Assembly (NCBI GenBank): GCA_035505375.1
Contig: DATJQV010000014.1
Span: 1 to 58,982, forward strand
Length of the DNA: 58,982 nucleotides
From: a bacterium
GTDB lineage: Bacteria > Hydrothermota > Tepidihabitantia > Tepidihabitantales > Tepidihabitantaceae
Reading direction: 5' to 3'
In this document: positions 1-58,982 of the stretch, in pieces
How the letters are laid out: each line of letters starts with the position of its first letter
Numbering within the stretch: position 1 is the stretch's first letter
Translations under genes and position numbers: made by a program
Notes under the pieces: generated by a model
Told to the model about the DNA's origin: nothing
The model's database searches: none
The model's input: the letters and a program-made list of their open reading frames with translations, nothing else

Positions 1-1
1 A

Positions 2-205
2 ACTGCTCAGTACCCGTCAAACTGGGAGCTATCGCAGGCCCGGGCCGATGCAGTGAGGCAGTACCTGATTACGAAGTGGGGCATTGCGCCGGAACGGCTC
101 ACCGCCCACGGCTACGGCGACACCCAGCCCATTGCCCCGAACACTACTGAAGAGGGCATGGCCAAGAACCGGCGCACCGAGTTCCGTATCACCGGGCAGC
201 AGTAA
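2..205 (+). CDS. OmpA-family C-terminal domain, 3' fragment
   Basis: This is the last 67 codons of a gene whose start lies outside the window. The frame beginning at base 2 reads ...[16 protein letters not shown]..., then [12 protein letters not shown] and a final [12 protein letters not shown] before TAA. The pattern LSxxRAxAVxxYL, GxGxxxPxAxN and NRRxEF is the peptidoglycan-binding OmpA/Pal/MotB C-terminal fold, in which the conserved Asp and Arg contact diaminopimelate. The protein is therefore probably an outer-membrane-anchored cell-wall tether, but nothing of its N-terminus can be seen. The next gene begins about 27 bases downstream and is likely a separate unit. Confidence 0.85.
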
Positions 206-232
206 CCCCTGCTTCTTACGGTACGCCCGCCC

Positions 233-1693
233 GTGAGTACCAAGATGTCCGCGGTGAGGACGCGCCTCCCGGTCATGGGTTGCGTTCTGCTGTCCGCTAT
301 CTTCCTTGCTTCCATTGCCGTTGCTCAAGTGAGTTGGCGGAGAGACTATGGTGGGACAAACCACGATGAGGGACGTTCGGTCCAGCAGACTGCTGACGGT
401 GGTTACGTCATCGTAGGCTACACCACTTCCTTCGGTGCAGGCGGTGCTGATGTCTACCTCATCAAGACCGATGCTGAAGGCGATACGCTCTGGACCAGAA
501 CCTATGGGGGGACAAGAGACGACTGGGGTAACTGCGTGCAGCAAACGTCGGATGGCGGCTACATCGTCGCGGGCTGGACCGCGTCGTTTGGCGCAGGCAA
601 CAGAGATGTCTATCTTGTCAAGACCAACGCATCTGGCGACACGCTATGGACCAGAACCTATGGGGGGGTAAACGAGGACGAGGGCAACTCCGTACGACAG
701 ACTGCAGATGGAGGGTATGTCGTCGCAGGCCATACCTATTCCTTCGGCGCGGAACACGGTGATGTTTACATCATCAAGACCGATGCTCAAGGCGACACAC
801 TCTGGAGCAGGATATATGGAGGATCCAGCTACGATGAGGGCAACTCAGTCCAACAGACTACCGATGGCGGTTACATCGCCGCGGGCTATACATATTCCTT
901 TGGCGGCGGGACGCCGACCACCTGCAACGTCTACCTTGTCAGGACCAATGCCTCGGGCGACACGCTCTGGACCAACACCTATGGAGACTCGCTTGACGAT
1001 CGCGGCAGCTCAGTCCAGCAGACTGCCGACAGCGGTTACATCATCACAGGCTTTACGTGCTCCTTCGGGGCAGGCGGTGGCGATGTCTATCTCATCAAGA
1101 CCAACGCTCAAGGCGACACGCTCTGGACCAGAACCTATGGCGGGAGAAACGAAGATGAGGGCTACTCGGTGCGACAGACTGCCGATAGCGGCTACATCAT
1201 TACGGGCTTTACGAGCTCCTTCGGGGCAGGCAGCGGCGACGTCTATCTCATCAAGACCAACGCTCAAGGCGACACGCTCTGGACCAGAACCTATGGCGGG
1301 GCAAATGACGACGAAGGCTACTCGGTCCAACAGACTGCCGACAGCGGCTACATCATCACGGGCTGTACCTATTCCTTCGGTGCAGGAGGCGGTGACGTCT
1401 ATCTCATCAAGACCGACGCCAATGGCAACGTTGGTATTGAAGAACCCTCGACTCCGCGTCCTGCAGGGCCGACTCGCTTCCTGGTTCAGCCCAATCCCTT
1501 CTCGTCGTTTGCCCGCGTACCCGGACATGAAACCGAACTCTTTGCTCTTTCGGATGTCGCCGGCCGGCAAGTCGCTGTCTGCAAGGGCGACAGAGTCGGC
1601 GAAGGACTTCGGCCTGGAGTTTACTTCTTGTCGCCGGTCGGCTCCAGGACCGGTAGAGCCTTCGTTCAGACTATCATCAAAGCAGCTTTCTGA
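233..1693 (+). CDS. Secreted seven-repeat propeller-like protein with C-terminal sorting domain
   Basis: The 486-residue product opens with a signal peptide (hydrophobic GCVLLSAIFLASIAVAQ, about residues 15-32). It then carries seven near-identical repeats of about 52 residues: TYGG..DEG.SVQQTADGGYIIxGxTxSFGAG..DVYLIKTxAxGDTLWTR. Such repeats are common in secreted proteins of uncultured FCB bacteria and probably form one seven-bladed propeller. The last 75 residues contain PNPF and a GVYFL motif, resembling a type-IX-like sorting domain. The start could be GTG 233 or, keeping a more usual signal peptide, ATG 245. It lies 3 bases upstream of the next gene, so the two are probably co-transcribed. 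Substrate and role are unknown. Confidence 0.85.
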   Translation: MSTKMSAVRTRLPVMGCVLLSAIFLASIAVAQVSWRRDYGGTNHDEGRSVQQTADGGYVIVGYTTSFGAGGADVYLIKTDAEGDTLWTRTYGGTRDDWGNCVQQTSDGGYIVAGWTASFGAGNRDVYLVKTNASGDTLWTRTYGGVNEDEGNSVRQTADGGYVVAGHTYSFGAEHGDVYIIKTDAQGDTLWSRIYGGSSYDEGNSVQQTTDGGYIAAGYTYSFGGGTPTTCNVYLVRTNASGDTLWTNTYGDSLDDRGSSVQQTADSGYIITGFTCSFGAGGGDVYLIKTNAQGDTLWTRTYGGRNEDEGYSVRQTADSGYIITGFTSSFGAGSGDVYLIKTNAQGDTLWTRTYGGANDDEGYSVQQTADSGYIITGCTYSFGAGGGDVYLIKTDANGNVGIEEPSTPRPAGPTRFLVQPNPFSSFARVPGHETELFALSDVAGRQVAVCKGDRVGEGLRPGVYFLSPVGSRTGRAFVQTIIKAAF

Positions 1694-1696
1694 ACG

Positions 1697-4138
1697 ATGG
1701 TCTGCCGGAACCAAGGCGCAGACATCAAGTCGCGAAATGTGACCCGGAAAGTCCACGCTCACGGCTTGGTCATTCTGCTGTCAGCTATCTGTCTTGCCTC
1801 AGGTGCCGACAAGGGTGTTTCCGTCCGACAGGCCCAGCACGGCAGCGAGTCGGGATGGTCCGCCAAGGCGTCGGGCACGCCCTCTCCAGAATACCCGGAC
1901 ACGATCGTCGCGACGATACCATGCGGTGGAGTACCCGAGAATGCAAGAGCGACCCTCGACGGCAAGCTCGTGTACATCCTAGACGGCACGTCCGACTCGG
2001 TAACCGTGGTGAGGACATGGGACAACTCAATTGCGGCGACGTTCCATCTTGCCGGTCGTCCGAGCTTTGCGATTCCATCCCCGGACGGGCAGTACATGTT
2101 CATCAGCAGCTCTCAAAGCCGCCATACGGTCTCCAAGGTCCGCATTTCGGACGACACGATCGTGGGTCAGATAAGACTGCTTCCTGACCCACACGACATG
2201 ACGTTCGTCCAGAACGGTGAGTACTTATACGTGAGCATCTTCCGGTCGCATCATAACCAAGTTGCCGTGTTGCGGACATCCGACTGCTCTCTGGTCGGCT
2301 ATATTACTGTGGGCGCTGACCCATCGGGGATTGTCGCGACTGCTGACGGGCAACACTGTTACGTGGCATGCGCGTTCTCGGACTCCGTATACGTCCTGCG
2401 GACCTCCGACAACACGATTGAGGCGATGATCCCTACGCACGACCGGCCGGTCGACGTCGCCTTGTCCCCGGCCGGAGATCTGCTGTACGTCGCTTGTGAG
2501 GTCGGCGATTGCGTGGACGTCATTCGCACTTCAGACAGGCAGATGGTGACCTCGATCCCGGTTTCGAGCGGTCCAGACGGACTGGCGCTTTCCCCGAATG
2601 GCGAGTACCTGTACGCATCGGCATTCTGGATGAATTGCCTGTCCATAATCAAAACTTCGGACTACAGCATTGTGAAGGAACTGTGGGACTGGAATGGCCC
2701 CAGGCGCGGGGCCTTCCTGCCTGACGGGTCGATGCTGTACGTCCCTACTGCGAACGAAGGCTGCGTCAAGGTCGTCGGCAACAGCGACGTCGGCCCGACA
2801 GCGATTCTGTCGCCTGCCGGGACTCGTGAATCCGCCAGCGTGTGCGTGCCGCGTGCGGTCGTTCGTGGCTTGGGTCTGACCTCTACGGTCTTCCCGGTGA
2901 CGATGAACATCGGTTCGGACTATTCGCAGACAATACAGGAGACATTGGCGGCGCGTGAGGACACGGTCGTTTTCCCTCCTTGGACTGCCAGACTAACTGG
3001 AACGCTCCCGGTCATGTGCTTCACGTCGCTTGGCGGGGACGAGAACACGACCAATGATACCATCGGTGGCTTGGTTCAAGTGGTCCCCCCGCCGAGGCAC
3101 GATGTCGGTGCTGTTGCGATTCTCGCGCCGCCTGGCTTGTTGCGCGCCGGGGACACCGTGATGCCGAAGGTAAGAATCAAGAACTTCGGAAACACTGCGG
3201 AGCGACTCTTCGGCGTCCAGTTCCGCATCAGTACCGGCTACAACCAGACGGTGACTGTAACGCAGGCACTATCACCTGACTCCACCATGGACCTGACATA
3301 CTCAGAATGGATAGCGCCGCCGGGCCAATGGGCGGTAAGTTGCTCGACGATGCTTGGGAATGACATGAATCGTGCCAACGACAAGGTCAGTTCCTCGGTA
3401 CAGACGTACGCACAGTCGTTACAGATTGGGCCGGACCAGTCGGACCAGCTCCAGGCGGGCCAAGACAAGACCTATCGATTCTATGCTCTGGTTCAGGGAG
3501 ACACTGGCGGGGTCGTAGAACTGAAAATGGGGACAGTCCCACTGAGCGCGGGGACGCGCGGTACAGTCCCCATTTTCACGTCTGAGCCGCCGGGCTGGAG
3601 CCTCAGGCTCTGCAACGCGACCGGCGCGAAGGACCTGACGGATACGGATGGTGACGGAATACCCGACCTTGGTTACGTAGCGCCGGGCGAGACAAGCTGG
3701 TTCTCGCTCGACGTCACGGCGTCTGCTGGTTTGATTGGCGATACGGCGTCGCTTGCTCAACGGACGTTCCTGATAGCCGGGCACTTGGGCAATGACACGC
3801 TGGTAGCTGACACTGCCGTCTTGAACCTGACCCTCATGCCGGGCTTCTCCATCCACAACTTCCCGAACCCATTCAGCACGAGCACCTCATTTGTCATCGG
3901 CCTGCCCGAGGCCGGCAAAGTAAGCCTCACCATCTACACCCGTGCCGGGGAAAGAGTGCGTAGAATGGTGACCAGTGACCAATCACCAATGACCGCCGGA
4001 GTCCACATCTTGCCTTGGGATGGAACCAATGACAATGGCCGACGTGCCGCGCCGGGCACCTACGAGTACGTGCTCGACTACGTGCACGGTGACAAAACCG
4101 ACCGTATCCACAAGAGACTGGTGGTGTCAGGACAATGA
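1697..4138 (+). CDS. Secreted YVTN beta-propeller protein with CARDB-like and FlgD-like domains
   Basis: The 813-residue product has an N-terminal hydrophobic segment (LVILLSAICLASGA, about residues 24-37). About seven YVTN-type repeats follow (xPDGxYLYV...VxVIRTSDxxIV, about residues 50-370). Next come two Ig-like segments resembling CARDB modules (about 370-560), a further beta-rich stretch, and a C-terminal FlgD-like domain (PNPFSTSTSF ... LPWDGTNDNGRRAAPGTYEY, about 710-813). The architecture indicates a cell-surface or exported protein. ATG 1697 follows the previous stop by 3 bases; GTG 1739, nearer the signal segment, is an alternative start. Residues around 610-628 (MGTVPLSAGTRGTVPIF) are encoded by a REP-like inverted repeat inserted in frame. 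Confidence 0.82.
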   Translation: MVCRNQGADIKSRNVTRKVHAHGLVILLSAICLASGADKGVSVRQAQHGSESGWSAKASGTPSPEYPDTIVATIPCGGVPENARATLDGKLVYILDGTSDSVTVVRTWDNSIAATFHLAGRPSFAIPSPDGQYMFISSSQSRHTVSKVRISDDTIVGQIRLLPDPHDMTFVQNGEYLYVSIFRSHHNQVAVLRTSDCSLVGYITVGADPSGIVATADGQHCYVACAFSDSVYVLRTSDNTIEAMIPTHDRPVDVALSPAGDLLYVACEVGDCVDVIRTSDRQMVTSIPVSSGPDGLALSPNGEYLYASAFWMNCLSIIKTSDYSIVKELWDWNGPRRGAFLPDGSMLYVPTANEGCVKVVGNSDVGPTAILSPAGTRESASVCVPRAVVRGLGLTSTVFPVTMNIGSDYSQTIQETLAAREDTVVFPPWTARLTGTLPVMCFTSLGGDENTTNDTIGGLVQVVPPPRHDVGAVAILAPPGLLRAGDTVMPKVRIKNFGNTAERLFGVQFRISTGYNQTVTVTQALSPDSTMDLTYSEWIAPPGQWAVSCSTMLGNDMNRANDKVSSSVQTYAQSLQIGPDQSDQLQAGQDKTYRFYALVQGDTGGVVELKMGTVPLSAGTRGTVPIFTSEPPGWSLRLCNATGAKDLTDTDGDGIPDLGYVAPGETSWFSLDVTASAGLIGDTASLAQRTFLIAGHLGNDTLVADTAVLNLTLMPGFSIHNFPNPFSTSTSFVIGLPEAGKVSLTIYTRAGERVRRMVTSDQSPMTAGVHILPWDGTNDNGRRAAPGTYEYVLDYVHGDKTDRIHKRLVVSGQ
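3523..3577. repeat. REP-like inverted repeat inside a coding sequence
   Basis: Arms GAAAATGGGGAC and GTCCCCATTTTC are exact inverse complements, separated by a GC-rich loop that itself contains GTCCC and GGGAC words. The element keeps the host frame open and adds roughly 18 residues between two beta-rich segments. A shorter relative lies at 37596-37620. Confidence 0.75.
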
Positions 4139-4152
4139 ACGGACGTGAGACT

Positions 4153-4232
4153 AACCGCAGATTACGCAGATTTCGCAGATGTTCTCGAAATCGGAACCGA
4201 ATCTGCGGGAATCTGTGGAATCTGTGGATGTC
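4153..4232. repeat. Interspersed inverted repeat, 'CGCAGATT' family, copy 1
   Basis: The left arm is built from CGCAGATT/CGCAGATG words and the right arm from AATCTGCGG and AATCTGTGG words, so the two halves are inverse complements around a centre near 4190. A second copy lies at 11621-11690. The repeat makes an artificial in-frame upstream extension of the following gene (to GTG 4145), which should not be read as its true N-terminus. Confidence 0.8.
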
Positions 4233-4247
4233 CGCTCCGACTCCATG

Positions 4248-4275
4248 TTGACAAATCCCGGGACAGTTCTATCAT
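4248..4275 (+). promoter_or_regulatory. Sigma70-type promoter
   Basis: TTGACA (4248-4253), 16-bp spacer, TATCAT (4270-4275). It sits 17 bases before ATG 4292, which itself has an AAGGAGG Shine-Dalgarno at 4281-4287. It matches the promoter form recurring through the window. Confidence 0.6.
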
Positions 4276-4291
4276 TGATCAAGGAGGCGCG

Positions 4292-6661
4292 ATGAAGAGA
4301 ATCGCACTGTTAGTCTTCGTCGTAGCGGTTACATCCATTTGCTCCGGCCAATGGCTGGAGCGCCAGGTAGTGATTGGCGACACCTTCGGCGGCATCAGTC
4401 TTGTCGACGGGGGTGGGGTCGTCGTGAATCCCATCTCCGGCAGCGTCTACATCGAATCGAACCCCGTACAGATCTTCAACCCTGTCACCATGCAGAAGCT
4501 GCGCAATCCCGGCACGTCGGGAAGGGTCATCTTCTGTCCGCCAGGCGGCAAGGGATACGTGGTCAGCGATTCGCTCGTCATCCTCGGCGCTGTAAAAGAC
4601 GAAGTCATCGGCACGGCCCTGCTGCCGTTCGCGCCGGACCTATACGTCTACAGCCGGACATCGAATCGGCTCTATTTCGGGTCCTATGGCGACCCGGACC
4701 TGGTCGTGTTTGACCCGGACGGTGACTCCATACAAACGACGGTTACCGTCGGGTTCGATTGTCAGGCGCTGCTCTGGGACACGACCCGGAACCGTGTGTA
4801 CATCGGTGGCTCCACCGACACGACCGCGGAACTGGGAATCCTGGACTGCTCCGGCGACACGATGCTGCCGGGCATCGAGACCGGCCTGATGGAAGTCAAG
4901 CCTCTCGCCCTCAGCACCGTCTCACACAAAATCTACTGCTGGGGAGTCGACAGCAATGACGTAAGCCGGTACTTCGTTGTCAGCACGGATTCGCTGAAGG
5001 TTGTCGACACCCTGCCCGCGTTGTCGGGCACAGACGTCATCGCCTACAGCCCGACAACCGACCGGCTCTACGCGGCCAACTACGGCGATACGGAAATCTG
5101 CATAGTTGACTGCCGCAGCGATGCGATACTGGCGACACGCGACGTCGGCATGAGGGTGTCCGTCATGACTGCGAGCAGCCTCACCGGAAAGCTGTACGTT
5201 GCGAGCTATGATTCATCACTGATTCTGGTGATGGACACGACCGACGCGGTCATCGGCTCCGTACTGCCCCCATCGGCGCGCACCGACGCCGTCACCGCCC
5301 TTACGTTCCGGCCCGACCGGAACCGGCTCTACGGCGTGACCGGAGGCAGCGTTGTTTTCACCATCGATGCCGGAGCCGACACTGTCCTGGATTCTACAAA
5401 CTACGCGACCGTCACGGCCACCAAGATGATTCACAACCCCGCCGGCAACAAGCTCTACGCGTTCTGTCCCGGCATCGCCGACGTTCTGGTTTTCGACACC
5501 ACGTTCGGGACGCCGAAGCACATTCGCGGCGGAGTCACCAGCAGCAATGCATTGCCGGTGCTGAACCCGGCACTGAACCGCATCTACGTTGCCGACGCCA
5601 ACTACCTGCGGGTCATAGACTGCAACTCCGATAGCCTGCTCGGGAGCAAACCCACGCACGGAATCAGCCACCCGCTGCCGGTCATGGTTCCGTACCTCAA
5701 CAAACTCTACGTCTTCCCGGGTACGAGCAGCAGCCTCGACCCAGTGTTCGCTTATGATGTTCTCAAGGACACGGTTACCTCTGTCTTCGCCTTGTCGAAT
5801 GATGTGCCATGCGCGGTTTACGACCAGCGCTCCAACCGTATCTTCCTGGCATGCCAGGCTGCGCCGACCATCCGTGTGTTAGACCCGGCAACCGACTCGG
5901 TGGTCAAGACACTCGACCTCGGCGGCGGCTCCAATCACGGGAGGATGGCGCTCAACCCCGACCTCGGCCGTCTCTATTACACCGACCAGGGGTTGGACCG
6001 CGTGTACACGATTGACGTGCTGGGCGACTCGGTCATCGCTTCCCAGGGCCTCCCATGGAACATCGATACCATGTTCCTTGACCGGCGGCTCGGCAAGCTG
6101 TTCCTGTGCAGCAGAACCTCGGGCTCGGTGCTCGTCTTCGACTGCGGACAGGGCGCGATAGTCGACACTCTTGCCGCCGCATTCCGATACGCCGGACTGA
6201 TGAACGACCGGAACGACAAACTCTACCTGAGATACGGCGCGGTCGTGGACTGCCGCTACGACTCGGTCGTCACCCTGCTCCCGCCCGGATCGCAGACCCC
6301 TCGCAGCATGGCCTGGGACGCGATTGACAACCGCGTATTCCAGGCGCCCATCAGCCGTATATACGTATACCGGGACAATCTGAACGGAATTGAAGATGCC
6401 AAACCTGCGAGCCTCAGGCCGGCGCTTGCCGTGCTCGGCAACCCGGTCCGGAACGCGGTCGGATTGAGACTTCAGATTCCACGCGGTCAGACCGGCAGCC
6501 TGACGCTTTGCGACGTCGCGGGCAGGCTGGTCCGTTCGTTCTCTGTTGCTCGCACCGGGATGCTGAACCTGGACTTGCGCTCAATGTCGGCCGGCGTCTA
6601 CTTCGTCCGACTGGAGATGGGTGCTTCCGAGACCACCACCAAGATCATAGTCCAGCACTAG
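4292..6661 (+). CDS. Secreted beta-propeller protein with sorting domain
   Basis: The start is ATG 4292, chosen because AAGGAGG lies at 4281-4287 and a clean signal peptide follows (MKRIALLVFVVAVTSICSGQ). The longer frame from 4145 is repeat-derived. The 789-residue product has a long series of propeller blades of the type LNPxLNRIYVADxxxxxLRVIDCxSDSLLG, with cysteines recurring in the IVDCRSD strand. A sorting domain covers about the last 75 residues (LGNPVRNAVGLRL ... LTLCDVAGRLVRSF ... MSAGVYFVRLEMG ... TTKIIVQH). The opening QWLERQVVIGDTFGG resembles the propellers at 51933 and 55810, which read QWLEKTIYLPDSFGG, so all three belong to one wider family. Role unknown. Confidence 0.85.
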   Translation: MKRIALLVFVVAVTSICSGQWLERQVVIGDTFGGISLVDGGGVVVNPISGSVYIESNPVQIFNPVTMQKLRNPGTSGRVIFCPPGGKGYVVSDSLVILGAVKDEVIGTALLPFAPDLYVYSRTSNRLYFGSYGDPDLVVFDPDGDSIQTTVTVGFDCQALLWDTTRNRVYIGGSTDTTAELGILDCSGDTMLPGIETGLMEVKPLALSTVSHKIYCWGVDSNDVSRYFVVSTDSLKVVDTLPALSGTDVIAYSPTTDRLYAANYGDTEICIVDCRSDAILATRDVGMRVSVMTASSLTGKLYVASYDSSLILVMDTTDAVIGSVLPPSARTDAVTALTFRPDRNRLYGVTGGSVVFTIDAGADTVLDSTNYATVTATKMIHNPAGNKLYAFCPGIADVLVFDTTFGTPKHIRGGVTSSNALPVLNPALNRIYVADANYLRVIDCNSDSLLGSKPTHGISHPLPVMVPYLNKLYVFPGTSSSLDPVFAYDVLKDTVTSVFALSNDVPCAVYDQRSNRIFLACQAAPTIRVLDPATDSVVKTLDLGGGSNHGRMALNPDLGRLYYTDQGLDRVYTIDVLGDSVIASQGLPWNIDTMFLDRRLGKLFLCSRTSGSVLVFDCGQGAIVDTLAAAFRYAGLMNDRNDKLYLRYGAVVDCRYDSVVTLLPPGSQTPRSMAWDAIDNRVFQAPISRIYVYRDNLNGIEDAKPASLRPALAVLGNPVRNAVGLRLQIPRGQTGSLTLCDVAGRLVRSFSVARTGMLNLDLRSMSAGVYFVRLEMGASETTTKIIVQH

Positions 6662-7195
6662 CAGCAAGGAAGCACGCCTCCACAGCGATGCGAGGAACGC
6701 ACAGCACCTGTTGCTGTCATAACGGCTGCTCTGCCATGAGAGTCGGGCTGTTCTCCTAGCCGACACCACTGACGTAGCGTGACCAGCGCAGTCGTTAGAC
6801 AATCACGGCCGGGAAACCAGACAACGGGGCTTCGCCGCAGCCTGAAGGGCGAGCAGGGGATAGACCACGAGGTTGAGGTCGCACAGACGTAGACGTTAAC
6901 GACCTCCTGGATCTTAGTCTCTGTTGCGTAGACCTGACCGATGGCTGCCTCTTGCAGTGTGAGCGTGTCGTCACGCTGACCCGTTGGCGTCGCTTGCAGG
7001 CGCTTGAGATTGTGTCTTCCTATCCAGCGTTGGGTTCTCATCCTTGGTGGCAGTGATGTTCCTCCCACATCAACTCCGGTGGATCTGCTACCATAGTGTG
7101 CCATGGCGGAAGTTAGTTACTACTGGCTGAGAAGAAGCGGTATAAGTCACTAGAGTTTAAGCTATTATAAGGTCCTTGCCACAGCCAGCCAGGGC
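6662..7195. other. Intergenic stretch without a supportable gene
   Basis: About 530 bases between the propeller gene and the 12-bp array. The only long frame (minus strand, 6658-7104) is rich in Cys, Trp and Arg, lacks any recognisable motif and has no Shine-Dalgarno. No RNA gene, terminator hairpin or promoter was identified. Confidence 0.5.
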
Positions 7196-7488
7196 ACTGG
7201 GGGAGTCACTCCCCCAGTGACTCCCCGAGTTACTCGCCGAGTGACTTACCCAGTCACTTACCGAGTGAGTCACCCGGTGACATACCGAGTGACTTGCCGA
7301 GTGAGTCTCTAGGTTACTCGGCGAGTGACTTGCGGGGTGAGTCGGTGAGTGACATGCCCAGTCACTTGCCGAATGAGTTGCCGAGTGACTGGGTGAGTGA
7401 TTCGGCCACTGACTTACCGACTGATTCTCTGAGTGACTGGGCAGGTGACTCTCCGAGTGAATTACCGAGTTACTTGCCGAGTGCTTCT
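7196..7488. repeat. 12-bp phase-locked repeat array A1 (24 units)
   Basis: From 7201 to 7488 the sequence divides into 24 consecutive 12-mers with no insertion or deletion; consensus CCGAGTGACTTG. Units differ at many positions, but T at unit position 6 is present in all 24, A at position 8 in 23, and G at position 5 in 21. The core AGT-N-ACT is a palindrome, so the array reads similarly on both strands. It begins with a perfect 11-bp inverted repeat (ACTGGGGGAGT, centre C 7207, ACTCCCCCAGT; 7196-7218). The plus-strand frame is open (tetrapeptides like PSDL), but the invariant T is a third codon position. That favours DNA-level constraint over protein coding. Confidence 0.9.
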
Positions 7489-7704
7489 ATGATGGACAAT
7501 CAGTCTGCCGGCAAAAGAAGCGTTCGGGGCAGCATCGGTCATCTCAAGGTAGGATATTCGCGACGAGGCGCTGACTTCGGCGATGCGAGAAGCGCGGTGA
7601 CGGGCTTTCGCTTGGGCCATCAGAGGAGCGGCACTGTCGCCGCATTCCTAGCCTCGCGGGGCGTGTACAGAGTCGAATGTGATGGCTGCTGGTTTAGGTC
7701 GAGA

Positions 7705-9399
7705 CTAGTCAGCTGCGCGGGGTGGTTCGGGGGACGCGGCCGTCCTTCGTTTGAACAGAACGTAGTCGCAGCGATGTGTGGCTGGGTAGTAGAACGCGGC
7801 TATGGGATGGTAGAGGTCCGGGAACCTTGAGTCGTACGCCAAGCCATGATAGTGGAATGAGTACCCCAAGTCGTACGGGTCCCCGCTTTCGGTGTGATAC
7901 AGCACGTAGTCAGCGCGAACACTGTCTATGACAAGATCGCGCACATGCTTGTCGATTTCCTGAACCCTCTCCTCTGGTAGTTTGTCGATGAGGTAGTCGC
8001 TGTAGTTCATCTTGTAGAAGTAGTGAGCCAGAGGGCCGTTCACGAGCCCAATGATGTCGAATGTCTTGAGTCCCGAGTAAAATGGTATTGCGCCCACATC
8101 CTGCATGACAACCACACTCCCCGGATCACAGTTCTCTTTGAGATAGCGGGCAATTTCCGGGTAGATGCTTATCGACCCGGAGAGGGGAAAGAGGGAAAGA
8201 TACCTGTACGGCCTCGATTCCGGTGTTGCGTTCATCGACCTCCACACCACCAGCGAATGGCGCAGTTGCAGCACGACGCATGCCAGTGACAATACCAGGC
8301 CGCATATGCGTCCGAACCCGAGGGCGCGACCGGGTTTTGCCTTCTTGTCGCGCGGCAGCAGCGGGAAGAGAGCTGCAATTGCCATGATCGGCAACACGTG
8401 GAGAAGGAAACGGAAGTGGGGGAAATTGACGTCGCCGCCGATGTAGAGGACGTATACCAGATAGACATAGGGAACGAATACCATGAAGCGGGCGAACTTG
8501 CTCAGTCTACGCCACGCGGCGAGGCCCGCCAGTGGCAGCAACAGGTAGAACCAGTTTGGTGCGACTCGGAACATGTCGCGGAAGTAGCGGATGCCCCACA
8601 GCGAAACACGGGTCTTGATCGTGCCGGCGGATTTCACGTAGAACGTATTTGGCACCGGGTATCCGAAGTAAACCAGGCGGAACGCAGTAAGCCCTGCTGC
8701 CATTGCCAGGAAGACTGAAGTCCATATCAAGAAGCTTCGGTCCTTTCGCCCGAACAGCAACCTGGCAAGCCATGTTATTGCAAAGAACATGAAGCCGTCC
8801 GGACGCGTGTAGAAGAGCAACCCGAAGAAGATCGCGGACAGCCAGCCTCCGCCGTCGAATTCGCGTGCCGCCATGTACAACGCAAGCAGCACTAGAAAGC
8901 AGAAGAGCTGAGTTTCTATCCCGTTGACAGCGTAGAGCGTGAACGAAGTGTGCAGCGCGAGCACGCCAGGAGGAACGAGGGATATCCACCATGGTGCGTT
9001 TGGGGCCACACGACGGAAGAGTCGCACCATCAAGAACAAGTTCGCGGCGGAGAGAATCATGAGCGTGACCTTGGAGAACCACAGGACACTGATTCCCAAG
9101 AACGATGGAATCGCGCAGTACAGCATCCAGAGGAAGTTTGTGAAGCCTTCAACGTGTTCACCTGGGTTGAAGGCAAGCCCCAGCCCATCGACCAGGTTGT
9201 GGGAGTAACGGAATGTTATGAATGCGTCGTCAACGGTGTAGTTTAGGAAGAACGTCTGGACAGCCAACGACGCAATGGCTATCAGAGCGAGTAGTAGCCA
9301 GTCACGTTGAGTAAGGTCCCACCAGTCCCTTTGCGCGGCGGAACGGGCAGATGCCTTGCCGCCGGCCGGAAGGGCGCCAACCCGCTTGCTGGCCTTCAC
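7705..9399 (-). CDS. GT-C-fold membrane glycosyltransferase
   Basis: The 564-residue integral membrane protein has about ten hydrophobic segments. The first (LLLALIAIASLAVQTFF, about residues 35-51) is followed by the loop motif VDDAFITFRYSHNLVDGLG ... NPGEHVEGFTNFLW. A DD (or DE) pair in the first extracytoplasmic loop is the hallmark of GT-C enzymes. This wording is close to the AftB/arabinofuranosyltransferase-like and PMT-like (GT39/GT89-type) families, which use polyprenyl-phosphate sugars on the outer face of the membrane. The C-terminal about 200 residues are a soluble domain. GTG 9399 overlaps the stop of the upstream PAS gene (GTGA), so the two are translationally coupled. The acceptor is unknown. 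Confidence 0.8.
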   Translation of the reverse strand: MKASKRVGALPAGGKASARSAAQRDWWDLTQRDWLLLALIAIASLAVQTFFLNYTVDDAFITFRYSHNLVDGLGLAFNPGEHVEGFTNFLWMLYCAIPSFLGISVLWFSKVTLMILSAANLFLMVRLFRRVAPNAPWWISLVPPGVLALHTSFTLYAVNGIETQLFCFLVLLALYMAAREFDGGGWLSAIFFGLLFYTRPDGFMFFAITWLARLLFGRKDRSFLIWTSVFLAMAAGLTAFRLVYFGYPVPNTFYVKSAGTIKTRVSLWGIRYFRDMFRVAPNWFYLLLPLAGLAAWRRLSKFARFMVFVPYVYLVYVLYIGGDVNFPHFRFLLHVLPIMAIAALFPLLPRDKKAKPGRALGFGRICGLVLSLACVVLQLRHSLVVWRSMNATPESRPYRYLSLFPLSGSISIYPEIARYLKENCDPGSVVVMQDVGAIPFYSGLKTFDIIGLVNGPLAHYFYKMNYSDYLIDKLPEERVQEIDKHVRDLVIDSVRADYVLYHTESGDPYDLGYSFHYHGLAYDSRFPDLYHPIAAFYYPATHRCDYVLFKRRTAASPEPPRAAD

Positions 9400-11210
9400 T
9401 TAGTCCACCGGGACAACTCGTCGCGTGCCCGACTCAGAGTCTGTTCTTGTTCGTGCAGCGTCTTCTCAAAGAATTCGCGGCGGCGCAGCAGTTCCTGCTG
9501 GGCGCGCACGCGGGTGGTGACGTCGAAGGCGACGTCGAGGATACCAATCACCGTTCCGCCCGGACCCAGCCATGGCTGTTTGCTGATGTGGTACCAGGCA
9601 GCGTTGGGGCCGGCACCGTCGGGCAGGGCAATCTCCAGCTCCGCCGATTGCGCGCGTTCAAGCACCTGTCGGTCTTGCGAGACGATGAGGGACGAGACCT
9701 TGGAGCTGTAGATCTCGAGGTCGGTCTTGCCTATTACCGAGTCGCCTGCGTTGGCCCCCATCATTTTCATCGCGCCGGGACTGGCCATCGTGTAGCGGAG
9801 GTTGTGGTCTTTGAGCGTGACAATGAGGTCGGGCACTGCCATCATGGCGTTGAGTTTCGCCTCCGCGTCGCGCCAGGCCAGCTCCGCTCGTTTCCGCTGC
9901 GAGACATTGCGTATCATCGCCAGGACGCCGGCTCCGTAGGGATAGACCGATACCGCAAACCAGCCCGCGTACTTCTCGCGGCCATCCTGGTAGAAGCCTT
10001 CGTGGTGTTCAGACACATGCTCAAGCAGCACTTTCCGGAAGATCGGGCCGAAGCCGCTTTTCTCAATGTCCGGATAGACTTCCCAGAGCCGCTTGCCGAT
10101 TGCTTCACTGGTGGCGATGCGGGTTTCTTTCTCCGCGCCCGGGCTCCAGTCGCGGACAATCCACTCGTTGTCCATCGTGAAGACGCCGTCGCTGTAGCTG
10201 GTCACGATGGCGGAGATGTTCCGTTCTCGCTCGCGCAGCGTGTCTTCGACCCGGCGCGATTCGGTGATGTCGATGAGCAGTTCGTCGAAGACTCGCTTGC
10301 CGGCGTACGTGCTCACCGAGCCGCGGACCGCGAGCCAGTATACCGCGCCGGTGGTCATGTGGACGACCCGGAACTTGTAGTCATCCGGATACGCGCCCGT
10401 CTTGCGGGCCGACGCCTCAGTCGATTTGACCTGCTCGATGTCATCCGGGTGGATGCGGCTGAAGAAGGCGGGATTGTCGACGAAAATCGTGTCGCGCTTG
10501 ATGCCCCAGAAGTTCTCCACCGCCGGGCTGATGGCCAGTATCCGCCCTTCCTCGGCGAAACGCACGACGACATAGCCGTGTGCCGACTCGACGAGCGACC
10601 GGTAGCGTTCTTCGCTTTCGCGCAGGGCCGTCTCCAGCTTGCGGCGCTGGAATTCGATGTCGCGGGCATCCGCGCCCGGCGGCGGCGCCGCTTCGTACGC
10701 GGCGGGCGCGGCCGCGAGTCGCATCCCGTTCTCTTTGACTTCCTGTTCGAGCTTCTTCAATTCGGTCAGTTCTTCGTACATCACGGCAATACGGGTGACC
10801 TGTCCTTCGCTGTCGAGCATCGGGAAGACGGTGGCGCGGAAGCAGATCTTGCGGCCCGGAATGCCCGGTAAGCCGATCTCGGTCGGGTCGTACCAGGTGG
10901 GCGGAGTCTCGACCCGGGCGCCGGCCAGGACGCGCCGCAGTTGCGGTTCCAGCAGCCCCGCGCGCTTCAGTCCGCGCTCGTCGAAGAGCGCGATGCCGGG
11001 TGGCGGGACCTTGCCGAGCAGCCGCTCGGCTGCCTTGTTGCTGCGGAGCGGCTTGCCCGCGGGCGAGAAGAGCTCGATGCCCACCGGGCTGGAATCGACG
11101 AAGCCGTCGAAGGCCGCGCCGGCGCGCAGTTCGGCCCGGGAACGCTCGGCGTCCTCGAATGCCGCCTGTTCTTCGGCTTCGCGTCGCGGGTCACGGCTGC
11201 GGGGGGGCAT
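9396..11210 (-). CDS. Four-PAS-domain sensor protein without kinase domain
   Basis: The 604-residue product contains four PAS/PAC units at about residues 35-150, 205-325, 330-450 and 455-580. The linkers read LETALRESEERYRSLVESA, VEDTLRERERNISAI, AELAWRDAEAKLNAM, and PAC ends such as DELLIDITESRRVED are visible. There is no HisKA, HATPase, GGDEF, EAL or HTH domain; the protein ends in a predicted coiled coil (QQELLRRREFFEKTLHEQEQTLSRARDELSRW). It has no obvious membrane segment. It may be a cytoplasmic sensor that signals by partner binding, or it may have lost a kinase module. It is promoter-proximal and overlaps the GT-C gene by 4 bases, so sensing and sugar transfer may be linked. GAGG precedes the ATG. 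Confidence 0.82.
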   Translation of the reverse strand: MPPRSRDPRREAEEQAAFEDAERSRAELRAGAAFDGFVDSSPVGIELFSPAGKPLRSNKAAERLLGKVPPPGIALFDERGLKRAGLLEPQLRRVLAGARVETPPTWYDPTEIGLPGIPGRKICFRATVFPMLDSEGQVTRIAVMYEELTELKKLEQEVKENGMRLAAAPAAYEAAPPPGADARDIEFQRRKLETALRESEERYRSLVESAHGYVVVRFAEEGRILAISPAVENFWGIKRDTIFVDNPAFFSRIHPDDIEQVKSTEASARKTGAYPDDYKFRVVHMTTGAVYWLAVRGSVSTYAGKRVFDELLIDITESRRVEDTLRERERNISAIVTSYSDGVFTMDNEWIVRDWSPGAEKETRIATSEAIGKRLWEVYPDIEKSGFGPIFRKVLLEHVSEHHEGFYQDGREKYAGWFAVSVYPYGAGVLAMIRNVSQRKRAELAWRDAEAKLNAMMAVPDLIVTLKDHNLRYTMASPGAMKMMGANAGDSVIGKTDLEIYSSKVSSLIVSQDRQVLERAQSAELEIALPDGAGPNAAWYHISKQPWLGPGGTVIGILDVAFDVTTRVRAQQELLRRREFFEKTLHEQEQTLSRARDELSRWTK

Positions 11211-11284
11211 TGCCTCAGACCTCAGTCGGCCGCCGGCTCTCGGCCGCAGGCAGGTGCAGAGATAGTCATGTTTGAGACCGCGTC

Positions 11285-11312
11285 AGGATATTGGATAACC
11301 GACAGGAGTCAA
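11285..11312 (-). promoter_or_regulatory. Sigma70-type promoter for the PAS/GT-C pair
   Basis: On the minus strand: TTGACT (11312-11307), 16-bp spacer, TATCCT (11290-11285). The implied leader is about 65-70 bases and ends in GAGG just before ATG 11210. Confidence 0.55.
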
Positions 11313-11333
11313 TGTCGGTTTCCCCATGGGCGG

Positions 11334-11430
11334 AAAACGCAGAGATCAGAAATCAGAAACCAGAATGCAGAGTGGCCGATGTCCGTGCTTCTGGTAGCTG
11401 CTATCTGAATTCTGAATTCCGATTTGTCAG
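11334..11430. repeat. Degenerate AGTCAGAA-word repeat
   Basis: Runs of ATCAGAAATCAGAAACCAGAA-like words and, further on, the inverse TCTGAATTCTGAATTCCGA. This belongs to the window-wide family of 7-8 bp words (AAGTCAG, AGAATGCAG, GAAGTCG) found both between and inside genes. Confidence 0.7.
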
Positions 11431-11446
11431 GTTCCTCGTTGGAAAG

Positions 11447-11519
11447 AGCCGGCGGTCAGAATCGAACTGACGACCTGCGGTTTACGAAACCGCTGCTCTA
11501 CCGACTGAGCCACGCCGGC
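11447..11519 (-). tRNA. tRNA-Thr (anticodon CGT)
   Basis: The minus strand folds into a complete cloverleaf of 73 bases. The acceptor stem is GCCGGCG/CGCCGGC. The D arm is GCTC-AGTCGGTA-GAGC and the anticodon stem GCGGT/ACCGC carries loop TTCGTAA, giving anticodon CGT, which reads ACG threonine codons. The variable loop has five bases and the T arm is GTCAG-TTCGATT-CTGAC. The discriminator base is T, and CCA is not encoded. A promoter lies immediately upstream. Confidence 0.95.
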
Positions 11520-11527
11520 GCCGTGCG

Positions 11528-11555
11528 ATTGTAGCCGGCACGTGGCAAGAGTCAA
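11528..11555 (-). promoter_or_regulatory. Promoter of the tRNA-Thr gene
   Basis: On the minus strand TTGACT (11555-11550), 16-bp spacer, TACAAT (11533-11528). Transcription would begin within a few bases of the mature 5' end at 11519. Because the tRNA call is firm, this site anchors the promoter consensus used elsewhere in the window. Confidence 0.7.
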
Positions 11556-11620
11556 GCGAAGTGTGGTTCCACGGAACCGATATCGAAGCCACGAAGGACA
11601 CGAAATGAACGAGGAGACCA

Positions 11621-11690
11621 GCCGCAGATTACTCAGAGGTTCCGGAATCCGGACCTGAATCTGCGGAATCTGTGAAATCTGTGGATGTCT
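11621..11690. repeat. Interspersed inverted repeat, 'CGCAGATT' family, copy 2
   Basis: GCCGCAGATTACTCAGAGG on the left and AATCTGCGGAATCTGTG on the right, with the centre TTCCGGAATCCGGA. Same family as 4153-4232, and a centre shared with the otherwise different repeat at 25225-25308. Together with ACGAAGGACACGAAATG at about 11590 it fills the gap between the tRNA and the next gene. Confidence 0.75.
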
Positions 11691-11776
11691 GCCTCGGCTT
11701 CGTTTCGCTGCGTTCTTGCGGCCATCTATTCGTACTCAGGGCGGTTGGTGGCTGCGGCCCGGGGAATGCATCCGGC

Positions 11777-11804
11777 TTGCACGCCGTCGTCTTGTCGCTA
11801 GAAT
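11777..11804 (+). promoter_or_regulatory. Sigma70-type promoter
   Basis: TTGCAC (11777-11782), 16-bp spacer, TAGAAT (11799-11804). The implied leader of about 70 bases carries GAGGAGG at 11871-11877 ahead of TTG 11883. Confidence 0.5.
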
Positions 11805-11882
11805 GCACTAGTGCAGTACGTCGACCGACGGCAGGTTTGCGGTTCCGCTTCCTTGGTTGTGAATTCCGGTGAGGAGGTAGTC

Positions 11883-12548
11883 TTGAGGCACACAATTCCG
11901 GCATTGGTCGCAGGCATCCTGTTCCTGGCCACACTCTGCATGGGCTACGGTGGGTTTGAGGTAACCAGCACGTTCAACAGCATGGGAGGCCTGAACGACA
12001 GGCTTGATTCGCTCAATCGGCAACAGTTGGGGACCGGTCATTTCACCTACGGGGCTCCTTTGTGGTGGTACGGCGGGCATGGCGGCGGTCAGGTCGGTCC
12101 GGTGACGCTGGGTGGTTCCGGGGCGCTGACGTGGCGAGCCAACCAGGCGGATTCCGTGAAAGGCCAGCTGATCGCCGTCCGGGCGAATCTCGAGGTCGGG
12201 TTTCCCTACGTTCCCAACCAGTGGCTCTTGTTCAGGCCTTGCGTTGAGCTTGGCGGCGCCGGCACGCTGGTCTACGCACAGACCTTCAGCGCGAGTTCCA
12301 AGTGGTGGTTCGCTTCCTGGACCATCGGCGCCACGCCCGGTGTCGAGGCGATGGGCATGCTGCCGACGTCATCGGAGTCCTTCATCGGGCTATTTCTGAA
12401 GGCCGGCTACTTCATTCCATTCTCGGGGCCGACATGGTTCGGAGACAAGAATCCTCCGGCATTGAGTTTGCGCGGTTTCTCACTTCAGTTGGGGGTTCGC
12501 TTCGGAAAGAACTACACTCCAACAGAAGAGGCGTTGCCCGGCGACTGA
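11883..12548 (+). CDS. Small outer-membrane-type beta-barrel protein
   Basis: The start chosen is TTG 11883, because GAGGAGG at 11871-11877 is ideally spaced and the product then begins with a signal peptide (LRHTIPALVAGILFLATLCMGYGG). The 221-residue protein is rich in Gly and aromatic residues, with alternating patterns (GPVTLGGSGALTWRANQ, QLIAVRANLEVGFPY) and ends in a strand typical of small porin-like barrels (LRGFSLQLGVRFGKNY). No specific family is recognised. It is followed by the sigma-factor operon but has its own promoter. Confidence 0.65.
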   Translation: MRHTIPALVAGILFLATLCMGYGGFEVTSTFNSMGGLNDRLDSLNRQQLGTGHFTYGAPLWWYGGHGGGQVGPVTLGGSGALTWRANQADSVKGQLIAVRANLEVGFPYVPNQWLLFRPCVELGGAGTLVYAQTFSASSKWWFASWTIGATPGVEAMGMLPTSSESFIGLFLKAGYFIPFSGPTWFGDKNPPALSLRGFSLQLGVRFGKNYTPTEEALPGD

Positions 12549-12638
12549 CGCCTCCGGGTGCCACGCGGCCCATTAGCGTAAGCCTCGTCCTGCAGCAGTG
12601 TTAAGACAGTTGTTCGAGTCTGCTGTCGTCGGCGTACG

Positions 12639-13247
12639 ATGCTGAATCCGGACGAAAACAGAGGCAACCCAGATACCGGCCGCTCGTCTAAACAAGATAA
12701 CAACGTGAATGATACTCTGGAAGTGACCGAGATAAAGCCTCAGACCGGCGAACCACTTGCCTTCGAGCGCCTCTACGAGTTGTACCGAGGTCGGGTCTTC
12801 AATACCGCCTACCGCATGCTTTCCAACCGTGCCGACGCTGAGGACGTCACGCAGGACGTCTTCGTGAAGGTCTTCAAGAAACTGAGTTCGTTCCGTGGCG
12901 AGTCCGCGGTCTCGACGTGGATATATCGAATAGCGGTTAACGCGTGTCTCGACTTCAGGCGGCGGCGACGGCTGCGTCAGACCGTGTCCATCGACGATGG
13001 CATGGAGGTCGGCTCCACGCCGCTGAGTGTTGGCCGGTTGATAGAGAGCGCCCTGCCCAAGATGGCTGAGGGTTACCGGCAGGTTTTCGTGCTGCACGAC
13101 ATCCAGGGATTGAAGCATGAGGAGATCGGCAAGATTCTGGGCATAACCGACGGCGCGAGTAAGTCGCAGCTTCACCGCGCGCGCGCCTTCCTGCGGCGCG
13201 AGCTGGCCCCGTATCTTGAGGATCGTCACTGGATGAAGGGAGAGTAG
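12639..13247 (+). CDS. ECF-type RNA polymerase sigma factor
   Basis: The 202-residue product is a classical extracytoplasmic-function sigma factor. Region 2 (about residues 42-110) includes FERLYELYRGRVFNTAYRML, the core-binding DAEDVTQDVFVKVFKKL and the DNA-melting and -10 helix SAVSTWIYRIAVNACLDFRRR. Region 4 (about 135-185) includes VFVLHDIQGLKHEEIGKILGI and the recognition helix GASKSQLHRARAFLRREL. The gene heads an operon with a zinc-finger anti-sigma factor, so it should be released in response to an envelope signal. The first about 35 residues are poorly conserved, and the true start might be GTG 12705. No Shine-Dalgarno separates the options. Confidence 0.93.
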   Translation: MLNPDENRGNPDTGRSSKQDNNVNDTLEVTEIKPQTGEPLAFERLYELYRGRVFNTAYRMLSNRADAEDVTQDVFVKVFKKLSSFRGESAVSTWIYRIAVNACLDFRRRRRLRQTVSIDDGMEVGSTPLSVGRLIESALPKMAEGYRQVFVLHDIQGLKHEEIGKILGITDGASKSQLHRARAFLRRELAPYLEDRHWMKGE

Positions 13248-13257
13248 GTTGCCAGGG

Positions 13258-13345
13258 CCGAAGTCAGAAGTCAGAATGCAGAAGTCAGTTGGCAAAGTGG
13301 AAACGGGAAATGGCAAAGTCCGGACTTGGGATTTTCCACTTTCCC
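13258..13345. repeat. AGTCAGAA-word repeat and inverted repeat between sigma and anti-sigma genes
   Basis: GAAGTCAGAAGTCAGAATGC words, followed by GTGGAAA ... TTTTCCAC arms with inner AAAGTCC/GGACTT. It produces spurious upstream start codons (TTG 13289, ATG 13310) for the anti-sigma gene. Confidence 0.65.
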
Positions 13346-13384
13346 CCTTCTCTTTCCCCAGCGACACAAATAGAAAGGCACGCT

Positions 13385-13960
13385 TTGGAGCAACACTGTT
13401 CTGAAGAGATTCTGAGCGCGTACCTTGACGGCGACCTTGACGGTGAGGCGGCGGGCAGGGCGGCGGAACACATTGCCGAATGCACGGTTTGCCGCCGTTC
13501 GCTGGCGCAGGTCCGGGCCATCCGCGACGCCGCCCCGGAAATGGAACAATTTGTGCCTTCGGGCCGGACATGGTCGGGAGTCCAGGAGCGGATCCGTGGT
13601 TCGAAGGCCCACAGCCGCCGTCTGACCAGGTTGTTCTGGGTCGGGTTACCGGCGCTGGCCGTCGTACTGCTGGTTGTGTTCCTGGCCGGCGTGATCAGGA
13701 CTCCGTCCCAGCCGACCGTCAGCCGTTGGCTGTCGTCCGTCGGCCGGAAGCCGTCCGTTTCCGAACTGAGCAGGGACAAGGCGGCACAGGAAGCCGCACA
13801 AGAATACGGCGAGTACGTGCAAGGCATCGAGCAGGCGATTCAGGAGTGCCGTACTGCCATGGACCAGAACCCCGGCAACGCGCGCGTCCGCGCCGCCTAC
13901 GTCGGGGCCACGGGTGACCGCCAGCGAGCGATGGACAGGTTCGTGTCCGGCGGGTACTGA
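13385..13960 (+). CDS. Zinc-finger (zf-HC2) anti-sigma factor, membrane-anchored
   Basis: With the start at TTG 13385 the 191-residue product begins EQHCSEEILSAYLDGDL and presents the anti-sigma zinc ligands His4/Cys5, His29, Cys33 and Cys36 (HIAECTVC). Upstream starts at 13289 or 13310 would add only repeat-encoded residues. A single membrane segment (LFWVGLPALAVVLLVVFLAGV, about residues 83-103) is followed by a periplasmic tail with a helical segment. It should hold the preceding ECF sigma factor inactive at the membrane. The next gene starts 10 bases after its stop. Confidence 0.85.
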   Translation: MEQHCSEEILSAYLDGDLDGEAAGRAAEHIAECTVCRRSLAQVRAIRDAAPEMEQFVPSGRTWSGVQERIRGSKAHSRRLTRLFWVGLPALAVVLLVVFLAGVIRTPSQPTVSRWLSSVGRKPSVSELSRDKAAQEAAQEYGEYVQGIEQAIQECRTAMDQNPGNARVRAAYVGATGDRQRAMDRFVSGGY

Positions 13961-13970
13961 GGAGCCAGGC

Positions 13971-15020
13971 ATGAAGAGTGAAGAGAGAAGAGAGATGTTC
14001 GGGTTCAGGCCCTTCACCTTTCTGACTTCGCTGTTCTCGCTTGGCGTCGGCGTCGTTCTGGCCGGGCCGGTGGTGGTGACTCGCAGGATTGAGAAGCAGT
14101 TCCCGCTTGCTCGGCTCAAACGGACGGTCGTCGTTCATCGGTACGGTAACGTCACAATCACGGGAACTAACGGTGAACGCGCGCTGGTCGACGCGCTGGT
14201 CCGCGTCAGCGCCGGAGACCGGAAGCTGGCCGAGGACTTCGCGCGGAATACCGACATTCAGGCGGCCGGACAAGGCGACTCTTTCGTGATTACCACGGCG
14301 TATCCTCCATCTGCTGCCGGCGATTCGCAACTGGGGTACGAAGTGGACGTGAGTATCATGTTACCCTCCGCTGAGTCCGCGCTGGTGCGCAACTCGTTCG
14401 GTGACGTGAGAATCGCCGGAATGGACGGCAACTGCGGCGTGTCGAACCGGTTCGGCGACGTCGAGGTGGACCAGTGCGACCGCTGCGAGGTCGAGAACTC
14501 CCACGGCAGGATCCGTCTGGCCGGTACGCGGGGCCTGGCCGTGGTGAGGAGTTCATACGGCGACGTGGACTTGCGGCTTGCCGCCGGACCGGTACAGGTG
14601 ACGAACCGCTATGGGACGGTTTACACGCAGCAGTCCGACGGTGATGTGACAATCGACAACCAGTTCGGGAACGTCTTCGCTCGTCCGGACCGCGGCGCCC
14701 TGTCTATCACCAACCGCTACGGCGATGTCAATGCGTGGGTGAGCGACGCCGAACTCGGGGCCCTGCGCATCATGTCGCGGCTCGGGCGGGTCGACCTGAG
14801 CCTCGGTGACCAGGTGCCGTTCCACATCGACGCGACCGCCCGTCAGGGGCGGATTACGTCCGGCCTGCCGTTCGAAGTCCGTGGGGTCGGCACGGGTCAG
14901 GAAGTGACAGCACAACAGGGAACGGGAGGGCCGCAAATCGACCTGCAAGGTGAGTGGAGCGACTTCGTCATCCACGATGTGTCCGAGACCATTCCGAACT
15001 CGCCGGTAAGAGAAAGGTAG
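13971..15020 (+). CDS. Secreted DUF4097-like beta-helical protein
   Basis: ATG 13971 lies 10 bases after the anti-sigma stop, with GAGGAG upstream; the product is 349 residues. The N-terminus MKSEERREMFGFRPFTFLTSLFSLGVGVVLAGP serves as a signal peptide but its first part is encoded by the AGTGAAGAGAG repeat. The body is a run of short beta rungs with the phrase (N)RYG(D/N)V or FGDV repeated about nine times (HRYGNVTITG, NSFGDVRIAG, NRFGDVEVD, SSYGDVDLRL, NRYGTVY, NQFGNVFA, NRYGDVNA). This is the pattern of DUF4097/adhesin-like right-handed beta-helices often found with ECF/anti-sigma pairs. A structural or sensing role at the envelope is inferred. Confidence 0.8.
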   Translation: MKSEERREMFGFRPFTFLTSLFSLGVGVVLAGPVVVTRRIEKQFPLARLKRTVVVHRYGNVTITGTNGERALVDALVRVSAGDRKLAEDFARNTDIQAAGQGDSFVITTAYPPSAAGDSQLGYEVDVSIMLPSAESALVRNSFGDVRIAGMDGNCGVSNRFGDVEVDQCDRCEVENSHGRIRLAGTRGLAVVRSSYGDVDLRLAAGPVQVTNRYGTVYTQQSDGDVTIDNQFGNVFARPDRGALSITNRYGDVNAWVSDAELGALRIMSRLGRVDLSLGDQVPFHIDATARQGRITSGLPFEVRGVGTGQEVTAQQGTGGPQIDLQGEWSDFVIHDVSETIPNSPVRER

Positions 15021-15028
15021 GTGTGTTC

Positions 15029-15667
15029 ATGAAGAGTCTGCGTTTGTTCCTGCTGCTGGCGCCGGTGCTGGCGTTGGCTTCAGCGGTCCCTGCCGGACAG
15101 AGCACGACCGGCGACTCGTCCGCGGTCAAGCGAGGATGGCTTGGCGTCTACACCGACGAACTGAGCAAGCCTATGCTGGCGGCCCTGGACGTCGACCACG
15201 GCGTGCTCGTCACGGAGGTCGCCGATGGGTCTCCGGCGGCAAAGGCCGGGGTCGAGGTCGGCGACGTCATAACTTCGCTCGACGGAGCGGCCGCCAGTGA
15301 TGGTTCAGCGCTGCGCTGGGCAGTGCGCGACCGGCCGGGACAGCGGGTCACGCTCAAGGTGCGACGCCGCGGCAGGGAGAAGGCCCTCGATGTCACGCTC
15401 GCGACCCGGGAGGAAGCCGTGGGGACATTCGACTTCGAGTGGCCGGCGCTGCCCGGCGAAGCGTTGCGGGAGGTCGGACGGGCACTGCAGGAAGCCGGGC
15501 CGACGCTGAAACGTGAGCTGGACGGCGGCGAGGCCATACCCGGACTGAGGCGCGAACTTGAGCAGTCCGGTCTGACCGTCGATTCTCTGCGCGGGCAGAT
15601 GCAGGAGTTGAGGAACGAGCTGAACGAGCTGCGGGACAGGCTGGGCCAGAAGCAGAAGAGTCAATAA
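15029..15667 (+). CDS. Secreted PDZ-domain protein with C-terminal coiled coil
   Basis: The start is ATG 15029 (AGGTAGGTG upstream); the frame extending to 14954 overlaps the previous gene. The 212-residue product has a signal peptide (MKSLRLFLLLAPVLALASAVPAG), a PDZ domain (about residues 35-120) with RGWLGVYTDEL, GVLVTEVADGSPAAKAGVEVGDVI and the RPGQRVTLKVRRRG strand, and a coiled-coil tail (LRGQMQELRNELNELRDRLGQ). No protease domain is attached, so it probably acts as a periplasmic binding or adaptor module. A clear intrinsic terminator follows, closing the four-gene operon. Confidence 0.85.
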   Translation: MKSLRLFLLLAPVLALASAVPAGQSTTGDSSAVKRGWLGVYTDELSKPMLAALDVDHGVLVTEVADGSPAAKAGVEVGDVITSLDGAAASDGSALRWAVRDRPGQRVTLKVRRRGREKALDVTLATREEAVGTFDFEWPALPGEALREVGRALQEAGPTLKRELDGGEAIPGLRRELEQSGLTVDSLRGQMQELRNELNELRDRLGQKQKSQ

Positions 15668-15688
15668 GCGTTCGCCTCCTTGTGTCAA

Positions 15689-15712
15689 GAGCGGGGCCTC
15701 GTGGCCCCGCTC
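15689..15712 (+). terminator. Intrinsic terminator of the sigma-factor operon
   Basis: Perfect 10-bp stem GAGCGGGGCC / GGCCCCGCTC with loop TCGT, followed by GTTTC. It begins 22 bases after the PDZ gene stop. Confidence 0.85.
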
Positions 15713-15820
15713 GTTTCATCCCGTACCGGCCCAAATCAGCCGTCACCCGCCAGCACCCCCCACAGGCATTCATGAATCGGAACCGGCCGGCCCGCCTTTG
15801 ACGAGACATGAGCATTCTGC

Positions 15821-15848
15821 TTGACTCCAGAAAACGGGAGGCTAATAT
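15821..15848 (+). promoter_or_regulatory. Sigma70-type promoter
   Basis: TTGACT (15821-15826), 16-bp spacer, TAATAT (15843-15848), upstream of the remnant gene whose ATG is at 15955. Confidence 0.55.
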
Positions 15849-15954
15849 TCGGCCAACAAGGGTGTCGAGAGCGGCGAAAGGGGCTTCGTCGCATCGGTCT
15901 TCTCGACACCAGGTTGTGCTGGACCGGACGACCGAAACCACAAAGGAGGAGAAG

Positions 15955-16663
15955 ATGATGGGTCGTTCTCGTCTGCTGCATAGCGGCAGTACGCAAGGCG
16001 CTGCCGGAATCGTCGTGTCGCTGGCCCTGCTAGCTGCGGCCAGCGTGGGCGGAGCGTCCGTTTTCACCAAATCATATTCGTGCGTGTCCGGCCCGAGCGG
16101 GAGAGACTCGAGTTAGCAGGTGAGGAGAATCGTGTCTGGAAGAAACTCGTCGCTCTCGCAGGCGCTCGTGTGGAGTAGAATGGGTGACGCAGGTAATCGG
16201 GTCACCGCAAGCATCTACGTGGTGGTGGAACCCTCCAGTTCAAAGAGAATGACTCGGGTCGTGAAACTCGGATGATTCGCTGGAAGGAGGATTGAACGTG
16301 TCGCTTGCCTGTCTGAAGCTGTTCCAGATTGAGGAAGAGCCTGGCGACGATGGGGGTGTGCAGAGCTTTGGTTCTGGCCACACGTATGTCACCCGTCTCC
16401 GCGACTGCTCGCCGAATCCGTTCGCCAGAGGGACTTCGGTTAACTATGAGCTCGCACAATACGGGCCAGTTGAGATCACGGTGCATGACGTATTGGGTCG
16501 GCTCGTGCGGCGGCTGGAGAGCGGCCCTCGTCAGAGAGGCATTCATGTCGCGCGGTGGGACGGCACCGACAACCGTGGCCGCGTCGTGCCTGCTGGTGTG
16601 TACTTCGTGCGCCTGTCTGCCGGCGGCAAAGCCTCGACTGGACGTATGACGCTAGTCAGGTAG
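15955..16663 (+). pseudogene. Collapsed secreted-protein gene: signal peptide and sorting domain remain
   Basis: AAAGGAGGAG precedes ATG 15955, which opens a 53-codon frame with a good signal peptide (GIVVSLALLAAASVGGAS) ending at a stop at 16116. After about 175 bases of frameless remnant, the frame from about 16298 to 16663 encodes a complete FlgD-like/type-IX-like sorting domain (CSPNPFARGTSVNYELAQYG ... VHDVLGRLVRRLESG ... ARWDGTDNRGRVVPAGVYFVRLSAGG ... MTLVR). Promoter, ribosome-binding site, export signal and sorting signal are all present, but the functional middle is gone. The simplest reading is a large internal deletion followed by decay; a functional 123-residue remnant cannot be excluded. 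Confidence 0.7.
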
Positions 16664-16672
16664 TATCTAACA

Positions 16673-16701
16673 GGCGGGGAGGTGGAATCCGCCTCCCCGC
16701 C
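16673..16701 (+). terminator. GC-rich terminator-like hairpin
   Basis: Stem GGCGGGGAGG / CCTCCCCGCC, 10 perfect pairs with a 9-base loop, starting 10 bases after the stop at 16663. It has no T-run. It overlaps the GTG (16682) proposed as the next gene's start, so it would also hinder initiation there. Confidence 0.6.
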
Positions 16702-18598
16702 GCATACTATCACGCGTTACTTACTTTTGCTGTTAGCAGGATGCGCCACGATGCTCACTGGCATGAGCATGAGGCGAATCGCCCGAATCCCGGCTGGGCC
16801 ATATGGTGTGGCGGATGGCCGCGTCTTGTGCGGCGACTTCAACCACGATTCCCTTCCTGACATGTACTTCTTCTATACACCCAGCGCATGCCACGAGACT
16901 TGGGAGTTTCAAGGCTGGAACCGATTCAAGCTCGTTTTCGAGGATACGAATGCGACCCGGCCTCACGGCGTAAACATGCGGTGCGCCATTCCCTTCGCGG
17001 CCGGCGACATTGACGGGGACGGACTTACAGATGTGGTGTGCATTACCGTCGAATATGACTCCTCTAACCCTAACATAGAGTACGATGACGTCATAACCGT
17101 CGAGAGCCCTGACAGCGTAAGCTATCCGAGCCGGCTTTCCTGGTACTACCGGTGCGGGAACAACTTCGCGATTCCATTTCTCACTGACTACCTCCCGGAC
17201 ATGGATGGAGATGGGCATAAGGGGATTTTCAGCGCCACGCCCGGTATTGGGACATGCATTTGGGAGAACACAGGCAACGATCAGAATCAACTCGTGTGGC
17301 GCGACACCACGCATGCATTCAGTTGCATGACCGTCGGCGACTTCGACATGGACGGCAAGATGAAGTTCGCCTCTGCCTCGGCTGCTAGCAACGGAGTCGT
17401 GTCTGTCCGGGAATGCACGCCCGATGACCAGTATCAGGTTGTGTATCAGGACACCGTTGGACAGCCGAATGGGGACGATGCGTTCATGACCAAAGACATT
17501 GATGGCGACGGCCTGCCCGAGTTCTACATTGCGTTCGAGAACGTCCCGCGCGGCAAGATATACCTCTGCATGTGGCAGGCAAATCAGGTTGGCAGCGACG
17601 TGTATCACCGCACGCTGGTGGATTCACTGTATTTCGGAGGGACCGACTGGGGCAGAATCAGCGAGTGCGGCGACATCGACGGCGACGGGATAGACGAGTG
17701 CATCTGGACCACGCCCGCCCAAATCAACGTGTACAAAGCCGTCTACGGCAACAAACGAGGGCGACCAGTGCAGCCGTTGCAGGAAGTTTGGCACTGGAAC
17801 AGCGACCACGGTTCCATGCAATCGCTGGTGAGCACAGTGTATGACGTGAACAACGACGGCTACAAGGAGTTGATTACCGCGGGCAACGGGAAGATATCCA
17901 TATTCGAGGTCGATGCGGTTGACCTCAAGTCGCCAACCCACGGCTCGTACAAAGTCGGCGACACGGTCCCAATCCGCTGGACCACCCATTCGCCGCCGCG
18001 CTGCGACTCGCTGTCGCTGTTCCTGAGGCGCGGTATTACACCCTCACCCCTCCCTCCCCCTCAAGGGGGAGGGAATAGAAGGGAGGGGGAGTTGGGCGAT
18101 TCGGTGTGGCTTCTCGACACGATAGCAACTGGTTTACCTGGGACCGACACTCTGTATCGCTGGGTCGTGCCTTCGGGCGTACCTGACTCCGGCCGTATCG
18201 TCGTGATGGCCTATGGTCCGGGCCATCAGTGGGACATGTCGGACAGCGTCATTACCTTCATCGGCGGCGGCGTGGCGGAAGGAAGCCAGAAAGTGCCGCT
18301 CCGCTGGTCGCTCTCCGTCAGCCCGAACCCGGCTCGCGGCGCATTCTCTGTGCGCTACGAAGTACCTTCGTCCCTCACCCTCGCCCTCTCCCAGAGGGAG
18401 AGGGAAGGGGTGAGGGTCATGTCCCTCGGTATCTACGATGTTGACGGCAGACTCGTCCGTTCCCTGTCCGACGGACAAGCCTCGCCAGGTAGGCACGAGG
18501 TCCGCATCCCCTCGAACGTCCTTCCTGCCGGGGTCTACTTCTGCACAATGACCGTTGAGAACAAGCGCTTCAGCAAGAAGGTTGTTCTGACCGAATAG
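16682..18598 (+). CDS. FG-GAP/VCBS repeat lipoprotein with sorting domain
   Basis: The 638-residue product contains calcium-binding FG-GAP/VCBS-type repeats (DFNHDSLPDMYF, GDIDGDGLTDVVCIT, DMDGDGHKGIFS, GDFDMDGKMKFAS, DIDGDGLPEFYI, GDIDGDGIDECIW, DVNNDGYKELITA), about seven blades as in integrin-alpha propellers. A beta-sandwich segment and a C-terminal sorting domain (VSPNPARGAFSVRYEV ... LGIYDVDGRLVRSL ... LPAGVYFCTMTVENKRFSKKVVLTE) follow. The N-terminus from GTG 16682 has a lipobox-like LLLLLAGC (Cys about 21), but that GTG sits inside a hairpin. ATG 16751 is the alternative start and would lose the export signal. Two inverted-repeat elements are embedded in frame (18041-18091, 18372-18418). 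Confidence 0.8.
   Translation: MESASPPHTITRYLLLLLAGCATMLTGMSMRRIARIPAGPYGVADGRVLCGDFNHDSLPDMYFFYTPSACHETWEFQGWNRFKLVFEDTNATRPHGVNMRCAIPFAAGDIDGDGLTDVVCITVEYDSSNPNIEYDDVITVESPDSVSYPSRLSWYYRCGNNFAIPFLTDYLPDMDGDGHKGIFSATPGIGTCIWENTGNDQNQLVWRDTTHAFSCMTVGDFDMDGKMKFASASAASNGVVSVRECTPDDQYQVVYQDTVGQPNGDDAFMTKDIDGDGLPEFYIAFENVPRGKIYLCMWQANQVGSDVYHRTLVDSLYFGGTDWGRISECGDIDGDGIDECIWTTPAQINVYKAVYGNKRGRPVQPLQEVWHWNSDHGSMQSLVSTVYDVNNDGYKELITAGNGKISIFEVDAVDLKSPTHGSYKVGDTVPIRWTTHSPPRCDSLSLFLRRGITPSPLPPPQGGGNRREGELGDSVWLLDTIATGLPGTDTLYRWVVPSGVPDSGRIVVMAYGPGHQWDMSDSVITFIGGGVAEGSQKVPLRWSLSVSPNPARGAFSVRYEVPSSLTLALSQREREGVRVMSLGIYDVDGRLVRSLSDGQASPGRHEVRIPSNVLPAGVYFCTMTVENKRFSKKVVLTE
18041..18091. repeat. CCCTCACCC/GGGAGGG inverted repeat, copy 1 (in frame)
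   Basis: CCCTCACCCCTCCCTCCCCC then AAGGGGGAGGGAA and GGGAGGGGG. It encodes about 17 residues (TPSPLPPPQGGGNRREGELG) inside the FG-GAP protein without breaking the frame. The same family occurs at 18372, 44366 and 50111. Confidence 0.8.
18372..18418. repeat. CCCTCACCC/GGGAGGG inverted repeat, copy 2 (in frame)
   Basis: CCCTCACCCTCGCCCTCTCC and its inverse GGGAGAGGGAAGGGGTGAGG form a near-perfect hairpin. It is translated as SLTLALSQREREGVRV within the sorting domain of the same gene, between two beta strands. Confidence 0.82.
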
Positions 18599-18624
18599 GT
18601 TTGCTCCAAGCCCGCCGAGAGAAC

Positions 18625-18648
18625 GCTGCTCGCGGAAACGCGGGCAGC
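18625..18648 (+). terminator. Intrinsic terminator after the FG-GAP gene
   Basis: Stem GCTGCTCGCG / CGCGGGCAGC (one G-T pair) with a GAAA tetraloop, followed by CTTTCTTG; 26 bases after the stop codon. Confidence 0.8.
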
Positions 18649-18716
18649 CTTTCTTGATTCTCTATCGGGTGGGACAAAAGCCAGGTGGGGGCTTGCGTCA
18701 GCGGAACTTGGATCTT

Positions 18717-19088
18717 GGCAAAGGTAGTCCCAGAGGCCGGGCCAAAGGCATCTCCAGAGTCATTACCAGAGGCCCTGTCAGAGACATTGGCAAAGGCATT
18801 GCCAGAGGCCCTGCGAAAGCCATTGGGAGAGGCTTCGCCAAGGGCTCTGCCAAAGGCATTACCAGAGGTAATACCAGAGACCGTGGGAAAGCCATTGCCA
18901 GAGACATTGCCAAAGCCATTGGGGGAGGCTTGACCAAGGACTCGACCAGAGGCAATACCAGAGGCCGTGCCAAAGGCATTGCCCAAGACTTTGCCAAAGG
19001 CCTTGGGAAAGGCACTGGTAGAGACTCTACCAAAGGCCGTACCAAAGGCTCTGCCAGAGCCTTCGGGGAAGCATCTACCCAGGGACCC
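18717..19088. repeat. 12-bp phase-locked repeat array A2 (31 units)
   Basis: Thirty-one successive 12-mers without an insertion or deletion; consensus GCCAAAGGCATT, with frequent variants ACCAGAGGCxxT. The core GCC-N3-GGC (or CC-N3-GG) is an inverted repeat, as in array A1. Four reading frames remain open across it, with tetrapeptide repeats in each (AKGI/TRGN on plus; GNAF/GNVS and PLAE/PLVR on minus). No single frame is favoured, and there is no ribosome-binding site or recognisable protein. It starts 68 bases after the terminator of the FG-GAP gene. Confidence 0.9.
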
Positions 19089-19191
19089 CCTCCATGGTCA
19101 CCACCACCATATGTAGTGGGCGCCGGGCCTGCGACCACAATTCTGCCGGGGAGTGGTCGGCCCAGGGACCGTTCCCCCGGCTGGGTCCGGC

Positions 19192-19479
19192 GACACAGCG
19201 CGAGATACGACGAAACCTACAATTGGTCGTACTTCAAGCCGAACAACTTGCCGAACGACAACGCGAATAACTTGCGGAACAACTGCTGGAACGACTTGAG
19301 GAACATGAAAAGGTTCAGGTTGAGGTCGAGGTCGAGATTGAGGTCGAGATACAGGTTGAGACACAGCGCGGGATTCAGCCGAAGGTACAGGTCACGACGC
19401 GGCTGAGGACACTTCGGCCCGTACTTCCTGACGTACTTCGGCGGGTACTTCGCGCGACCCAACTGCGGTCGGGACTAAG
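19192..19479. repeat. 12-bp phase-locked repeat array A4 (24 units, shifting consensus)
   Basis: Twenty-four 12-mers in strict phase, but the unit type changes along the array. It begins near GACACAGCGCGA, moves to CGAACAACTTGC-like units (19240-19300), then GGTCGAGGTCGA and GATACAGGTTGA units (19312-19360), then CGTACTTCGGCG units (19420-19455). It is separated from A2 by about 100 bases of non-repeat DNA. Minus-strand frames give LNLY/LDLN/RKLF-type tetrapeptides with no recognisable protein. Confidence 0.8.
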
Positions 19480-19498
19480 GCTTCAGGGTTGAGGGCAG

Positions 19499-19616
19499 GC
19501 GATTAGGGATTCGGGAATCAGATTCCTGATATTGGAGGGGGTGCTGGCGGGCGAGATTGGGGACTGGGGAAAGAGAGCCAGATATCGGGGATTGGGGAGT
19601 CAGGTCAAGGGGCGGT
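19499..19616. repeat. G-rich GATTGGGGA-word repeat
   Basis: Words GATTAGGGATTCGGGAATC, GATTGGGGACTGGGGAA and GGGGATTGGGGAGTC recur here. It resembles the AATTGGGAATTGG family at 35469 and 50055. No gene is seen between array A4 and the GT4 promoter. Confidence 0.5.
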
Positions 19617-19695
19617 AGTGTGCCGCCCGTCCGTCATTGTCTGACAAGATGAGCCGGGCCTCCGGGCCCCGCTCGCTTGCCGTGGTAGCTTCGGT

Positions 19696-19723
19696 TTGAC
19701 TCTGTCGCAACCGGGCGTAGGAT
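19696..19723 (+). promoter_or_regulatory. Promoter giving a leaderless GT4 transcript
   Basis: TTGACT (19696-19701), 16-bp spacer, TAGGAT (19718-19723). The initiation codon ATG 19730 begins 7 bases after the -10 element, at the expected transcription start. Confidence 0.6.
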
Positions 19724-19729
19724 TGGGGG

Positions 19730-20887
19730 ATGCCAAGCACCGCGCCACTCAGGGTTTGCATTGTCACCGACGCGTACCTGCCCTCCGTCGGTGGAATCGA
19801 GAACCATGTGTTGCATCTCTCGTCCGAGTTGAAGCGGCTGGGGCATGACGTGGTGGTGGTCACGCACCAACTGCCGCCGGCCTCGTGTCACGTTGAGAGT
19901 CAGGTTGAATCGCCCGTGCCGGTTCACCGGCTGGCCGGCGGGCTCATCGTTTTCCACCAGCACGACATCGCGATCGATCCGCGCACGATCGCCTCATTCA
20001 AGGCTCTGCTTGACCATGACCATTTTGACATCGTGCACGGCCAGAGCGAGGGTTCGTACCTTGTCTACGAGGCCCTGGCCGCGGCACGACGGCGGAGCGT
20101 GCCGACGGTACTGACCAGACATTCGGTGCTTCGTACCAAGCCGGTGGTGCTCAGTTCGCTGCTCGTCGCCGTGACGAAGCTGCTGGTCAGGCGGGCGGAC
20201 GGTCTGATCGCCGTCAGCCACGCCTGCGCTGAAGAGTCAGTCGGATTCCCGGGGTCGATCCGCGTCATTCCCAATGGCGTGGACACCGATGAGTTCAAGC
20301 CGCTGCCGGCTGAGCGCACACGTCTGCGCGCGGAGCTGGGCTTTACCGATGATGATATCGTGCTCGGCTACGTCGGCAGGCTGCATCCGGCAAAGGGCAT
20401 AAGTTTCCTTCTCGACGCGTTTGCGAGGCTGCATGAAGCGAGGCCGGCACTGAAGCTGCTGATTGCCGGGCCCGGCCCCTTGCGCGGCGCCGTCGAGGAG
20501 CGAGCGCGGGTTTCGTCCGGCGCAATACGGCTGCTCGACCCTCAGCCATACGACAAAGTAGCTTCGTGGCTGAATACGCTCGACGCCTTCGCGCTTCCGT
20601 CCCGGGGTGAGGCGTTCGGCATATCGCTGCTCGAAGCAATGGCCTGCGGGCTACCGTCGGTCGCATTCGGGCGTTGGGGCGTCAGGGACTTCGTCATTGA
20701 CGGCGCGACCGGGCTACTGGCCGACTCGCCGGCTGACTTCAGTGAGAAACTGGCGCGGCTGGTGTCGGACCAGGGTTTCCGAGAACGGCTGGGTCGGGCG
20801 GCGCGCAGGAGCGTGGAGGAGAGGTTCTCGTGGCCGCGTGTCGCGGCCGAGACGGCTGAGTTCTATCGCGAGCTGATTGCCGGCTAG
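19730..20887 (+). CDS. GT4-family glycosyltransferase (PIG-A-like)
   Basis: The 385-residue product is a GT-B glycosyltransferase of family 4. The N-terminal domain opens VCIVTDAYLPSVGGIENHVLHLSSELKRLGHDVVVVTH. The C-terminal domain contains IRVIPNGVDTDEFKP, LGYVGRLHPAKGISFLLDAFARL, the sugar-nucleotide site RGEAFGISLLEAMACGLP (EX7E) and FVIDGATGLL. The GGxE(N/S)H phrase is reminiscent of PIG-A and of MshA/BshA-type enzymes that transfer GlcNAc to inositol or malate. It converges on a PIG-L-type deacetylase, which is suggestive, but the sugar and acceptor are not known. Its ATG coincides with the predicted transcription start. Confidence 0.88.
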   Translation: MPSTAPLRVCIVTDAYLPSVGGIENHVLHLSSELKRLGHDVVVVTHQLPPASCHVESQVESPVPVHRLAGGLIVFHQHDIAIDPRTIASFKALLDHDHFDIVHGQSEGSYLVYEALAAARRRSVPTVLTRHSVLRTKPVVLSSLLVAVTKLLVRRADGLIAVSHACAEESVGFPGSIRVIPNGVDTDEFKPLPAERTRLRAELGFTDDDIVLGYVGRLHPAKGISFLLDAFARLHEARPALKLLIAGPGPLRGAVEERARVSSGAIRLLDPQPYDKVASWLNTLDAFALPSRGEAFGISLLEAMACGLPSVAFGRWGVRDFVIDGATGLLADSPADFSEKLARLVSDQGFRERLGRAARRSVEERFSWPRVAAETAEFYRELIAG

Positions 20888-22224
20888 GGTATTCCCTGGC
20901 GGACCACCGAACCTACCGCAGTATGGTTGACCAGCTTCCCTTTCCAGCGGACAGCGGCCGCGAAGAACACCATGTCATCTGAATCGAACCACGTTGCCGG
21001 CAGATAGACGGTCCAGGTTCCGCCCGCGCGCGTGCAGATCGGATTGGCAATGAGCGGTGCGGAGTCCGTACGCGCCGGTTCGGCCAGGGCCTGCGCCTCA
21101 TTCGATGAGTCTTTCCTGATATCGATGGTCCGCGCCACCTGCTCCGGCCCACGCGACCATACATACAGTCGGTAGTTGAATCCCGGCACGGGCGCGCGCG
21201 CCAGATAGAGCCTGAACACCTTGGGTTGGCCGCGAGGCAGGGACGCGGTGAGGCTGTCAATCCGCGGCACGGGCATGAACCCCAACGCCGGCGCATCGCC
21301 CTTTGCGGTGCCACTGTCGTTCTCGACCCGTTCAAACAGCTCGTTCCGTGCGACGTAGCCGCTGAGGTCGGCCAGGCCGAATTCGGTGAACTGGCTCCAG
21401 TGACTGTTGAGTGCAGCCCGCTTTCTGATGATTTCCTGCGTGCTAATCGGCAGCGTGTACCAGACTTGTCCGGGTCCGCGGAGCCCCTCGGGAGGGTTGA
21501 GTTCGTCCTGCTGGTTGAGGCTCGGAGAGTGCGGACGGTGGACGATATAGTAGTATGCTGCGGGGAATTTCCCGGTTTCGCGCAGATGCCATAGCCCGAT
21601 GATGGGCGCGAGGGTCGCACCCGCTGCCCAGTGGTCGGGGTGGACGTCCAGAGGATGGGGAAAGATCACGAGGTCGGCACGGTGCCCGGCGATCAGGTCA
21701 TACAGGTCTTCCGTCACGGCTTCTCCCACGTAGTCGTGCCCGGCGCAACCATACGGGTTGTGAGTCACCCTGGTGTGCGGAGACGTCACCGGCACTTTGT
21801 CGTAGTAATGTTCGAAGATAAGCTGGTCCATAGCGCCATCAGGATAGCCGAGGAAGACAAGCTGTGTGGTGTCGAGACCGAGCAGGCAAGCGTCGGCTCT
21901 GGCTTCCTTGATGCGGGTGCGGCCGAGTTCTAGGTAGTCCTTCGGGCCCGGGGACATGTTACCGGTGACGCGCCAGGCCGATGTCCAGGAACCATCACCG
22001 GCTGTTACGTAGACAACCCAGACCGAGTCGCCGAGCGCGAGCGCCTGCTGTATCAGTCCGCCGCAGGCCAGCACCTCGTCATCGGGGTGCGGCGCTACAA
22101 TGAGGATGCGTTCATTGGGCTGGAGGTGAAGTGTGTCGAGGCCAACGGCAAGCCCCTGGCCGGCAAAGAGAGAAGTAAGAAGAGAGAAGAGTGAAACCCG
22201 GATCAGGTATTCACACTTCGCCAT
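20884..22224 (-). CDS. Exported PIG-L-type LmbE deacetylase with C-terminal extension
   Basis: The 446-residue product has a signal peptide (VSLFSLLTSLFAGQGLA) whose DNA is the AGAAGTAAGAAGAGAG repeat read in antisense. The LmbE/PIG-L zinc-deacetylase domain shows APHPDDE at residues 44-50 and the second metal-site signature HPLDVHPDH near residue 195. Family members remove the N-acetyl group from GlcNAc-type conjugates. The about 150 C-terminal residues are an extra beta-rich region. It is the last gene of the minus-strand envelope operon, 19 bases after TolB. It ends on a CTAG shared with the convergent GT4 gene. Confidence 0.85.
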   Translation of the reverse strand: MAKCEYLIRVSLFSLLTSLFAGQGLAVGLDTLHLQPNERILIVAPHPDDEVLACGGLIQQALALGDSVWVVYVTAGDGSWTSAWRVTGNMSPGPKDYLELGRTRIKEARADACLLGLDTTQLVFLGYPDGAMDQLIFEHYYDKVPVTSPHTRVTHNPYGCAGHDYVGEAVTEDLYDLIAGHRADLVIFPHPLDVHPDHWAAGATLAPIIGLWHLRETGKFPAAYYYIVHRPHSPSLNQQDELNPPEGLRGPGQVWYTLPISTQEIIRKRAALNSHWSQFTEFGLADLSGYVARNELFERVENDSGTAKGDAPALGFMPVPRIDSLTASLPRGQPKVFRLYLARAPVPGFNYRLYVWSRGPEQVARTIDIRKDSSNEAQALAEPARTDSAPLIANPICTRAGGTWTVYLPATWFDSDDMVFFAAAVRWKGKLVNHTAVGSVVRQGIP

Positions 22225-22243
22225 TCTCTCTTCACTATTTGTT

Positions 22244-23638
22244 CTAACGGCTGAGGCGGGGTGACCAGGCCGGGGAATAGGCGCCCCCGACGTTTGTGAC
22301 CTGGCGCTGGTTGGCGCCGGTCCAGTCCATCGTGTAGATTTCGAACGGCCCGGTGCGGTTTGACGCGAAGGCGATGTGGAGGCCGTCAGGCGACCAGCAG
22401 GGGTCCTCGTTGTTCATGCCCGAAGTCAGGCGCATGTACGTGTCGCCGTTGATGTCGGTGACGCAGATCTGGTTGGTGCCGCCGGGCTGGCGCTGGACAA
22501 AGGCTATGAGGTCGCCGCGCGGTGACCAGGCCGGCGAAGTGTTGTAGCTTCCCTCGAAGGTCAGCCGTCTGACGTCTGTTCCGTCGGCGTTCATTACGTA
22601 GACCTGGGGTGAGCCGGTTCGGTCCGACACGAATGCGATCTGGCGGCCGTTCGGCGACCAGCTCGGAGATATGTTGATGGCTTTGTCGTTGGTGAGTCGG
22701 GTAATGTCCTTGCCGCCCGGGCTCGTCGTGTAGATTTCCTGGTTGCCCTCGAAGCCGAGCGAGACGGCGATGGTGCGGCCGTCCGGTGAGAAGGCGGGTG
22801 TGGTATTAAGCCCGGCTCGGGCGCTGACAAGCGTCGACTTGCCCGTTTCCATGGCATAGGTGTATATATTCAGCGTGCTCGCACCGTAGGTACAGTAGGC
22901 AAGGGTCGAACCGGATGGAGCCCAGGCGGGAAACAGCTTGAGCCCGCCCGAGTTGGTGAGTCGGTTCGTTCCCGCGCCGTCGTAGTCGACCGCGCAGAGT
23001 TCCTTGGTGTCACGGTCGATGGCGCGAGAGAAGGCGATTCGCGTGCGGCTGACACCATCGTCCGGTGTCAGGAGCTTGATGACCTCGTCCGCCATCTGGT
23101 GCGCCAGCCAACGCCACTGCTCTACCATGGGATAGGACTTCGTGGCAATCAGTCGGCTTACGTCGAGGTCGTACAGACGGAGCTGCACCTGCTGGCCTGA
23201 CCGTCTGGTGACCAGGTCGCCACATATCAGAATCTGCGCGCCGGTCGTGCCCCAGCCCTTCAGGTCGATCTTCTTTTCGTCAGTGGCAAAGGCATACGCG
23301 CGCCCGGATTCGGGTTCCTCGAAGGAAAAGTGGAGGGAGAATTTCAGGTCCGCCACAAGAACCGAGCGGATGTCGTGCAACCGGGAGAAGGCGGCTGGCC
23401 CGGCGCCGGGCTCTGCCTGGAAGTCGGCGATGACCATGTCCATCCTCTTCCTGCCGCCGCTCGAGGTCAGCTTGAGCCACAGCTCTTCAGCCGGCACCTC
23501 GACCGTCGGCGCCGGGGTAAGCGGAGGCTGCTGCTGAGCGATGGCGGGGAGCGCAAGCGCAAGCACAAGAACAAGCTTCGGCCACAGCCCCGATTTCCGG
23601 GCTTGAGCTGGGGCTTCCTTGCTTGGGCTTCGCTGCAC
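22244..23638 (-). CDS. tolB: TolB-like periplasmic beta-propeller protein
   Basis: The 464-residue product has a signal peptide (LWPKLVLVLALALPAIAQ), the TolB N-terminal domain (about residues 65-215; IADFQ ... LKFSLHF ... ILICGDLVTRRSGQQVQLRLYDL) and a six-bladed WD40-like propeller. The repeats read SPSWSPNGRQIAFVSDRTGSPQVYVMNADGTDVRRLT and ADPCWSPDGLHIAFASNRTG-type. TolB is the soluble periplasmic partner of Tol-Pal, linking peptidoglycan-bound Pal to the inner-membrane complex. GTG 23638 follows the previous stop directly. The first 30 codons are made largely of CAAGC-type repeat words. No tolQ, tolR or pal lies nearby. Confidence 0.9.
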   Translation of the reverse strand: MQRSPSKEAPAQARKSGLWPKLVLVLALALPAIAQQQPPLTPAPTVEVPAEELWLKLTSSGGRKRMDMVIADFQAEPGAGPAAFSRLHDIRSVLVADLKFSLHFSFEEPESGRAYAFATDEKKIDLKGWGTTGAQILICGDLVTRRSGQQVQLRLYDLDVSRLIATKSYPMVEQWRWLAHQMADEVIKLLTPDDGVSRTRIAFSRAIDRDTKELCAVDYDGAGTNRLTNSGGLKLFPAWAPSGSTLAYCTYGASTLNIYTYAMETGKSTLVSARAGLNTTPAFSPDGRTIAVSLGFEGNQEIYTTSPGGKDITRLTNDKAINISPSWSPNGRQIAFVSDRTGSPQVYVMNADGTDVRRLTFEGSYNTSPAWSPRGDLIAFVQRQPGGTNQICVTDINGDTYMRLTSGMNNEDPCWSPDGLHIAFASNRTGPFEIYTMDWTGANQRQVTNVGGAYSPAWSPRLSR

Positions 23639-24385
23639 TTAGCGGATAATCGGCAGCCAGTCGTGGAACAGGAAGTAGAACCGGCCGATCAAGAGCGAGA
23701 TACGGGACATCACGGTGTAACCGAAGGACGCACCGAATCCGACCATGATGAAGATGATGCCGATACGCGAAACCCCGCCCAGGGCGCCCTTGTGTTCTTT
23801 CGAGAAGTAGAAGTAGAAGAGCGTGGCAAAACAGCCGACAAAGACGACGATGTTATTGACGTTGACGAGGGGACGGAGCGTGTCGGAAATCTGGGGCAAC
23901 AGGAATCCCTGGATCGACGCGGCTATCCCCAGGCCGGAGCCGATGCCGACCGTGAACGCGATGGGCCAGCGTGATATCCACTCGATACGCGGATTCACCA
24001 AGGTGGGGATGAACATGGCGATGCACATCACCGCGAGAACTATGAGAATCACACTGAATTGGCGGAAAATGAGCATCAGCAGGCTGAGCGCGGCGAGGGC
24101 GGGCAGGGTCAGGTTGGAGCGGGAGAGCAGCATGACTCCAAGCGCCGCGGGGACGAGCAGAATCCACGCCTCGACATGATTGTGGGCGGCGACGTTGCTG
24201 TTGAACTTCTCTACGAGCATGGGGTAGACGTCGAATGCCCACGAGTAGATGATGGCAAACCCGGCCGACGTGCCGACGTACAGGTGCTCGGCCGCCTTGT
24301 ACAGCGGATTATCCTTGTAAAGAAACGAGAGGATGCCAATGGTCAGCGTCGCCGCGACCCAGGTGCCGATGATGTTCATTATCAT
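23639..24385 (-). CDS. Polytopic membrane protein of the envelope operon (about 8 TM)
   Basis: The 248-residue hydrophobic protein has segments at about residues 5-22, 36-54, 72-90, 92-107, 111-132, 140-161, 176-195 and 205-228. It shows an amphipathic start (MIMNIIGTWVAATLTIGILSFLYKDNPLYKAAEHLYVG). No named family is recognised. The gene abuts its neighbours on both sides (zero to a few bases), with GAGGAAA just before the ATG, so it is translated as part of the operon. With the two adjacent genes it probably forms an inner-membrane assembly of unknown function. Confidence 0.75.
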   Translation of the reverse strand: MIMNIIGTWVAATLTIGILSFLYKDNPLYKAAEHLYVGTSAGFAIIYSWAFDVYPMLVEKFNSNVAAHNHVEAWILLVPAALGVMLLSRSNLTLPALAALSLLMLIFRQFSVILIVLAVMCIAMFIPTLVNPRIEWISRWPIAFTVGIGSGLGIAASIQGFLLPQISDTLRPLVNVNNIVVFVGCFATLFYFYFSKEHKGALGGVSRIGIIFIMVGFGASFGYTVMSRISLLIGRFYFLFHDWLPIIR

Positions 24386-25210
24386 CTATTTCCTCGGTTT
24401 CCGGCGTGAGACGATGTAGCCGAGGTTGCCGATGACCAGCAGCAGGATGATGAGGCCGTGGGCCGCGGACTGGGCCGGCATGCCGAGTGTCGCTGACCCG
24501 GGCTTCTCGACGAGAGCCTCATATTCGGATGCGCCCTGCAGGCCGCCGATGATGCCCCTTATCTGGTGGGCACGCAGATACACGTACATGCCCGGCGCGT
24601 TGACGCCGGTACAACCGATGATGATTGGTACGTTGTACCGGCCGCCGGCGAACTGGACCCAGGCGTCGGCGGTCGCGCCGTGGGCGAGCACGACCAGAAG
24701 TCCGATGTCGCGGTAGGTGTGAACCGAACGCATGAACTCGAACGAGTCGATGGGCACGCCCTTGTAGTCGGTGTTGAAGTAGTCCCGGATTTCCTTGCCG
24801 ATGCCGACCATCAGCGCCGTGTAGCCGGGTCGATACCCGAGGTTCACGTAGTCCTTGCCGTAGACCTTGCCGTGTTGGGGCGCGACCTGGGTGAGGGCGA
24901 TTCCGGCGAGGGGCAGGCCCAGTGGGAGCTGGCCGCAGACGACTACCTTCACGTTGTTGCGGAACGCGTGGTGGAGCAGGCCGATGAGCATCGGCTGGAC
25001 CTCGGGCGCGGACGATGGGTCATAGTCGATGGTAATCATCATCACCGAGCCGGCCGGCAGCTTGTCCACGGTCTCATAGGCCTGGCGCACCGGCTCCGAG
25101 ACTCGCACCTTGGTCTTGGGCTTGAGTATGAGCGGCAAGGCCACCGACAGCGAGAGGAGCAGGTACAGGATACGACGGTCGACCGAGCCGAGGCGTTCCC
25201 AGAACTTCAT
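24386..25210 (-). CDS. Uncharacterised bitopic membrane protein with soluble middle domain
   Basis: The 274-residue product has a membrane segment near each end (RRILYLLLSLSVALPLIL, about 12-29; GLIILLLVIGNLGYIV, about 248-263). Between them is a soluble domain of alternating strands and helices (AGSVMMITIDYDPSSAPEVQPMLIGLLHHAF, NVKVVVCGQLPLG, GLLVVLAHGATADAWVQFAG, VPIIIGCTGVNAPGMYVYLRAHQIRGIIGGLQGASEYE). The topology suggests a Rossmann-like domain on one face of the inner membrane. The family is not recognised. It is separated from the upstream gene of the operon by the 25225-25308 repeat. Confidence 0.75.
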   Translation of the reverse strand: MKFWERLGSVDRRILYLLLSLSVALPLILKPKTKVRVSEPVRQAYETVDKLPAGSVMMITIDYDPSSAPEVQPMLIGLLHHAFRNNVKVVVCGQLPLGLPLAGIALTQVAPQHGKVYGKDYVNLGYRPGYTALMVGIGKEIRDYFNTDYKGVPIDSFEFMRSVHTYRDIGLLVVLAHGATADAWVQFAGGRYNVPIIIGCTGVNAPGMYVYLRAHQIRGIIGGLQGASEYEALVEKPGSATLGMPAQSAAHGLIILLLVIGNLGYIVSRRKPRK

Positions 25211-25224
25211 GGGGTCGGATTCTT

Positions 25225-25308
25225 ACCACCAAGACACAAAGGCACAAAGGTCCGAATCCGGATTCCGGACCCTATCCTCTTGGTGTTCTTGGTGTCTTTG
25301 TGGTTAAT
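25225..25308. repeat. Interspersed inverted repeat, ACCAAGACACAAAGG family
   Basis: Left arm ACCACCAAGACACAAAGGCAC, right arm CTTGGTGTCTTTGTGGTTAA, centre TCCGAATCCGGATTCCGGA. It is a long imperfect hairpin that sits between two genes of the minus-strand operon. Its centre matches that of the 11621-11690 repeat although the arms are different. Confidence 0.8.
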
Positions 25309-25318
25309 CTTCCTCTCC

Positions 25319-26020
25319 TCAGGACATGTATGTTCGTTCGATGCCGAGGATGATGCGCAGCGACATGGCGATGGAGCCGAGCGCAAGGCCGATGTTGATA
25401 CCGCGCGAGGCCGCCGCCTGCGGGATCGACATAAGCCAGTCCTTGATGGATGCGAAGCCCTCAAGCTTGGTGAACTTCGCGACGTCCACGCCCGGGATGA
25501 TGGCGTGGATGATACTTCCAATGCCGTGCCAGAAAGAGCTGCCCAGCGGCACGTTGCCGATCATCACCAGACAGGCCGCGATCAAGAGCAGGGTCGCGGC
25601 GAAGTTGCGGATGCGGAACGCACGGTAGGCGGCGGAGAATATGAAGAACGCGAGGCTCGCGAACATCGTCGACTGCAGCGGAATAATCATGAAGGTGTAG
25701 AGCCACATGAACGGCGCGCGCAAGTCGAACGGGCTCCGGTACTTGAACCAGGAATAGAGACCGAGTGTGACGGTAACGGCAAGCGACAGCACCAGCATCA
25801 GGCTGTAGGGCCAGCCCGGCTGCCGGCGCCAGACCTTGACGAGATGGTGTTTGGTGAGCGAGTCCAGACCGAGGAGCAGCGTGAATCCGGAGACGATTGC
25901 CGTCCAGTTAAGGAACCGCGTCTCCAAGTCGCCGAAAGGCTTGTGCGGGATGAAGAACGCGATAATCAGTACGACCGCGGTGATAAAGACGATGACCAGC
26001 GGGACGGTGCGCTTCAGCAT
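25319..26020 (-). CDS. Polytopic membrane protein of the envelope operon (about 6 TM)
   Basis: The 233-residue protein has six hydrophobic segments (about 5-24, 38-55, 70-89, 105-130, 139-157 and 208-228). A positively charged loop (SLTKHHLVKVWRRQPGW) lies between the second and third. An about 45-residue hydrophilic loop (HGIGSIIHAIIPGVDVAKFTKLEGFASIKDWLMS) precedes the last. No family is recognised. The start ATG lies 3 bases beyond the stop of the upstream gene, so translation is tightly linked to it. Confidence 0.75.
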   Translation of the reverse strand: MLKRTVPLVIVFITAVVLIIAFFIPHKPFGDLETRFLNWTAIVSGFTLLLGLDSLTKHHLVKVWRRQPGWPYSLMLVLSLAVTVTLGLYSWFKYRSPFDLRAPFMWLYTFMIIPLQSTMFASLAFFIFSAAYRAFRIRNFAATLLLIAACLVMIGNVPLGSSFWHGIGSIIHAIIPGVDVAKFTKLEGFASIKDWLMSIPQAAASRGINIGLALGSIAMSLRIILGIERTYMS

Positions 26021-26023
26021 CGG

Positions 26024-27177
26024 CTACTCGTAGGCCGGCGTGGCCCAGGCCACCAGCCGCTCGAACAGGCTGGTCAGGAAATGGACCCGGTGGTTCGCAA
26101 TCGCGTCGACCGTGCCGATGACGACCACAATTGAGGTCAGCACAATCAGCCAGAAACGGATGAAATCCTCGCCCTTCAGGGTGCCGAGCATTATCGGCTC
26201 GGGCCGGAGATAGCAGGACGCGGCGAAGATCTCCTCGCCGATCATCGTATAGTCGCAGGCGGCGACGAAGAACGGCAATTGGGTGAGCTCGGTCGTGCCC
26301 GCGAGCTGAATGGCGCCGACCGAATGGCCGGTCTCGGCCATGATGAGCGACTCGGCATAGAAGTAGCCGAGCCAGAATATCGCGCCTGGCTTCTCGCGCA
26401 GGATGACGCCATCCACGCCGGCCGCATAGCCGAACTGGTCGCTCGTGAGAAAGTTGATGTTGTCGGCGCTGTAGAAATCGGGCCGGCCGGACTCGGTGTA
26501 GGCTTCCTTCACCGTTTCCTGCGCGGCGGACATGACAATCGGGTCGGAGCTGGGCACGAGCAGCCGGGTCGAGTACTCGGCCGACTTCTTGGCAATCTTG
26601 CGCAAGAGCGGCAGGGCGGCGATAACAACAAGGTCTGTGATTTGGCCGAGGCCGAAGCTAAGAGAATCGGCTTCCCCATCTCGGTGGCGCGGCCGAGTGC
26701 GTCGTCGATCGCGTCAAGGCCGGCGATCTTGCGGATGAACATCTTCGCGCCCGCGCGCGCCCGCTGGGTATAGTACATGAATATGGCGCAGATGACGATG
26801 GTCATCACCAGGATGTTCAAACGGGAAGTGTTAAACCACTGGGCGCTGGACACCGCCGGGCCCGCGATGACACTGCGCGCCGTGTCGGCCTCGCTGTAGG
26901 CCGCGACACGGTAATAGTACCTGGCGCCGTCCTGTACGTCGTTGTCCATGTACTCGGTGCGGGCTGCGGGTTCGTTGCCGATGACCGCGAAACCGGAGTC
27001 GGGACCGGTCGAGCGCAGTATCAGATAACCGGTGAACGAGAGCGACTCGCCCGCGGGCGCGGCCCAGGTCAGGCTGATGGACTGGCCCTGGTCATTGGGC
27101 GTGTCACACGCCCTCACCGAATCCGGAGGCGCGAGCCCGAGGATTGCGACCAGAAAGAGACAGGGGAGTGTCAGCAC
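26024..27177 (-). pseudogene. FnIII + DUF6754-like membrane protein, split by one frameshift
   Basis: Two overlapping frames make one protein. The upstream frame (27177 to about 26660) has a signal peptide, a fibronectin type III-like domain (ISLTWAAPAGESLSFTGYLILRS ... GARYYYRVAAYSEADT) and a membrane segment (LNILVMTIVICAIFMYYT). Its sequence continues KMFIRKIAGLDAIDDALGRATEMGKPIL. In the other frame it goes straight on as SFGLGQITDLVVIAALPLLRKIAKKSAEYSTRLLVPSSDPIVMSAAQETVKEAY to a last membrane segment. One missing base near 26660 (GCTAAGAG) explains the break; repaired length is about 384 residues. The second half matches my memory of DUF6754 proteins of Chloroflexi. Start GTG 27177. Confidence 0.8.
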
Positions 27178-27863
27178 TGAACGGGAACAAGCTTACAAAG
27201 CGGAAGTGCAGAGTCAATTGGAGGAGATGGGAGACGTGGAATTGCGGAGTTGAAGGCGGCCCTATGGAGTCGGGGTTAACCGACCACGGCGGTTCTTCGA
27301 GCGCGAAGCTCAGGGGCAGCAGTTTAGGCCTGAAACCGATATCTACACCCGAGCCACGGTTCCCATGGTACCTCACCCCGGCGCAGGGCCCCAACCCGAA
27401 GCCCGCGATGCCGCCATCAGCACACAGATGGAGGTTCGCGGCCGGGATACTTGCGCCCGGCGAGCACGTTGCCAACCGCGTGGTCGCGCTGCAGATACAC
27501 GTCGAGGGCTCTACTCCATGTTGTCTCGGTCATTTCCCGCAACAGTGATACAATCGTCAGTCCGAGGTGAACCTGCGCTGGCGAACGGGTCGGCACCTCA
27601 TTTGCCCCGGGGTATGGCAATACGTCGGCCAGTGAAACCCCGCATCTCAGTCTGCAGCCGATTCGGTCAGTCTGCAAAAGCCCTAATCGGAGACCGAAAG
27701 ACCCAATGTCGAACAGAGCGATTCCGATTCTCGCGTGCCGGTCCGGGACGTTGGCCGCATGGACAATCGGATTGCTCCAATCCCAAGCCAGTATCGGGCT
27801 GGCCGTCGCCAAGAGCGCCACAGCCAGGAGAAGTCCGGAACGTCTACGGAGGCTCATACCCAT
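27104..27863 (-). pseudogene. Outer-membrane-type protein gene interrupted by a frameshift
   Basis: ATG 27863 (or 27857) opens with a signal peptide (RRRSGLLLAVALLATASPILA). The sequence then reads IGIALFDIGSFGLRLGLLQ ... AQVHLGLTIVSLLREMTETTWSRALDVYLQRDHAVGNVLAG and leaves frame. Removing one G from a GGG near 27447 rejoins it to ASIPAANLHLCADGGIAGFGLGPCAGVRYHGNRGSGVDIGFRPKLLPLSF, a glycine and aromatic pattern of a small beta-barrel. The 3' part overlaps the promoter and start of the next operon. It is either a decayed gene or an assembly error. Confidence 0.5.
27190..27217 (-). promoter_or_regulatory. Promoter of the envelope operon, near-leaderless
   Basis: On the minus strand TTGACT (27217-27212), 16-bp spacer, TAAGCT (27195-27190). 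Transcription would start about 6 bases before GTG 27177. Confidence 0.5.
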
Positions 27864-28188
27864 CGCGTCACTCCAGCGACCAATGCGGAGTTCCCCGGCA
27901 CGCGAATACTGGTCCTGTCACCCAGTCAGTCAAGTCAACGCATGAGGACGACAAGGGCAGGAAGGACAAGCGAGTGAAGCGTCCGCACACAACGGCAACT
28001 GGCTCATCGAGGGCGGGCGCTGAGTCAATCCAAGAGGCAGGAATCGGCGGTCACGGAGCAGGCCCGCCTGAGTAATAGCTCGCGCTTCGCCGCTACCGGG
28101 ACCTGGCGTTTGTGAGCCCGCAGTGTCCCTGCCTTGATCGTGTCAAAATTGTATTGGTACTTGGCAAGATACAGCTCGGCTGTCAATC

Positions 28189-28377
28189 ATGAGTCTCAAA
28201 GTGGACAAAGACAGGGACGTGCTGTGCCTGCGGCTGGACGAGGTTGTTGCGGTGGAGTCCAAGGCAGCCCAGTCCGGCGCAGCCCAAGAGCCGGACCATG
28301 TCTCTCTACCTGTCCGGCGCCCCTGCGTGCGGCCGTTCTCTGTTGCGTGCCGTGTACCCGAATGCCGTGCCGGGTGA
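28189..28377 (+). pseudogene. DUF2283 family remnant
   Basis: The first about 25 codons (MSLKVDKDRDVLCLRLDEVVAVESK) match the start of small DUF2283 proteins, whose usual form is MKxKYDKExDALYIRLxExxVxESxEV. DUF2283 proteins are about 60-70 residues and often sit beside toxin-type genes. From about 28265 the frame degenerates into Arg/Cys/Pro-rich sequence, and no partner gene is visible. It is best read as a 5' fragment of a degraded gene. The surrounding 27864-28418 holds nothing else that can be supported. Confidence 0.5.
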
Positions 28378-28418
28378 TTCACAGCGTTCGTCAGTCGCGA
28401 CCCAGGCAGCATGCCGCC

Positions 28419-28447
28419 TTGACTTCGCGGCACAGCAGCCGTACCAT
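28419..28447 (+). promoter_or_regulatory. Sigma70-type promoter of the tandem YVTN genes
   Basis: TTGACT (28419-28424), 17-bp spacer, TACCAT (28442-28447). The implied leader is about 100 bases and ends with AAGGAG before ATG 28552. Confidence 0.5.
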
Positions 28448-28551
28448 TGATTGTAGGATGGTTCCGAGCCCAGGCCGGCTTTCACGGGTTCGGAGTTAAG
28501 TACGATGTTCTTGGAATGCCGGGTGTAAAGTGCGCCCGGAAGGAGTGGCCA

Positions 28552-31209
28552 ATGACTTCGGCAAGGATGCGATCGATAGGGATGCTGACGGTTTGCGCGG
28601 CCGTGGCCGTGTGCATCGGAACCGCCTCAGCGGACTGGGTTACGAAAACGGTGAACGCAGGAAGTCCCTGGGCCGCGGCCGTGAACCCGGTCACCAACAA
28701 GATCTACGTTGTCAATACCGACTCCAACAATGTGACAGTGATCGATGGTGCGACCAATGGCACGGCGACGGTGACCGTCGGCTGGTACCCTGTGGCCGCG
28801 GCGGTGAACCCGGTTACCAACAAGATCTATGTCGCGAATAACGGCACCGATAACGTGACGGTGATAGACGGCGCGACGAACAGCACGATTACCGTGGCCG
28901 CGCACGCGGGGCCCATAGCCGTGGCCGTGAACCCGGCCACCAACAAGATCTACGTTGCGAACGGCGACGCCGGCAATGTGACGGTGATCAACGGCGCGAA
29001 CAATACCACCGCGACGGTCGCCACCGGCGCGAGCCCCGTGGCCGTGGCGGTGAACCCGGTGACCAACAAGATCTACGTGGCGAATGACGGGAGTGACAAC
29101 ATCACGATTATCGACGGCGCGACCAATCAGACGTCCTCGGTGACCGTGGGCACGACCCCCATCGCTCTTGCGGTGAACCCGTTCACCAACAAGATTTACG
29201 TCGCGGACTACGACGTCGGCGAAGTGACGATCGTCGACGGCGCGACCGGCGACACTGCTTCGTTGTATTCCGGCTTCACCCCCACGGCCGTGGCGGTGAA
29301 CCCGGTCACGAACATGATATACGTGGCGAATACCGAGAACGTGACGGTGATCGACGGCGCGACCAATGAGCCTGCCACGGTTAGCACTGGTACGACGCCG
29401 TTGGCCGTGGCGGTGAACCCGGTCACCAACAAGATCTACGTCGCGGACTACGATGATGATGAGCTGACGATTATCGATGGGGCGACGAACGGGACCGGCA
29501 CCGTGCCCGTGGGGGCGGGGCCGAATGCCGTTGTGGTGAATCCGGTGACCAACAAGGTGTACAGCGAGAACTATGAGGACGGGGATGTGACGGTAATTGA
29601 CGGCGCGACCAATCCCAAGGCCACGGTGCCGGTGGGCACGACGCCTTGGGCGCTGGCGGTAAATCCGGTCACCAACAAGATCTATGTGGCGAATCGTGGC
29701 GGCGACAGCGTGACGGTGATTGACGGCGCCACCAACACGACGAGTGCCGTGGCCGTGGATACGTTGCCCGTAGCCGTGGCGGTGAACCCGTTGACCAACA
29801 GGATCTACGTGACGAATTCGAGCAACAATAGTCTGACGGTGATTGACGGCGCGACCAACGACACGACCAAACTGACCGTCGGCACGTGGCCGATGGCCGT
29901 GGCGGTGAACCCGGTCACGAACAAGATATACGTCGCGAATCACAATAGCAGCAATGTGACGGTGGTCGACGGCGCGACCGACAGCATGACCACCGTGTCT
30001 GTCGGTCTGCAGCCCGATGCCGTGGCGGTGAATCCGTCAAGCAACAAGATTTACGTCGGGAGCGACGGCGGCAACAGCGTGGCGGTGATCGACGGCGTGA
30101 CCAATGGCACGACCAGCGTGGGCGTCGGCTCGGTGCCCATTGCTCTTGCGGTGAATGCGACCACCAACAAGATCTATGTGGCGAACCGCGGCAGCCGGAG
30201 CGTGTCGGTGATCGACGGCGTGACCAACGCGGTGACTCCCGTGCCTGCCGACTCGTGGCCGATGGCCGTGGCGGTAAACACGGCGACCAACAAGGTCTAC
30301 GTCGCCAACTACTACGGCAATGACGTGACGATCATCGACGGCGCGACCAATGACACGACCAGGGTGACTGCAGGCACGAATCCCAACGCAGTGGCGGTGA
30401 ACCAGATTACCAACAAGATCTATGTCGCGAACCTCACCAGTAACAACGTGACGGTTATCGACGGCGCGACCGACTCGAAGTTGACACTGGCCGCAGGTAC
30501 GAACCCCAACGCCGTAGCGGTCAATCCTGTCACCGGCAAGATCTACGTCACAAACAGAAACAGCAGCGATGCGACCGTGATTACCGAGACGCCGCTGGTT
30601 GATACGAAAGTGACGGTGGCGTTCGACACGCTGCCGGGCGACTCGGCGCAGATGGGGCACCAGCCCTTCACCGGCAATGCCGTGAACCGTTCGTCGCCCT
30701 ACCCGACCGCAATGCTGGGCGTCTGTAACCGGGTGGGCACGGCCGCGGCGAAGTGGAACCTGGCGTATATCACCGGCGGTGCCGGGACCGATTCCATCAC
30801 ATGGTCCTATGGCTGGGGCACCGATTCGCTGGTGATGGGCGAGAATTTCATCTACGCGGTGCCACTTGAAGACCAGGCCGCGACCACCAACAACCTCGGT
30901 CTCGGTACACCATTTGCTGGCAACCTTGCGGTGTACCCGGTGTACCGGACCGGATATCTGACCGGGCTGGAGCAGGCAGCGGAACCCGAGGTCCGGTACA
31001 AGCGGCTGCCGACCATTGTCCGCGACGTGCTGTCCCTACCGGAAGCCGCAAGCCGCAGGCCGCAAGCTTCAAGCTTGCTGGATATCAGTGGGCGGAAGGT
31101 GCTCGATTTGATGCCGGGGGCGAATGACGTGCGCGGTCTTGCGCCGGGCGTGTACTTTGTGCGGGAAGCACAGGCGCAGGTTGTCCGCAAGGTCCTCATC
31201 GCCCGGTAA
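28552..31209 (+). CDS. Secreted 16-repeat YVTN propeller protein with sorting domain (copy 1)
   Basis: The start ATG 28552 is set by AAGGAG and a signal peptide (GMLTVCAAVAVCIGTASA). The 885-residue product has 16 repeats of about 40 residues with the core PxAVAVNPVTNKIYVANxxSNNVTVIDGATNxTxTVxVG, a canonical YVTN/NHL-like propeller blade. An approximately 190-residue C-terminal region follows, and the last 70 residues are a sorting domain (TIVRDVLSLPEA ... LLDISGRKVLDLMPGANDVRGLAPGVYFVREAQAQVVRKVLIAR). Codons 825-832 or so, between VRDVL and LLDIS, are a CAAGCCGCAGGCCGC-type repeat. It is paralogous to the next gene, 12 bases downstream. Extracellular; ligand unknown. Confidence 0.9.
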   Translation: MTSARMRSIGMLTVCAAVAVCIGTASADWVTKTVNAGSPWAAAVNPVTNKIYVVNTDSNNVTVIDGATNGTATVTVGWYPVAAAVNPVTNKIYVANNGTDNVTVIDGATNSTITVAAHAGPIAVAVNPATNKIYVANGDAGNVTVINGANNTTATVATGASPVAVAVNPVTNKIYVANDGSDNITIIDGATNQTSSVTVGTTPIALAVNPFTNKIYVADYDVGEVTIVDGATGDTASLYSGFTPTAVAVNPVTNMIYVANTENVTVIDGATNEPATVSTGTTPLAVAVNPVTNKIYVADYDDDELTIIDGATNGTGTVPVGAGPNAVVVNPVTNKVYSENYEDGDVTVIDGATNPKATVPVGTTPWALAVNPVTNKIYVANRGGDSVTVIDGATNTTSAVAVDTLPVAVAVNPLTNRIYVTNSSNNSLTVIDGATNDTTKLTVGTWPMAVAVNPVTNKIYVANHNSSNVTVVDGATDSMTTVSVGLQPDAVAVNPSSNKIYVGSDGGNSVAVIDGVTNGTTSVGVGSVPIALAVNATTNKIYVANRGSRSVSVIDGVTNAVTPVPADSWPMAVAVNTATNKVYVANYYGNDVTIIDGATNDTTRVTAGTNPNAVAVNQITNKIYVANLTSNNVTVIDGATDSKLTLAAGTNPNAVAVNPVTGKIYVTNRNSSDATVITETPLVDTKVTVAFDTLPGDSAQMGHQPFTGNAVNRSSPYPTAMLGVCNRVGTAAAKWNLAYITGGAGTDSITWSYGWGTDSLVMGENFIYAVPLEDQAATTNNLGLGTPFAGNLAVYPVYRTGYLTGLEQAAEPEVRYKRLPTIVRDVLSLPEAASRRPQASSLLDISGRKVLDLMPGANDVRGLAPGVYFVREAQAQVVRKVLIAR

Positions 31210-31221
31210 GGGGGAACGACG

Positions 31222-33906
31222 ATGATTGCGAGAGTGCATCTTTTCGGAAAGCTCGCCGCGTGCGTGGCCGCCTGTATCGGAATCGCCGCGGCGGATTGGG
31301 TCACGACTACCGTACCCGCAGGTTCATATCCCTGGGCCGCGGCGACGAATCCGGTGACTAACAAGATCTACGTCGCGAACTACGACGACAACAGCGTGAC
31401 GGTCATCGACGGCGCCACCAACAATACTAACACTCTGTACGTCGGCACGTGGCCTTTCGCGTTCGCGGTGAACCCGGTGACAGACAAGATTTACGTCGCC
31501 AACAAGGGCAGCGGTGACGTGACGATCATCGATGGCGCGACGAGCGACACAACCACGGTGAACGTCGGCACCGGGCCGAGGGCGCTGGCGGTGAACCCTG
31601 TAACCAACAAGATCTACGTGGCGGACTACGACGTCGACAGCGTGGCGGTCATTGACGGCGCGACCGACAGTACGACCTCCGTGGCCGTGGGTTCGGGGCC
31701 GTTTGCGCTGGCGGTTAACCCGGTAACCAACAAGGTCTACGTCGCGAACTACAACGTCAGCAGCGTGACGGTCATTGACGGCGCCACCATGGATACGACT
31801 ACGGTGCCCACCGGCTCGGAACCCTACGCCGTGGCCGTGAACCCGGTTACCAACAAGATCTACGTGGCGAACCAGAGCAGTAACAACGTGACGGTGATCG
31901 ACGGTGTTACCAAAGATACCGCTTCGGTGCGCGTCGGCTCCGGCCCCACTGCCGTGGCCGTCAACCCGGCTACCAACAAGATCTATGCTACGAACTACGC
32001 CAGCGGTAATGTCACGGTGATCGACGGCGCGAGCAACGGCACCGTCACGGTGCCGATTGGCGCGAGCCCCATGGCCGTGGCGGTGAACCCGGTATCCAAC
32101 AAGATCTACGTCGCGGACCGCATCAGCAACGACGTGGCGGTCATCGACGGCGCGACCAACACCAGGGCTTTGCTGACCGTCGGCTCGGGCCCCGATGCCG
32201 TGGCCGTGAACCCGGTTACCAACAAGATCTACGTCGCGGACCGCATGAGCGCCGATGTGGCAGTGCTCGACGGCGCGACCAACTCCACTACCACAGTCGC
32301 CGTCGGCACAAGTCCCTGTGCCGTGGCGCTGAACCCGGTCACTAACAATATCTACGTCGCGGACCGCATCAGCAACGACGTGACGGTAATCGACGGCACG
32401 AGCAACACCACAATCACCGTGCCCACCGGCACCCATCCTATGGCCGTGGCGGTGAACCCGGTCACCAACCGGATCTACGTCGTTGATTACTCCAGCAACA
32501 ACATGACGGCAATCGACGGTGTGACCAGCGGTACGGCCACGGTGTCCACCGGCAAGAATCCCTGCGCCGCGGCGATGAACCCGGTCACCAATAAACTCTA
32601 CGTCGCGAACAACGGCGGCAGCAACGTCACGGTTATCGATTGCGCGACCTACGACACCGCCACGGTGACCGCAGGCACGAATCCCTGCGCCGTAGCGGTG
32701 AACCCGGCCACCAACAAAGTCTATGTCGCGAACAACGGCAGCGGCAGCGTGACGGTCATCGACAGTTCGACGTACGACACAACACTGACCGCAGGCACGA
32801 ATCCCTGCGCCGTGGCCGTGAACCCGGTCACCAACAAGATTTACGTCGCGAACGAGGGAAGCGACGACGTGACGGTCATCAACGGCGCGACCAACGACAC
32901 AACCACGGTCGCCGCCGGCACGAGCCCCTGTGCCGTGGCGGTGGACCCGTTCACCAACAAGGTCTACGTCGCGAACCAGGGCAGCAGCAGCGTGACGGTC
33001 ATCGACGGCGCGACCAACGATACGACCAGCGTTATCGCCGGTGCGAATCCCTATGCGGTGGCGGTAGACCCGCTGACCAACAAGATCTACGTGGCGAACA
33101 ATGGCACCAACAACGTGACGGTCATCGACGGTGCGACGAACACCACGACCATGCTGGCCGCAGGTACGAACCCCTGCGCGGTGGCGGTGAACCCGGTCAC
33201 CGGCGAGGTCTACGTCCCCAACGGAGGCAGCAGCAATGCAACCGTGATTACCGAGGTGCCGTTCAATTATACTATGGTGGCCGCGGCATTCGACTCGCTG
33301 CCGGACAACAGAACCCAGCTGATGCGCCCGCCGTTGACCGGCAAAGGTGTGAATCGCTCTCTGCCCTACCCGACCGCGATGCTCGGCGTCGGCAACCGCG
33401 CAGGCACAGCTCTCGGGAAATGGGGCTGGGCGACTGTCAACAGCGGCGTCGGGACCGATTCCATCACCTGGTCTTACGCCTGGGGCACCGACTCGCTCGC
33501 CATGGGCGAGAACTTCATTTGTGCCCTCCCGCTCGAAGCTCAAACCGCGACCACCAACAACCTCGGGCTCGGCACGCCGTTCGTTGGCAGCCTCATGGTC
33601 TTTCCGGTGTACCGGACGAGAAACTATACGGGCATCGAGGAAGCGACGGGGTCGAAGGTCCGAAGCACGGGGCTGCCGACCATTGTCCGAGGTGTGCTGT
33701 TCCTGCCCCAGGCTCCGGGCCGCGAGCCTCAAGCTGCAAGCCTGCTCGACATCAGCGGTCGGAAGGTGCTGGGTCTTCGTCCCGGTGCGAACGACGTTCA
33801 GGGGCTGGCACCGGGCGTGTACTTTGTGAGAGAACTCCAGGTGCAAGCTCAAAACCAGGCTGGCCGCAAACAACAAACGGTTCGCAAGGTTGTCCTGACC
33901 GAGTAA
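31222..33906 (+). CDS. Secreted 16-repeat YVTN propeller protein with sorting domain (copy 2)
   Basis: The 894-residue tandem paralogue of the preceding gene has the same plan: signal peptide (KLAACVAACIGIAAA), 16 YVTN repeats, a conserved segment ending in TDSITWSYAWGTDSLAMGENFICALPLE, and a sorting domain (TIVRGVLFLPQA ... LLDISGRKVLGLRPGANDVQGLAPGVYFVRE ... VRKVVLTE). GGGGGA precedes the ATG and the two genes are 12 bases apart, so they form one transcript. Blades are alike at both DNA and protein level, which invites recombination. The final tail VQAQNQAGRKQQT is encoded by CAAGC/CAAAC words. Confidence 0.9.
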   Translation: MIARVHLFGKLAACVAACIGIAAADWVTTTVPAGSYPWAAATNPVTNKIYVANYDDNSVTVIDGATNNTNTLYVGTWPFAFAVNPVTDKIYVANKGSGDVTIIDGATSDTTTVNVGTGPRALAVNPVTNKIYVADYDVDSVAVIDGATDSTTSVAVGSGPFALAVNPVTNKVYVANYNVSSVTVIDGATMDTTTVPTGSEPYAVAVNPVTNKIYVANQSSNNVTVIDGVTKDTASVRVGSGPTAVAVNPATNKIYATNYASGNVTVIDGASNGTVTVPIGASPMAVAVNPVSNKIYVADRISNDVAVIDGATNTRALLTVGSGPDAVAVNPVTNKIYVADRMSADVAVLDGATNSTTTVAVGTSPCAVALNPVTNNIYVADRISNDVTVIDGTSNTTITVPTGTHPMAVAVNPVTNRIYVVDYSSNNMTAIDGVTSGTATVSTGKNPCAAAMNPVTNKLYVANNGGSNVTVIDCATYDTATVTAGTNPCAVAVNPATNKVYVANNGSGSVTVIDSSTYDTTLTAGTNPCAVAVNPVTNKIYVANEGSDDVTVINGATNDTTTVAAGTSPCAVAVDPFTNKVYVANQGSSSVTVIDGATNDTTSVIAGANPYAVAVDPLTNKIYVANNGTNNVTVIDGATNTTTMLAAGTNPCAVAVNPVTGEVYVPNGGSSNATVITEVPFNYTMVAAAFDSLPDNRTQLMRPPLTGKGVNRSLPYPTAMLGVGNRAGTALGKWGWATVNSGVGTDSITWSYAWGTDSLAMGENFICALPLEAQTATTNNLGLGTPFVGSLMVFPVYRTRNYTGIEEATGSKVRSTGLPTIVRGVLFLPQAPGREPQAASLLDISGRKVLGLRPGANDVQGLAPGVYFVRELQVQAQNQAGRKQQTVRKVVLTE

Positions 33907-33944
33907 CCGGCGACTGCGGCTTGCCGTGCAGAAGTGCACGCTAT

Positions 33945-34244
33945 CAGCCGTGTTGCTCTGCGAGCAGCAGAGCGGGTAGCTCGCCCGACAGCCATACAGA
34001 CTGCTATCCGGATTAGGTGCTGAGCGACGGTCCGGTCAATCTGCGGGGCAACCCGAAGAGCAGCGATCGGCGCAACTCATCGAGTAGACCGCCGAGTACC
34101 TCAGCAGTCAGCTCGCCCGGCAGTCTGCCGAGCGGCCGTCCAAGTAACTCGCTGGGTTTCCCGCTGAGTAGCCCGCGGAGCGAATACCCCGATTGCTCTC
34201 CGGGGTGCGAGTAGAGCAGCTCACAGAATAGCCGGGGGAATGGG
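33945..34244. repeat. 12-bp phase-locked repeat array A3 (about 25 units)
   Basis: About 25 12-mers in unbroken phase, consensus TCGCCGAGYAGC, beginning 39 bases after the propeller gene stop. Unit position 12 is C in most units. Divergence between units is high. The plus-strand frame that stays open longest (LSDGPVN ... SPGCE) is stopped by TAG inside a unit at about 34212, so protein coding does not explain the conserved phase. Confidence 0.78.
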
Positions 34245-34437
34245 ATAGGGGAGATGCGCCAATATCCAATAAACAATTGCTGATGAATAACTTGGGACAC
34301 GAACCGGCTCGATTTTCCTGGGGACACATACGAAACTGGGATTAGGTGTGCCGTCTCCGAGCACTTCCGAAGGATGCATATTGGTGCGGAGAGGGTTTGG
34401 CGCAAGCAACGGTTTCTGCTGCACGCCAGCACTCTTC

Positions 34438-34466
34438 TTGACTCGCTCCATATAAACGGCTATCCT
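34438..34466 (+). promoter_or_regulatory. Promoter of the DUF2520 gene, near-leaderless
   Basis: TTGACT (34438-34443), 17-bp spacer, TATCCT (34461-34466); ATG 34477 lies 10 bases after the -10 element with no Shine-Dalgarno. Confidence 0.6.
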
Positions 34467-34476
34467 CGGTTTCCCG

Positions 34477-35403
34477 ATGGCGGCACATTCCGGCGACAGT
34501 CTGCCCGTGAGAAGACCGCGGTCCGCACCAATCGCCGAGCGGAAGCGGGTCGGATTTGTCGGCGCGGGGCGAGTGGGCTGCGCGATGGCGTGGCACTGTC
34601 ATCGGCTGGGCTATCCGATTTCGGGGATAGCTGATTTGCAACCGCGGCAGGCTCAGATGGTCTACCGCCTCCTGAAGCTACCCTACAAACGACTCAGCAC
34701 CCACGACGTAGCCGCGGCAAGTGACGTGCTCTTCTTTACCGTGCCTGATGCGCACGTCGGGTCGGAGTACCAGTCCCTGCACAAGCGGCTGGTCCGCGGC
34801 AGGATCTTGGCTCACTGTTCCGGCGCGTTCGGACCGGAAGTGTTCTCGCGCGCAAGAGAGTCGGGCCTGGGCACGCTGGCGCTGCATCCGGTGCAGTCGT
34901 TCTCCAGTCACTCTCAGGCGATTCGAAGCCTGCCGGGCTCGTTCTTTGCCGCGGATGGCTCGGCTTCCGGTCTCAGATTCGGCCGTCATTTCGTCCGGCA
35001 GTTGCACGGGAGCTGGGTGCGGGTGCGCGGGCCTGACCGGCCATTGTATCACGCGATGTGCGTGTTTGCCTCGAACTTCATCAGCGCGTTGTTCGACGCG
35101 GCCGATGAGCTCGCCGGCGAACTTGGCATCTCGCGCCGGCGCGCCGGCAGGATGCTCGAGCCGCTGGCGCGGACCGTGCTCGAAAACATTCTGTCAGCGG
35201 GCGCGGGGCTGAGCCTGACCGGGCCGGTCGAGCGCGGCGACGTTTCGACCGTCGCCTCGCACCTGAAAACCTTGAAGCGACGGCGGCCGGCACTGGTGCC
35301 GGTCTACCGGGTTTTGTCCGTCCGACTGGTTGAGATGGCCGGGCGGAAAGGGCTCGACGCGGAGGCGGTCAGGAAACTGATGGCGGTGCTCGCCGACGAG
35401 TAA
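34477..35403 (+). CDS. Rossmann-fold oxidoreductase-like protein with DUF2520 domain
   Basis: The 308-residue protein has an N-terminal dinucleotide-binding fold (RVGFVGAGRVGCAMAWHCHRLGYPISGIADL, GxGxxG at about residues 30-35). A 6-phosphogluconate-dehydrogenase-like helical domain of the DUF2520 type follows (GTLALHPVQSFSS, then PLYHAMCVFASNFISALFDAADELAGELGI ... TGPVERGDVSTVASHL). DUF2520 proteins resemble ketopantoate reductase and pyrroline-5-carboxylate reductase. The substrate is not established. The gene is transcribed with little or no leader and is followed by an unrelated lipoprotein gene. Confidence 0.85.
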   Translation: MAAHSGDSLPVRRPRSAPIAERKRVGFVGAGRVGCAMAWHCHRLGYPISGIADLQPRQAQMVYRLLKLPYKRLSTHDVAAASDVLFFTVPDAHVGSEYQSLHKRLVRGRILAHCSGAFGPEVFSRARESGLGTLALHPVQSFSSHSQAIRSLPGSFFAADGSASGLRFGRHFVRQLHGSWVRVRGPDRPLYHAMCVFASNFISALFDAADELAGELGISRRRAGRMLEPLARTVLENILSAGAGLSLTGPVERGDVSTVASHLKTLKRRRPALVPVYRVLSVRLVEMAGRKGLDAEAVRKLMAVLADE

Positions 35404-35468
35404 ATGACCGACTACCGGTTGCTGATTCCCGACGAAAGAGTAAGTGACAAAGGCCGGGTATTGCACAG

Positions 35469-35512
35469 TTGGTCATTAGTCAGGAATTGGGAATTGGACA
35501 TTAGTAATTGGC
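35469..35512. repeat. AATTGGGAATTGG repeat
   Basis: TCAGGAATTGGGAATTGGAC followed by ATTAGTAATTGGCAGG. An inverted relative (CCAATTGTCAATTACTAATACCC) lies at 50055-50085. Confidence 0.6.
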
Positions 35513-35537
35513 AGGCCATGGCCAGCAGGAGAGGCGG

Positions 35538-36614
35538 ATGAGAAACACCTTCGCAGCTTTGTTGGGCGGTTTGCTCCTGGTGCTGGTCCTCAGTTGCGCC
35601 AAGAAGATGCTGCCGCCCAGTCCGGACCGTTTCCCTCCGCAACTGGAGGACGTCGAAACCCGGACAAGAAGTCAGGTCGCGCTGGTGTTCGATGAGGCGA
35701 TTGACGGCGCCAAGCTGTGGCCCGACAGTTTCTTCCTGATCGGCTCGGCGGGCGAGACGCTCGCGCTGCGTGGAGCTTCGATTGGGAAGAAGAGCGACGA
35801 GGTGCAGCTCTGGACGCCGATACAGGAGCGAAAGCTGTACCAGTTGCGGGGAGTGGTTAGGGATGAGGCCGGCAATCCCGAACGGTTCCGGGCGCGGTTC
35901 ATGGGTTCGACCAAACGGGATACGATTGCACCCCGGGTCATACGGGTCGATCCCGGTCCCGGAACGACGCGCCAGAAACGCGCGGTGACGGTCAGGGTCA
36001 GCTTCAGCAAGGCTATTGACACAGCGTCCTTGGGTTCCGAATCGCTGGGCCACCGTCCGTGGTTGTTCGTGCCGGTTCAGTACGACACCCTGTTCAAACG
36101 GTCGTGGTCTTCGGATTGGCAGGCACTGAGCTTCACCCGACGCGAATCGCTGCCGGCCGGGGCCGTCGTCTACTTTCTGCTTCAGCCGAAAGCAGCCGAC
36201 CTTGAGGGAAACCGCATCAAGGCTTCGGCGTTCACCTACTTTGCCAGTGACACGCTGCTCGACGTGGTCCCGGTCAAAGGCAAGGCGGCCTGGCCCGACA
36301 GTATTACCGGCCCCGGCGTGGTGTTCTTCACCGAGTCGGCCTCAGTCCGGGTGTTCACCGACTCGCTGAAAGTCACACATACGGAGTCACTGCCGGTGCG
36401 GACTACCGGGCTGGCACCGCTGCTCGCCGACGGCTCTTTCTCCACCAAGTTACATAAGGGTGAGTACGAGGTCGTGGCCGTCGCCGACACCAATGCCGAT
36501 GGTCTGGCCGACTTCGCAAGCGTGGTCGTGAAATTCAACACCGACGCCGAGAGCCTCAGCCTAACGCTACAGCCCGAGTCGCTGCCCAAGCCCATCAATG
36601 CTTATCGCCGCTAG
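35538..36614 (+). CDS. Lipoprotein with Ig-like (Big_5/SbsA-type) domains
   Basis: ATG 35538 is preceded by GGAGAGGCGG. The 358-residue product has a lipoprotein signal (GGLLLVLVLSC, Cys about 20, followed by AKK). Two Ig-like domains of the Big_5 type follow: PPQLEDVETRTRSQVALVFDEAIDGAKL ... and DTIAPRVIRVDPGPGTTRQKRAVTVRVSFSKAIDTASL .... A C-terminal beta-sandwich reads FSTKLHKGEYEVVAVADTNADGLADF. It is probably an envelope-anchored structural or binding protein. Its last 17 bases overlap the start of the VWA gene, so the two are coupled. Confidence 0.82.
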   Translation: MRNTFAALLGGLLLVLVLSCAKKMLPPSPDRFPPQLEDVETRTRSQVALVFDEAIDGAKLWPDSFFLIGSAGETLALRGASIGKKSDEVQLWTPIQERKLYQLRGVVRDEAGNPERFRARFMGSTKRDTIAPRVIRVDPGPGTTRQKRAVTVRVSFSKAIDTASLGSESLGHRPWLFVPVQYDTLFKRSWSSDWQALSFTRRESLPAGAVVYFLLQPKAADLEGNRIKASAFTYFASDTLLDVVPVKGKAAWPDSITGPGVVFFTESASVRVFTDSLKVTHTESLPVRTTGLAPLLADGSFSTKLHKGEYEVVAVADTNADGLADFASVVVKFNTDAESLSLTLQPESLPKPINAYRR

Positions 36615-38796
36615 CGCGATACTGCTGGTACTGGGACTACTGGCGTATCGCAGGCCCCTTGCGGGGCAAGCGCGAAACACGAAGGACAAAGGACAAGGCA
36701 GGCCAAAAGGGGCAGAACTTGCGGATCTCGGGTTGCTCGTTCTGCGTCTGGCGATACTGCTGCTGTTTGCGGCCGTGTTCATCGGAGCTGTTTTCACGCG
36801 CGTCTGGGTTGAGCGGCCGCGACGGGTCGCGGTGATGCTCGACGTCTCGCAGAGCATGGGTGCGATAGGGGCAGAGAGCGCCGCAGCTGCGGCGGCGGAG
36901 GCGCTGCCGCTACCGAACAACACTGCGAGACAGGAGTGGCTATTTGGAGACACGGCAAAGGGGATTTCAGATTTCAGATTGAAGATTGCAGATTCGCAGA
37001 CTACCCGAAGGACGAGGATTGGAGCGGCGCTCAAGACGGTAGGGAAGACGCGGCCCGGCGCGGTAGTGTTGCTGAGCGACGGGCAGGACAATGGCGAAAC
37101 CGATGCGGCAGCGGCTGCGCACGATATCGGCGTGCCGGTCTACACGGTCGGGTTCGGCGGCCTCGCGAAGCGGAACGCAAGTGTCGAGCAGGTGTTGCTG
37201 CTGCCGGCGGTCGTGTATTCGGGTGAGACTGCGGACGTGCAGGTGCGGGTGTCGGCTGCCGGGTTTGCGAATGAGAAGGCACGGGTGAGGTTCCGGGGAG
37301 AGACGAAAGAAGTCGTGCTCGGGCAAGCGCCGGCCGAGCAGGATGTGCCGTTCCGCCTTGTCATAGACAAGCCCGGCCGGCAGGTCGTCGAGGCACAGAT
37401 AGACAGCCTGATGGGGGAGAGCAATTACTCCGACAACACGCGCAGCGCCGTCGTCGACGTAAGACCCTCGCGCGTGCGGGTCGCGTATGTCACGAACCGG
37501 CCGACGACCGAGACGCGGATGATGTTGAGGGCGTTGACCGGCGACGAGCGGATAGCGGTGGAATCGCTGGTTGCGATAAGCGGCGACGCTATAGGAAAAC
37601 GGGGACAGCCCCCACGGGGAACGATGAACGCCGCGGCAGCGGACGTCTTCATCCTCGACGACGTGGTCGAGTCGGGCAGTCCGGATGTCTGGCAGTCCAT
37701 CGCCGACCGCGTACAGTCCGGCGCCGGCATCCTTGTTCTAGCCGGGCCTGATTTCCAGCCGGGACCGATTATTAGCCGGGTCATCAATGGGACCATCGGT
37801 CCGGCGCAGGCGGGTTCGTTCACTCCGGAATTGACTGCTGAGGGCAGGGTGCTGCCATGGTTCATTGCCGGGTCGATTGACTTCACCAGGGTGCCGCCAT
37901 TCGTGGGAGTAAAGCCGGTGGGGATCGCCAATCGCCGGTCGCCGGCCGCCAACCGAACCGCCTTGGGATACAATTCCAATTCCTCGGCGGAATCGAATCA
38001 TATCCCGCGCCCGACGGTCTGGCTTGCCTCGCAGGAGAACAATCTACCGCTCATGGTCGCCGAGAAGGCGGGCACGGGCAAGGTCGTCTATGTCGCCGGA
38101 TACCCGATGTGGCGCTGGGGCTTCGGTCCGGAGCAGACACCGGGACAGGGCACAGCGCTCTCAGATCTCGTCAGCGGGGTAGTGCGATATCTGGCCGAGC
38201 ACGACACGAGTCCGTTCCGGCTTCAGACCGACAAGACGGATCTGCACCATGGAGAGCCGGTGCGGCTGGTCATGAGAGCGGTCGCGCCCGACGGCCGGCC
38301 CTGGACCCGGCTCAGCGTGGTGGTGCGTGTGAGTGCGGACTCGGCGGATTCGAGCACTCGGACGAAGTCAGAAGTCAGCGGTCAGAATGCGGAAGGCAGA
38401 AGCCGAGAACTGCCGGTCCCGATGACCGAAACCGGCGCGGGCATGTACGAAGCCACGTTCGAAGCCCTGGAACCGGGTCGGTACAACGCGGTTGCAGCGA
38501 TAAGCTTGTCCGACACGGCGCTGGGCAAGGCGAGAACCGAGTTCGTGGTTGCCGAACAAGCCGTAGAACTGGCCAATACCGGGATGAACGAAGGACTCCT
38601 GAGATCGGTTTCAGATGCCAGCGGCGGACGGTTCTTTTCTTCGGACAGCCTGCCCCGCGGCGGGAATGAAATCACGCTCGGCTCGTACCGTCGTCGGCTC
38701 TCGTTCGACCCGCGGCGGGCGGCCTGGGCCTATGTTCTGATTGCGTTACTCGCGGGCGCGGAATGGCTGCTGCGCCGGAGAAGAGGGATGTTGTGA
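36598..38796 (+). CDS. VWA-domain membrane protein with several in-frame repeat insertions
   Basis: The 732-residue product has an N-terminal TM segment, a second at about 45-67, and a von Willebrand A domain with MIDAS residues Asp82, Ser84 and Ser86 (VAVMLDVSQSMG) and GAVVLLSDGQDNGETDAAAAA. It continues with BatA/CARDB-like Ig segments, a glutamine-amidotransferase-like region (PTTETRMMLRALTGDERIAVESL ... ADVFILDDVVE) and a C-terminal TM (RRAAWAYVLIALLAGAEWLL). At least four stretches are translated repeats: codons about 25-37, 119-137, 335-345 and 590-605. The family is often linked to MoxR/Bat-type envelope functions, but no MoxR gene is here. It overlaps both neighbours. Confidence 0.85.
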   Translation: MLIAASAILLVLGLLAYRRPLAGQARNTKDKGQGRPKGAELADLGLLVLRLAILLLFAAVFIGAVFTRVWVERPRRVAVMLDVSQSMGAIGAESAAAAAAEALPLPNNTARQEWLFGDTAKGISDFRLKIADSQTTRRTRIGAALKTVGKTRPGAVVLLSDGQDNGETDAAAAAHDIGVPVYTVGFGGLAKRNASVEQVLLLPAVVYSGETADVQVRVSAAGFANEKARVRFRGETKEVVLGQAPAEQDVPFRLVIDKPGRQVVEAQIDSLMGESNYSDNTRSAVVDVRPSRVRVAYVTNRPTTETRMMLRALTGDERIAVESLVAISGDAIGKRGQPPRGTMNAAAADVFILDDVVESGSPDVWQSIADRVQSGAGILVLAGPDFQPGPIISRVINGTIGPAQAGSFTPELTAEGRVLPWFIAGSIDFTRVPPFVGVKPVGIANRRSPAANRTALGYNSNSSAESNHIPRPTVWLASQENNLPLMVAEKAGTGKVVYVAGYPMWRWGFGPEQTPGQGTALSDLVSGVVRYLAEHDTSPFRLQTDKTDLHHGEPVRLVMRAVAPDGRPWTRLSVVVRVSADSADSSTRTKSEVSGQNAEGRSRELPVPMTETGAGMYEATFEALEPGRYNAVAAISLSDTALGKARTEFVVAEQAVELANTGMNEGLLRSVSDASGGRFFSSDSLPRGGNEITLGSYRRRLSFDPRRAAWAYVLIALLAGAEWLLRRRRGML
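36677..37006. repeat. Two in-frame word-repeat insertions in the VWA gene
   Basis: At 36677-36703, ACGAAGGACAAAGGACAAGG encodes NTKDKGQGR. At 36962-37006, ATTTCAGATTTCAGATTGAAG and GATTGCAGATTCGCAGAC encode SDFRLKIADSQTT inside the VWA domain. Neither breaks the frame. Confidence 0.7.
37596..37620. repeat. REP-like GGGGACAGCCCCC element in frame
   Basis: AAAACGGGGACAGCCCCCAC followed by GGGGA. It encodes KRGQPPRG in the VWA protein and is related to the element at 3523-3577. Confidence 0.6.
38365..38405. repeat. AGTCAGAA-word repeat in frame in the VWA gene
   Basis: GAAGTCAGAAGTCAGCGGTC then AGAATGCGGAAGGCAGAAG. It encodes KSEVSGQNAEGR between two beta strands. Confidence 0.7.
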
Positions 38797-39623
38797 TGAG
38801 AAGATCGAAGCTAGAAGCTGGAAGTCAGAAGCTGGAAGTGGGAAGTCAGGTAGCGGTGCGGAGCGGAGATCGCAGCGAGGGCACGAAAGCACGAAGTGGG
38901 TCGGATTCCCAATTCGGGAATTCGGGTTTGAGTCGTCATTCTGACTTCGGACTTCGAGTTTTGGGACCATCGCCGCGGGCTTGTCGTCACCTGACCGTGA
39001 CGCGGTTCGCTTTGGCCGTGCTGGTGCTTCTGGCCGTGGCGGGAACTGCTCAAGCCGGAATCGGCGAGAGGATTGCTGAGAGACTGCGAACCAGCGGACT
39101 GTCGCCCGAGGTCATCGTCACTGGTGTGTCGATGCTGCCCGTGGTCGAGCTCCGCGGAGCCATACCCATCGGCAACAACCTGTTCCACCTGCCGTTGTGG
39201 AAGACGCTGGCGCTATCAGTTGTCGGGAACATGATTCCCATGTTCCTTCTGGTGTTGCTGCTGGAGCGGATTGTCGCCTGGCTCAGCCACGTTGCTTTCT
39301 TCAAACGTTTCTTCGACTGGCTGTTCCGCCACACGCGGGGCAGAAGCGGGGCCGTTGCCCGGTCGGAGTTCTGGGGTCTAGCTGTCTTTGTCGGGATCCC
39401 GCTGCCCGGGTTCGGAGTGTGGACCGGGGCAGTGCTGGCCGTGGTCATGGACATGCCGTTTTGGCGGTCGATGCTGGCCGGATTCATCGGCGTGCTATTG
39501 GCTGCAGGCGTAGTGACCATCCTCTGCCTGCTCGGCAAATGGGGCGCCATCATCGCCTCGGTCGCCCTGCTGGCCGTACTGGCGCGGGCAATCGTGTCGG
39601 TCGTCCGGAAACGGCCGGACTGA
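38796..39623 (+). CDS. Sm_multidrug_ex (PF06695-type) small membrane protein with repeat-encoded N-terminus
   Basis: The conserved part (about residues 75-275) matches the small multidrug export family: SPEVIVTGVSMLPVVELRGAIPIGNNLFHLPLWKTLALSVVGNMIPMFLLVLLLE ... AVFVGIPLPGFGVWTGAVLAVVMDMPFWRSMLAGFIGVLLAAGVVTILCLLG. There are about five TM segments. Biochemical function is poorly established despite the name. ATG 38796 overlaps the VWA stop (TGATG), implying coupling, yet the first about 60 codons are plain interspersed repeat. GTG 38997 is the alternative start if the extension is not translated. The signal-like segment FALAVLVLLAVAGTAQA begins right after it. Confidence 0.8.
   Translation: MRRSKLEAGSQKLEVGSQVAVRSGDRSEGTKARSGSDSQFGNSGLSRHSDFGLRVLGPSPRACRHLTVTRFALAVLVLLAVAGTAQAGIGERIAERLRTSGLSPEVIVTGVSMLPVVELRGAIPIGNNLFHLPLWKTLALSVVGNMIPMFLLVLLLERIVAWLSHVAFFKRFFDWLFRHTRGRSGAVARSEFWGLAVFVGIPLPGFGVWTGAVLAVVMDMPFWRSMLAGFIGVLLAAGVVTILCLLGKWGAIIASVALLAVLARAIVSVVRKRPD
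38799..38965. repeat. Long GAAGCTGGAAGTC-word repeat tract
   Basis: Consecutive words GAAGCTAGAAGCTGGAAGTC, GGAAGTGGGAAGTCAGG, GGCACGAAAGCACGAAG, AATTCGGGAATTCGGG and GACTTCGGACTTCGAG. It encodes the N-terminal extension of the Sm_multidrug_ex protein if translation starts at 38796. Confidence 0.75.
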
Positions 39624-39697
39624 GCCGGACAGCGAAGAGCCGGGGCGTTCCCCGGAGAGGCTGACCGACTCGAACGCGGAATTCCATCTCGGCGCTT

Positions 39698-39725
39698 TTG
39701 ACTTTCGGTCAGGTTGACTTAGTAT
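39698..39725 (+). promoter_or_regulatory. Promoter of endonuclease IV, near-leaderless
   Basis: TTGACT (39698-39703), 16-bp spacer, TAGTAT (39720-39725). GTG 39736 begins 10 bases after the -10 element, and no Shine-Dalgarno fits between. Confidence 0.62.
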
Positions 39726-39735
39726 CTAGCCGCAC

Positions 39736-40644
39736 GTGAGATTCGGCTTCCACGTTTCAATGTCCGGCGGATTCGGCAAGGTCCTCGAACTGGCTCGCGC
39801 CGTCGAGTGCGAGACCATGCAGATGTTCTCGTCAAATCCCCGCGGGTGGCGTGTCGCGGAACTCGATACCGAAGACGTTGCCAGGTTCCGCGCCGGCATG
39901 AAGGACTCCGGTATCTCGCCGATATTCGTCCATGCTCCCTATCTGCCTAACCCTGCGGCTGCCGCGACCGATGCGAAGCAGACGATCAAGGCTCTCATCA
40001 CCCAGGCGCAGCGCTGCGCCGCGTTGGGCGTGCGTTTCCTCATCCTCCACATGGGCAAGGGCCTGGGCGCAAAGGAGGAGGAAGCTCTTGCCCGGATCGC
40101 GAACAACGTGAACGCAGTAGTCGCGGGCGCGCCGGAGAGCGTGACGCTCCTGCTCGAGAACACCGCCGGCATGGGTTCCGAGGTCGGGTATCGATTCGAA
40201 CAGATTGCTGCGGTCATCGCCGGAGTGAAGCAGCGTGACCGGGTAGGCGTAGTGCTGGACACGGCCCACGCCTTCGCAGCCGGGTACGAGTTCCGGACCA
40301 AGACCGGCATCGATGCGACGCTCCGTGAGTTCGACCGGCTGGTCGGTATCAGCCGGCTGCATCTCGTGCATCTGAACGACTCAAAGTCCGACTTCGGGTC
40401 CCGCGTAGACCGTCACTGGCACATCGGTGAGGGAAAGATGGGCAGAGAGGGAATCAGTCTGATAGTCAACCACCCGCTGTTCAAGAACCTGCCCGCAGTG
40501 ATGGAAACTCCGCGCGACTCCGCGGCGGATGATCTGAGGAACTTACGAACCGTCAGGAGCCTGATCGCACCAGACGAAGCTGGAAGTCGGAATGCAGAGT
40601 GCGGAAGGCAGAAGGTCGGAGGGCGGAAGGCGGAAGAGGCGTGA
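39736..40644 (+). CDS. nfo: Deoxyribonuclease IV (AP endonuclease)
   Basis: The 302-residue product is an endonuclease IV, a zinc-dependent TIM-barrel enzyme of base-excision repair that cuts 5' of abasic sites. Visible signatures are FGFHVSMSGG at the N-terminus, the metal ligands in FVHAPYLPN, LILHMGKG, LLLENTAG, VVLDTAHAFAAGY, LVHLNDSKSDFGSRVDRHWHIGEG, and METPRD near the C-terminus. Families are usually about 280 residues; here the last about 22 (EAGSRNAECGRQKVGGRKAEEA) are encoded by the 40577-40640 repeat. The stop overlaps the start of the next gene (GTGA). Confidence 0.95.
   Translation: MRFGFHVSMSGGFGKVLELARAVECETMQMFSSNPRGWRVAELDTEDVARFRAGMKDSGISPIFVHAPYLPNPAAAATDAKQTIKALITQAQRCAALGVRFLILHMGKGLGAKEEEALARIANNVNAVVAGAPESVTLLLENTAGMGSEVGYRFEQIAAVIAGVKQRDRVGVVLDTAHAFAAGYEFRTKTGIDATLREFDRLVGISRLHLVHLNDSKSDFGSRVDRHWHIGEGKMGREGISLIVNHPLFKNLPAVMETPRDSAADDLRNLRTVRSLIAPDEAGSRNAECGRQKVGGRKAEEA
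40577..40640. repeat. GAAGTCGGAATGCAG-word repeat at a gene junction
   Basis: GAAGCTGGAAGTCGGAATGC, then GGAAGGCAGAAGGTCGGAGG and GGCGGAAGGCGGAAG. It supplies the C-terminal tail of endonuclease IV and ends at the start codon of the next gene. Confidence 0.75.
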
Positions 40645-42020
40645 AGGTACGGTTCTGCGGCGGCACGCGGACCGTCACCGGCTCGAAGCATCTTCTCACG
40701 TCGGGCAAGCAGCGGCTGCTGCTTGAGTGCGGGCTCTTTCAAGGCCACCGCGCCGAGGCGGAGCACACCAACCGCAGCTTTCCGTTCAAGGCCCGCGAAA
40801 TCAACTGGTCTGTCATCAGCCACGCTCATATCGACCACGTCGGCAACATTCCCAACCTCGTGAAGTTCGGGTTCCGCGGCCCGCTGCTGATGACGCAGGG
40901 CACGGTTGCCTTGTCGCGGCTGCTGGTCGAGGACTCGGCCCACATCCAGGAATCCGATATCCGCTACCTTAACAAGAAGCTGCGCGAGAAGGGCGAGCCG
41001 CCAAAGGAACCGATCTACACGGCGGCGGATGCCGAGGAATCGCTCAAGTACCTTGAGGGAATGCCGTATGCCAAGCCGCGCAAGCTTGGGCCATTCAAGG
41101 TCGTGCTCCACGACGCGGGACACATCCTCGGGTCCGCGCTTGTCGACATCGAAGTCGAAGGCAAGCGCGTCCTTTTCACCGGCGACCTCGGCCGGAAGAA
41201 GATGCCGATTATCAACGACCCGGTGCAGGTAGCAGAGGCCGACTACCTCATAATGGAAGGGACCTACGGCAACCGAAAGCACGGCGACTACAGCGACGTG
41301 GACGAGCGACTGGCCGGAATCGTGAATCGGGTGTACGCGCGTGGCGGAAGGATTGTCGTTCCCGCCTTCGCGGTCGAACGGTCCCAGGAGATTGTCTACA
41401 CGCTCAACCGGCTGCGACAGAGCAAGCGGATTCCGGAAGTGCCGGTCTACGTCGATTCACCGCTCGCGAGCAGGGTGACTGAGGTCTATCGCAATTACCC
41501 GCAGTACTACGACGCGGAGGCATTGCAGATGCTCAACGGCCACCGTTACCTGTTCGACTTTCCCGGGCTTCGCTATATAGAGTCGGTCGAGGATTCGAAG
41601 GCGCTCAATGTCAGCAAGGAGCCGTGCATCATCATATCAGCCTCGGGGATGTGCGAGGCGGGACGGGTGCTCCATCACCTGAAGTACGCGGTGGAGGACC
41701 CGAAGAACCTGGTGCTGATTGTATCATTCCAGGCCGAGAATACGCTCGGCCGCCGGATTGCGGAGCGGCAGCCGGTGGTGAGGATTTACGGCGAGGAACA
41801 TCCGCTGCGGGCCGAGGTCGAGGTAATGGACGAGTTCAGCGCCCACGCCGACCACGACGGCCTCATCCAGTATGTCAGTGCCATGAACATATCGCGGCTG
41901 AAGAAGGTCTTCATCGTCCATTCCGAGCTGGAGGCGGCGACCGCGCTGGTCGAGCCGCTGAAACGGCTCGGCGTGCGCGAGGTATTGATTCCGGAGATCG
42001 GGGAGGAACATGAGTTCTAG
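40641..42020 (+). CDS. Beta-CASP metallo-beta-lactamase-fold nuclease
   Basis: GTG 40641 overlaps the nfo stop and gives a 459-residue protein starting VKVRFCGGTRTVTGSKHLL; the longer frame is repeat. It has the MBL motif HAHIDHVG at residues 61-68, the later histidine (HDAGHILGSA), FTGDLGRKKMPI, then the beta-CASP region (MEGTYGNRKH, IVVPAFAVERSQEIVYTLN, CIIISASGMCEAGRVLHHLKY) and SAHADHDGL. This is the CPSF/Ysh1-like subfamily found in bacteria and archaea, expected to process or degrade RNA. Substrate specificity is unproven. Confidence 0.92.
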   Translation: MKVRFCGGTRTVTGSKHLLTSGKQRLLLECGLFQGHRAEAEHTNRSFPFKAREINWSVISHAHIDHVGNIPNLVKFGFRGPLLMTQGTVALSRLLVEDSAHIQESDIRYLNKKLREKGEPPKEPIYTAADAEESLKYLEGMPYAKPRKLGPFKVVLHDAGHILGSALVDIEVEGKRVLFTGDLGRKKMPIINDPVQVAEADYLIMEGTYGNRKHGDYSDVDERLAGIVNRVYARGGRIVVPAFAVERSQEIVYTLNRLRQSKRIPEVPVYVDSPLASRVTEVYRNYPQYYDAEALQMLNGHRYLFDFPGLRYIESVEDSKALNVSKEPCIIISASGMCEAGRVLHHLKYAVEDPKNLVLIVSFQAENTLGRRIAERQPVVRIYGEEHPLRAEVEVMDEFSAHADHDGLIQYVSAMNISRLKKVFIVHSELEAATALVEPLKRLGVREVLIPEIGEEHEF

Positions 42021-42741
42021 GAAAGTCCGAAGTCCGAGGTCCGAGGTCCGAAGCGCCGGGCTTCAGGTCCTTGGCCCGATGTCAGTCGTCGTCTTCCTGG
42101 CGTTGGCGGCGCTGGTTTTTTCCGCCGGGTGTGACACTACTCCGCCGACGTGCCGGATAACCAACCCGGTTGATTCGTCAACGGTCAACGGCACGGTGCA
42201 GATCGAGGCCACGGCAGCGGACAGCAGCGGCGTGGCGCAGGTCGAGTTCTACGCCGACGGGTCGCTGATCGGCACCGACAGTACGTCGCCGTATTCCGCC
42301 GGCTGGGATGCCTCGGGACTGACGGAACGGAGCTGGCATTACCTGAGCTGTATTGCCTACGACCTTGCCGGCAACAAAGGCTACAGCGATACGGTCGCGG
42401 TCGAGATTGCCGCGGCCGGGCAGACGAGCGTGTATCACGGCGAGATCGACGTAAACGCGGGCAGCAACGAGGCGGTCTGGTTTGACGCTCAGGTCGGCGA
42501 CACGCTTGCCGGCGACGTAATCGTCGTCACCGGGGGAACGCTGTCGAGCCTGATGTGGCTGGATAGCGACAACTACCAGAAGTACATCGGGAGCCAGGCA
42601 TACACCAAGCTGTTCGCGCAGGACAGCTTCTCCCACATGAGCATGACTGAGCCGGTTACGTCTACCGGCAGGTTCTACCTTGTCTTCGTCAACGCCGGCA
42701 CTGTGTCTGACACGTGCTGGGCGAGATTCGTGCTGGAGTAA
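42010..42741 (+). CDS. Lipoprotein with Ig-like (Big_3/5-type) domain
   Basis: ATG 42010 overlaps the previous stop by 11 bases. The 243-residue product starts with a repeat-encoded stretch (SSRKVRSPRSEVRSAG), then a lipoprotein signal (VVVFLALAALVFSAGC). An Ig-like domain follows (CRITNPVDSSTVNGTVQIEATAADSSGVAQVEFYADGSLIGTDSTSPYSAGWDASGLTERSWHYLSCIAYDLAGNKGYSDTVAVEI), with a C-terminal beta-sandwich resembling pre-peptidase C-terminal domains (WFDAQVGDTLAGDVIVV ... GRFYLVFVNAG). The subtilase follows 6 bases later. If the start were ATG 42079 the repeat would not be translated. Confidence 0.8.
   Translation: MSSRKVRSPRSEVRSAGLQVLGPMSVVVFLALAALVFSAGCDTTPPTCRITNPVDSSTVNGTVQIEATAADSSGVAQVEFYADGSLIGTDSTSPYSAGWDASGLTERSWHYLSCIAYDLAGNKGYSDTVAVEIAAAGQTSVYHGEIDVNAGSNEAVWFDAQVGDTLAGDVIVVTGGTLSSLMWLDSDNYQKYIGSQAYTKLFAQDSFSHMSMTEPVTSTGRFYLVFVNAGTVSDTCWARFVLE
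42017..42066. repeat. GTCCGAAGTCCGAGG-word repeat
   Basis: Tandem GAAAGTCCGAAGTCCGAGGTC and CGAGGTCCGAAGCGCCGGG, inside the first codons of the lipoprotein gene. Confidence 0.7.
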
Positions 42742-42747
42742 ACTGAC

Positions 42748-44313
42748 ATGAACCTGATACTTGTACTACTTGCTTTCTTTCCGCGTCCGGAACTGGCACC
42801 GATCGGTCCGGCTGAGGTCTCGGCCGCCCGGAAGCTGGAGGTCGAAGCGGCGACGACCTCGGTCAAGGCGCAGTCGCGGCAAGACTACGCTGGCCGCAGC
42901 GCATGGAGCAGTCCGACTGCGAGCCGGGTTCCGGGTCGATTCGTGGTCGGGTTCGAGACCGGCGGGGCGGCGGCTGCACTTGAGTGGATCTCGCAGCACG
43001 ACGGCAGCCTGGTCCGCGTCGACAGCGGCCTTGGTTTCGCCGTAGCGGATTTCCCCAATTGCGACGCATCCCCGAGTGGCCCGCTGGCCGCGTCGGCATC
43101 GCAGACCAGCGGAATTCGGTACTTCGAGCCGGACATCCGGGTCTTTGCGGCTGCGCTGCCGAATGACCCCTACTTCGTGCCGTACCAGTGGGACAAGTGG
43201 GTGATGTATGCCGACGAGGCCTGGGACATCACCGGCGGTTCGATGGACGTGAAGGTCGCGGTTGTGGACGAAGGCGTCGACTACACGCACCCTGACCTTG
43301 CGGGGGACTTCAAATCCGGAGATCTCGGCTACGATTTCATCGGGAACGATGCCGATCCCAAACCGGACGACCCGAGCATCGGCGAGGCCTTCCATGGCAC
43401 GCACGTCGCCGGCATCATTGCCGCCACCCGGAACAACAACGTGGGAATCGCGGGCTGGTCACTCTGCCAACTACTGGCCGTGCGCGTGCTGAGCGATTCC
43501 GGCTCGGGCTCGACCAGTGTGGTTGCTCAGGGCATCAAGTGGGCCGCCGACCAGGGCGCGAGGGTCATCAACATGAGTCTGACATCATCGGCTCCGTCGA
43601 CGCCGCTCGAGGACGCGTGCTCGTACGCGGCGCAAGCCGGCGTGCTGCTGATTGCGGCGTCGGGCAACGATGGGGCTGAGGCTATCGGTTATCCGGCGGC
43701 CTACGGCCAGTGCATCGCGATAGGCGCCACCTCGGCCGACTCGCACCTCGCCTTGTTCTCGAACTACGGGGCGGAACAGGAGCTTGTTGCGCCGGGCACA
43801 AGCATCCTCTCGTGCTTCCCGGGCGGCCAATACGGGTGGGCGGACGGGACGTCGATGGCCGCGCCGCAGGTCGCGGGCGTGGCCGCGCTGGTGCTGGCCA
43901 GGAACTACGGATTGAGCGCAACCCAGGTCAGGGCGATACTCGACGCTTCCGCAATTGACATGGGCACGGCCGGACGGGATGTCCAGTATGGTTACGGTCT
44001 GGTCAATGCCAAGCGGGCGCTGGACCTGGCAGCGACGTACTCCACGAGCAGGAGAGTCCAGAGTTCAGAATCCAGAATCCAGAGTACGGAGTTCTCGACC
44101 ACGATTGTCCGGGCCGGGACCTCTTTGCCGATGTGGATTCAACAGGCCGAAGTCTTCGACGGCTCGGGCCGGCTGGTCAGTGCCGGCAGATCAGGTCTCC
44201 GACCCGGGACGTACTTCGTGATGGTAAGCCCAAAGGACGAGAGACAAAGGACGAAGGACGAGGGACAAGGGACTAAGTCCAGCGTCGTCCGCCGTCTGCT
44301 CGTGCTCGACTAG
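42748..44313 (+). CDS. Secreted S8-family serine protease (subtilase) with sorting domain
   Basis: The 521-residue product has an N-terminal propeptide-like region (GRFVVGFETGGAAAALEWISQHDGSLVRVDSG ...). The S8 catalytic triad is visible: Asp174 (VAVVDEGVDYTHPDL), His216 (FHGTHVAGIIAA) and Ser369 (DGTSMAAPQVAG), with oxyanion Asn307 (ASGNDG). The C-terminal about 90 residues form a sorting domain (TTIVRAGTSLPMWIQQAEVFDGSGRLV ... LRPGTYFVMV ... VVRRLLVLD). It is interrupted twice by translated word repeats (VQSSESRIQSTE and KDERQRTKDEGQGTK). It is the last gene of the nfo operon and the most plausible extracellular degradative enzyme of the window. Confidence 0.93.
   Translation: MNLILVLLAFFPRPELAPIGPAEVSAARKLEVEAATTSVKAQSRQDYAGRSAWSSPTASRVPGRFVVGFETGGAAAALEWISQHDGSLVRVDSGLGFAVADFPNCDASPSGPLAASASQTSGIRYFEPDIRVFAAALPNDPYFVPYQWDKWVMYADEAWDITGGSMDVKVAVVDEGVDYTHPDLAGDFKSGDLGYDFIGNDADPKPDDPSIGEAFHGTHVAGIIAATRNNNVGIAGWSLCQLLAVRVLSDSGSGSTSVVAQGIKWAADQGARVINMSLTSSAPSTPLEDACSYAAQAGVLLIAASGNDGAEAIGYPAAYGQCIAIGATSADSHLALFSNYGAEQELVAPGTSILSCFPGGQYGWADGTSMAAPQVAGVAALVLARNYGLSATQVRAILDASAIDMGTAGRDVQYGYGLVNAKRALDLAATYSTSRRVQSSESRIQSTEFSTTIVRAGTSLPMWIQQAEVFDGSGRLVSAGRSGLRPGTYFVMVSPKDERQRTKDEGQGTKSSVVRRLLVLD
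44046..44283. repeat. Two in-frame word repeats in the subtilase sorting domain
   Basis: At 44052-44093, AGAGTCCAGAGTTCAGAATC with CCAGAATCCAGAGTACGG. At 44228-44278, AAAGGACGAGAGACAAAGG with GACGAAGGACGAGGGACAAGG. They flank the TTIVRAG and PGTYFVMV strands and keep the frame. Confidence 0.75.
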
Positions 44314-44365
44314 GGTCTTCTTTCCTTCCATCGCCCTTCTGCAGGGCGAACAAGACCTACCTTGT

Positions 44366-44406
44366 CTCCCTCGCCTCGCCTGTGGGGAGAGGGTCAGGGT
44401 GAGGGG
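44366..44406. repeat. CCCTCACCC/GGGAGGG inverted repeat, copy 3
   Basis: TCTCCCTCGCCTCGCCTG with GGGGAGAGGGTCAGGGTGAGG, in the short gap between two convergent genes, where it may also act as a bidirectional terminator hairpin. Confidence 0.7.
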
Positions 44407-44411
44407 TGACG

Positions 44412-44753
44412 CTAGTCGCCCGAGTATACAGCGCAGGTATCGTCGGTTTCCCACACGGTCACGCGCGTGACCGGGTAGAACTGCTGCATCTCGTCGTAGA
44501 ACAGCCGGGCCAGGTTCTCTGACGTCGGGTTGGATTCGTAAACCTGATTGAGCATCTTGTGGTCTGGAAGGATACTCTCCAGCCTCTTGCCGACGTCCAG
44601 GAAATCGGCAATCATCCCCGGTTTCTTCAATCGCTTTGCGCTGATTTCTACCTCTACGCGGTAGTTATGCCCGTGGACGCCTTCACACTTGCCGCCCATT
44701 CCGTGAATCTGGTGCGCGGCGCTGAACCGGCGGGTCACCTTTATGGTCCACAT
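44412..44753 (-). CDS. queD: 6-carboxy-tetrahydropterin synthase / PTPS family
   Basis: ATG 44753 has GGAGG five bases upstream and gives a 113-residue protein, the usual QueD size. It has the zinc-binding histidines His14 (SAAHQIH), His27 and His29 (HGHNY) and catalytic Cys23 (GKCEGVHGHNY), a Cys-x3-His-x-His spacing typical of QueD rather than mammalian PTPS. DFLDVGKRLESIL and SENLARLFYDEM complete the fold. QueD converts dihydroneopterin triphosphate to carboxytetrahydropterin in queuosine synthesis; no other que gene is in view. It has its own promoter. Confidence 0.92.
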   Translation of the reverse strand: MWTIKVTRRFSAAHQIHGMGGKCEGVHGHNYRVEVEISAKRLKKPGMIADFLDVGKRLESILPDHKMLNQVYESNPTSENLARLFYDEMQQFYPVTRVTVWETDDTCAVYSGD

Positions 44754-44796
44754 CATTGCCTCCACGGGCGAATGACTCTGCTTGCTTTCATGAGCG

Positions 44797-44825
44797 ATGA
44801 TAGCTCTGTCGCGCTCGCCAGTCAA
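44797..44825 (-). promoter_or_regulatory. Promoter of queD
   Basis: On the minus strand TTGACT (44825-44820), 17-bp spacer, TATCAT (44802-44797). The leader of about 37 bases carries GGAGG. The site is divergent from the next promoter. Confidence 0.65.
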
Positions 44826-44864
44826 GCCGACGACGAACGGCGTCAGTCGCGACGTTCAAAGGCG

Positions 44865-44892
44865 TTGACAGGGCATCCGGCGGCGTTACAAT
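44865..44892 (+). promoter_or_regulatory. Promoter of the BNR/metallophosphoesterase pair
   Basis: TTGACA (44865-44870), 16-bp spacer, TACAAT (44887-44892). The leader of about 60 bases ends with AAGGAG before ATG 44961. Confidence 0.68.
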
Positions 44893-44960
44893 CGAAGGCG
44901 TCCGCAGCAGATGTGCGGACACGGGAAGATTCCGCAACCACATAAGCTCAAGGAGTCGCA

Positions 44961-46691
44961 ATGTGCAGGCGCGTGATTGTACCGGTGCTGTTCGGCCTGC
45001 TCGCCAAACTGGCACTTGCTACGCCGGCCACGAGCAGCCGGCCGGGAAGCGCAAACCCGCCCTATCCCGGCGCAAGGATGGTTGGTCCGGCCAGCCCGGT
45101 CGAGACCCTTTCCGAGGTGCGGGCCCTGCGCGTCGAGCAGCGGGCGGCACAGGCCCGAGGCGACGAGGTGGCGGCACGGGCGCTTGAGAACCAGGTCCAG
45201 CGATATTACCTGGACCGGACACCAGCACAGAGCCCGGTGGGTCACCCGGTGCCCTTATCTCCGTCGCGTCTCGAATCCTATCCGCTGGTGCCCGACGTCG
45301 TCATCTATCCCGGCGAGGTCATGGGTTCCGGCGCCGACTATGATGATGACGGCACGATGTGGACGGTTTGCTCTCCGCTCGACTCCACGGTTCGTATCTA
45401 CAAGTCGACCGATGCCGGCCAGACTTGGACTCTGTTCAATGCCTTCGGCTGGACTCCGGCCTGCCAGTTCGGCCGGGTGCAGGTTGTCGTGGGCGTGGGC
45501 GACTCCAACTTCGTGCACGTCTTCGCGCTGCTGCCCTTCCAGGACGGAGACTTGGTCGACGTCATCTACCTGCATGACGGCACCTATTCGGGTTGGTCTC
45601 CCGTGAAGGCGGACTCCGCCACTGTCAGCGACTTCGCGGTATGCCGCGACAACGCGGGCGCTTACTACCTGCACGCCTGCGCGACTAACACGGCATACGG
45701 TGGTGCGCGCACAGTGAAAGTCCTGCGGTCGACGGACCACGGCCGTACGTGGGCGCAAACCCAGACCTGGGACGATGGCTCGAACCCCTGCCTGTCCGCG
45801 GGCACCGGCGGCTCGGTTTACTACGCCTCGACGTACAACACGTGGTACAAGGGTCAGGTGGCCCTGCTCTACAACCGTTCCTACGGCTCGGGAGGCTGGA
45901 CGGAGAAGGATCTGAAACCGGATACCTTTGCTGTCGCCGGGGCGGTCGTTGCTCAGGCATTCACCAACCCTGACTCGGAAGCGGTTCTCTGGATGGCATG
46001 GCAGCACCAGACCGAATCGCTGCCGGAAGTCACGGCCTGCTATTCCACCGATGGGGGCAAGACCTTCAGCACGCCGGCACCGACCGGACCGATGGCCATC
46101 ACTAGCGAGTTGTGGCCCGACCTGAAGAACTACCGCTCGTGGGGTAGTACGACAGTGAAAGTCAGCTACTTCTGTCTCGATACGTTCGGCTACCGCTGGG
46201 TCAGTCAACAGTCCGCAGACGCCGGCGACCCGGGCAACTGGTCAGGCCCGGTCCGCATCGACTACGGGGAGGCTCAGGTGGACCAGTCGCTGAGGCCGTG
46301 GCTGGTCTATTCACCGCACGGGCCCGGCGGTAACGAGGCCGGCTGCGTGTTCGAGCACTTCCTTATCAAGGCTTTCTGCTGGAACTCACCGTGGACAATC
46401 CCGGCGGTTGAGGAACCGGTTGCAGGTGAGTCTGCGAGGTTCGGTTTCGCGCCGACGGTCGTGCGTGGGGTGCTTAGGCCAGGAGACCGGGGACAGGAGA
46501 CTGGAGACCGTATGGCACCGTCAGACGGCGGCCGCTGCGGCCAACTACTGGACGCGACGGGGAGGATGGTCATGGAGCTTCATCCGGGCGTGAATGACGT
46601 GAGCCGGTTGAGTCCGGGTGTGTACTTTGTGCGAGAAGCCCAAGCGCAAGCTCAAGCCCAAGCCGTTCGCAAGGTCATTATCACGAGGTAG
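44961..46691 (+). CDS. Secreted BNR-repeat (sialidase-fold) protein with sorting domain
   Basis: AAGGAG precedes ATG 44961. The 576-residue product has a signal peptide (VIVPVLFGLLAKLALATPA), a helical segment and then a propeller with Asp-box motifs SxDxGxTW: YKSTDAGQTWTLF, LRSTDHGRTWAQT and YSTDGGKTFSTP. The catalytic arginine triad and Tyr/Glu pair of true sialidases cannot be assigned, so a glycan-binding or non-catalytic role is as likely. It ends in a sorting domain (PTVVRGVLRPGD ... LLDATGRMVMELHPGVNDVSRLSPGVYFVREAQAQAQAQAVRKVIITR). The loop of that domain contains the word repeat GACAGGAGACTGGAGACCG. The next gene starts 9 bases later. Confidence 0.85.
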   Translation: MCRRVIVPVLFGLLAKLALATPATSSRPGSANPPYPGARMVGPASPVETLSEVRALRVEQRAAQARGDEVAARALENQVQRYYLDRTPAQSPVGHPVPLSPSRLESYPLVPDVVIYPGEVMGSGADYDDDGTMWTVCSPLDSTVRIYKSTDAGQTWTLFNAFGWTPACQFGRVQVVVGVGDSNFVHVFALLPFQDGDLVDVIYLHDGTYSGWSPVKADSATVSDFAVCRDNAGAYYLHACATNTAYGGARTVKVLRSTDHGRTWAQTQTWDDGSNPCLSAGTGGSVYYASTYNTWYKGQVALLYNRSYGSGGWTEKDLKPDTFAVAGAVVAQAFTNPDSEAVLWMAWQHQTESLPEVTACYSTDGGKTFSTPAPTGPMAITSELWPDLKNYRSWGSTTVKVSYFCLDTFGYRWVSQQSADAGDPGNWSGPVRIDYGEAQVDQSLRPWLVYSPHGPGGNEAGCVFEHFLIKAFCWNSPWTIPAVEEPVAGESARFGFAPTVVRGVLRPGDRGQETGDRMAPSDGGRCGQLLDATGRMVMELHPGVNDVSRLSPGVYFVREAQAQAQAQAVRKVIITR

Positions 46692-46700
46692 GACGTAGCG

Positions 46701-48581
46701 ATGAGGGTAACGCTGTCCGTCGTCGGTCTGGTTCTGCTACTGGCCGGCGTCGCGGCGGCGGTTGTGGTTGAGGACGACTATGAGGTTGGGTCGGGCCCGT
46801 ACACTTTCCAGATTGCCCTGATAGCTGACCCGAGCAACAAGTACGATAATCTGCGGGCGGCGCGGGATACAATCAATGAGCTGGTGGACGCATACGGGCG
46901 GATACATATGGTCATGGTCCTTGGCGACGTGACCAGCACCGCCGACACAGTGGCCGAGTTGCCCGTTGCGAAGCAGATTCTGGACAGCCTTCACGTGCCG
47001 TACGTGCCGCTGATCGGCAATCATGACATGGTACCCTATTGGTTGGACCCGCCGGTGCCGCCAAGAGACGCGGACAGCGTCTTTGTCACCAGGTACTTCG
47101 ACCGGACGTTCGGTCCGGTGTACGACTCGCTGGCGGCCGGGAAGTACTCGCAGATTCGGGATTTCCGGCGCTACGGGGAGCATCCCTGGAACTTTGAGAT
47201 AGAATGGCCTCAAAGCAGCCATGACACCTTTGCCTATGACATCTGGCAGAACTTCGCTTTCCGGGCCGGGCCGGACTCGAGTCCCTTTCGTTTCGTCTGC
47301 CTCGACTTCAACAGCAGGCATAAGTGGCCGGGCCTGGACTACGGTGTGTTGCCCTCGGCTGACCTCCACGAACTGCCGTTCGACAACCTGACTTCTTCAA
47401 TCAGGGTCAGCGGCGGCGCTCTGCCCGTCAAGTGCGTCGTGTTCGCGGACGACTCTTTGCGGGGCGACTCGCTGCCCATCACTGCCGACACAACCGGCCT
47501 CGGGACTTTCGACAATCGAATCAGGTCCGTGCGCGTCAACCCTGGGGTCACGGTGAAGCTGTGCGATGCCGCCGACTTCGCCGGTGACACCTGGTTGCAG
47601 TTGACGGCAACTGATTTGGACCTGGGCATCAACGGCTCGTACCAGTGGTGGCGTGACTATGTGAAGGCGTATTGCGACTCGGTTGTCAGCGATACCATCA
47701 GAGAGAACGTCATCTTCTTTGCGCATCACCCTCTGGTGGCGGTTGATCCTCTGGGACTCGCCAACTTCCGGCAGGACAAGGTCGACTCAATCGCGTCATT
47801 CCTGAAGTCCTTCGCCGGCAACGTCGGAGGTTGGTATGCCGGTCATCTCAATGACTCGGCCCCGTCGACACACGTGCCCGGCCACGGCCGGGTACGCAAC
47901 CCCGTTGATGGCAGCAGGATATGCCACTGGTACATGCCGCCCGCGTCCGAGTTCTACGGCGGTTGGGTGAAGATACTCACGCTCCACTACGGCAGAGCGC
48001 CGCTGGTCGACGTGGACTATAGCGGCACGATTGGCGACACCGTCGACGTCATGCATCAGGATACGATTCCGGTCATAGTCACCACTCTCCGGTCGGGCCT
48101 GCTGACCGCGCGCATCCGGAAGGGAAGCCGTCCGATATGCAATCTGGTCGAGTCGCTGCCGAGGGGCCCGGGTCGTGAAACCGATACCCTCGCATGGAAC
48201 GGCAAGGACAGCACCGGTGCGCGAGTCGTGCCCGGCGACGATTACACGGTCCGCTACTATGACGAGAATGGGTTCTTTACAGGACTTTCGCCCTTCACGG
48301 TAAAGGACACGACTCCGCCGGGTTGCGCAGAGGCGAAGCCTACGCGGGATGTGTTCCACAAGGCTTCGGGCGTGCCGACGGTTGTGCGAGGGGTGCTGGT
48401 GCTTGGGGCAGTAGACAGTAGACAGAATGCAGTAGACAGGGCGGAGTTGCTGGACGCGGCGGGGCGTAGGGTGCTTGACCTGCACAACGGCGCGAATGAC
48501 GTGCGTGTCCTCGCCCCGGGAGTGTATTTTGTCAGGGACGTGGGGGCCGCGGGCGCGGAGAAGGTTGTCGTGCAGCGCTGA
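46701..48581 (+). CDS. Secreted metallophosphoesterase with betagamma-crystallin-like insert and sorting domain
   Basis: The 626-residue product has a signal peptide and a calcineurin-like phosphoesterase core: IALIADPS (residues 38-45; the usual DxH is DPS here), VLGDVTS (Asp76), GNHD (Asn107-Asp109), FFAHHPL near 335 and YAGHLND near 370. Between GNHD and the HH motif lies an about 90-residue segment (VVFADDSLRGDSLPITADTTGLGTFDNRIRSVRVNPGVTVKLCDAADFAGD). Its pattern resembles a betagamma-crystallin unit. A FlgD-like domain and a sorting domain (TVVRGVLVLGA ... LLDAAGRRVLDLHNGANDVRVLAPGVYFVRD ... KVVVQR) follow, with the loop repeat GTAGACAGTAGACAGAATGC. The substrate is unknown. Confidence 0.82.
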   Translation: MRVTLSVVGLVLLLAGVAAAVVVEDDYEVGSGPYTFQIALIADPSNKYDNLRAARDTINELVDAYGRIHMVMVLGDVTSTADTVAELPVAKQILDSLHVPYVPLIGNHDMVPYWLDPPVPPRDADSVFVTRYFDRTFGPVYDSLAAGKYSQIRDFRRYGEHPWNFEIEWPQSSHDTFAYDIWQNFAFRAGPDSSPFRFVCLDFNSRHKWPGLDYGVLPSADLHELPFDNLTSSIRVSGGALPVKCVVFADDSLRGDSLPITADTTGLGTFDNRIRSVRVNPGVTVKLCDAADFAGDTWLQLTATDLDLGINGSYQWWRDYVKAYCDSVVSDTIRENVIFFAHHPLVAVDPLGLANFRQDKVDSIASFLKSFAGNVGGWYAGHLNDSAPSTHVPGHGRVRNPVDGSRICHWYMPPASEFYGGWVKILTLHYGRAPLVDVDYSGTIGDTVDVMHQDTIPVIVTTLRSGLLTARIRKGSRPICNLVESLPRGPGRETDTLAWNGKDSTGARVVPGDDYTVRYYDENGFFTGLSPFTVKDTTPPGCAEAKPTRDVFHKASGVPTVVRGVLVLGAVDSRQNAVDRAELLDAAGRRVLDLHNGANDVRVLAPGVYFVRDVGAAGAEKVVVQR

Positions 48582-48702
48582 GCAGCAGAGGCTCAAGCGC
48601 AAGCACAAGCTCCGGCCCGAATCCGTACGGTCAGCGCTGCCAGCGGCTGGTCCTCTCCGAGTCTCACCGGCTCCACTCCGGTTTCCGGGCACTGCGGCCA
48701 TT

Positions 48703-48730
48703 TTGACTTGGGACGGTCGAGCCGTATAAT
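48703..48730 (+). promoter_or_regulatory. Promoter of the lysine-ketoglutarate reductase gene, leaderless
   Basis: TTGACT (48703-48708), 16-bp spacer, TATAAT (48725-48730), the best -10 in the window. ATG 48741 starts 10 bases after it, leaving no room for a Shine-Dalgarno. Confidence 0.75.
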
Positions 48731-48740
48731 TCTCTTCCTC

Positions 48741-50054
48741 ATGGACAAACAACCAGCCCCCATCGGCATCCGGCGCGAGGACAAGAATGTCTGGGAGCGC
48801 CGTTCTCCGCTCATCCCCGAACAAGTTGGGCAGCTCATCGGCGAGCACGGGCTGAAGTTCGTTGTCCAGAATTCCGGTATCAGGACGTTCAGCGACGCCG
48901 AGTATCGTGAGGTCGGTGCCGAGGTCGGCGACGACCTGTCCGGCTGCCTGGTCGTACTGGGCATCAAGGAAATCCCGGAGACGACATTCGTACCCGGCCA
49001 TACCTACATTTTCTTCTCGCACGTCATCAAGGGTCAGCACCACAACATGCCCATGCTCAGACGGATGATGGATCTCGGCTGTACACTGATTGACTATGAG
49101 AAGATGACCGACGAGGCCGGACGGCGGCTGGTCTTCTTCGGCCGGTTCGCCGGCATCGCCGGCCTGGTCGACACGCTGGCCGGGCTGGGCAAGCGGCTCG
49201 CGACGCAGGGGATGCAGACGCCGTTCAGCCAGGTGCGCCTCGCGCACGAGTACGGCCGCGTGGACCTGGCCCGGGCCGCGCTTGCCGAGGTCGGCCGCGA
49301 CATCGTGGAGCAGGGCCTGCCGGCCGAGCTGTCGCCGTTCGTGGTCGGAGTGACCGGATACGGGCACGTCGCCAAGGGAGCATGGGAGATGCTGGACGCG
49401 CTGGGCGCGACCGAGGTCGAGCCGGTCGACCTGCCGGCGCTTGCCGCCAGGGGCGACCGGCACGTCGTCTACCGCGTCATGTTCCGCGAGGAGCACATCG
49501 TCGAGCCGACCGAGGTCGGGCATCGGTTCGACCTGAAGGAGTACTTCACGAAACCGGAGCTGTACCGCTCGCGGTTCGAGGACCACCTGCCTCACCTTTC
49601 GGTTCTGACCAACTGCATCTACTGGGATGCGCGCTATCCGCGGCTGGTGACCAAGGACTGGCTGAAGCGCACGTTCGCGGCCGGCAGTCCGAAGCTCGCG
49701 GCAATCGGCGATATCTCCTGTGACATCGATGGTTCGATTGAGGCGACGAGCAAGGCCACCGAGCCGGGCCAGCCGTTCTACGTCTATGAGCCTGAGACCG
49801 GATCGGTCCGCGACGGCGTCGATGGCAATGGCATGCTGCTGATGACCGTGGATAACCTGCCCTGCGAGCTGCCGTTCGACTCGTCGCGGGAGTTCGGCGT
49901 CGCGCTCATGCCGTTCGTGCCGGCAATCGCGCACACGGACTTCGGTCTGCCCCTGGAAAAGCTCGACCTGCCCGGTCCGATACGCCGGGCGTTGATTCTC
50001 CACCGTGGGAAGTTGACGCCCGAGTATCGCTACCTCGAGAAGTACCTGCGCTGA
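48741..50054 (+). CDS. Lysine-ketoglutarate reductase (saccharopine-forming), LKR domain protein
   Basis: The start is ATG 48741, where the conserved family N-terminus IGIRREDKNVWERRSPLIPEQV begins; the upstream extension to 48708 crosses the promoter. The 437-residue protein matches the N-terminal (LKR) half of the eukaryotic bifunctional AASS enzyme: an AlaDH/PNT-N-like domain with YIFFSHVIKGQHHNMPMLRRMMDLGCTLIDYEKM, then a Rossmann region (VGVTGYGHVAKGAWEMLDALGATEVEP). Further family features are GDISCDIDGSIEATSKAT and the conserved C-terminus. It should reductively join lysine and 2-oxoglutarate to saccharopine. The SDH partner follows after a 144-base gap holding two repeats. Confidence 0.88.
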   Translation: MDKQPAPIGIRREDKNVWERRSPLIPEQVGQLIGEHGLKFVVQNSGIRTFSDAEYREVGAEVGDDLSGCLVVLGIKEIPETTFVPGHTYIFFSHVIKGQHHNMPMLRRMMDLGCTLIDYEKMTDEAGRRLVFFGRFAGIAGLVDTLAGLGKRLATQGMQTPFSQVRLAHEYGRVDLARAALAEVGRDIVEQGLPAELSPFVVGVTGYGHVAKGAWEMLDALGATEVEPVDLPALAARGDRHVVYRVMFREEHIVEPTEVGHRFDLKEYFTKPELYRSRFEDHLPHLSVLTNCIYWDARYPRLVTKDWLKRTFAAGSPKLAAIGDISCDIDGSIEATSKATEPGQPFYVYEPETGSVRDGVDGNGMLLMTVDNLPCELPFDSSREFGVALMPFVPAIAHTDFGLPLEKLDLPGPIRRALILHRGKLTPEYRYLEKYLR

Positions 50055-50155
50055 TTCCCAATTGTCAATTACTAATACCCAATCAAGCCTGAGTGCACGA
50101 ATGTCGAATTCCCTCATCCGTTACCCTCTCCCTGAGGGAAAGGGAAGGGGTGAGG
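50055..50155. repeat. AATTGGG-type repeat and CCCTCACCC/GGGAGGG inverted repeat, copy 4
   Basis: TTCCCAATTGTCAATTACTA (50055-50085) is inverted relative to the copy at 35469. It is followed at 50111-50155 by CCCTCATCCGTTACCCTCTC and GAGGGAAAGGGAAGGGGTGAGG. Both lie between the two lysine-pathway genes. Confidence 0.75.
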
Positions 50156-50198
50156 ACGAAGGACCGTCGAGACGGGATGGTCCCAAAGGAGTAGCAGC

Positions 50199-51527
50199 AT
50201 GAAGAAGATTCTGATTCTGGGTGCGGGGCTTGTGTCCCGGCCGATGGTCCGCTACCTGCTGGACGTGCCCGACTTCGAGGTCGTTGTGGCGAGCCGTACC
50301 GTATCCAAGGCGCAGGAGCTGGTCGGGAGCCACCCGCGCGGCAAGGCCGTGGCGCTGAACGTGGAAAACGACGCCGACCTCGACAAGCAGGTCGCCGGCG
50401 CGGACCTTGCTGTAAGCCTGTTGCCCTACACCTTCCACGTGAAGGTGGCCGGATTGTGCCTCAAGTACAAGAAGCCGCTGGTCACGACGTCCTACGTGAG
50501 CGACGCGATGCGCGCGCTCGACGCGCAGGCCAGGGCGGCAGGCGTCATCTTCCTGAACGAAATGGGGCTTGACCCTGGCATCGACCACATGTCGGCCATG
50601 AAGATAATCCACGGCGTCCAGAAGGCAGGGGGCAAGGTCGCGAGTTTCATGTCCTACTGCGGCGGGCTGCCCGCGCCTGAAGCCAACGACAACCCGCTCG
50701 GGTACAAGTTCTCCTGGAGCCCCAAGGGCGTGGTGATGGCCGGCAGGAACGACGCGCGCTACCTGAAGGACGGCAAGGAAGTGTTCATCCCCGGACCGGA
50801 GCTGTTCGGCAACCGCTGGCCGCTCAAGGTAGCCGAAGGCTACGAGTTCGAGGCGTATGCGAACCGCAACTCACTGCCCTACATCGAGACCTACGGGCTC
50901 GCGGGCGTGCGGACGATGCTGCGCGGGACTCTGCGCAACCCGGGCTGGTGCGAAACGCTCAAGGCGATTGCCGACCTCGGCGTACTCAAGGACGACAGCG
51001 TGAAGACCGGCATCGCCGGCCTGACCCCGGCGGCCTGGCTGCGCGGGTACGTTCCGGCGAGGGCAGGCGCGAGCGGCTTACGCGCGGACGTCGCCGCAAA
51101 GCTGGGTCTGAAGCCGGACCACCCGATACTCGAACGGTTCGCCTGGCTCGGCCTGTTCGACGAGAAGCCCATCGGCCTCGATGCGGGCTCGAACCTCGAC
51201 ATCCTCGCCAAGCAGATGCTCGACCGGATGGCCTACAAGCCGGCAGAGCGCGACATGATCGTCCTGCACCACGAGTTCATCGCGGAAATGCCTCAAGCCG
51301 AGAGAATTTACTCGACGCTCATCGCCTTCGGCGAGCCGAACGGCGATTCTTCCATGGCGCGGACCGTGAGCCTGCCTGCCGCAATCGGTGTCCGCATGAT
51401 CCTGCACGGCGAGCTGAAGCTCACCGGCGTCCAGATACCGGTGCTGCCCGAAATCTACGGACCGGTTCTCTCCGAGCTGGCGCGGCTCGGCATCGAGTGC
51501 AAGGAGCGGAAAGCCCCGGTCTCCTGA
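50199..51527 (+). CDS. Saccharopine dehydrogenase (glutamate-forming), Lys9/SDH-type
   Basis: AAAGGAG precedes ATG 50199. The 442-residue protein starts MKKILILGAGLVSRPMVRYLLD (Rossmann GxGxxxxP) and continues with AGADLAVSLLPYTFHVKVAGLCLKYKKPLVTTSYVSDAMRALDAQARAAGVIFLNEMGLDPGIDHMSAM, SYCGGLPAPEANDNPLGYKFSWSP and ANRNSLPYIETYGL. All are characteristic of the SDH domain of AASS and yeast Lys9. It oxidises saccharopine to glutamate and aminoadipate semialdehyde, completing the pathway with the preceding gene. A strong terminator follows. Confidence 0.92.
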   Translation: MKKILILGAGLVSRPMVRYLLDVPDFEVVVASRTVSKAQELVGSHPRGKAVALNVENDADLDKQVAGADLAVSLLPYTFHVKVAGLCLKYKKPLVTTSYVSDAMRALDAQARAAGVIFLNEMGLDPGIDHMSAMKIIHGVQKAGGKVASFMSYCGGLPAPEANDNPLGYKFSWSPKGVVMAGRNDARYLKDGKEVFIPGPELFGNRWPLKVAEGYEFEAYANRNSLPYIETYGLAGVRTMLRGTLRNPGWCETLKAIADLGVLKDDSVKTGIAGLTPAAWLRGYVPARAGASGLRADVAAKLGLKPDHPILERFAWLGLFDEKPIGLDAGSNLDILAKQMLDRMAYKPAERDMIVLHHEFIAEMPQAERIYSTLIAFGEPNGDSSMARTVSLPAAIGVRMILHGELKLTGVQIPVLPEIYGPVLSELARLGIECKERKAPVS

Positions 51528-51546
51528 CCTGGATTCCTGCTGATTC

Positions 51547-51570
51547 AAGGGCGGCCTCCCGGCCGCCCTT
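51547..51570 (+). terminator. Intrinsic terminator after saccharopine dehydrogenase
   Basis: Perfect 10-bp stem AAGGGCGGCC / GGCCGCCCTT with loop TCCC, followed by GTCGTTG; 19 bases after the stop. The rest of 51571-51877 holds degenerate repeat words (ACCACAGAGCTCACGGAGAC and CTTGACTCTTGGCTCTTGCC) and no gene. Confidence 0.82.
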
Positions 51571-51877
51571 GTCGTTGACCGGGGCCACGAATCCGGCATT
51601 GAACCACAGAGCTCACGGAGACTCTGAGATTGCGGCCCGAGAACCGGGTCTTCACTAGCTCATCGTTTCTCTGTTCCACAATGGTGCAACAAGGTCGATT
51701 CCGCAACTCCGACGGCCCAGTTCGTCTCTGTACTGCTGCTACCCGGTCTTTCTTGGTCGCTGTGTTTGGGGCGTCTTGACTCTTGGCTCTTGCCCTTTGG
51801 CTTTTGACTCGCGCGTCCGACGCGCGCCATGTCCTCGGTGGTTCTCTCAAAGTCGGCTCCGGTGCGCGGCCTGGCCC

Positions 51878-51906
51878 TTGACAATCGGCTATTGCAGTTC
51901 TAGAAT
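51878..51906 (+). promoter_or_regulatory. Consensus sigma70-type promoter of the first propeller cassette
   Basis: TTGACA (51878-51883), 17-bp spacer, TAGAAT (51901-51906); the leader to ATG 51933 is about 20 bases. Confidence 0.72.
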
Positions 51907-51932
51907 CGAGTGGACAAAGGTCAGGTGTCAAT

Positions 51933-54287
51933 ATGGTGAGGCTAAGACTTGTCCTCTGCGTGCTCGTGCTGGGGTTCGGCACGTCCGTTGTCCGAGCCCA
52001 ATGGCTGGAGAAGACCATCTATCTACCCGACTCGTTCGGCGGGCTGTTACACCCGCAGTGCCTTGTCTATGACTCTGCCAACAACACCGTCTACGTCGGC
52101 GTCGTGTGCGGTAAATGCGTGCTCGCGATTGATGGGACCACGAACCAGAGGATTGCACGAATCCCAGCCGATTCCGATGGGATGGCTCTCTGCTACAACT
52201 CGACCAACAACAAGGTTTACTGCGCGAACGCGGGATCATACCGGACCTGGGACTCGACCGTGACCGTGATCGACGGCGCAGCCGACACTGCCATCACGAC
52301 CGTGATCGCAGGTGTCGCGCCTTGGGCCGACTGCTACAACTCGCAGAACAACAAGATCTACTGCGCGAACGCTGGCAGCAGCAACGTGACCGTGATTGAC
52401 GGCGCGACGAACGGCGTCATCGCGACTGTGATCGCAGCTAGCTCTCCTCGGGCTCTCTGCTACAACGCAACCAACAACAAGGTCTACTGTGTGAACTATG
52501 GGAGCTGGAACGTGACCGTGATTGACGGCGCGACGAACGGCGTCCTCGCCACCGTGACCGTTGGCAGCAAACCGGGTGCCCTCTGCTACAGCCCGACCAA
52601 CAACAAGGTTTACTGCGCGAACGGGGGGGACAGCACAGTGACTGTTGTAGACGGCGCGACCAACGGGATCATCGCTACCGTGACTGCAGGCTTGTATCCT
52701 TGTGCCCTCTGCCACAATCTCCAGAACAACAAGGTATACTGCACGAACTATGGCAGCGGCAACGTAGCCGTGATTGACGGCGCGACCGACAGCGTAATCG
52801 CCACCGACACGGCTGGTAGCAGTCCCCACGCTCTCTGCTACAACCCGCAGAACAACAGGATTTACTGCGCGAACTATGGCAGCGGCAACGTGACCGTGAT
52901 TGACGGCGTGACCGACAGCGTTATCGCCACCGTGGTTGCAGGTAGCGAACCTTGTGCCCTCTGCTACAACCCGCACGACAATAAGGTCTACTGCGCGAAC
53001 TATGGGAGCGGTGAAGTGACTGTGATCGACGGCGCGACCAACGGCGTCATCGCGACCGTGGCGCCGGGCTGCAACCCTCAGGCCTTCTGTTACAACGCTA
53101 CCAACAATAAGGTCTACTGCGCCAGCGATGGCACCGGGACCGTGACCATCTTAGACGGCGCGACGAACGTGCTGAGGGCCTCCTTGCTGGTGGGGCGAGA
53201 CGCAAGAGCTCTCTGCTATTCCCCGGTCGCGAACCGGACGTACTGCGCGGACTACACGGGTGACAGTGTCTTTGCTATTTCTGGGGCTGGAGACAACCTG
53301 ACTGCCTCGCTCGGGACAGGACACCACCCGGTCGCGCTCGCGTGCGATTCTGCTACCGGCAAGATCTACGCGGCGAACTACGCCGGCCAGAGCGTGACGG
53401 TCGCCGACTCCGCGTTAGGAAGTTCGCTGTCCACCATCCCGGTCGGGCGCTACCCAGTCGCTCTGTGTCCCGATGCAACCCGACACAGGATGTACTGCGC
53501 CAACATCGGGGATGCCTGCATCAGCGTCATCGACACTCGGACTGACACCGTGATGGCGACCGTTCCTGCGGGCAACCTGCCAAGCGTCTTGTGTCTGGGT
53601 ATGTCGGCCGCCAAGCTCTACAGCGCGAAGATGGACGGCACTGTCTCAGTCATGCCCTGCGATTCACTCAGAGTCATCGCGACGCTGGCTGTCGGTACGA
53701 GCCCGCGTGCACTCTGCTACAACCCGGCAAACGACGAGATATACGTCGCCAACGGCGGGGGTGGAGTAACTGTGATGGACGCTCGGGCCGACACACTCGT
53801 ACGGACGCTACGACCGGCGACTGGCTTCTCCGCAGTGTGGTGCGCTGACCGCAAGGACCGTGTCTATTGCGCTGGCGGTGATTCCGTCATGGTGGTCGAC
53901 GGCGCATCTGACAGCATAGTCAAGGTACTTGCCGTGGGGCACTTCCCGGTGTCGCTGGCGTGGAACCCGCTGCAAGGCCGCATGTACGTGGCCAACTGCA
54001 GTTCAGCCACCATCTCCGTCATTCGTGACTCGTCGTTGAGCCTGGAAGAACAGGCCGCAAACACGCCTTCCCGCAGACTCGGTCCGACACTGGTCAGAGG
54101 GACTTTGCGGATGGCGGGCACTGACGCAGCCTTGCTCATCAACGCGTCCGGTCAGAAAGTCCTGTGTCTTCGTCCCGGCACGAATGACGTCGGGTTCCTG
54201 CCTGCCGGCGTCTATTTCGTGTGTCCGATGCGGAAGCATGCCGGCTCCGGCCAACCTAATCCCACAAAGGTCGTGGTGCAGCGGTAA
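51933..54287 (+). CDS. Secreted 16-repeat cysteine-paired propeller with sorting domain (copy 1)
   Basis: The 784-residue product has a signal peptide (MVRLRLVLCVLVLGFGTSVVRA), then QWLEKTIYLPDSFGGLL and 16 propeller repeats of about 43 residues. The core is PxALCYNxxNNKVYCANYGSxNVTVIDGATNxVIATVxAG. Most blades carry two cysteines at fixed places, in ALCYN and VYCAN, exactly where the YVTN proteins at 28552 and 31222 have Ala and Val. The sorting domain reads PTLVRGTLRMAG ... LLINASGQKVLCLRPGTNDVGFLPAGVYFVCP ... TKVVVQR. It is followed 9 bases later by the companion secreted-protein gene. Together they are duplicated at 55810. Confidence 0.9.
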   Translation: MVRLRLVLCVLVLGFGTSVVRAQWLEKTIYLPDSFGGLLHPQCLVYDSANNTVYVGVVCGKCVLAIDGTTNQRIARIPADSDGMALCYNSTNNKVYCANAGSYRTWDSTVTVIDGAADTAITTVIAGVAPWADCYNSQNNKIYCANAGSSNVTVIDGATNGVIATVIAASSPRALCYNATNNKVYCVNYGSWNVTVIDGATNGVLATVTVGSKPGALCYSPTNNKVYCANGGDSTVTVVDGATNGIIATVTAGLYPCALCHNLQNNKVYCTNYGSGNVAVIDGATDSVIATDTAGSSPHALCYNPQNNRIYCANYGSGNVTVIDGVTDSVIATVVAGSEPCALCYNPHDNKVYCANYGSGEVTVIDGATNGVIATVAPGCNPQAFCYNATNNKVYCASDGTGTVTILDGATNVLRASLLVGRDARALCYSPVANRTYCADYTGDSVFAISGAGDNLTASLGTGHHPVALACDSATGKIYAANYAGQSVTVADSALGSSLSTIPVGRYPVALCPDATRHRMYCANIGDACISVIDTRTDTVMATVPAGNLPSVLCLGMSAAKLYSAKMDGTVSVMPCDSLRVIATLAVGTSPRALCYNPANDEIYVANGGGGVTVMDARADTLVRTLRPATGFSAVWCADRKDRVYCAGGDSVMVVDGASDSIVKVLAVGHFPVSLAWNPLQGRMYVANCSSATISVIRDSSLSLEEQAANTPSRRLGPTLVRGTLRMAGTDAALLINASGQKVLCLRPGTNDVGFLPAGVYFVCPMRKHAGSGQPNPTKVVVQR

Positions 54288-54296
54288 GGAGGAATC

Positions 54297-55596
54297 ACGA
54301 AGACGTTGTGCGCTGCAATGATGGTGCTAGCACTAGTATTTCCGGCGTCGGCGAATCAGTGGCAGATTGAGGTAGTGGACACGTGCGGGTCATGGGCGAA
54401 ACTGCAACTCAAGACAGCGCCGGACGGGGTTGTCCACTTGCTCTACTGCGACGGCAACCTCGTCCTTCATCACGCATACAAGGATAGCCTGTGGCATCAT
54501 GAAGTTGTGGATACGTTTCCATCGCTTGCCGGTTGGGACATGGACTTAGGCAGCCACAATGAGCTTGGTCTCGCTTTGGACTTCAGGAATGGGAGCGTAG
54601 GTCTCCTCGTCAGGCAAGACGCTGGGTGGGTGATGGACTCCGTACCAATAACCGCTGCTAGCTGGGATGCCCTCCTGTCGTGGGATTCTGCCGGTAACCC
54701 TGCCGTGGCTTACGTCAAGAGCAAGGGCGTGGTGGGGTTTGCAGGTCGCTCGGACTCAGGGTGGGTTTGCGACACCATAACGATAGATCCCACCGGATCT
54801 GTGTACGTTCGAGGTCTTGTCCATGATGCCCAGGACGATCCCTGCGTCATGGTATGGTATAATTACAGCCAAGGCAACGTAGTACTGCAGTATACCAGGC
54901 AAGACACGTCTTGGCTTGAGCAGACCGTGGACGCGCCGACGTGGCGCGGATCGGTGCAGCCGAGGGCGACGGCCCGTGACCCTGGCGGCATGGCCGCTGT
55001 CTGCGACAACTGGACTGATTATTACGGTAGCGGCGGAGTCGGGTTCAGGTACGCGACTGTCAATGTCAAGAGTTCTATCGAAGACAGCACGCAGGTGCAG
55101 GTTGCTGCACTGGCAATTAGCGCCACAGGCGAGCGGCACGTGACCTACTTGGACCAGAATACCAGCGGTCCCCTGAAGCATGCGTGCTACACCGGTAGTG
55201 GCTGGACCAAGGACACGGTCCTGAACGGCAACATCAGTCTCCTTGGGGGTATTGACTTTCTGGATGAGTTGCCAGTTATCGCCTTCTACGAGCCAGGAGC
55301 AGGAATCTGCGTCGCGAGTATGTTGCCGTCCGGCGTTGCCGACCAACCGCAGACCACTCGCAACGGATTGCGAGTCTCCACCATCGTTCGGGGCGTGCTT
55401 TTCCTGCCGGAAGCTACAAGCCACAAGCCACAGGCCACGAGCTGCCTGATCGACATCGGCGGCAGGAAGGTGATGGACTTTGGAGCCAGGTGCGAATGAT
55501 GTGCGGGCGCTGGCACCCGGGGTCTACTTCGTGCGTCAGGCGTCGAGCGTGAGGCATCAAGCGTCCAGCGTCAGCAAGGTCGTCCTGACCCAATAG
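54297..55596 (+). pseudogene. Companion secreted protein (copy 1), start-mutated and frameshifted
   Basis: AAGGAGG (54286-54292) sits where the intact paralogue at 58225 has GTG-AAG-ATG-TTG-TGC. Here the same codons read ACG-AAG-ACG-TTG-TGC, so only TTG 54306 remains as a normal start. The mature part (NQWQIEVVDTCGSWAKLQLKTAPDGVVHLLYCDGNLVLHHAYKDSLWHHEVVDTFPSL ...) is a beta-rich, probably propeller-like protein. At 55479-55481 a TTT in place of TT ends the frame at 55499. Removing one T restores DLEPGANDVRALAPGVYFVRQASS ... SKVVLTQ and a stop at 55596. The sorting domain is thus separated from the body. Confidence 0.8.
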
Positions 55597-55683
55597 GTCT
55601 CGTCTCGGGCAACGATCCGAGATCCCCGGCGGATTCCCGTCATGTCGCGTGCCGCTCTGCCCGGCAGCGGCCAACGCGCGAGA

Positions 55684-55712
55684 TTGACTCCTGCTTGTCG
55701 CAGGGCTATGCT
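55684..55712 (+). promoter_or_regulatory. Promoter of the second propeller cassette
   Basis: TTGACT (55684-55689), 17-bp spacer, TATGCT (55707-55712). The leader of about 90 bases ends in GGAGGTG before ATG 55810. Confidence 0.58.
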
Positions 55713-55809
55713 CACAACAACGACGCCGAGTGCGGCGGGGCAAAGGGAACCCGCCCACATGTCCTGCAGGCGCCAGTCTGCTTGGGTCACTTCCTTTTGG
55801 AGGTGTAAG

Positions 55810-58215
55810 ATGTCACCTGACTCTGTTCGACGTTCTTTGGCTCGAACCATTTCCTCACACATCCGGGCCGTGCGACCCGTGGCCGTGCTGTTGGCTTTGT
55901 GCTGCTGCCTGTCGGCAGCTCACTCACAGTCGTTGGAGAAGACCATCTATCTGCCCGACTCGTTCGGCGGACTGACCAGCCCGCAGTGCCTTGTCTATGA
56001 CTCTGCCAACAACACAATCTACGTCGGTGGCGTGTGCGGTAAGTGCGTGGTCGCAATTGATGGGACCACGAACCAGAGAATTGCACGAATCCCGGCCGAT
56101 TCCGATGGGATGGCTCTCTGCTACGACCAGGTCAACAACAAAGTCTACTGCGCGAATTCCTCAAGCAACAACGTGACCGTGATTGACGGCGCGACTGACA
56201 GCGTCCTTACGACCGTGGCCGCAGGCCGCGGCCCTCAGGCCCTCTGCTGCAACCCGACCAATGATGAGGTTTGCTGCGCGAACTACGCGACCAACAACGT
56301 GACCGTGATTGACGGCGCGACCGACAGCGTGCTCGCCACCGTGGCCGCAGGTGGCCAGCCGCTGGCTCTCTGCTACAACATGACCAAAGACAAGGTCTAC
56401 TGCGTGAACTATGGGAGCTGGACGGTGACTGTGATCGACGGCGCAGCCGATACCGTCATCGCCACCGTGACAGTAGGTAGTTTCCCTTGTGCTCTGTGCT
56501 ACAACCCGCAGAACAACAAGGTATACTGCGCGAACGGGGGCCGGAGCGGATCCTGGGACTCTACAGTGACAGTGATTGACGGTGCAACCAACCACATCAT
56601 CGCGACCGTGGTCACAGGCAGCTATCCTTGTGCCCTCTGTTACGACTCGCAGAGCAACAGGGTCTGCTGCGCGAACTATGCTAGCTGGAACGTGACTGTG
56701 ATCGATGGCGCAGCCGACACAGTCGTCGCCACCGTGACCGCCGGCAGCAAACCTGGTGCCCTCTGCTACAACCCGCAGAACAACAGGGTATACTGCGCGA
56801 ACTATGGTAGCAGCACCGTGACGGTGATTGACGGCGCAACCAACGTGGTTATCGCTACCGACACGGTCGGTGGCTGTCCTTATGCCCTCTGTTACAACCC
56901 ACACGACAACAAGGCATACTGCGCGAACTATGGCAGCAGCACCGTGACCGTGACAGCCGGCGCGACCAACGGGGTCGTCGCTACCGTGGCGCCGGGCTGC
57001 AACCCCCAGGCCCTCTGTTACAACGCTACCAACAACAAGGTCTACTGCGCCAGCGATGGCAGCGGGACCGTGACCATCGTAGACGGCGCGACGAACGTGC
57101 TGAGGGCCTCCTTGCCGGTGGGGCGAGACGCGAGAGCTCTCTGCTATTCACCGGTCGCGAACCGGACGTACTGCGTGGACTACACGGGTGACAGTGTCTT
57201 CGCTATTTCCGGCGCTGGAGACAACCTGACGGCCTTGCTCGGAACAGGACTCCATCCGGTTGCGGTCGCGTGCGATTCGGCTACCGGCAAGGTTTACGTG
57301 GCGAACTACTCCGGCCAGAGCGTGACGGTCGCCGACTCCGCACTAAGGAGTTCGCTGGCCACCATTCCGGTCGGGCGCTACCCGGTCGCTCTGTGCCCTG
57401 ATGCCGCCCGACACAGGATGTACTGCGCCAACATCGGCGATGCCTGCATCAGCGTTATCGACACTCGGACCGACAGCGTGGCGGCGACCGTTCCCGCGGG
57501 CAACCTGCCGGGAGCCTTGTGCCTGGGTATGTCGTCGGCCAAACTCTACTGCGTGAAAATGGACGGCACTGCCGCCGTGATATCTTGCGATTCCCTCAAG
57601 GTTGTCAAGACTCTCACTGTCGGCACGAGACCGCATGCACTCTGCTACAACGCGACGGACGACAAGATCTACGTCGCCAACGCCGGGGGCGGAGTGGCTG
57701 TGATAGACGCGCGGGTAGACACAATCTTGCGGACGCTCAGACCGGCGATTGACTTCTCTGCGGTGTGGCGCGCTGACCTCAGCGACCGCGTCTATTGCGC
57801 GGGCGGTGATTCCGTAATGGTGGTCGACGGCGCGTCTGACAGCATCGTTAAGGTGCTTGCCGTGGGGCACATCCCTGTAGCGCTGGCGTGGAACCCGCTG
57901 CAAGGCCGCATGTACGTGGCCAACTGCAGTTCAGCCACGATCTCCGTCATTCGTGACTCCACGTTGAGCCTGGAAGACCAGGCTGCAAACAGGCCTTCTC
58001 GCAGACTTGGTCCCTCACTGTTCAGAGGAGCTTTGCGACTGGCGGGCACAGACGCAGCCTCGCTCATCAACACGTCCGGTCAGAAAGTCATCGGTCTTCG
58101 TCCCGGTACGAATGACGTCGGTTTCCTGCCTCCCGGCGTCTATTTCATATGTCCGATGCGGAAGTACCCCGGCCCCAGGCAACCCAATGTTACCAAGGTC
58201 GTCGTGCAGCGGTAA
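55810..58215 (+). CDS. Secreted 16-repeat cysteine-paired propeller with sorting domain (copy 2)
   Basis: ATG 55810 is set by GGAGGTG and a signal peptide (VRPVAVLLALCCCLSAAHS); the in-frame extension to 55642 crosses the promoter. The 801-residue product is colinear with the protein at 51933: SLEKTIYLPDSFGGLTSPQCLVYDSANNTIYVGGVCGKC, about 16 Cys-paired repeats, then PSLFRGALRLAG ... SLINTSGQKVIGLRPGTNDVGFLPPGVYFICP ... TKVVVQR. The last third is nearly identical between copies, while the middle blades differ in order and detail, as expected for blade recombination. Some blades have three or four cysteines (ALCCNPTNDEVCCAN). Confidence 0.9.
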   Translation: MSPDSVRRSLARTISSHIRAVRPVAVLLALCCCLSAAHSQSLEKTIYLPDSFGGLTSPQCLVYDSANNTIYVGGVCGKCVVAIDGTTNQRIARIPADSDGMALCYDQVNNKVYCANSSSNNVTVIDGATDSVLTTVAAGRGPQALCCNPTNDEVCCANYATNNVTVIDGATDSVLATVAAGGQPLALCYNMTKDKVYCVNYGSWTVTVIDGAADTVIATVTVGSFPCALCYNPQNNKVYCANGGRSGSWDSTVTVIDGATNHIIATVVTGSYPCALCYDSQSNRVCCANYASWNVTVIDGAADTVVATVTAGSKPGALCYNPQNNRVYCANYGSSTVTVIDGATNVVIATDTVGGCPYALCYNPHDNKAYCANYGSSTVTVTAGATNGVVATVAPGCNPQALCYNATNNKVYCASDGSGTVTIVDGATNVLRASLPVGRDARALCYSPVANRTYCVDYTGDSVFAISGAGDNLTALLGTGLHPVAVACDSATGKVYVANYSGQSVTVADSALRSSLATIPVGRYPVALCPDAARHRMYCANIGDACISVIDTRTDSVAATVPAGNLPGALCLGMSSAKLYCVKMDGTAAVISCDSLKVVKTLTVGTRPHALCYNATDDKIYVANAGGGVAVIDARVDTILRTLRPAIDFSAVWRADLSDRVYCAGGDSVMVVDGASDSIVKVLAVGHIPVALAWNPLQGRMYVANCSSATISVIRDSTLSLEDQAANRPSRRLGPSLFRGALRLAGTDAASLINTSGQKVIGLRPGTNDVGFLPPGVYFICPMRKYPGPRQPNVTKVVVQR

Positions 58216-58224
58216 GGAGGAATC

Positions 58225-58971
58225 GTGAAGATGTTGTGCTCGGCAGTAGCGGTGCTGGCGCTGGTATCTATTGCCTCGGCGAATCAGTGGCAGATTGAAG
58301 TAGTCGATACCTCAGGGACTTGGTCGAGACTGCAACTCGGCATAGCGCCGAGCGGAGTCATTCATCTGTGCTATTCCGATTCTGACCAAGTAGTATGCCA
58401 TGCATACAAGGACAGCCAGTGGCACCAGGAGACAGTGGGCACATTCCCGTCATTAGAAGGGGACCGCTGGATCATGGACGTTGGCCGTCACAATGAGCTA
58501 GGCCTGGTTCTGAACTTCGTGGATGGGAGCGTGGGCTTGCTTGAAAAGCACGACTCGGAGTGGACCAGGGACTCCGTGCCGATTACGACATGTGCCTACA
58601 GCGCCTACCTATCATGGGATTCTGCTGGTCGTCCAACCGTGGCGTACATCAAGGAGTACGGTACCGCGGGCGTGATGGGCTATGCAGTTCGCTCGGATTC
58701 AGGATGGATCTGCGAAACAATCCCGATACCCAGAGCTTATATTGATCTACGCGGTCTAGTTCGTACCGACAGGGACGAACCCTGTGCGCTTTTGGACTTC
58801 CTGGGAGGAGGCTACCCTGCGGTCCTGTACATCAAGCAGGATGGGAGCGTGGCATCAATGCTGTTGAAAATCGGGGCTATTGCAGGTGAAAGGTGCATGC
58901 AGACGGACGTAAGCTGTCATCCGGCGTTGGATCGCGTCGACGGTGCTGAGTCCGGAGACGACTTCCCGTAG
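58225..58971 (+). CDS. Companion secreted protein (copy 2)
   Basis: TAAGGAGG precedes GTG 58225, 9 bases after the propeller stop. The 248-residue frame has a signal peptide (MLCSAVAVLALVSIASA) and the same mature start as the gene at 54297 (NQWQIEVVDTSGTWSRLQLGIAPSGVIHLCYSDSDQVVCHAYKDSQWHQETVGTFPSLEG). It stops at 58971, well before the length of its paralogue and without a sorting domain; from about residue 205 the similarity is lost. Either this copy is truncated by a frameshift or rearrangement, or the remainder lies beyond the window end. The fold is probably a beta-propeller. Confidence 0.72.
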   Translation: MKMLCSAVAVLALVSIASANQWQIEVVDTSGTWSRLQLGIAPSGVIHLCYSDSDQVVCHAYKDSQWHQETVGTFPSLEGDRWIMDVGRHNELGLVLNFVDGSVGLLEKHDSEWTRDSVPITTCAYSAYLSWDSAGRPTVAYIKEYGTAGVMGYAVRSDSGWICETIPIPRAYIDLRGLVRTDRDEPCALLDFLGGGYPAVLYIKQDGSVASMLLKIGAIAGERCMQTDVSCHPALDRVDGAESGDDFP

Positions 58972-58982
58972 GCTTCCGTGCA

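Follow-up and report, generated by a model that had tools for sequence, protein, structure and literature searches.

Array A1, a run of 12-bp units within a stretch of 58,982 nucleotides (the window) from genome G000 (3.6 Mb, 90 contigs) of an uncultured WOR-3 bacterium, is probably a non-coding track of 24 phased sites for a chromosomal, bacterial relative of the Adnaviria major capsid protein (MCP), the Adnaviria being filamentous viruses of archaea. The first-pass annotation had considered a DNA-binding array, and this reading now gains a concrete, putative partner, as many such arrays adjoin genes for homologues of a protein that, as a dimer, occupies 12 bp of DNA. The features of the window that bear on this proposal are collected in Table 1.

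Table 1. Features of the window related to 12-bp-phased arrays and to the MCP-like gene
Feature	Position	Strand	Description
Decayed MCP-like gene	6745–7050	−	SIRV2-family coat protein-like; divergent from A1; tblastn 35%, E 1e-9
Gene-to-array spacer	7120–7200	+	contains AT-rich TATTATAA at 7164–7171
Opening palindrome	7195–7219		CACTGGGGGAGT-C-ACTCCCCCAGTG; 12-bp arms, 1-nt centre
Array A1	7201–7488	+	24 units of 12 bp in one phase; consensus CCGAGTGACTTG; core AGTNACT; non-coding, intergenic
Second array	18713–19084		about 31 units, 12-bp-phased; motif TTGCCA[AG]AGGCA; intergenic; orphan, no MCP-like gene nearby
Third array	33922–34233		about 26 units, 12-bp-phased, weaker (z = 17); intergenic; orphan

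As had been noticed in the first pass, all units of A1 are 12 bp long and the phase is unbroken; the phase statistic over 12 columns reaches z = 42, and at periods of 10, 11, 13, and 14 nothing rose above threshold anywhere in the window. Counting by column confirmed that T6 is invariant (24/24) and A8 nearly so (23/24), followed by T10 (22/24) and G5 (21/24), and the TNA core is constrained, most strongly at T6 and A8. The inverted repeat described at the opening of the array is present and its arms are one base longer than the 11 bp reported (7195–7206 and 7208–7219, around C7207). Tandem Repeats Finder, proposed as a check, recovers A1 incompletely, with a period of 12, 22.3 copies, 63% matches, and 0% indels, and also lists rows with periods of 24 and 36. 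The start of the array, GGGAGTCACTCC-CCCAGTGACTCC, is found again in homologous arrays, both elsewhere in this genome and in related genomes. In the spacer, the AT-rich element resembles a −10 box and might be a promoter element, and a similar box lies at a similar place in several homologous spacers.

A1 matches about 12 other places in G000, with 70–74% identity in the longer matches, and more weakly places in G001, G002, G004, G005, and G015. Apart from a few truncated ones, the homologous arrays consist of 19–28 units in a single phase. When 13 pairs of homologous arrays (72–96% identical) were aligned at the level of units, their lengths differed by whole units only, array ends having been set by in-phase scanning, which favors in-phase calls; in free-gap alignments of homologous flanks, 48 gaps that were not multiples of 12 occurred per 482 substitutions. 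Over the 13 pairs, 12 changes fell on T6 and 17 on A8, and the remaining columns had 38–91 changes each. In the orthologous pair L153/L154, which comes from two species and has flanks that are 72–79% alike, the phase is also kept, with changes in 1 of 22 units at T6, in 2 of 22 at A8, and in 13 of 22 at column 1. The early impression that phase is held while sequence drifts is thus borne out within and between genomes, T6 and A8 being slowest to change.

Such constraint could in principle act on an encoded protein, a repetition of the tetrapeptide P-S-D-L, which had already been judged a weak explanation and was rejected here. Frame 1 is indeed open in A1 and in many paralogous arrays of G000, but it is interrupted by stops in relatives: a TAG is common to L142, L144, and L146, stops occur in L154–L160, and every array examined from G001, G002, G004, G005, and G015 contains them. 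Substitutions are spread over the three codon positions (201/214/240) with no clear third-position excess of the kind that synonymous change in a conserved frame would give, and T6, the slowest column, is a third position. As a general explanation the repetitive protein is refuted, and for A1 itself it is extremely improbable. The earlier conclusion of a constraint on spacing stands, and the structured RNA that had been offered beside it is weak. Single-sequence folding of A1 is strong (z −11.4) and a −10-like box lies upstream, as would suit a non-coding RNA of repeated hairpins, but palindromic DNA must fold in this way as a single strand, a consensus fold computed over 12 homologous arrays reaches only −17 kcal/mol with a covariation term of −0.84 (an imperfect test, since a MAFFT alignment of repetitive sequence was used), and no Rfam family matches the array. 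It would also leave the association with a gene and the exact 12-bp period unexplained. The array is therefore probably no structured RNA, and repeated hairpins are a very improbable account of it.

Phased 12-bp arrays form a family in this genome. In 459 kb of G000 sequence 26 arrays were detected (23 in twenty arbitrary 20-kb stretches and 3 in the window), a sample estimate that extrapolates to about 200 arrays per genome, and the same sample contained no arrays at the four control periods 10, 11, 13, and 14. The arrays of G000 are intergenic and show no orientation bias (convergent 4, divergent 8, co-oriented 10), and their median size is 24 units (interquartile range 22–27, in a set that also takes in gene-adjacent arrays). 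Several motif classes exist, the largest of them a loose single-linkage group, and the period is always 12. Of 12 motif groups, about 8 have dyad symmetry at nominal significance, and two groups, AAAGCTC and L186, show no dyad. Arrays of the AAAGCTC class at L221, L225, and L232 have CC.GC..CCG arrays as partners at a distance of about 300–330 bp. The second array of the window is followed at 19238–19366 by short 12/6-bp repeats (AGGTTGAGGTCG), and similar repeats follow the array in L145. The window also holds short arrays of 7-bp repeats (at 13260, 31039, 36963, 42023, 44053, and 55411; for example GAAGTCA, AAGTCCG, and AAGCCAC), large genes with 123/126-bp repeats that correspond to units of about 41–42 amino acids (28672–30471, 31328–33216, 52259–53169, and 56138–57074), and other genes with beta-propeller domains and FlgD_ig or Por_Secre_tail C-termini.

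Arbitrary stretches of seven other genomes of the same WOR-3 order (about 567 kb) yielded 7 arrays: 2 in 100 kb of G021, 1 in 47 kb of G027, 1 in 60 kb of G008, and 3 in 100 kb of G003, with none in 180 kb of G006 and G007 together and none in 80 kb of G001 despite its 33 gene copies (see below). Outside the order, no array was found in 620 kb of unbiased outgroup stretches. These were used because a set of 95 stretches from a search with AGTNACT had been chosen for its 12-bp repeats and so was a biased control; apart from L065 of the same genus (G005 contig 8) it contained ordinary short tandem repeats, and 19 further 12-bp repeats were counted in 668 kb of these repeat-selected stretches. 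In the samples, arrays are confined to genomes that possess the gene described next.

Homology between array loci runs upstream into a small divergent gene for a protein of about 120 amino acids. The copy beside A1 is clear only over its N-terminal half (profile positions 4–61, about 6874–7047, profile E 1.1e-5), and the remainder is scrambled. The gene, here called MCP-like, has 29 tblastn matches in G000 and up to 39 copies per genome, and it is present in 28/28 genomes of this WOR-3 order and in 0/72 genomes outside it. Intact paralogues have dN/dS values of 0.03–0.18, and the family is under purifying selection. Intact copies in G000 include C34:1901–2269 and C81:101404–101772.

A profile of 18 paralogues was compared with the PDB and its leading matches were all Adnaviria MCPs: 6d5f (SFV1, 2e-4), 6wq0 (SSRV1, 2.2e-4), and 3j9x (SIRV2, 2.8e-4), each aligned over nearly the full length, and then 5w7g and 3fbz (AFV1, E 0.01). 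The Pfam family PF12193 (Sulf_coat_C) is matched by 10 of the 18 paralogues when E-values as high as 0.1 are counted, the best being 4.1e-7; the first member scored 21.3 bits (E 3e-4), below the Pfam cut-off of 25.2. A template-free AlphaFold model (pLDDT 90) predicts helices at residues 4–14, 17–55, 60–79, 84–100, and 105–116, that is, a C-terminal four-helix bundle with an N-terminal helical arm as in these MCPs; the charge of the arm is only mildly positive (−1 to +4) and uninformative. When the model was searched with Foldseek against the PDB, the top nine matches were all Adnaviria MCPs (SIRV, SSRV1, AFV1, SFV1), among them 3j9x (probability 1.00, TM 0.71), with 3f2e superposing at 1.6 Å over 77 columns, and a sharp drop led to an unrelated tenth match (probability 0.16). 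The BFVD agrees for its top two matches. As no Foldseek E-value was below 1e-3 and the profile E-values are individually modest, the case for homology rests on the agreement of profile and fold, and in both respects the MCP-like family is homologous to the SIRV2-family MCP of the Adnaviria. The second gene of a tandem pair also gave a model like the MCPs of AFV1 and SIRV2 (pLDDT 81), from an alignment that included first-gene members.

In SIRV2, AFV1, SFV1, and PFV2, each MCP dimer occupies 12 bp of DNA in the A form, and in SIRV2 the homodimer has two-fold symmetry about an axis that coincides with the two-fold axis of the DNA (PMC5517147, PMC6105669, PMC7189273). In published papers, the Adnaviria and their MCPs are assigned to archaea alone. 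The present gene belongs to bacteria, G005 of the same genus being a candidate division WOR-3 bacterium and the gene occurring throughout the order. Proviruses were considered and rejected, as no viral neighborhood was noticed around the loci of G021; their neighbors, read from translations, are rpsP/trmD, HU/mtnA, and purM/guaA/glyA-like genes. Two single-protein queries gave no matches in IMG/VR, and no phage records were matched.

The association between gene and array was evaluated in G000, where an array lies at most 600 bp upstream of 12 of 21 gene copies and downstream of none; 5.6% would be expected per copy (binomial p 1.8e-10). In G021, which belongs to another family and has 42–45% G+C, all three tandem pairs of MCP-like genes abut a 12-bp array, each with a different motif and each located 3' of the gene pair. 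Tandem pairs were also found in G019, G003, and G000. At L216 (G018) a 12-bp periodicity (z 13.9) lies downstream of the gene and not upstream, as in G021, and at L266 and L267 (G000 contigs C15 and C42) an array directly precedes two or three diverged MCP-like genes. Arrays adjoining genes of the L161 protein clade share a TGA-type core (G000, G001, and G004), and beside the L164 clade the motif is GCGA[CT]T (G000 and G003), with L196 of G002 as an exception; that motif tracks protein clade could reflect common descent of the whole module. Adjacency to a gene was rejected as the sole rule for arrays because most arrays are orphans. No array was detected beside copies of the YPFYL subfamily, nor beside the best copies of G006, G009, G017, G020, and G025.

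With these data, ordinary minisatellites that have decayed and lie beside genes by chance or hitch-hiking become a still less credible source of the arrays, indeed an extremely improbable one. Tandem 12-bp repeats do exist in unrelated genomes, and minisatellites and short tandemly repeated sequences resemble the arrays in their tandem short units. However, slippage keeps the units of minisatellites similar and lets length and phase vary, whereas here the units have diverged with phase and core kept, as in the conserved core columns of L153/L154, and size and the single period are the same across motif classes and genera; the empty outgroup sample and the adjacency value speak against minisatellites as well.

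Placement relative to the gene also bears on autoregulation, in which the arrays would be operators through which a small DNA-binding protein controls its own divergent promoter, orphans being remnants of lost copies. The 5' position in G000 (12 upstream, 0 downstream) and the −10-like boxes of the spacers would fit, but about 24 units over 290 bp far exceed what an operator needs, most arrays are distant from any copy and lack orientation bias, and the G021 arrays lie on the 3' side. Autoregulation as the explanation is therefore quite unlikely. Another possibility is that gene and array form a selfish mobile module, with orphans as non-autonomous copies moved in trans and the units as recognition sequence. 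Near-identical modules do occur at several places (L141/L143, 91% over 919 bp), and at L141, L144, and L151 the MCP-like genes upstream of the arrays carry the same internal replacement after GVST, and modules that share this damage to the gene have multiplied; the intergenic placement also agrees with dispersal. On the other side, neither a transposase or integrase nor terminal repeats or target duplications were noticed, several genera have subfamilies in common, and dN/dS is low. An orthologue of the flanking gene in the window, sought for an empty-site comparison, gave only matches of 26–44%. Selfish dispersal is rather unlikely to be the explanation by itself, and it is compatible with the preferred reading of the arrays as tracks for MCP-like proteins.

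For this preferred reading we infer that MCP-like dimers would occupy neighboring units, each 12-bp and often dyad-symmetric unit taking one two-fold dimer, and that about 24 dimers would bend or wrap about 290 bp into a short nucleoprotein filament, in which the DNA would probably be A-form as in virions. Different paralogues would favor different motifs, and because the gene copy of the window is decayed, A1 might be served in trans by a paralogue, for example the C34, C24, or C81 copy of G000. The tracks may serve to compact or insulate the chromosome locally, to let the gene regulate itself, or to package host DNA; compaction, autoregulation, selfish dispersal, and packaging are not alternatives in every case and several may hold together. 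Against the proposal stand the many arrays without an adjoining gene, the several gene copies without a detected array, and the two motif groups without a dyad, and no sequence specificity is known for viral MCPs.

Compared with the nucleocapsids of SIRV2, SSRV1, AFV1, SFV1, and PFV2, the WOR-3 system is alike in its homologous alpha-helical MCP with an N-terminal arm, in the value of 12 bp, which is the footprint per dimer in the viruses and the period of the arrays, and in the use of either a single MCP or a paralogous pair, the latter corresponding to the tandem gene pairs of G021 and G019. It is unlike them in that its genes are chromosomal, in up to 39 copies, in a bacterial host and among housekeeping neighbors, with no viral genes noticed at the inspected loci, and in that its sites are sequence-conserved 12-bp arrays, a kind of site not known in Adnaviria. 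Iteron-type plasmid partition sites (tubC/TubR, parC/ParR) likewise consist of short repeats in phase, to which small dimers bind cooperatively, but they have about 7–10 units instead of about 24, the protein fold differs, and the WOR-3 arrays are dispersed over the chromosome in about 200 copies with no partition NTPase noticed adjacent. REP/BIME and other dispersed intergenic repeats are likewise many, intergenic, and palindromic, whereas the WOR-3 arrays are long and phased, have a protein partner with a viral coat fold, and no RAYT-type transposase was noticed. A literature search, which fell short of most subscription journals, found nothing on WOR-3 together with an Adnaviria capsid or such repeats. 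As a protein, the MCP-like product falls within a known fold family, and the combination of chromosomal protein and phased tracks matches no known kind that we identified.

A tentative and rather doubtful extension is that throughout this WOR-3 order coat-like proteins nucleate on the approximately 200 12-bp tracks and coat chromosomal DNA in A-form filaments, giving protection of the nucleoid or a rod particle resembling a gene-transfer agent. If true, the Adnaviria capsid lineage would have its first bacterial branch here, and also its first sequence-specific use. A bacterial chromosomal MCP family beside tracks with the period of its footprint would greatly surprise specialists, and it bears on whether the capsid arose from a cellular DNA-wrapping protein or is found here as a domesticated coat. 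The system suggests a possible cellular use for A-form wrapping, with a sequence-encoded substrate that is testable in vitro, and it hints that a chromosomal counterpart of the DNA-wrapping system of archaeal filamentous viruses is maintained in bacteria.
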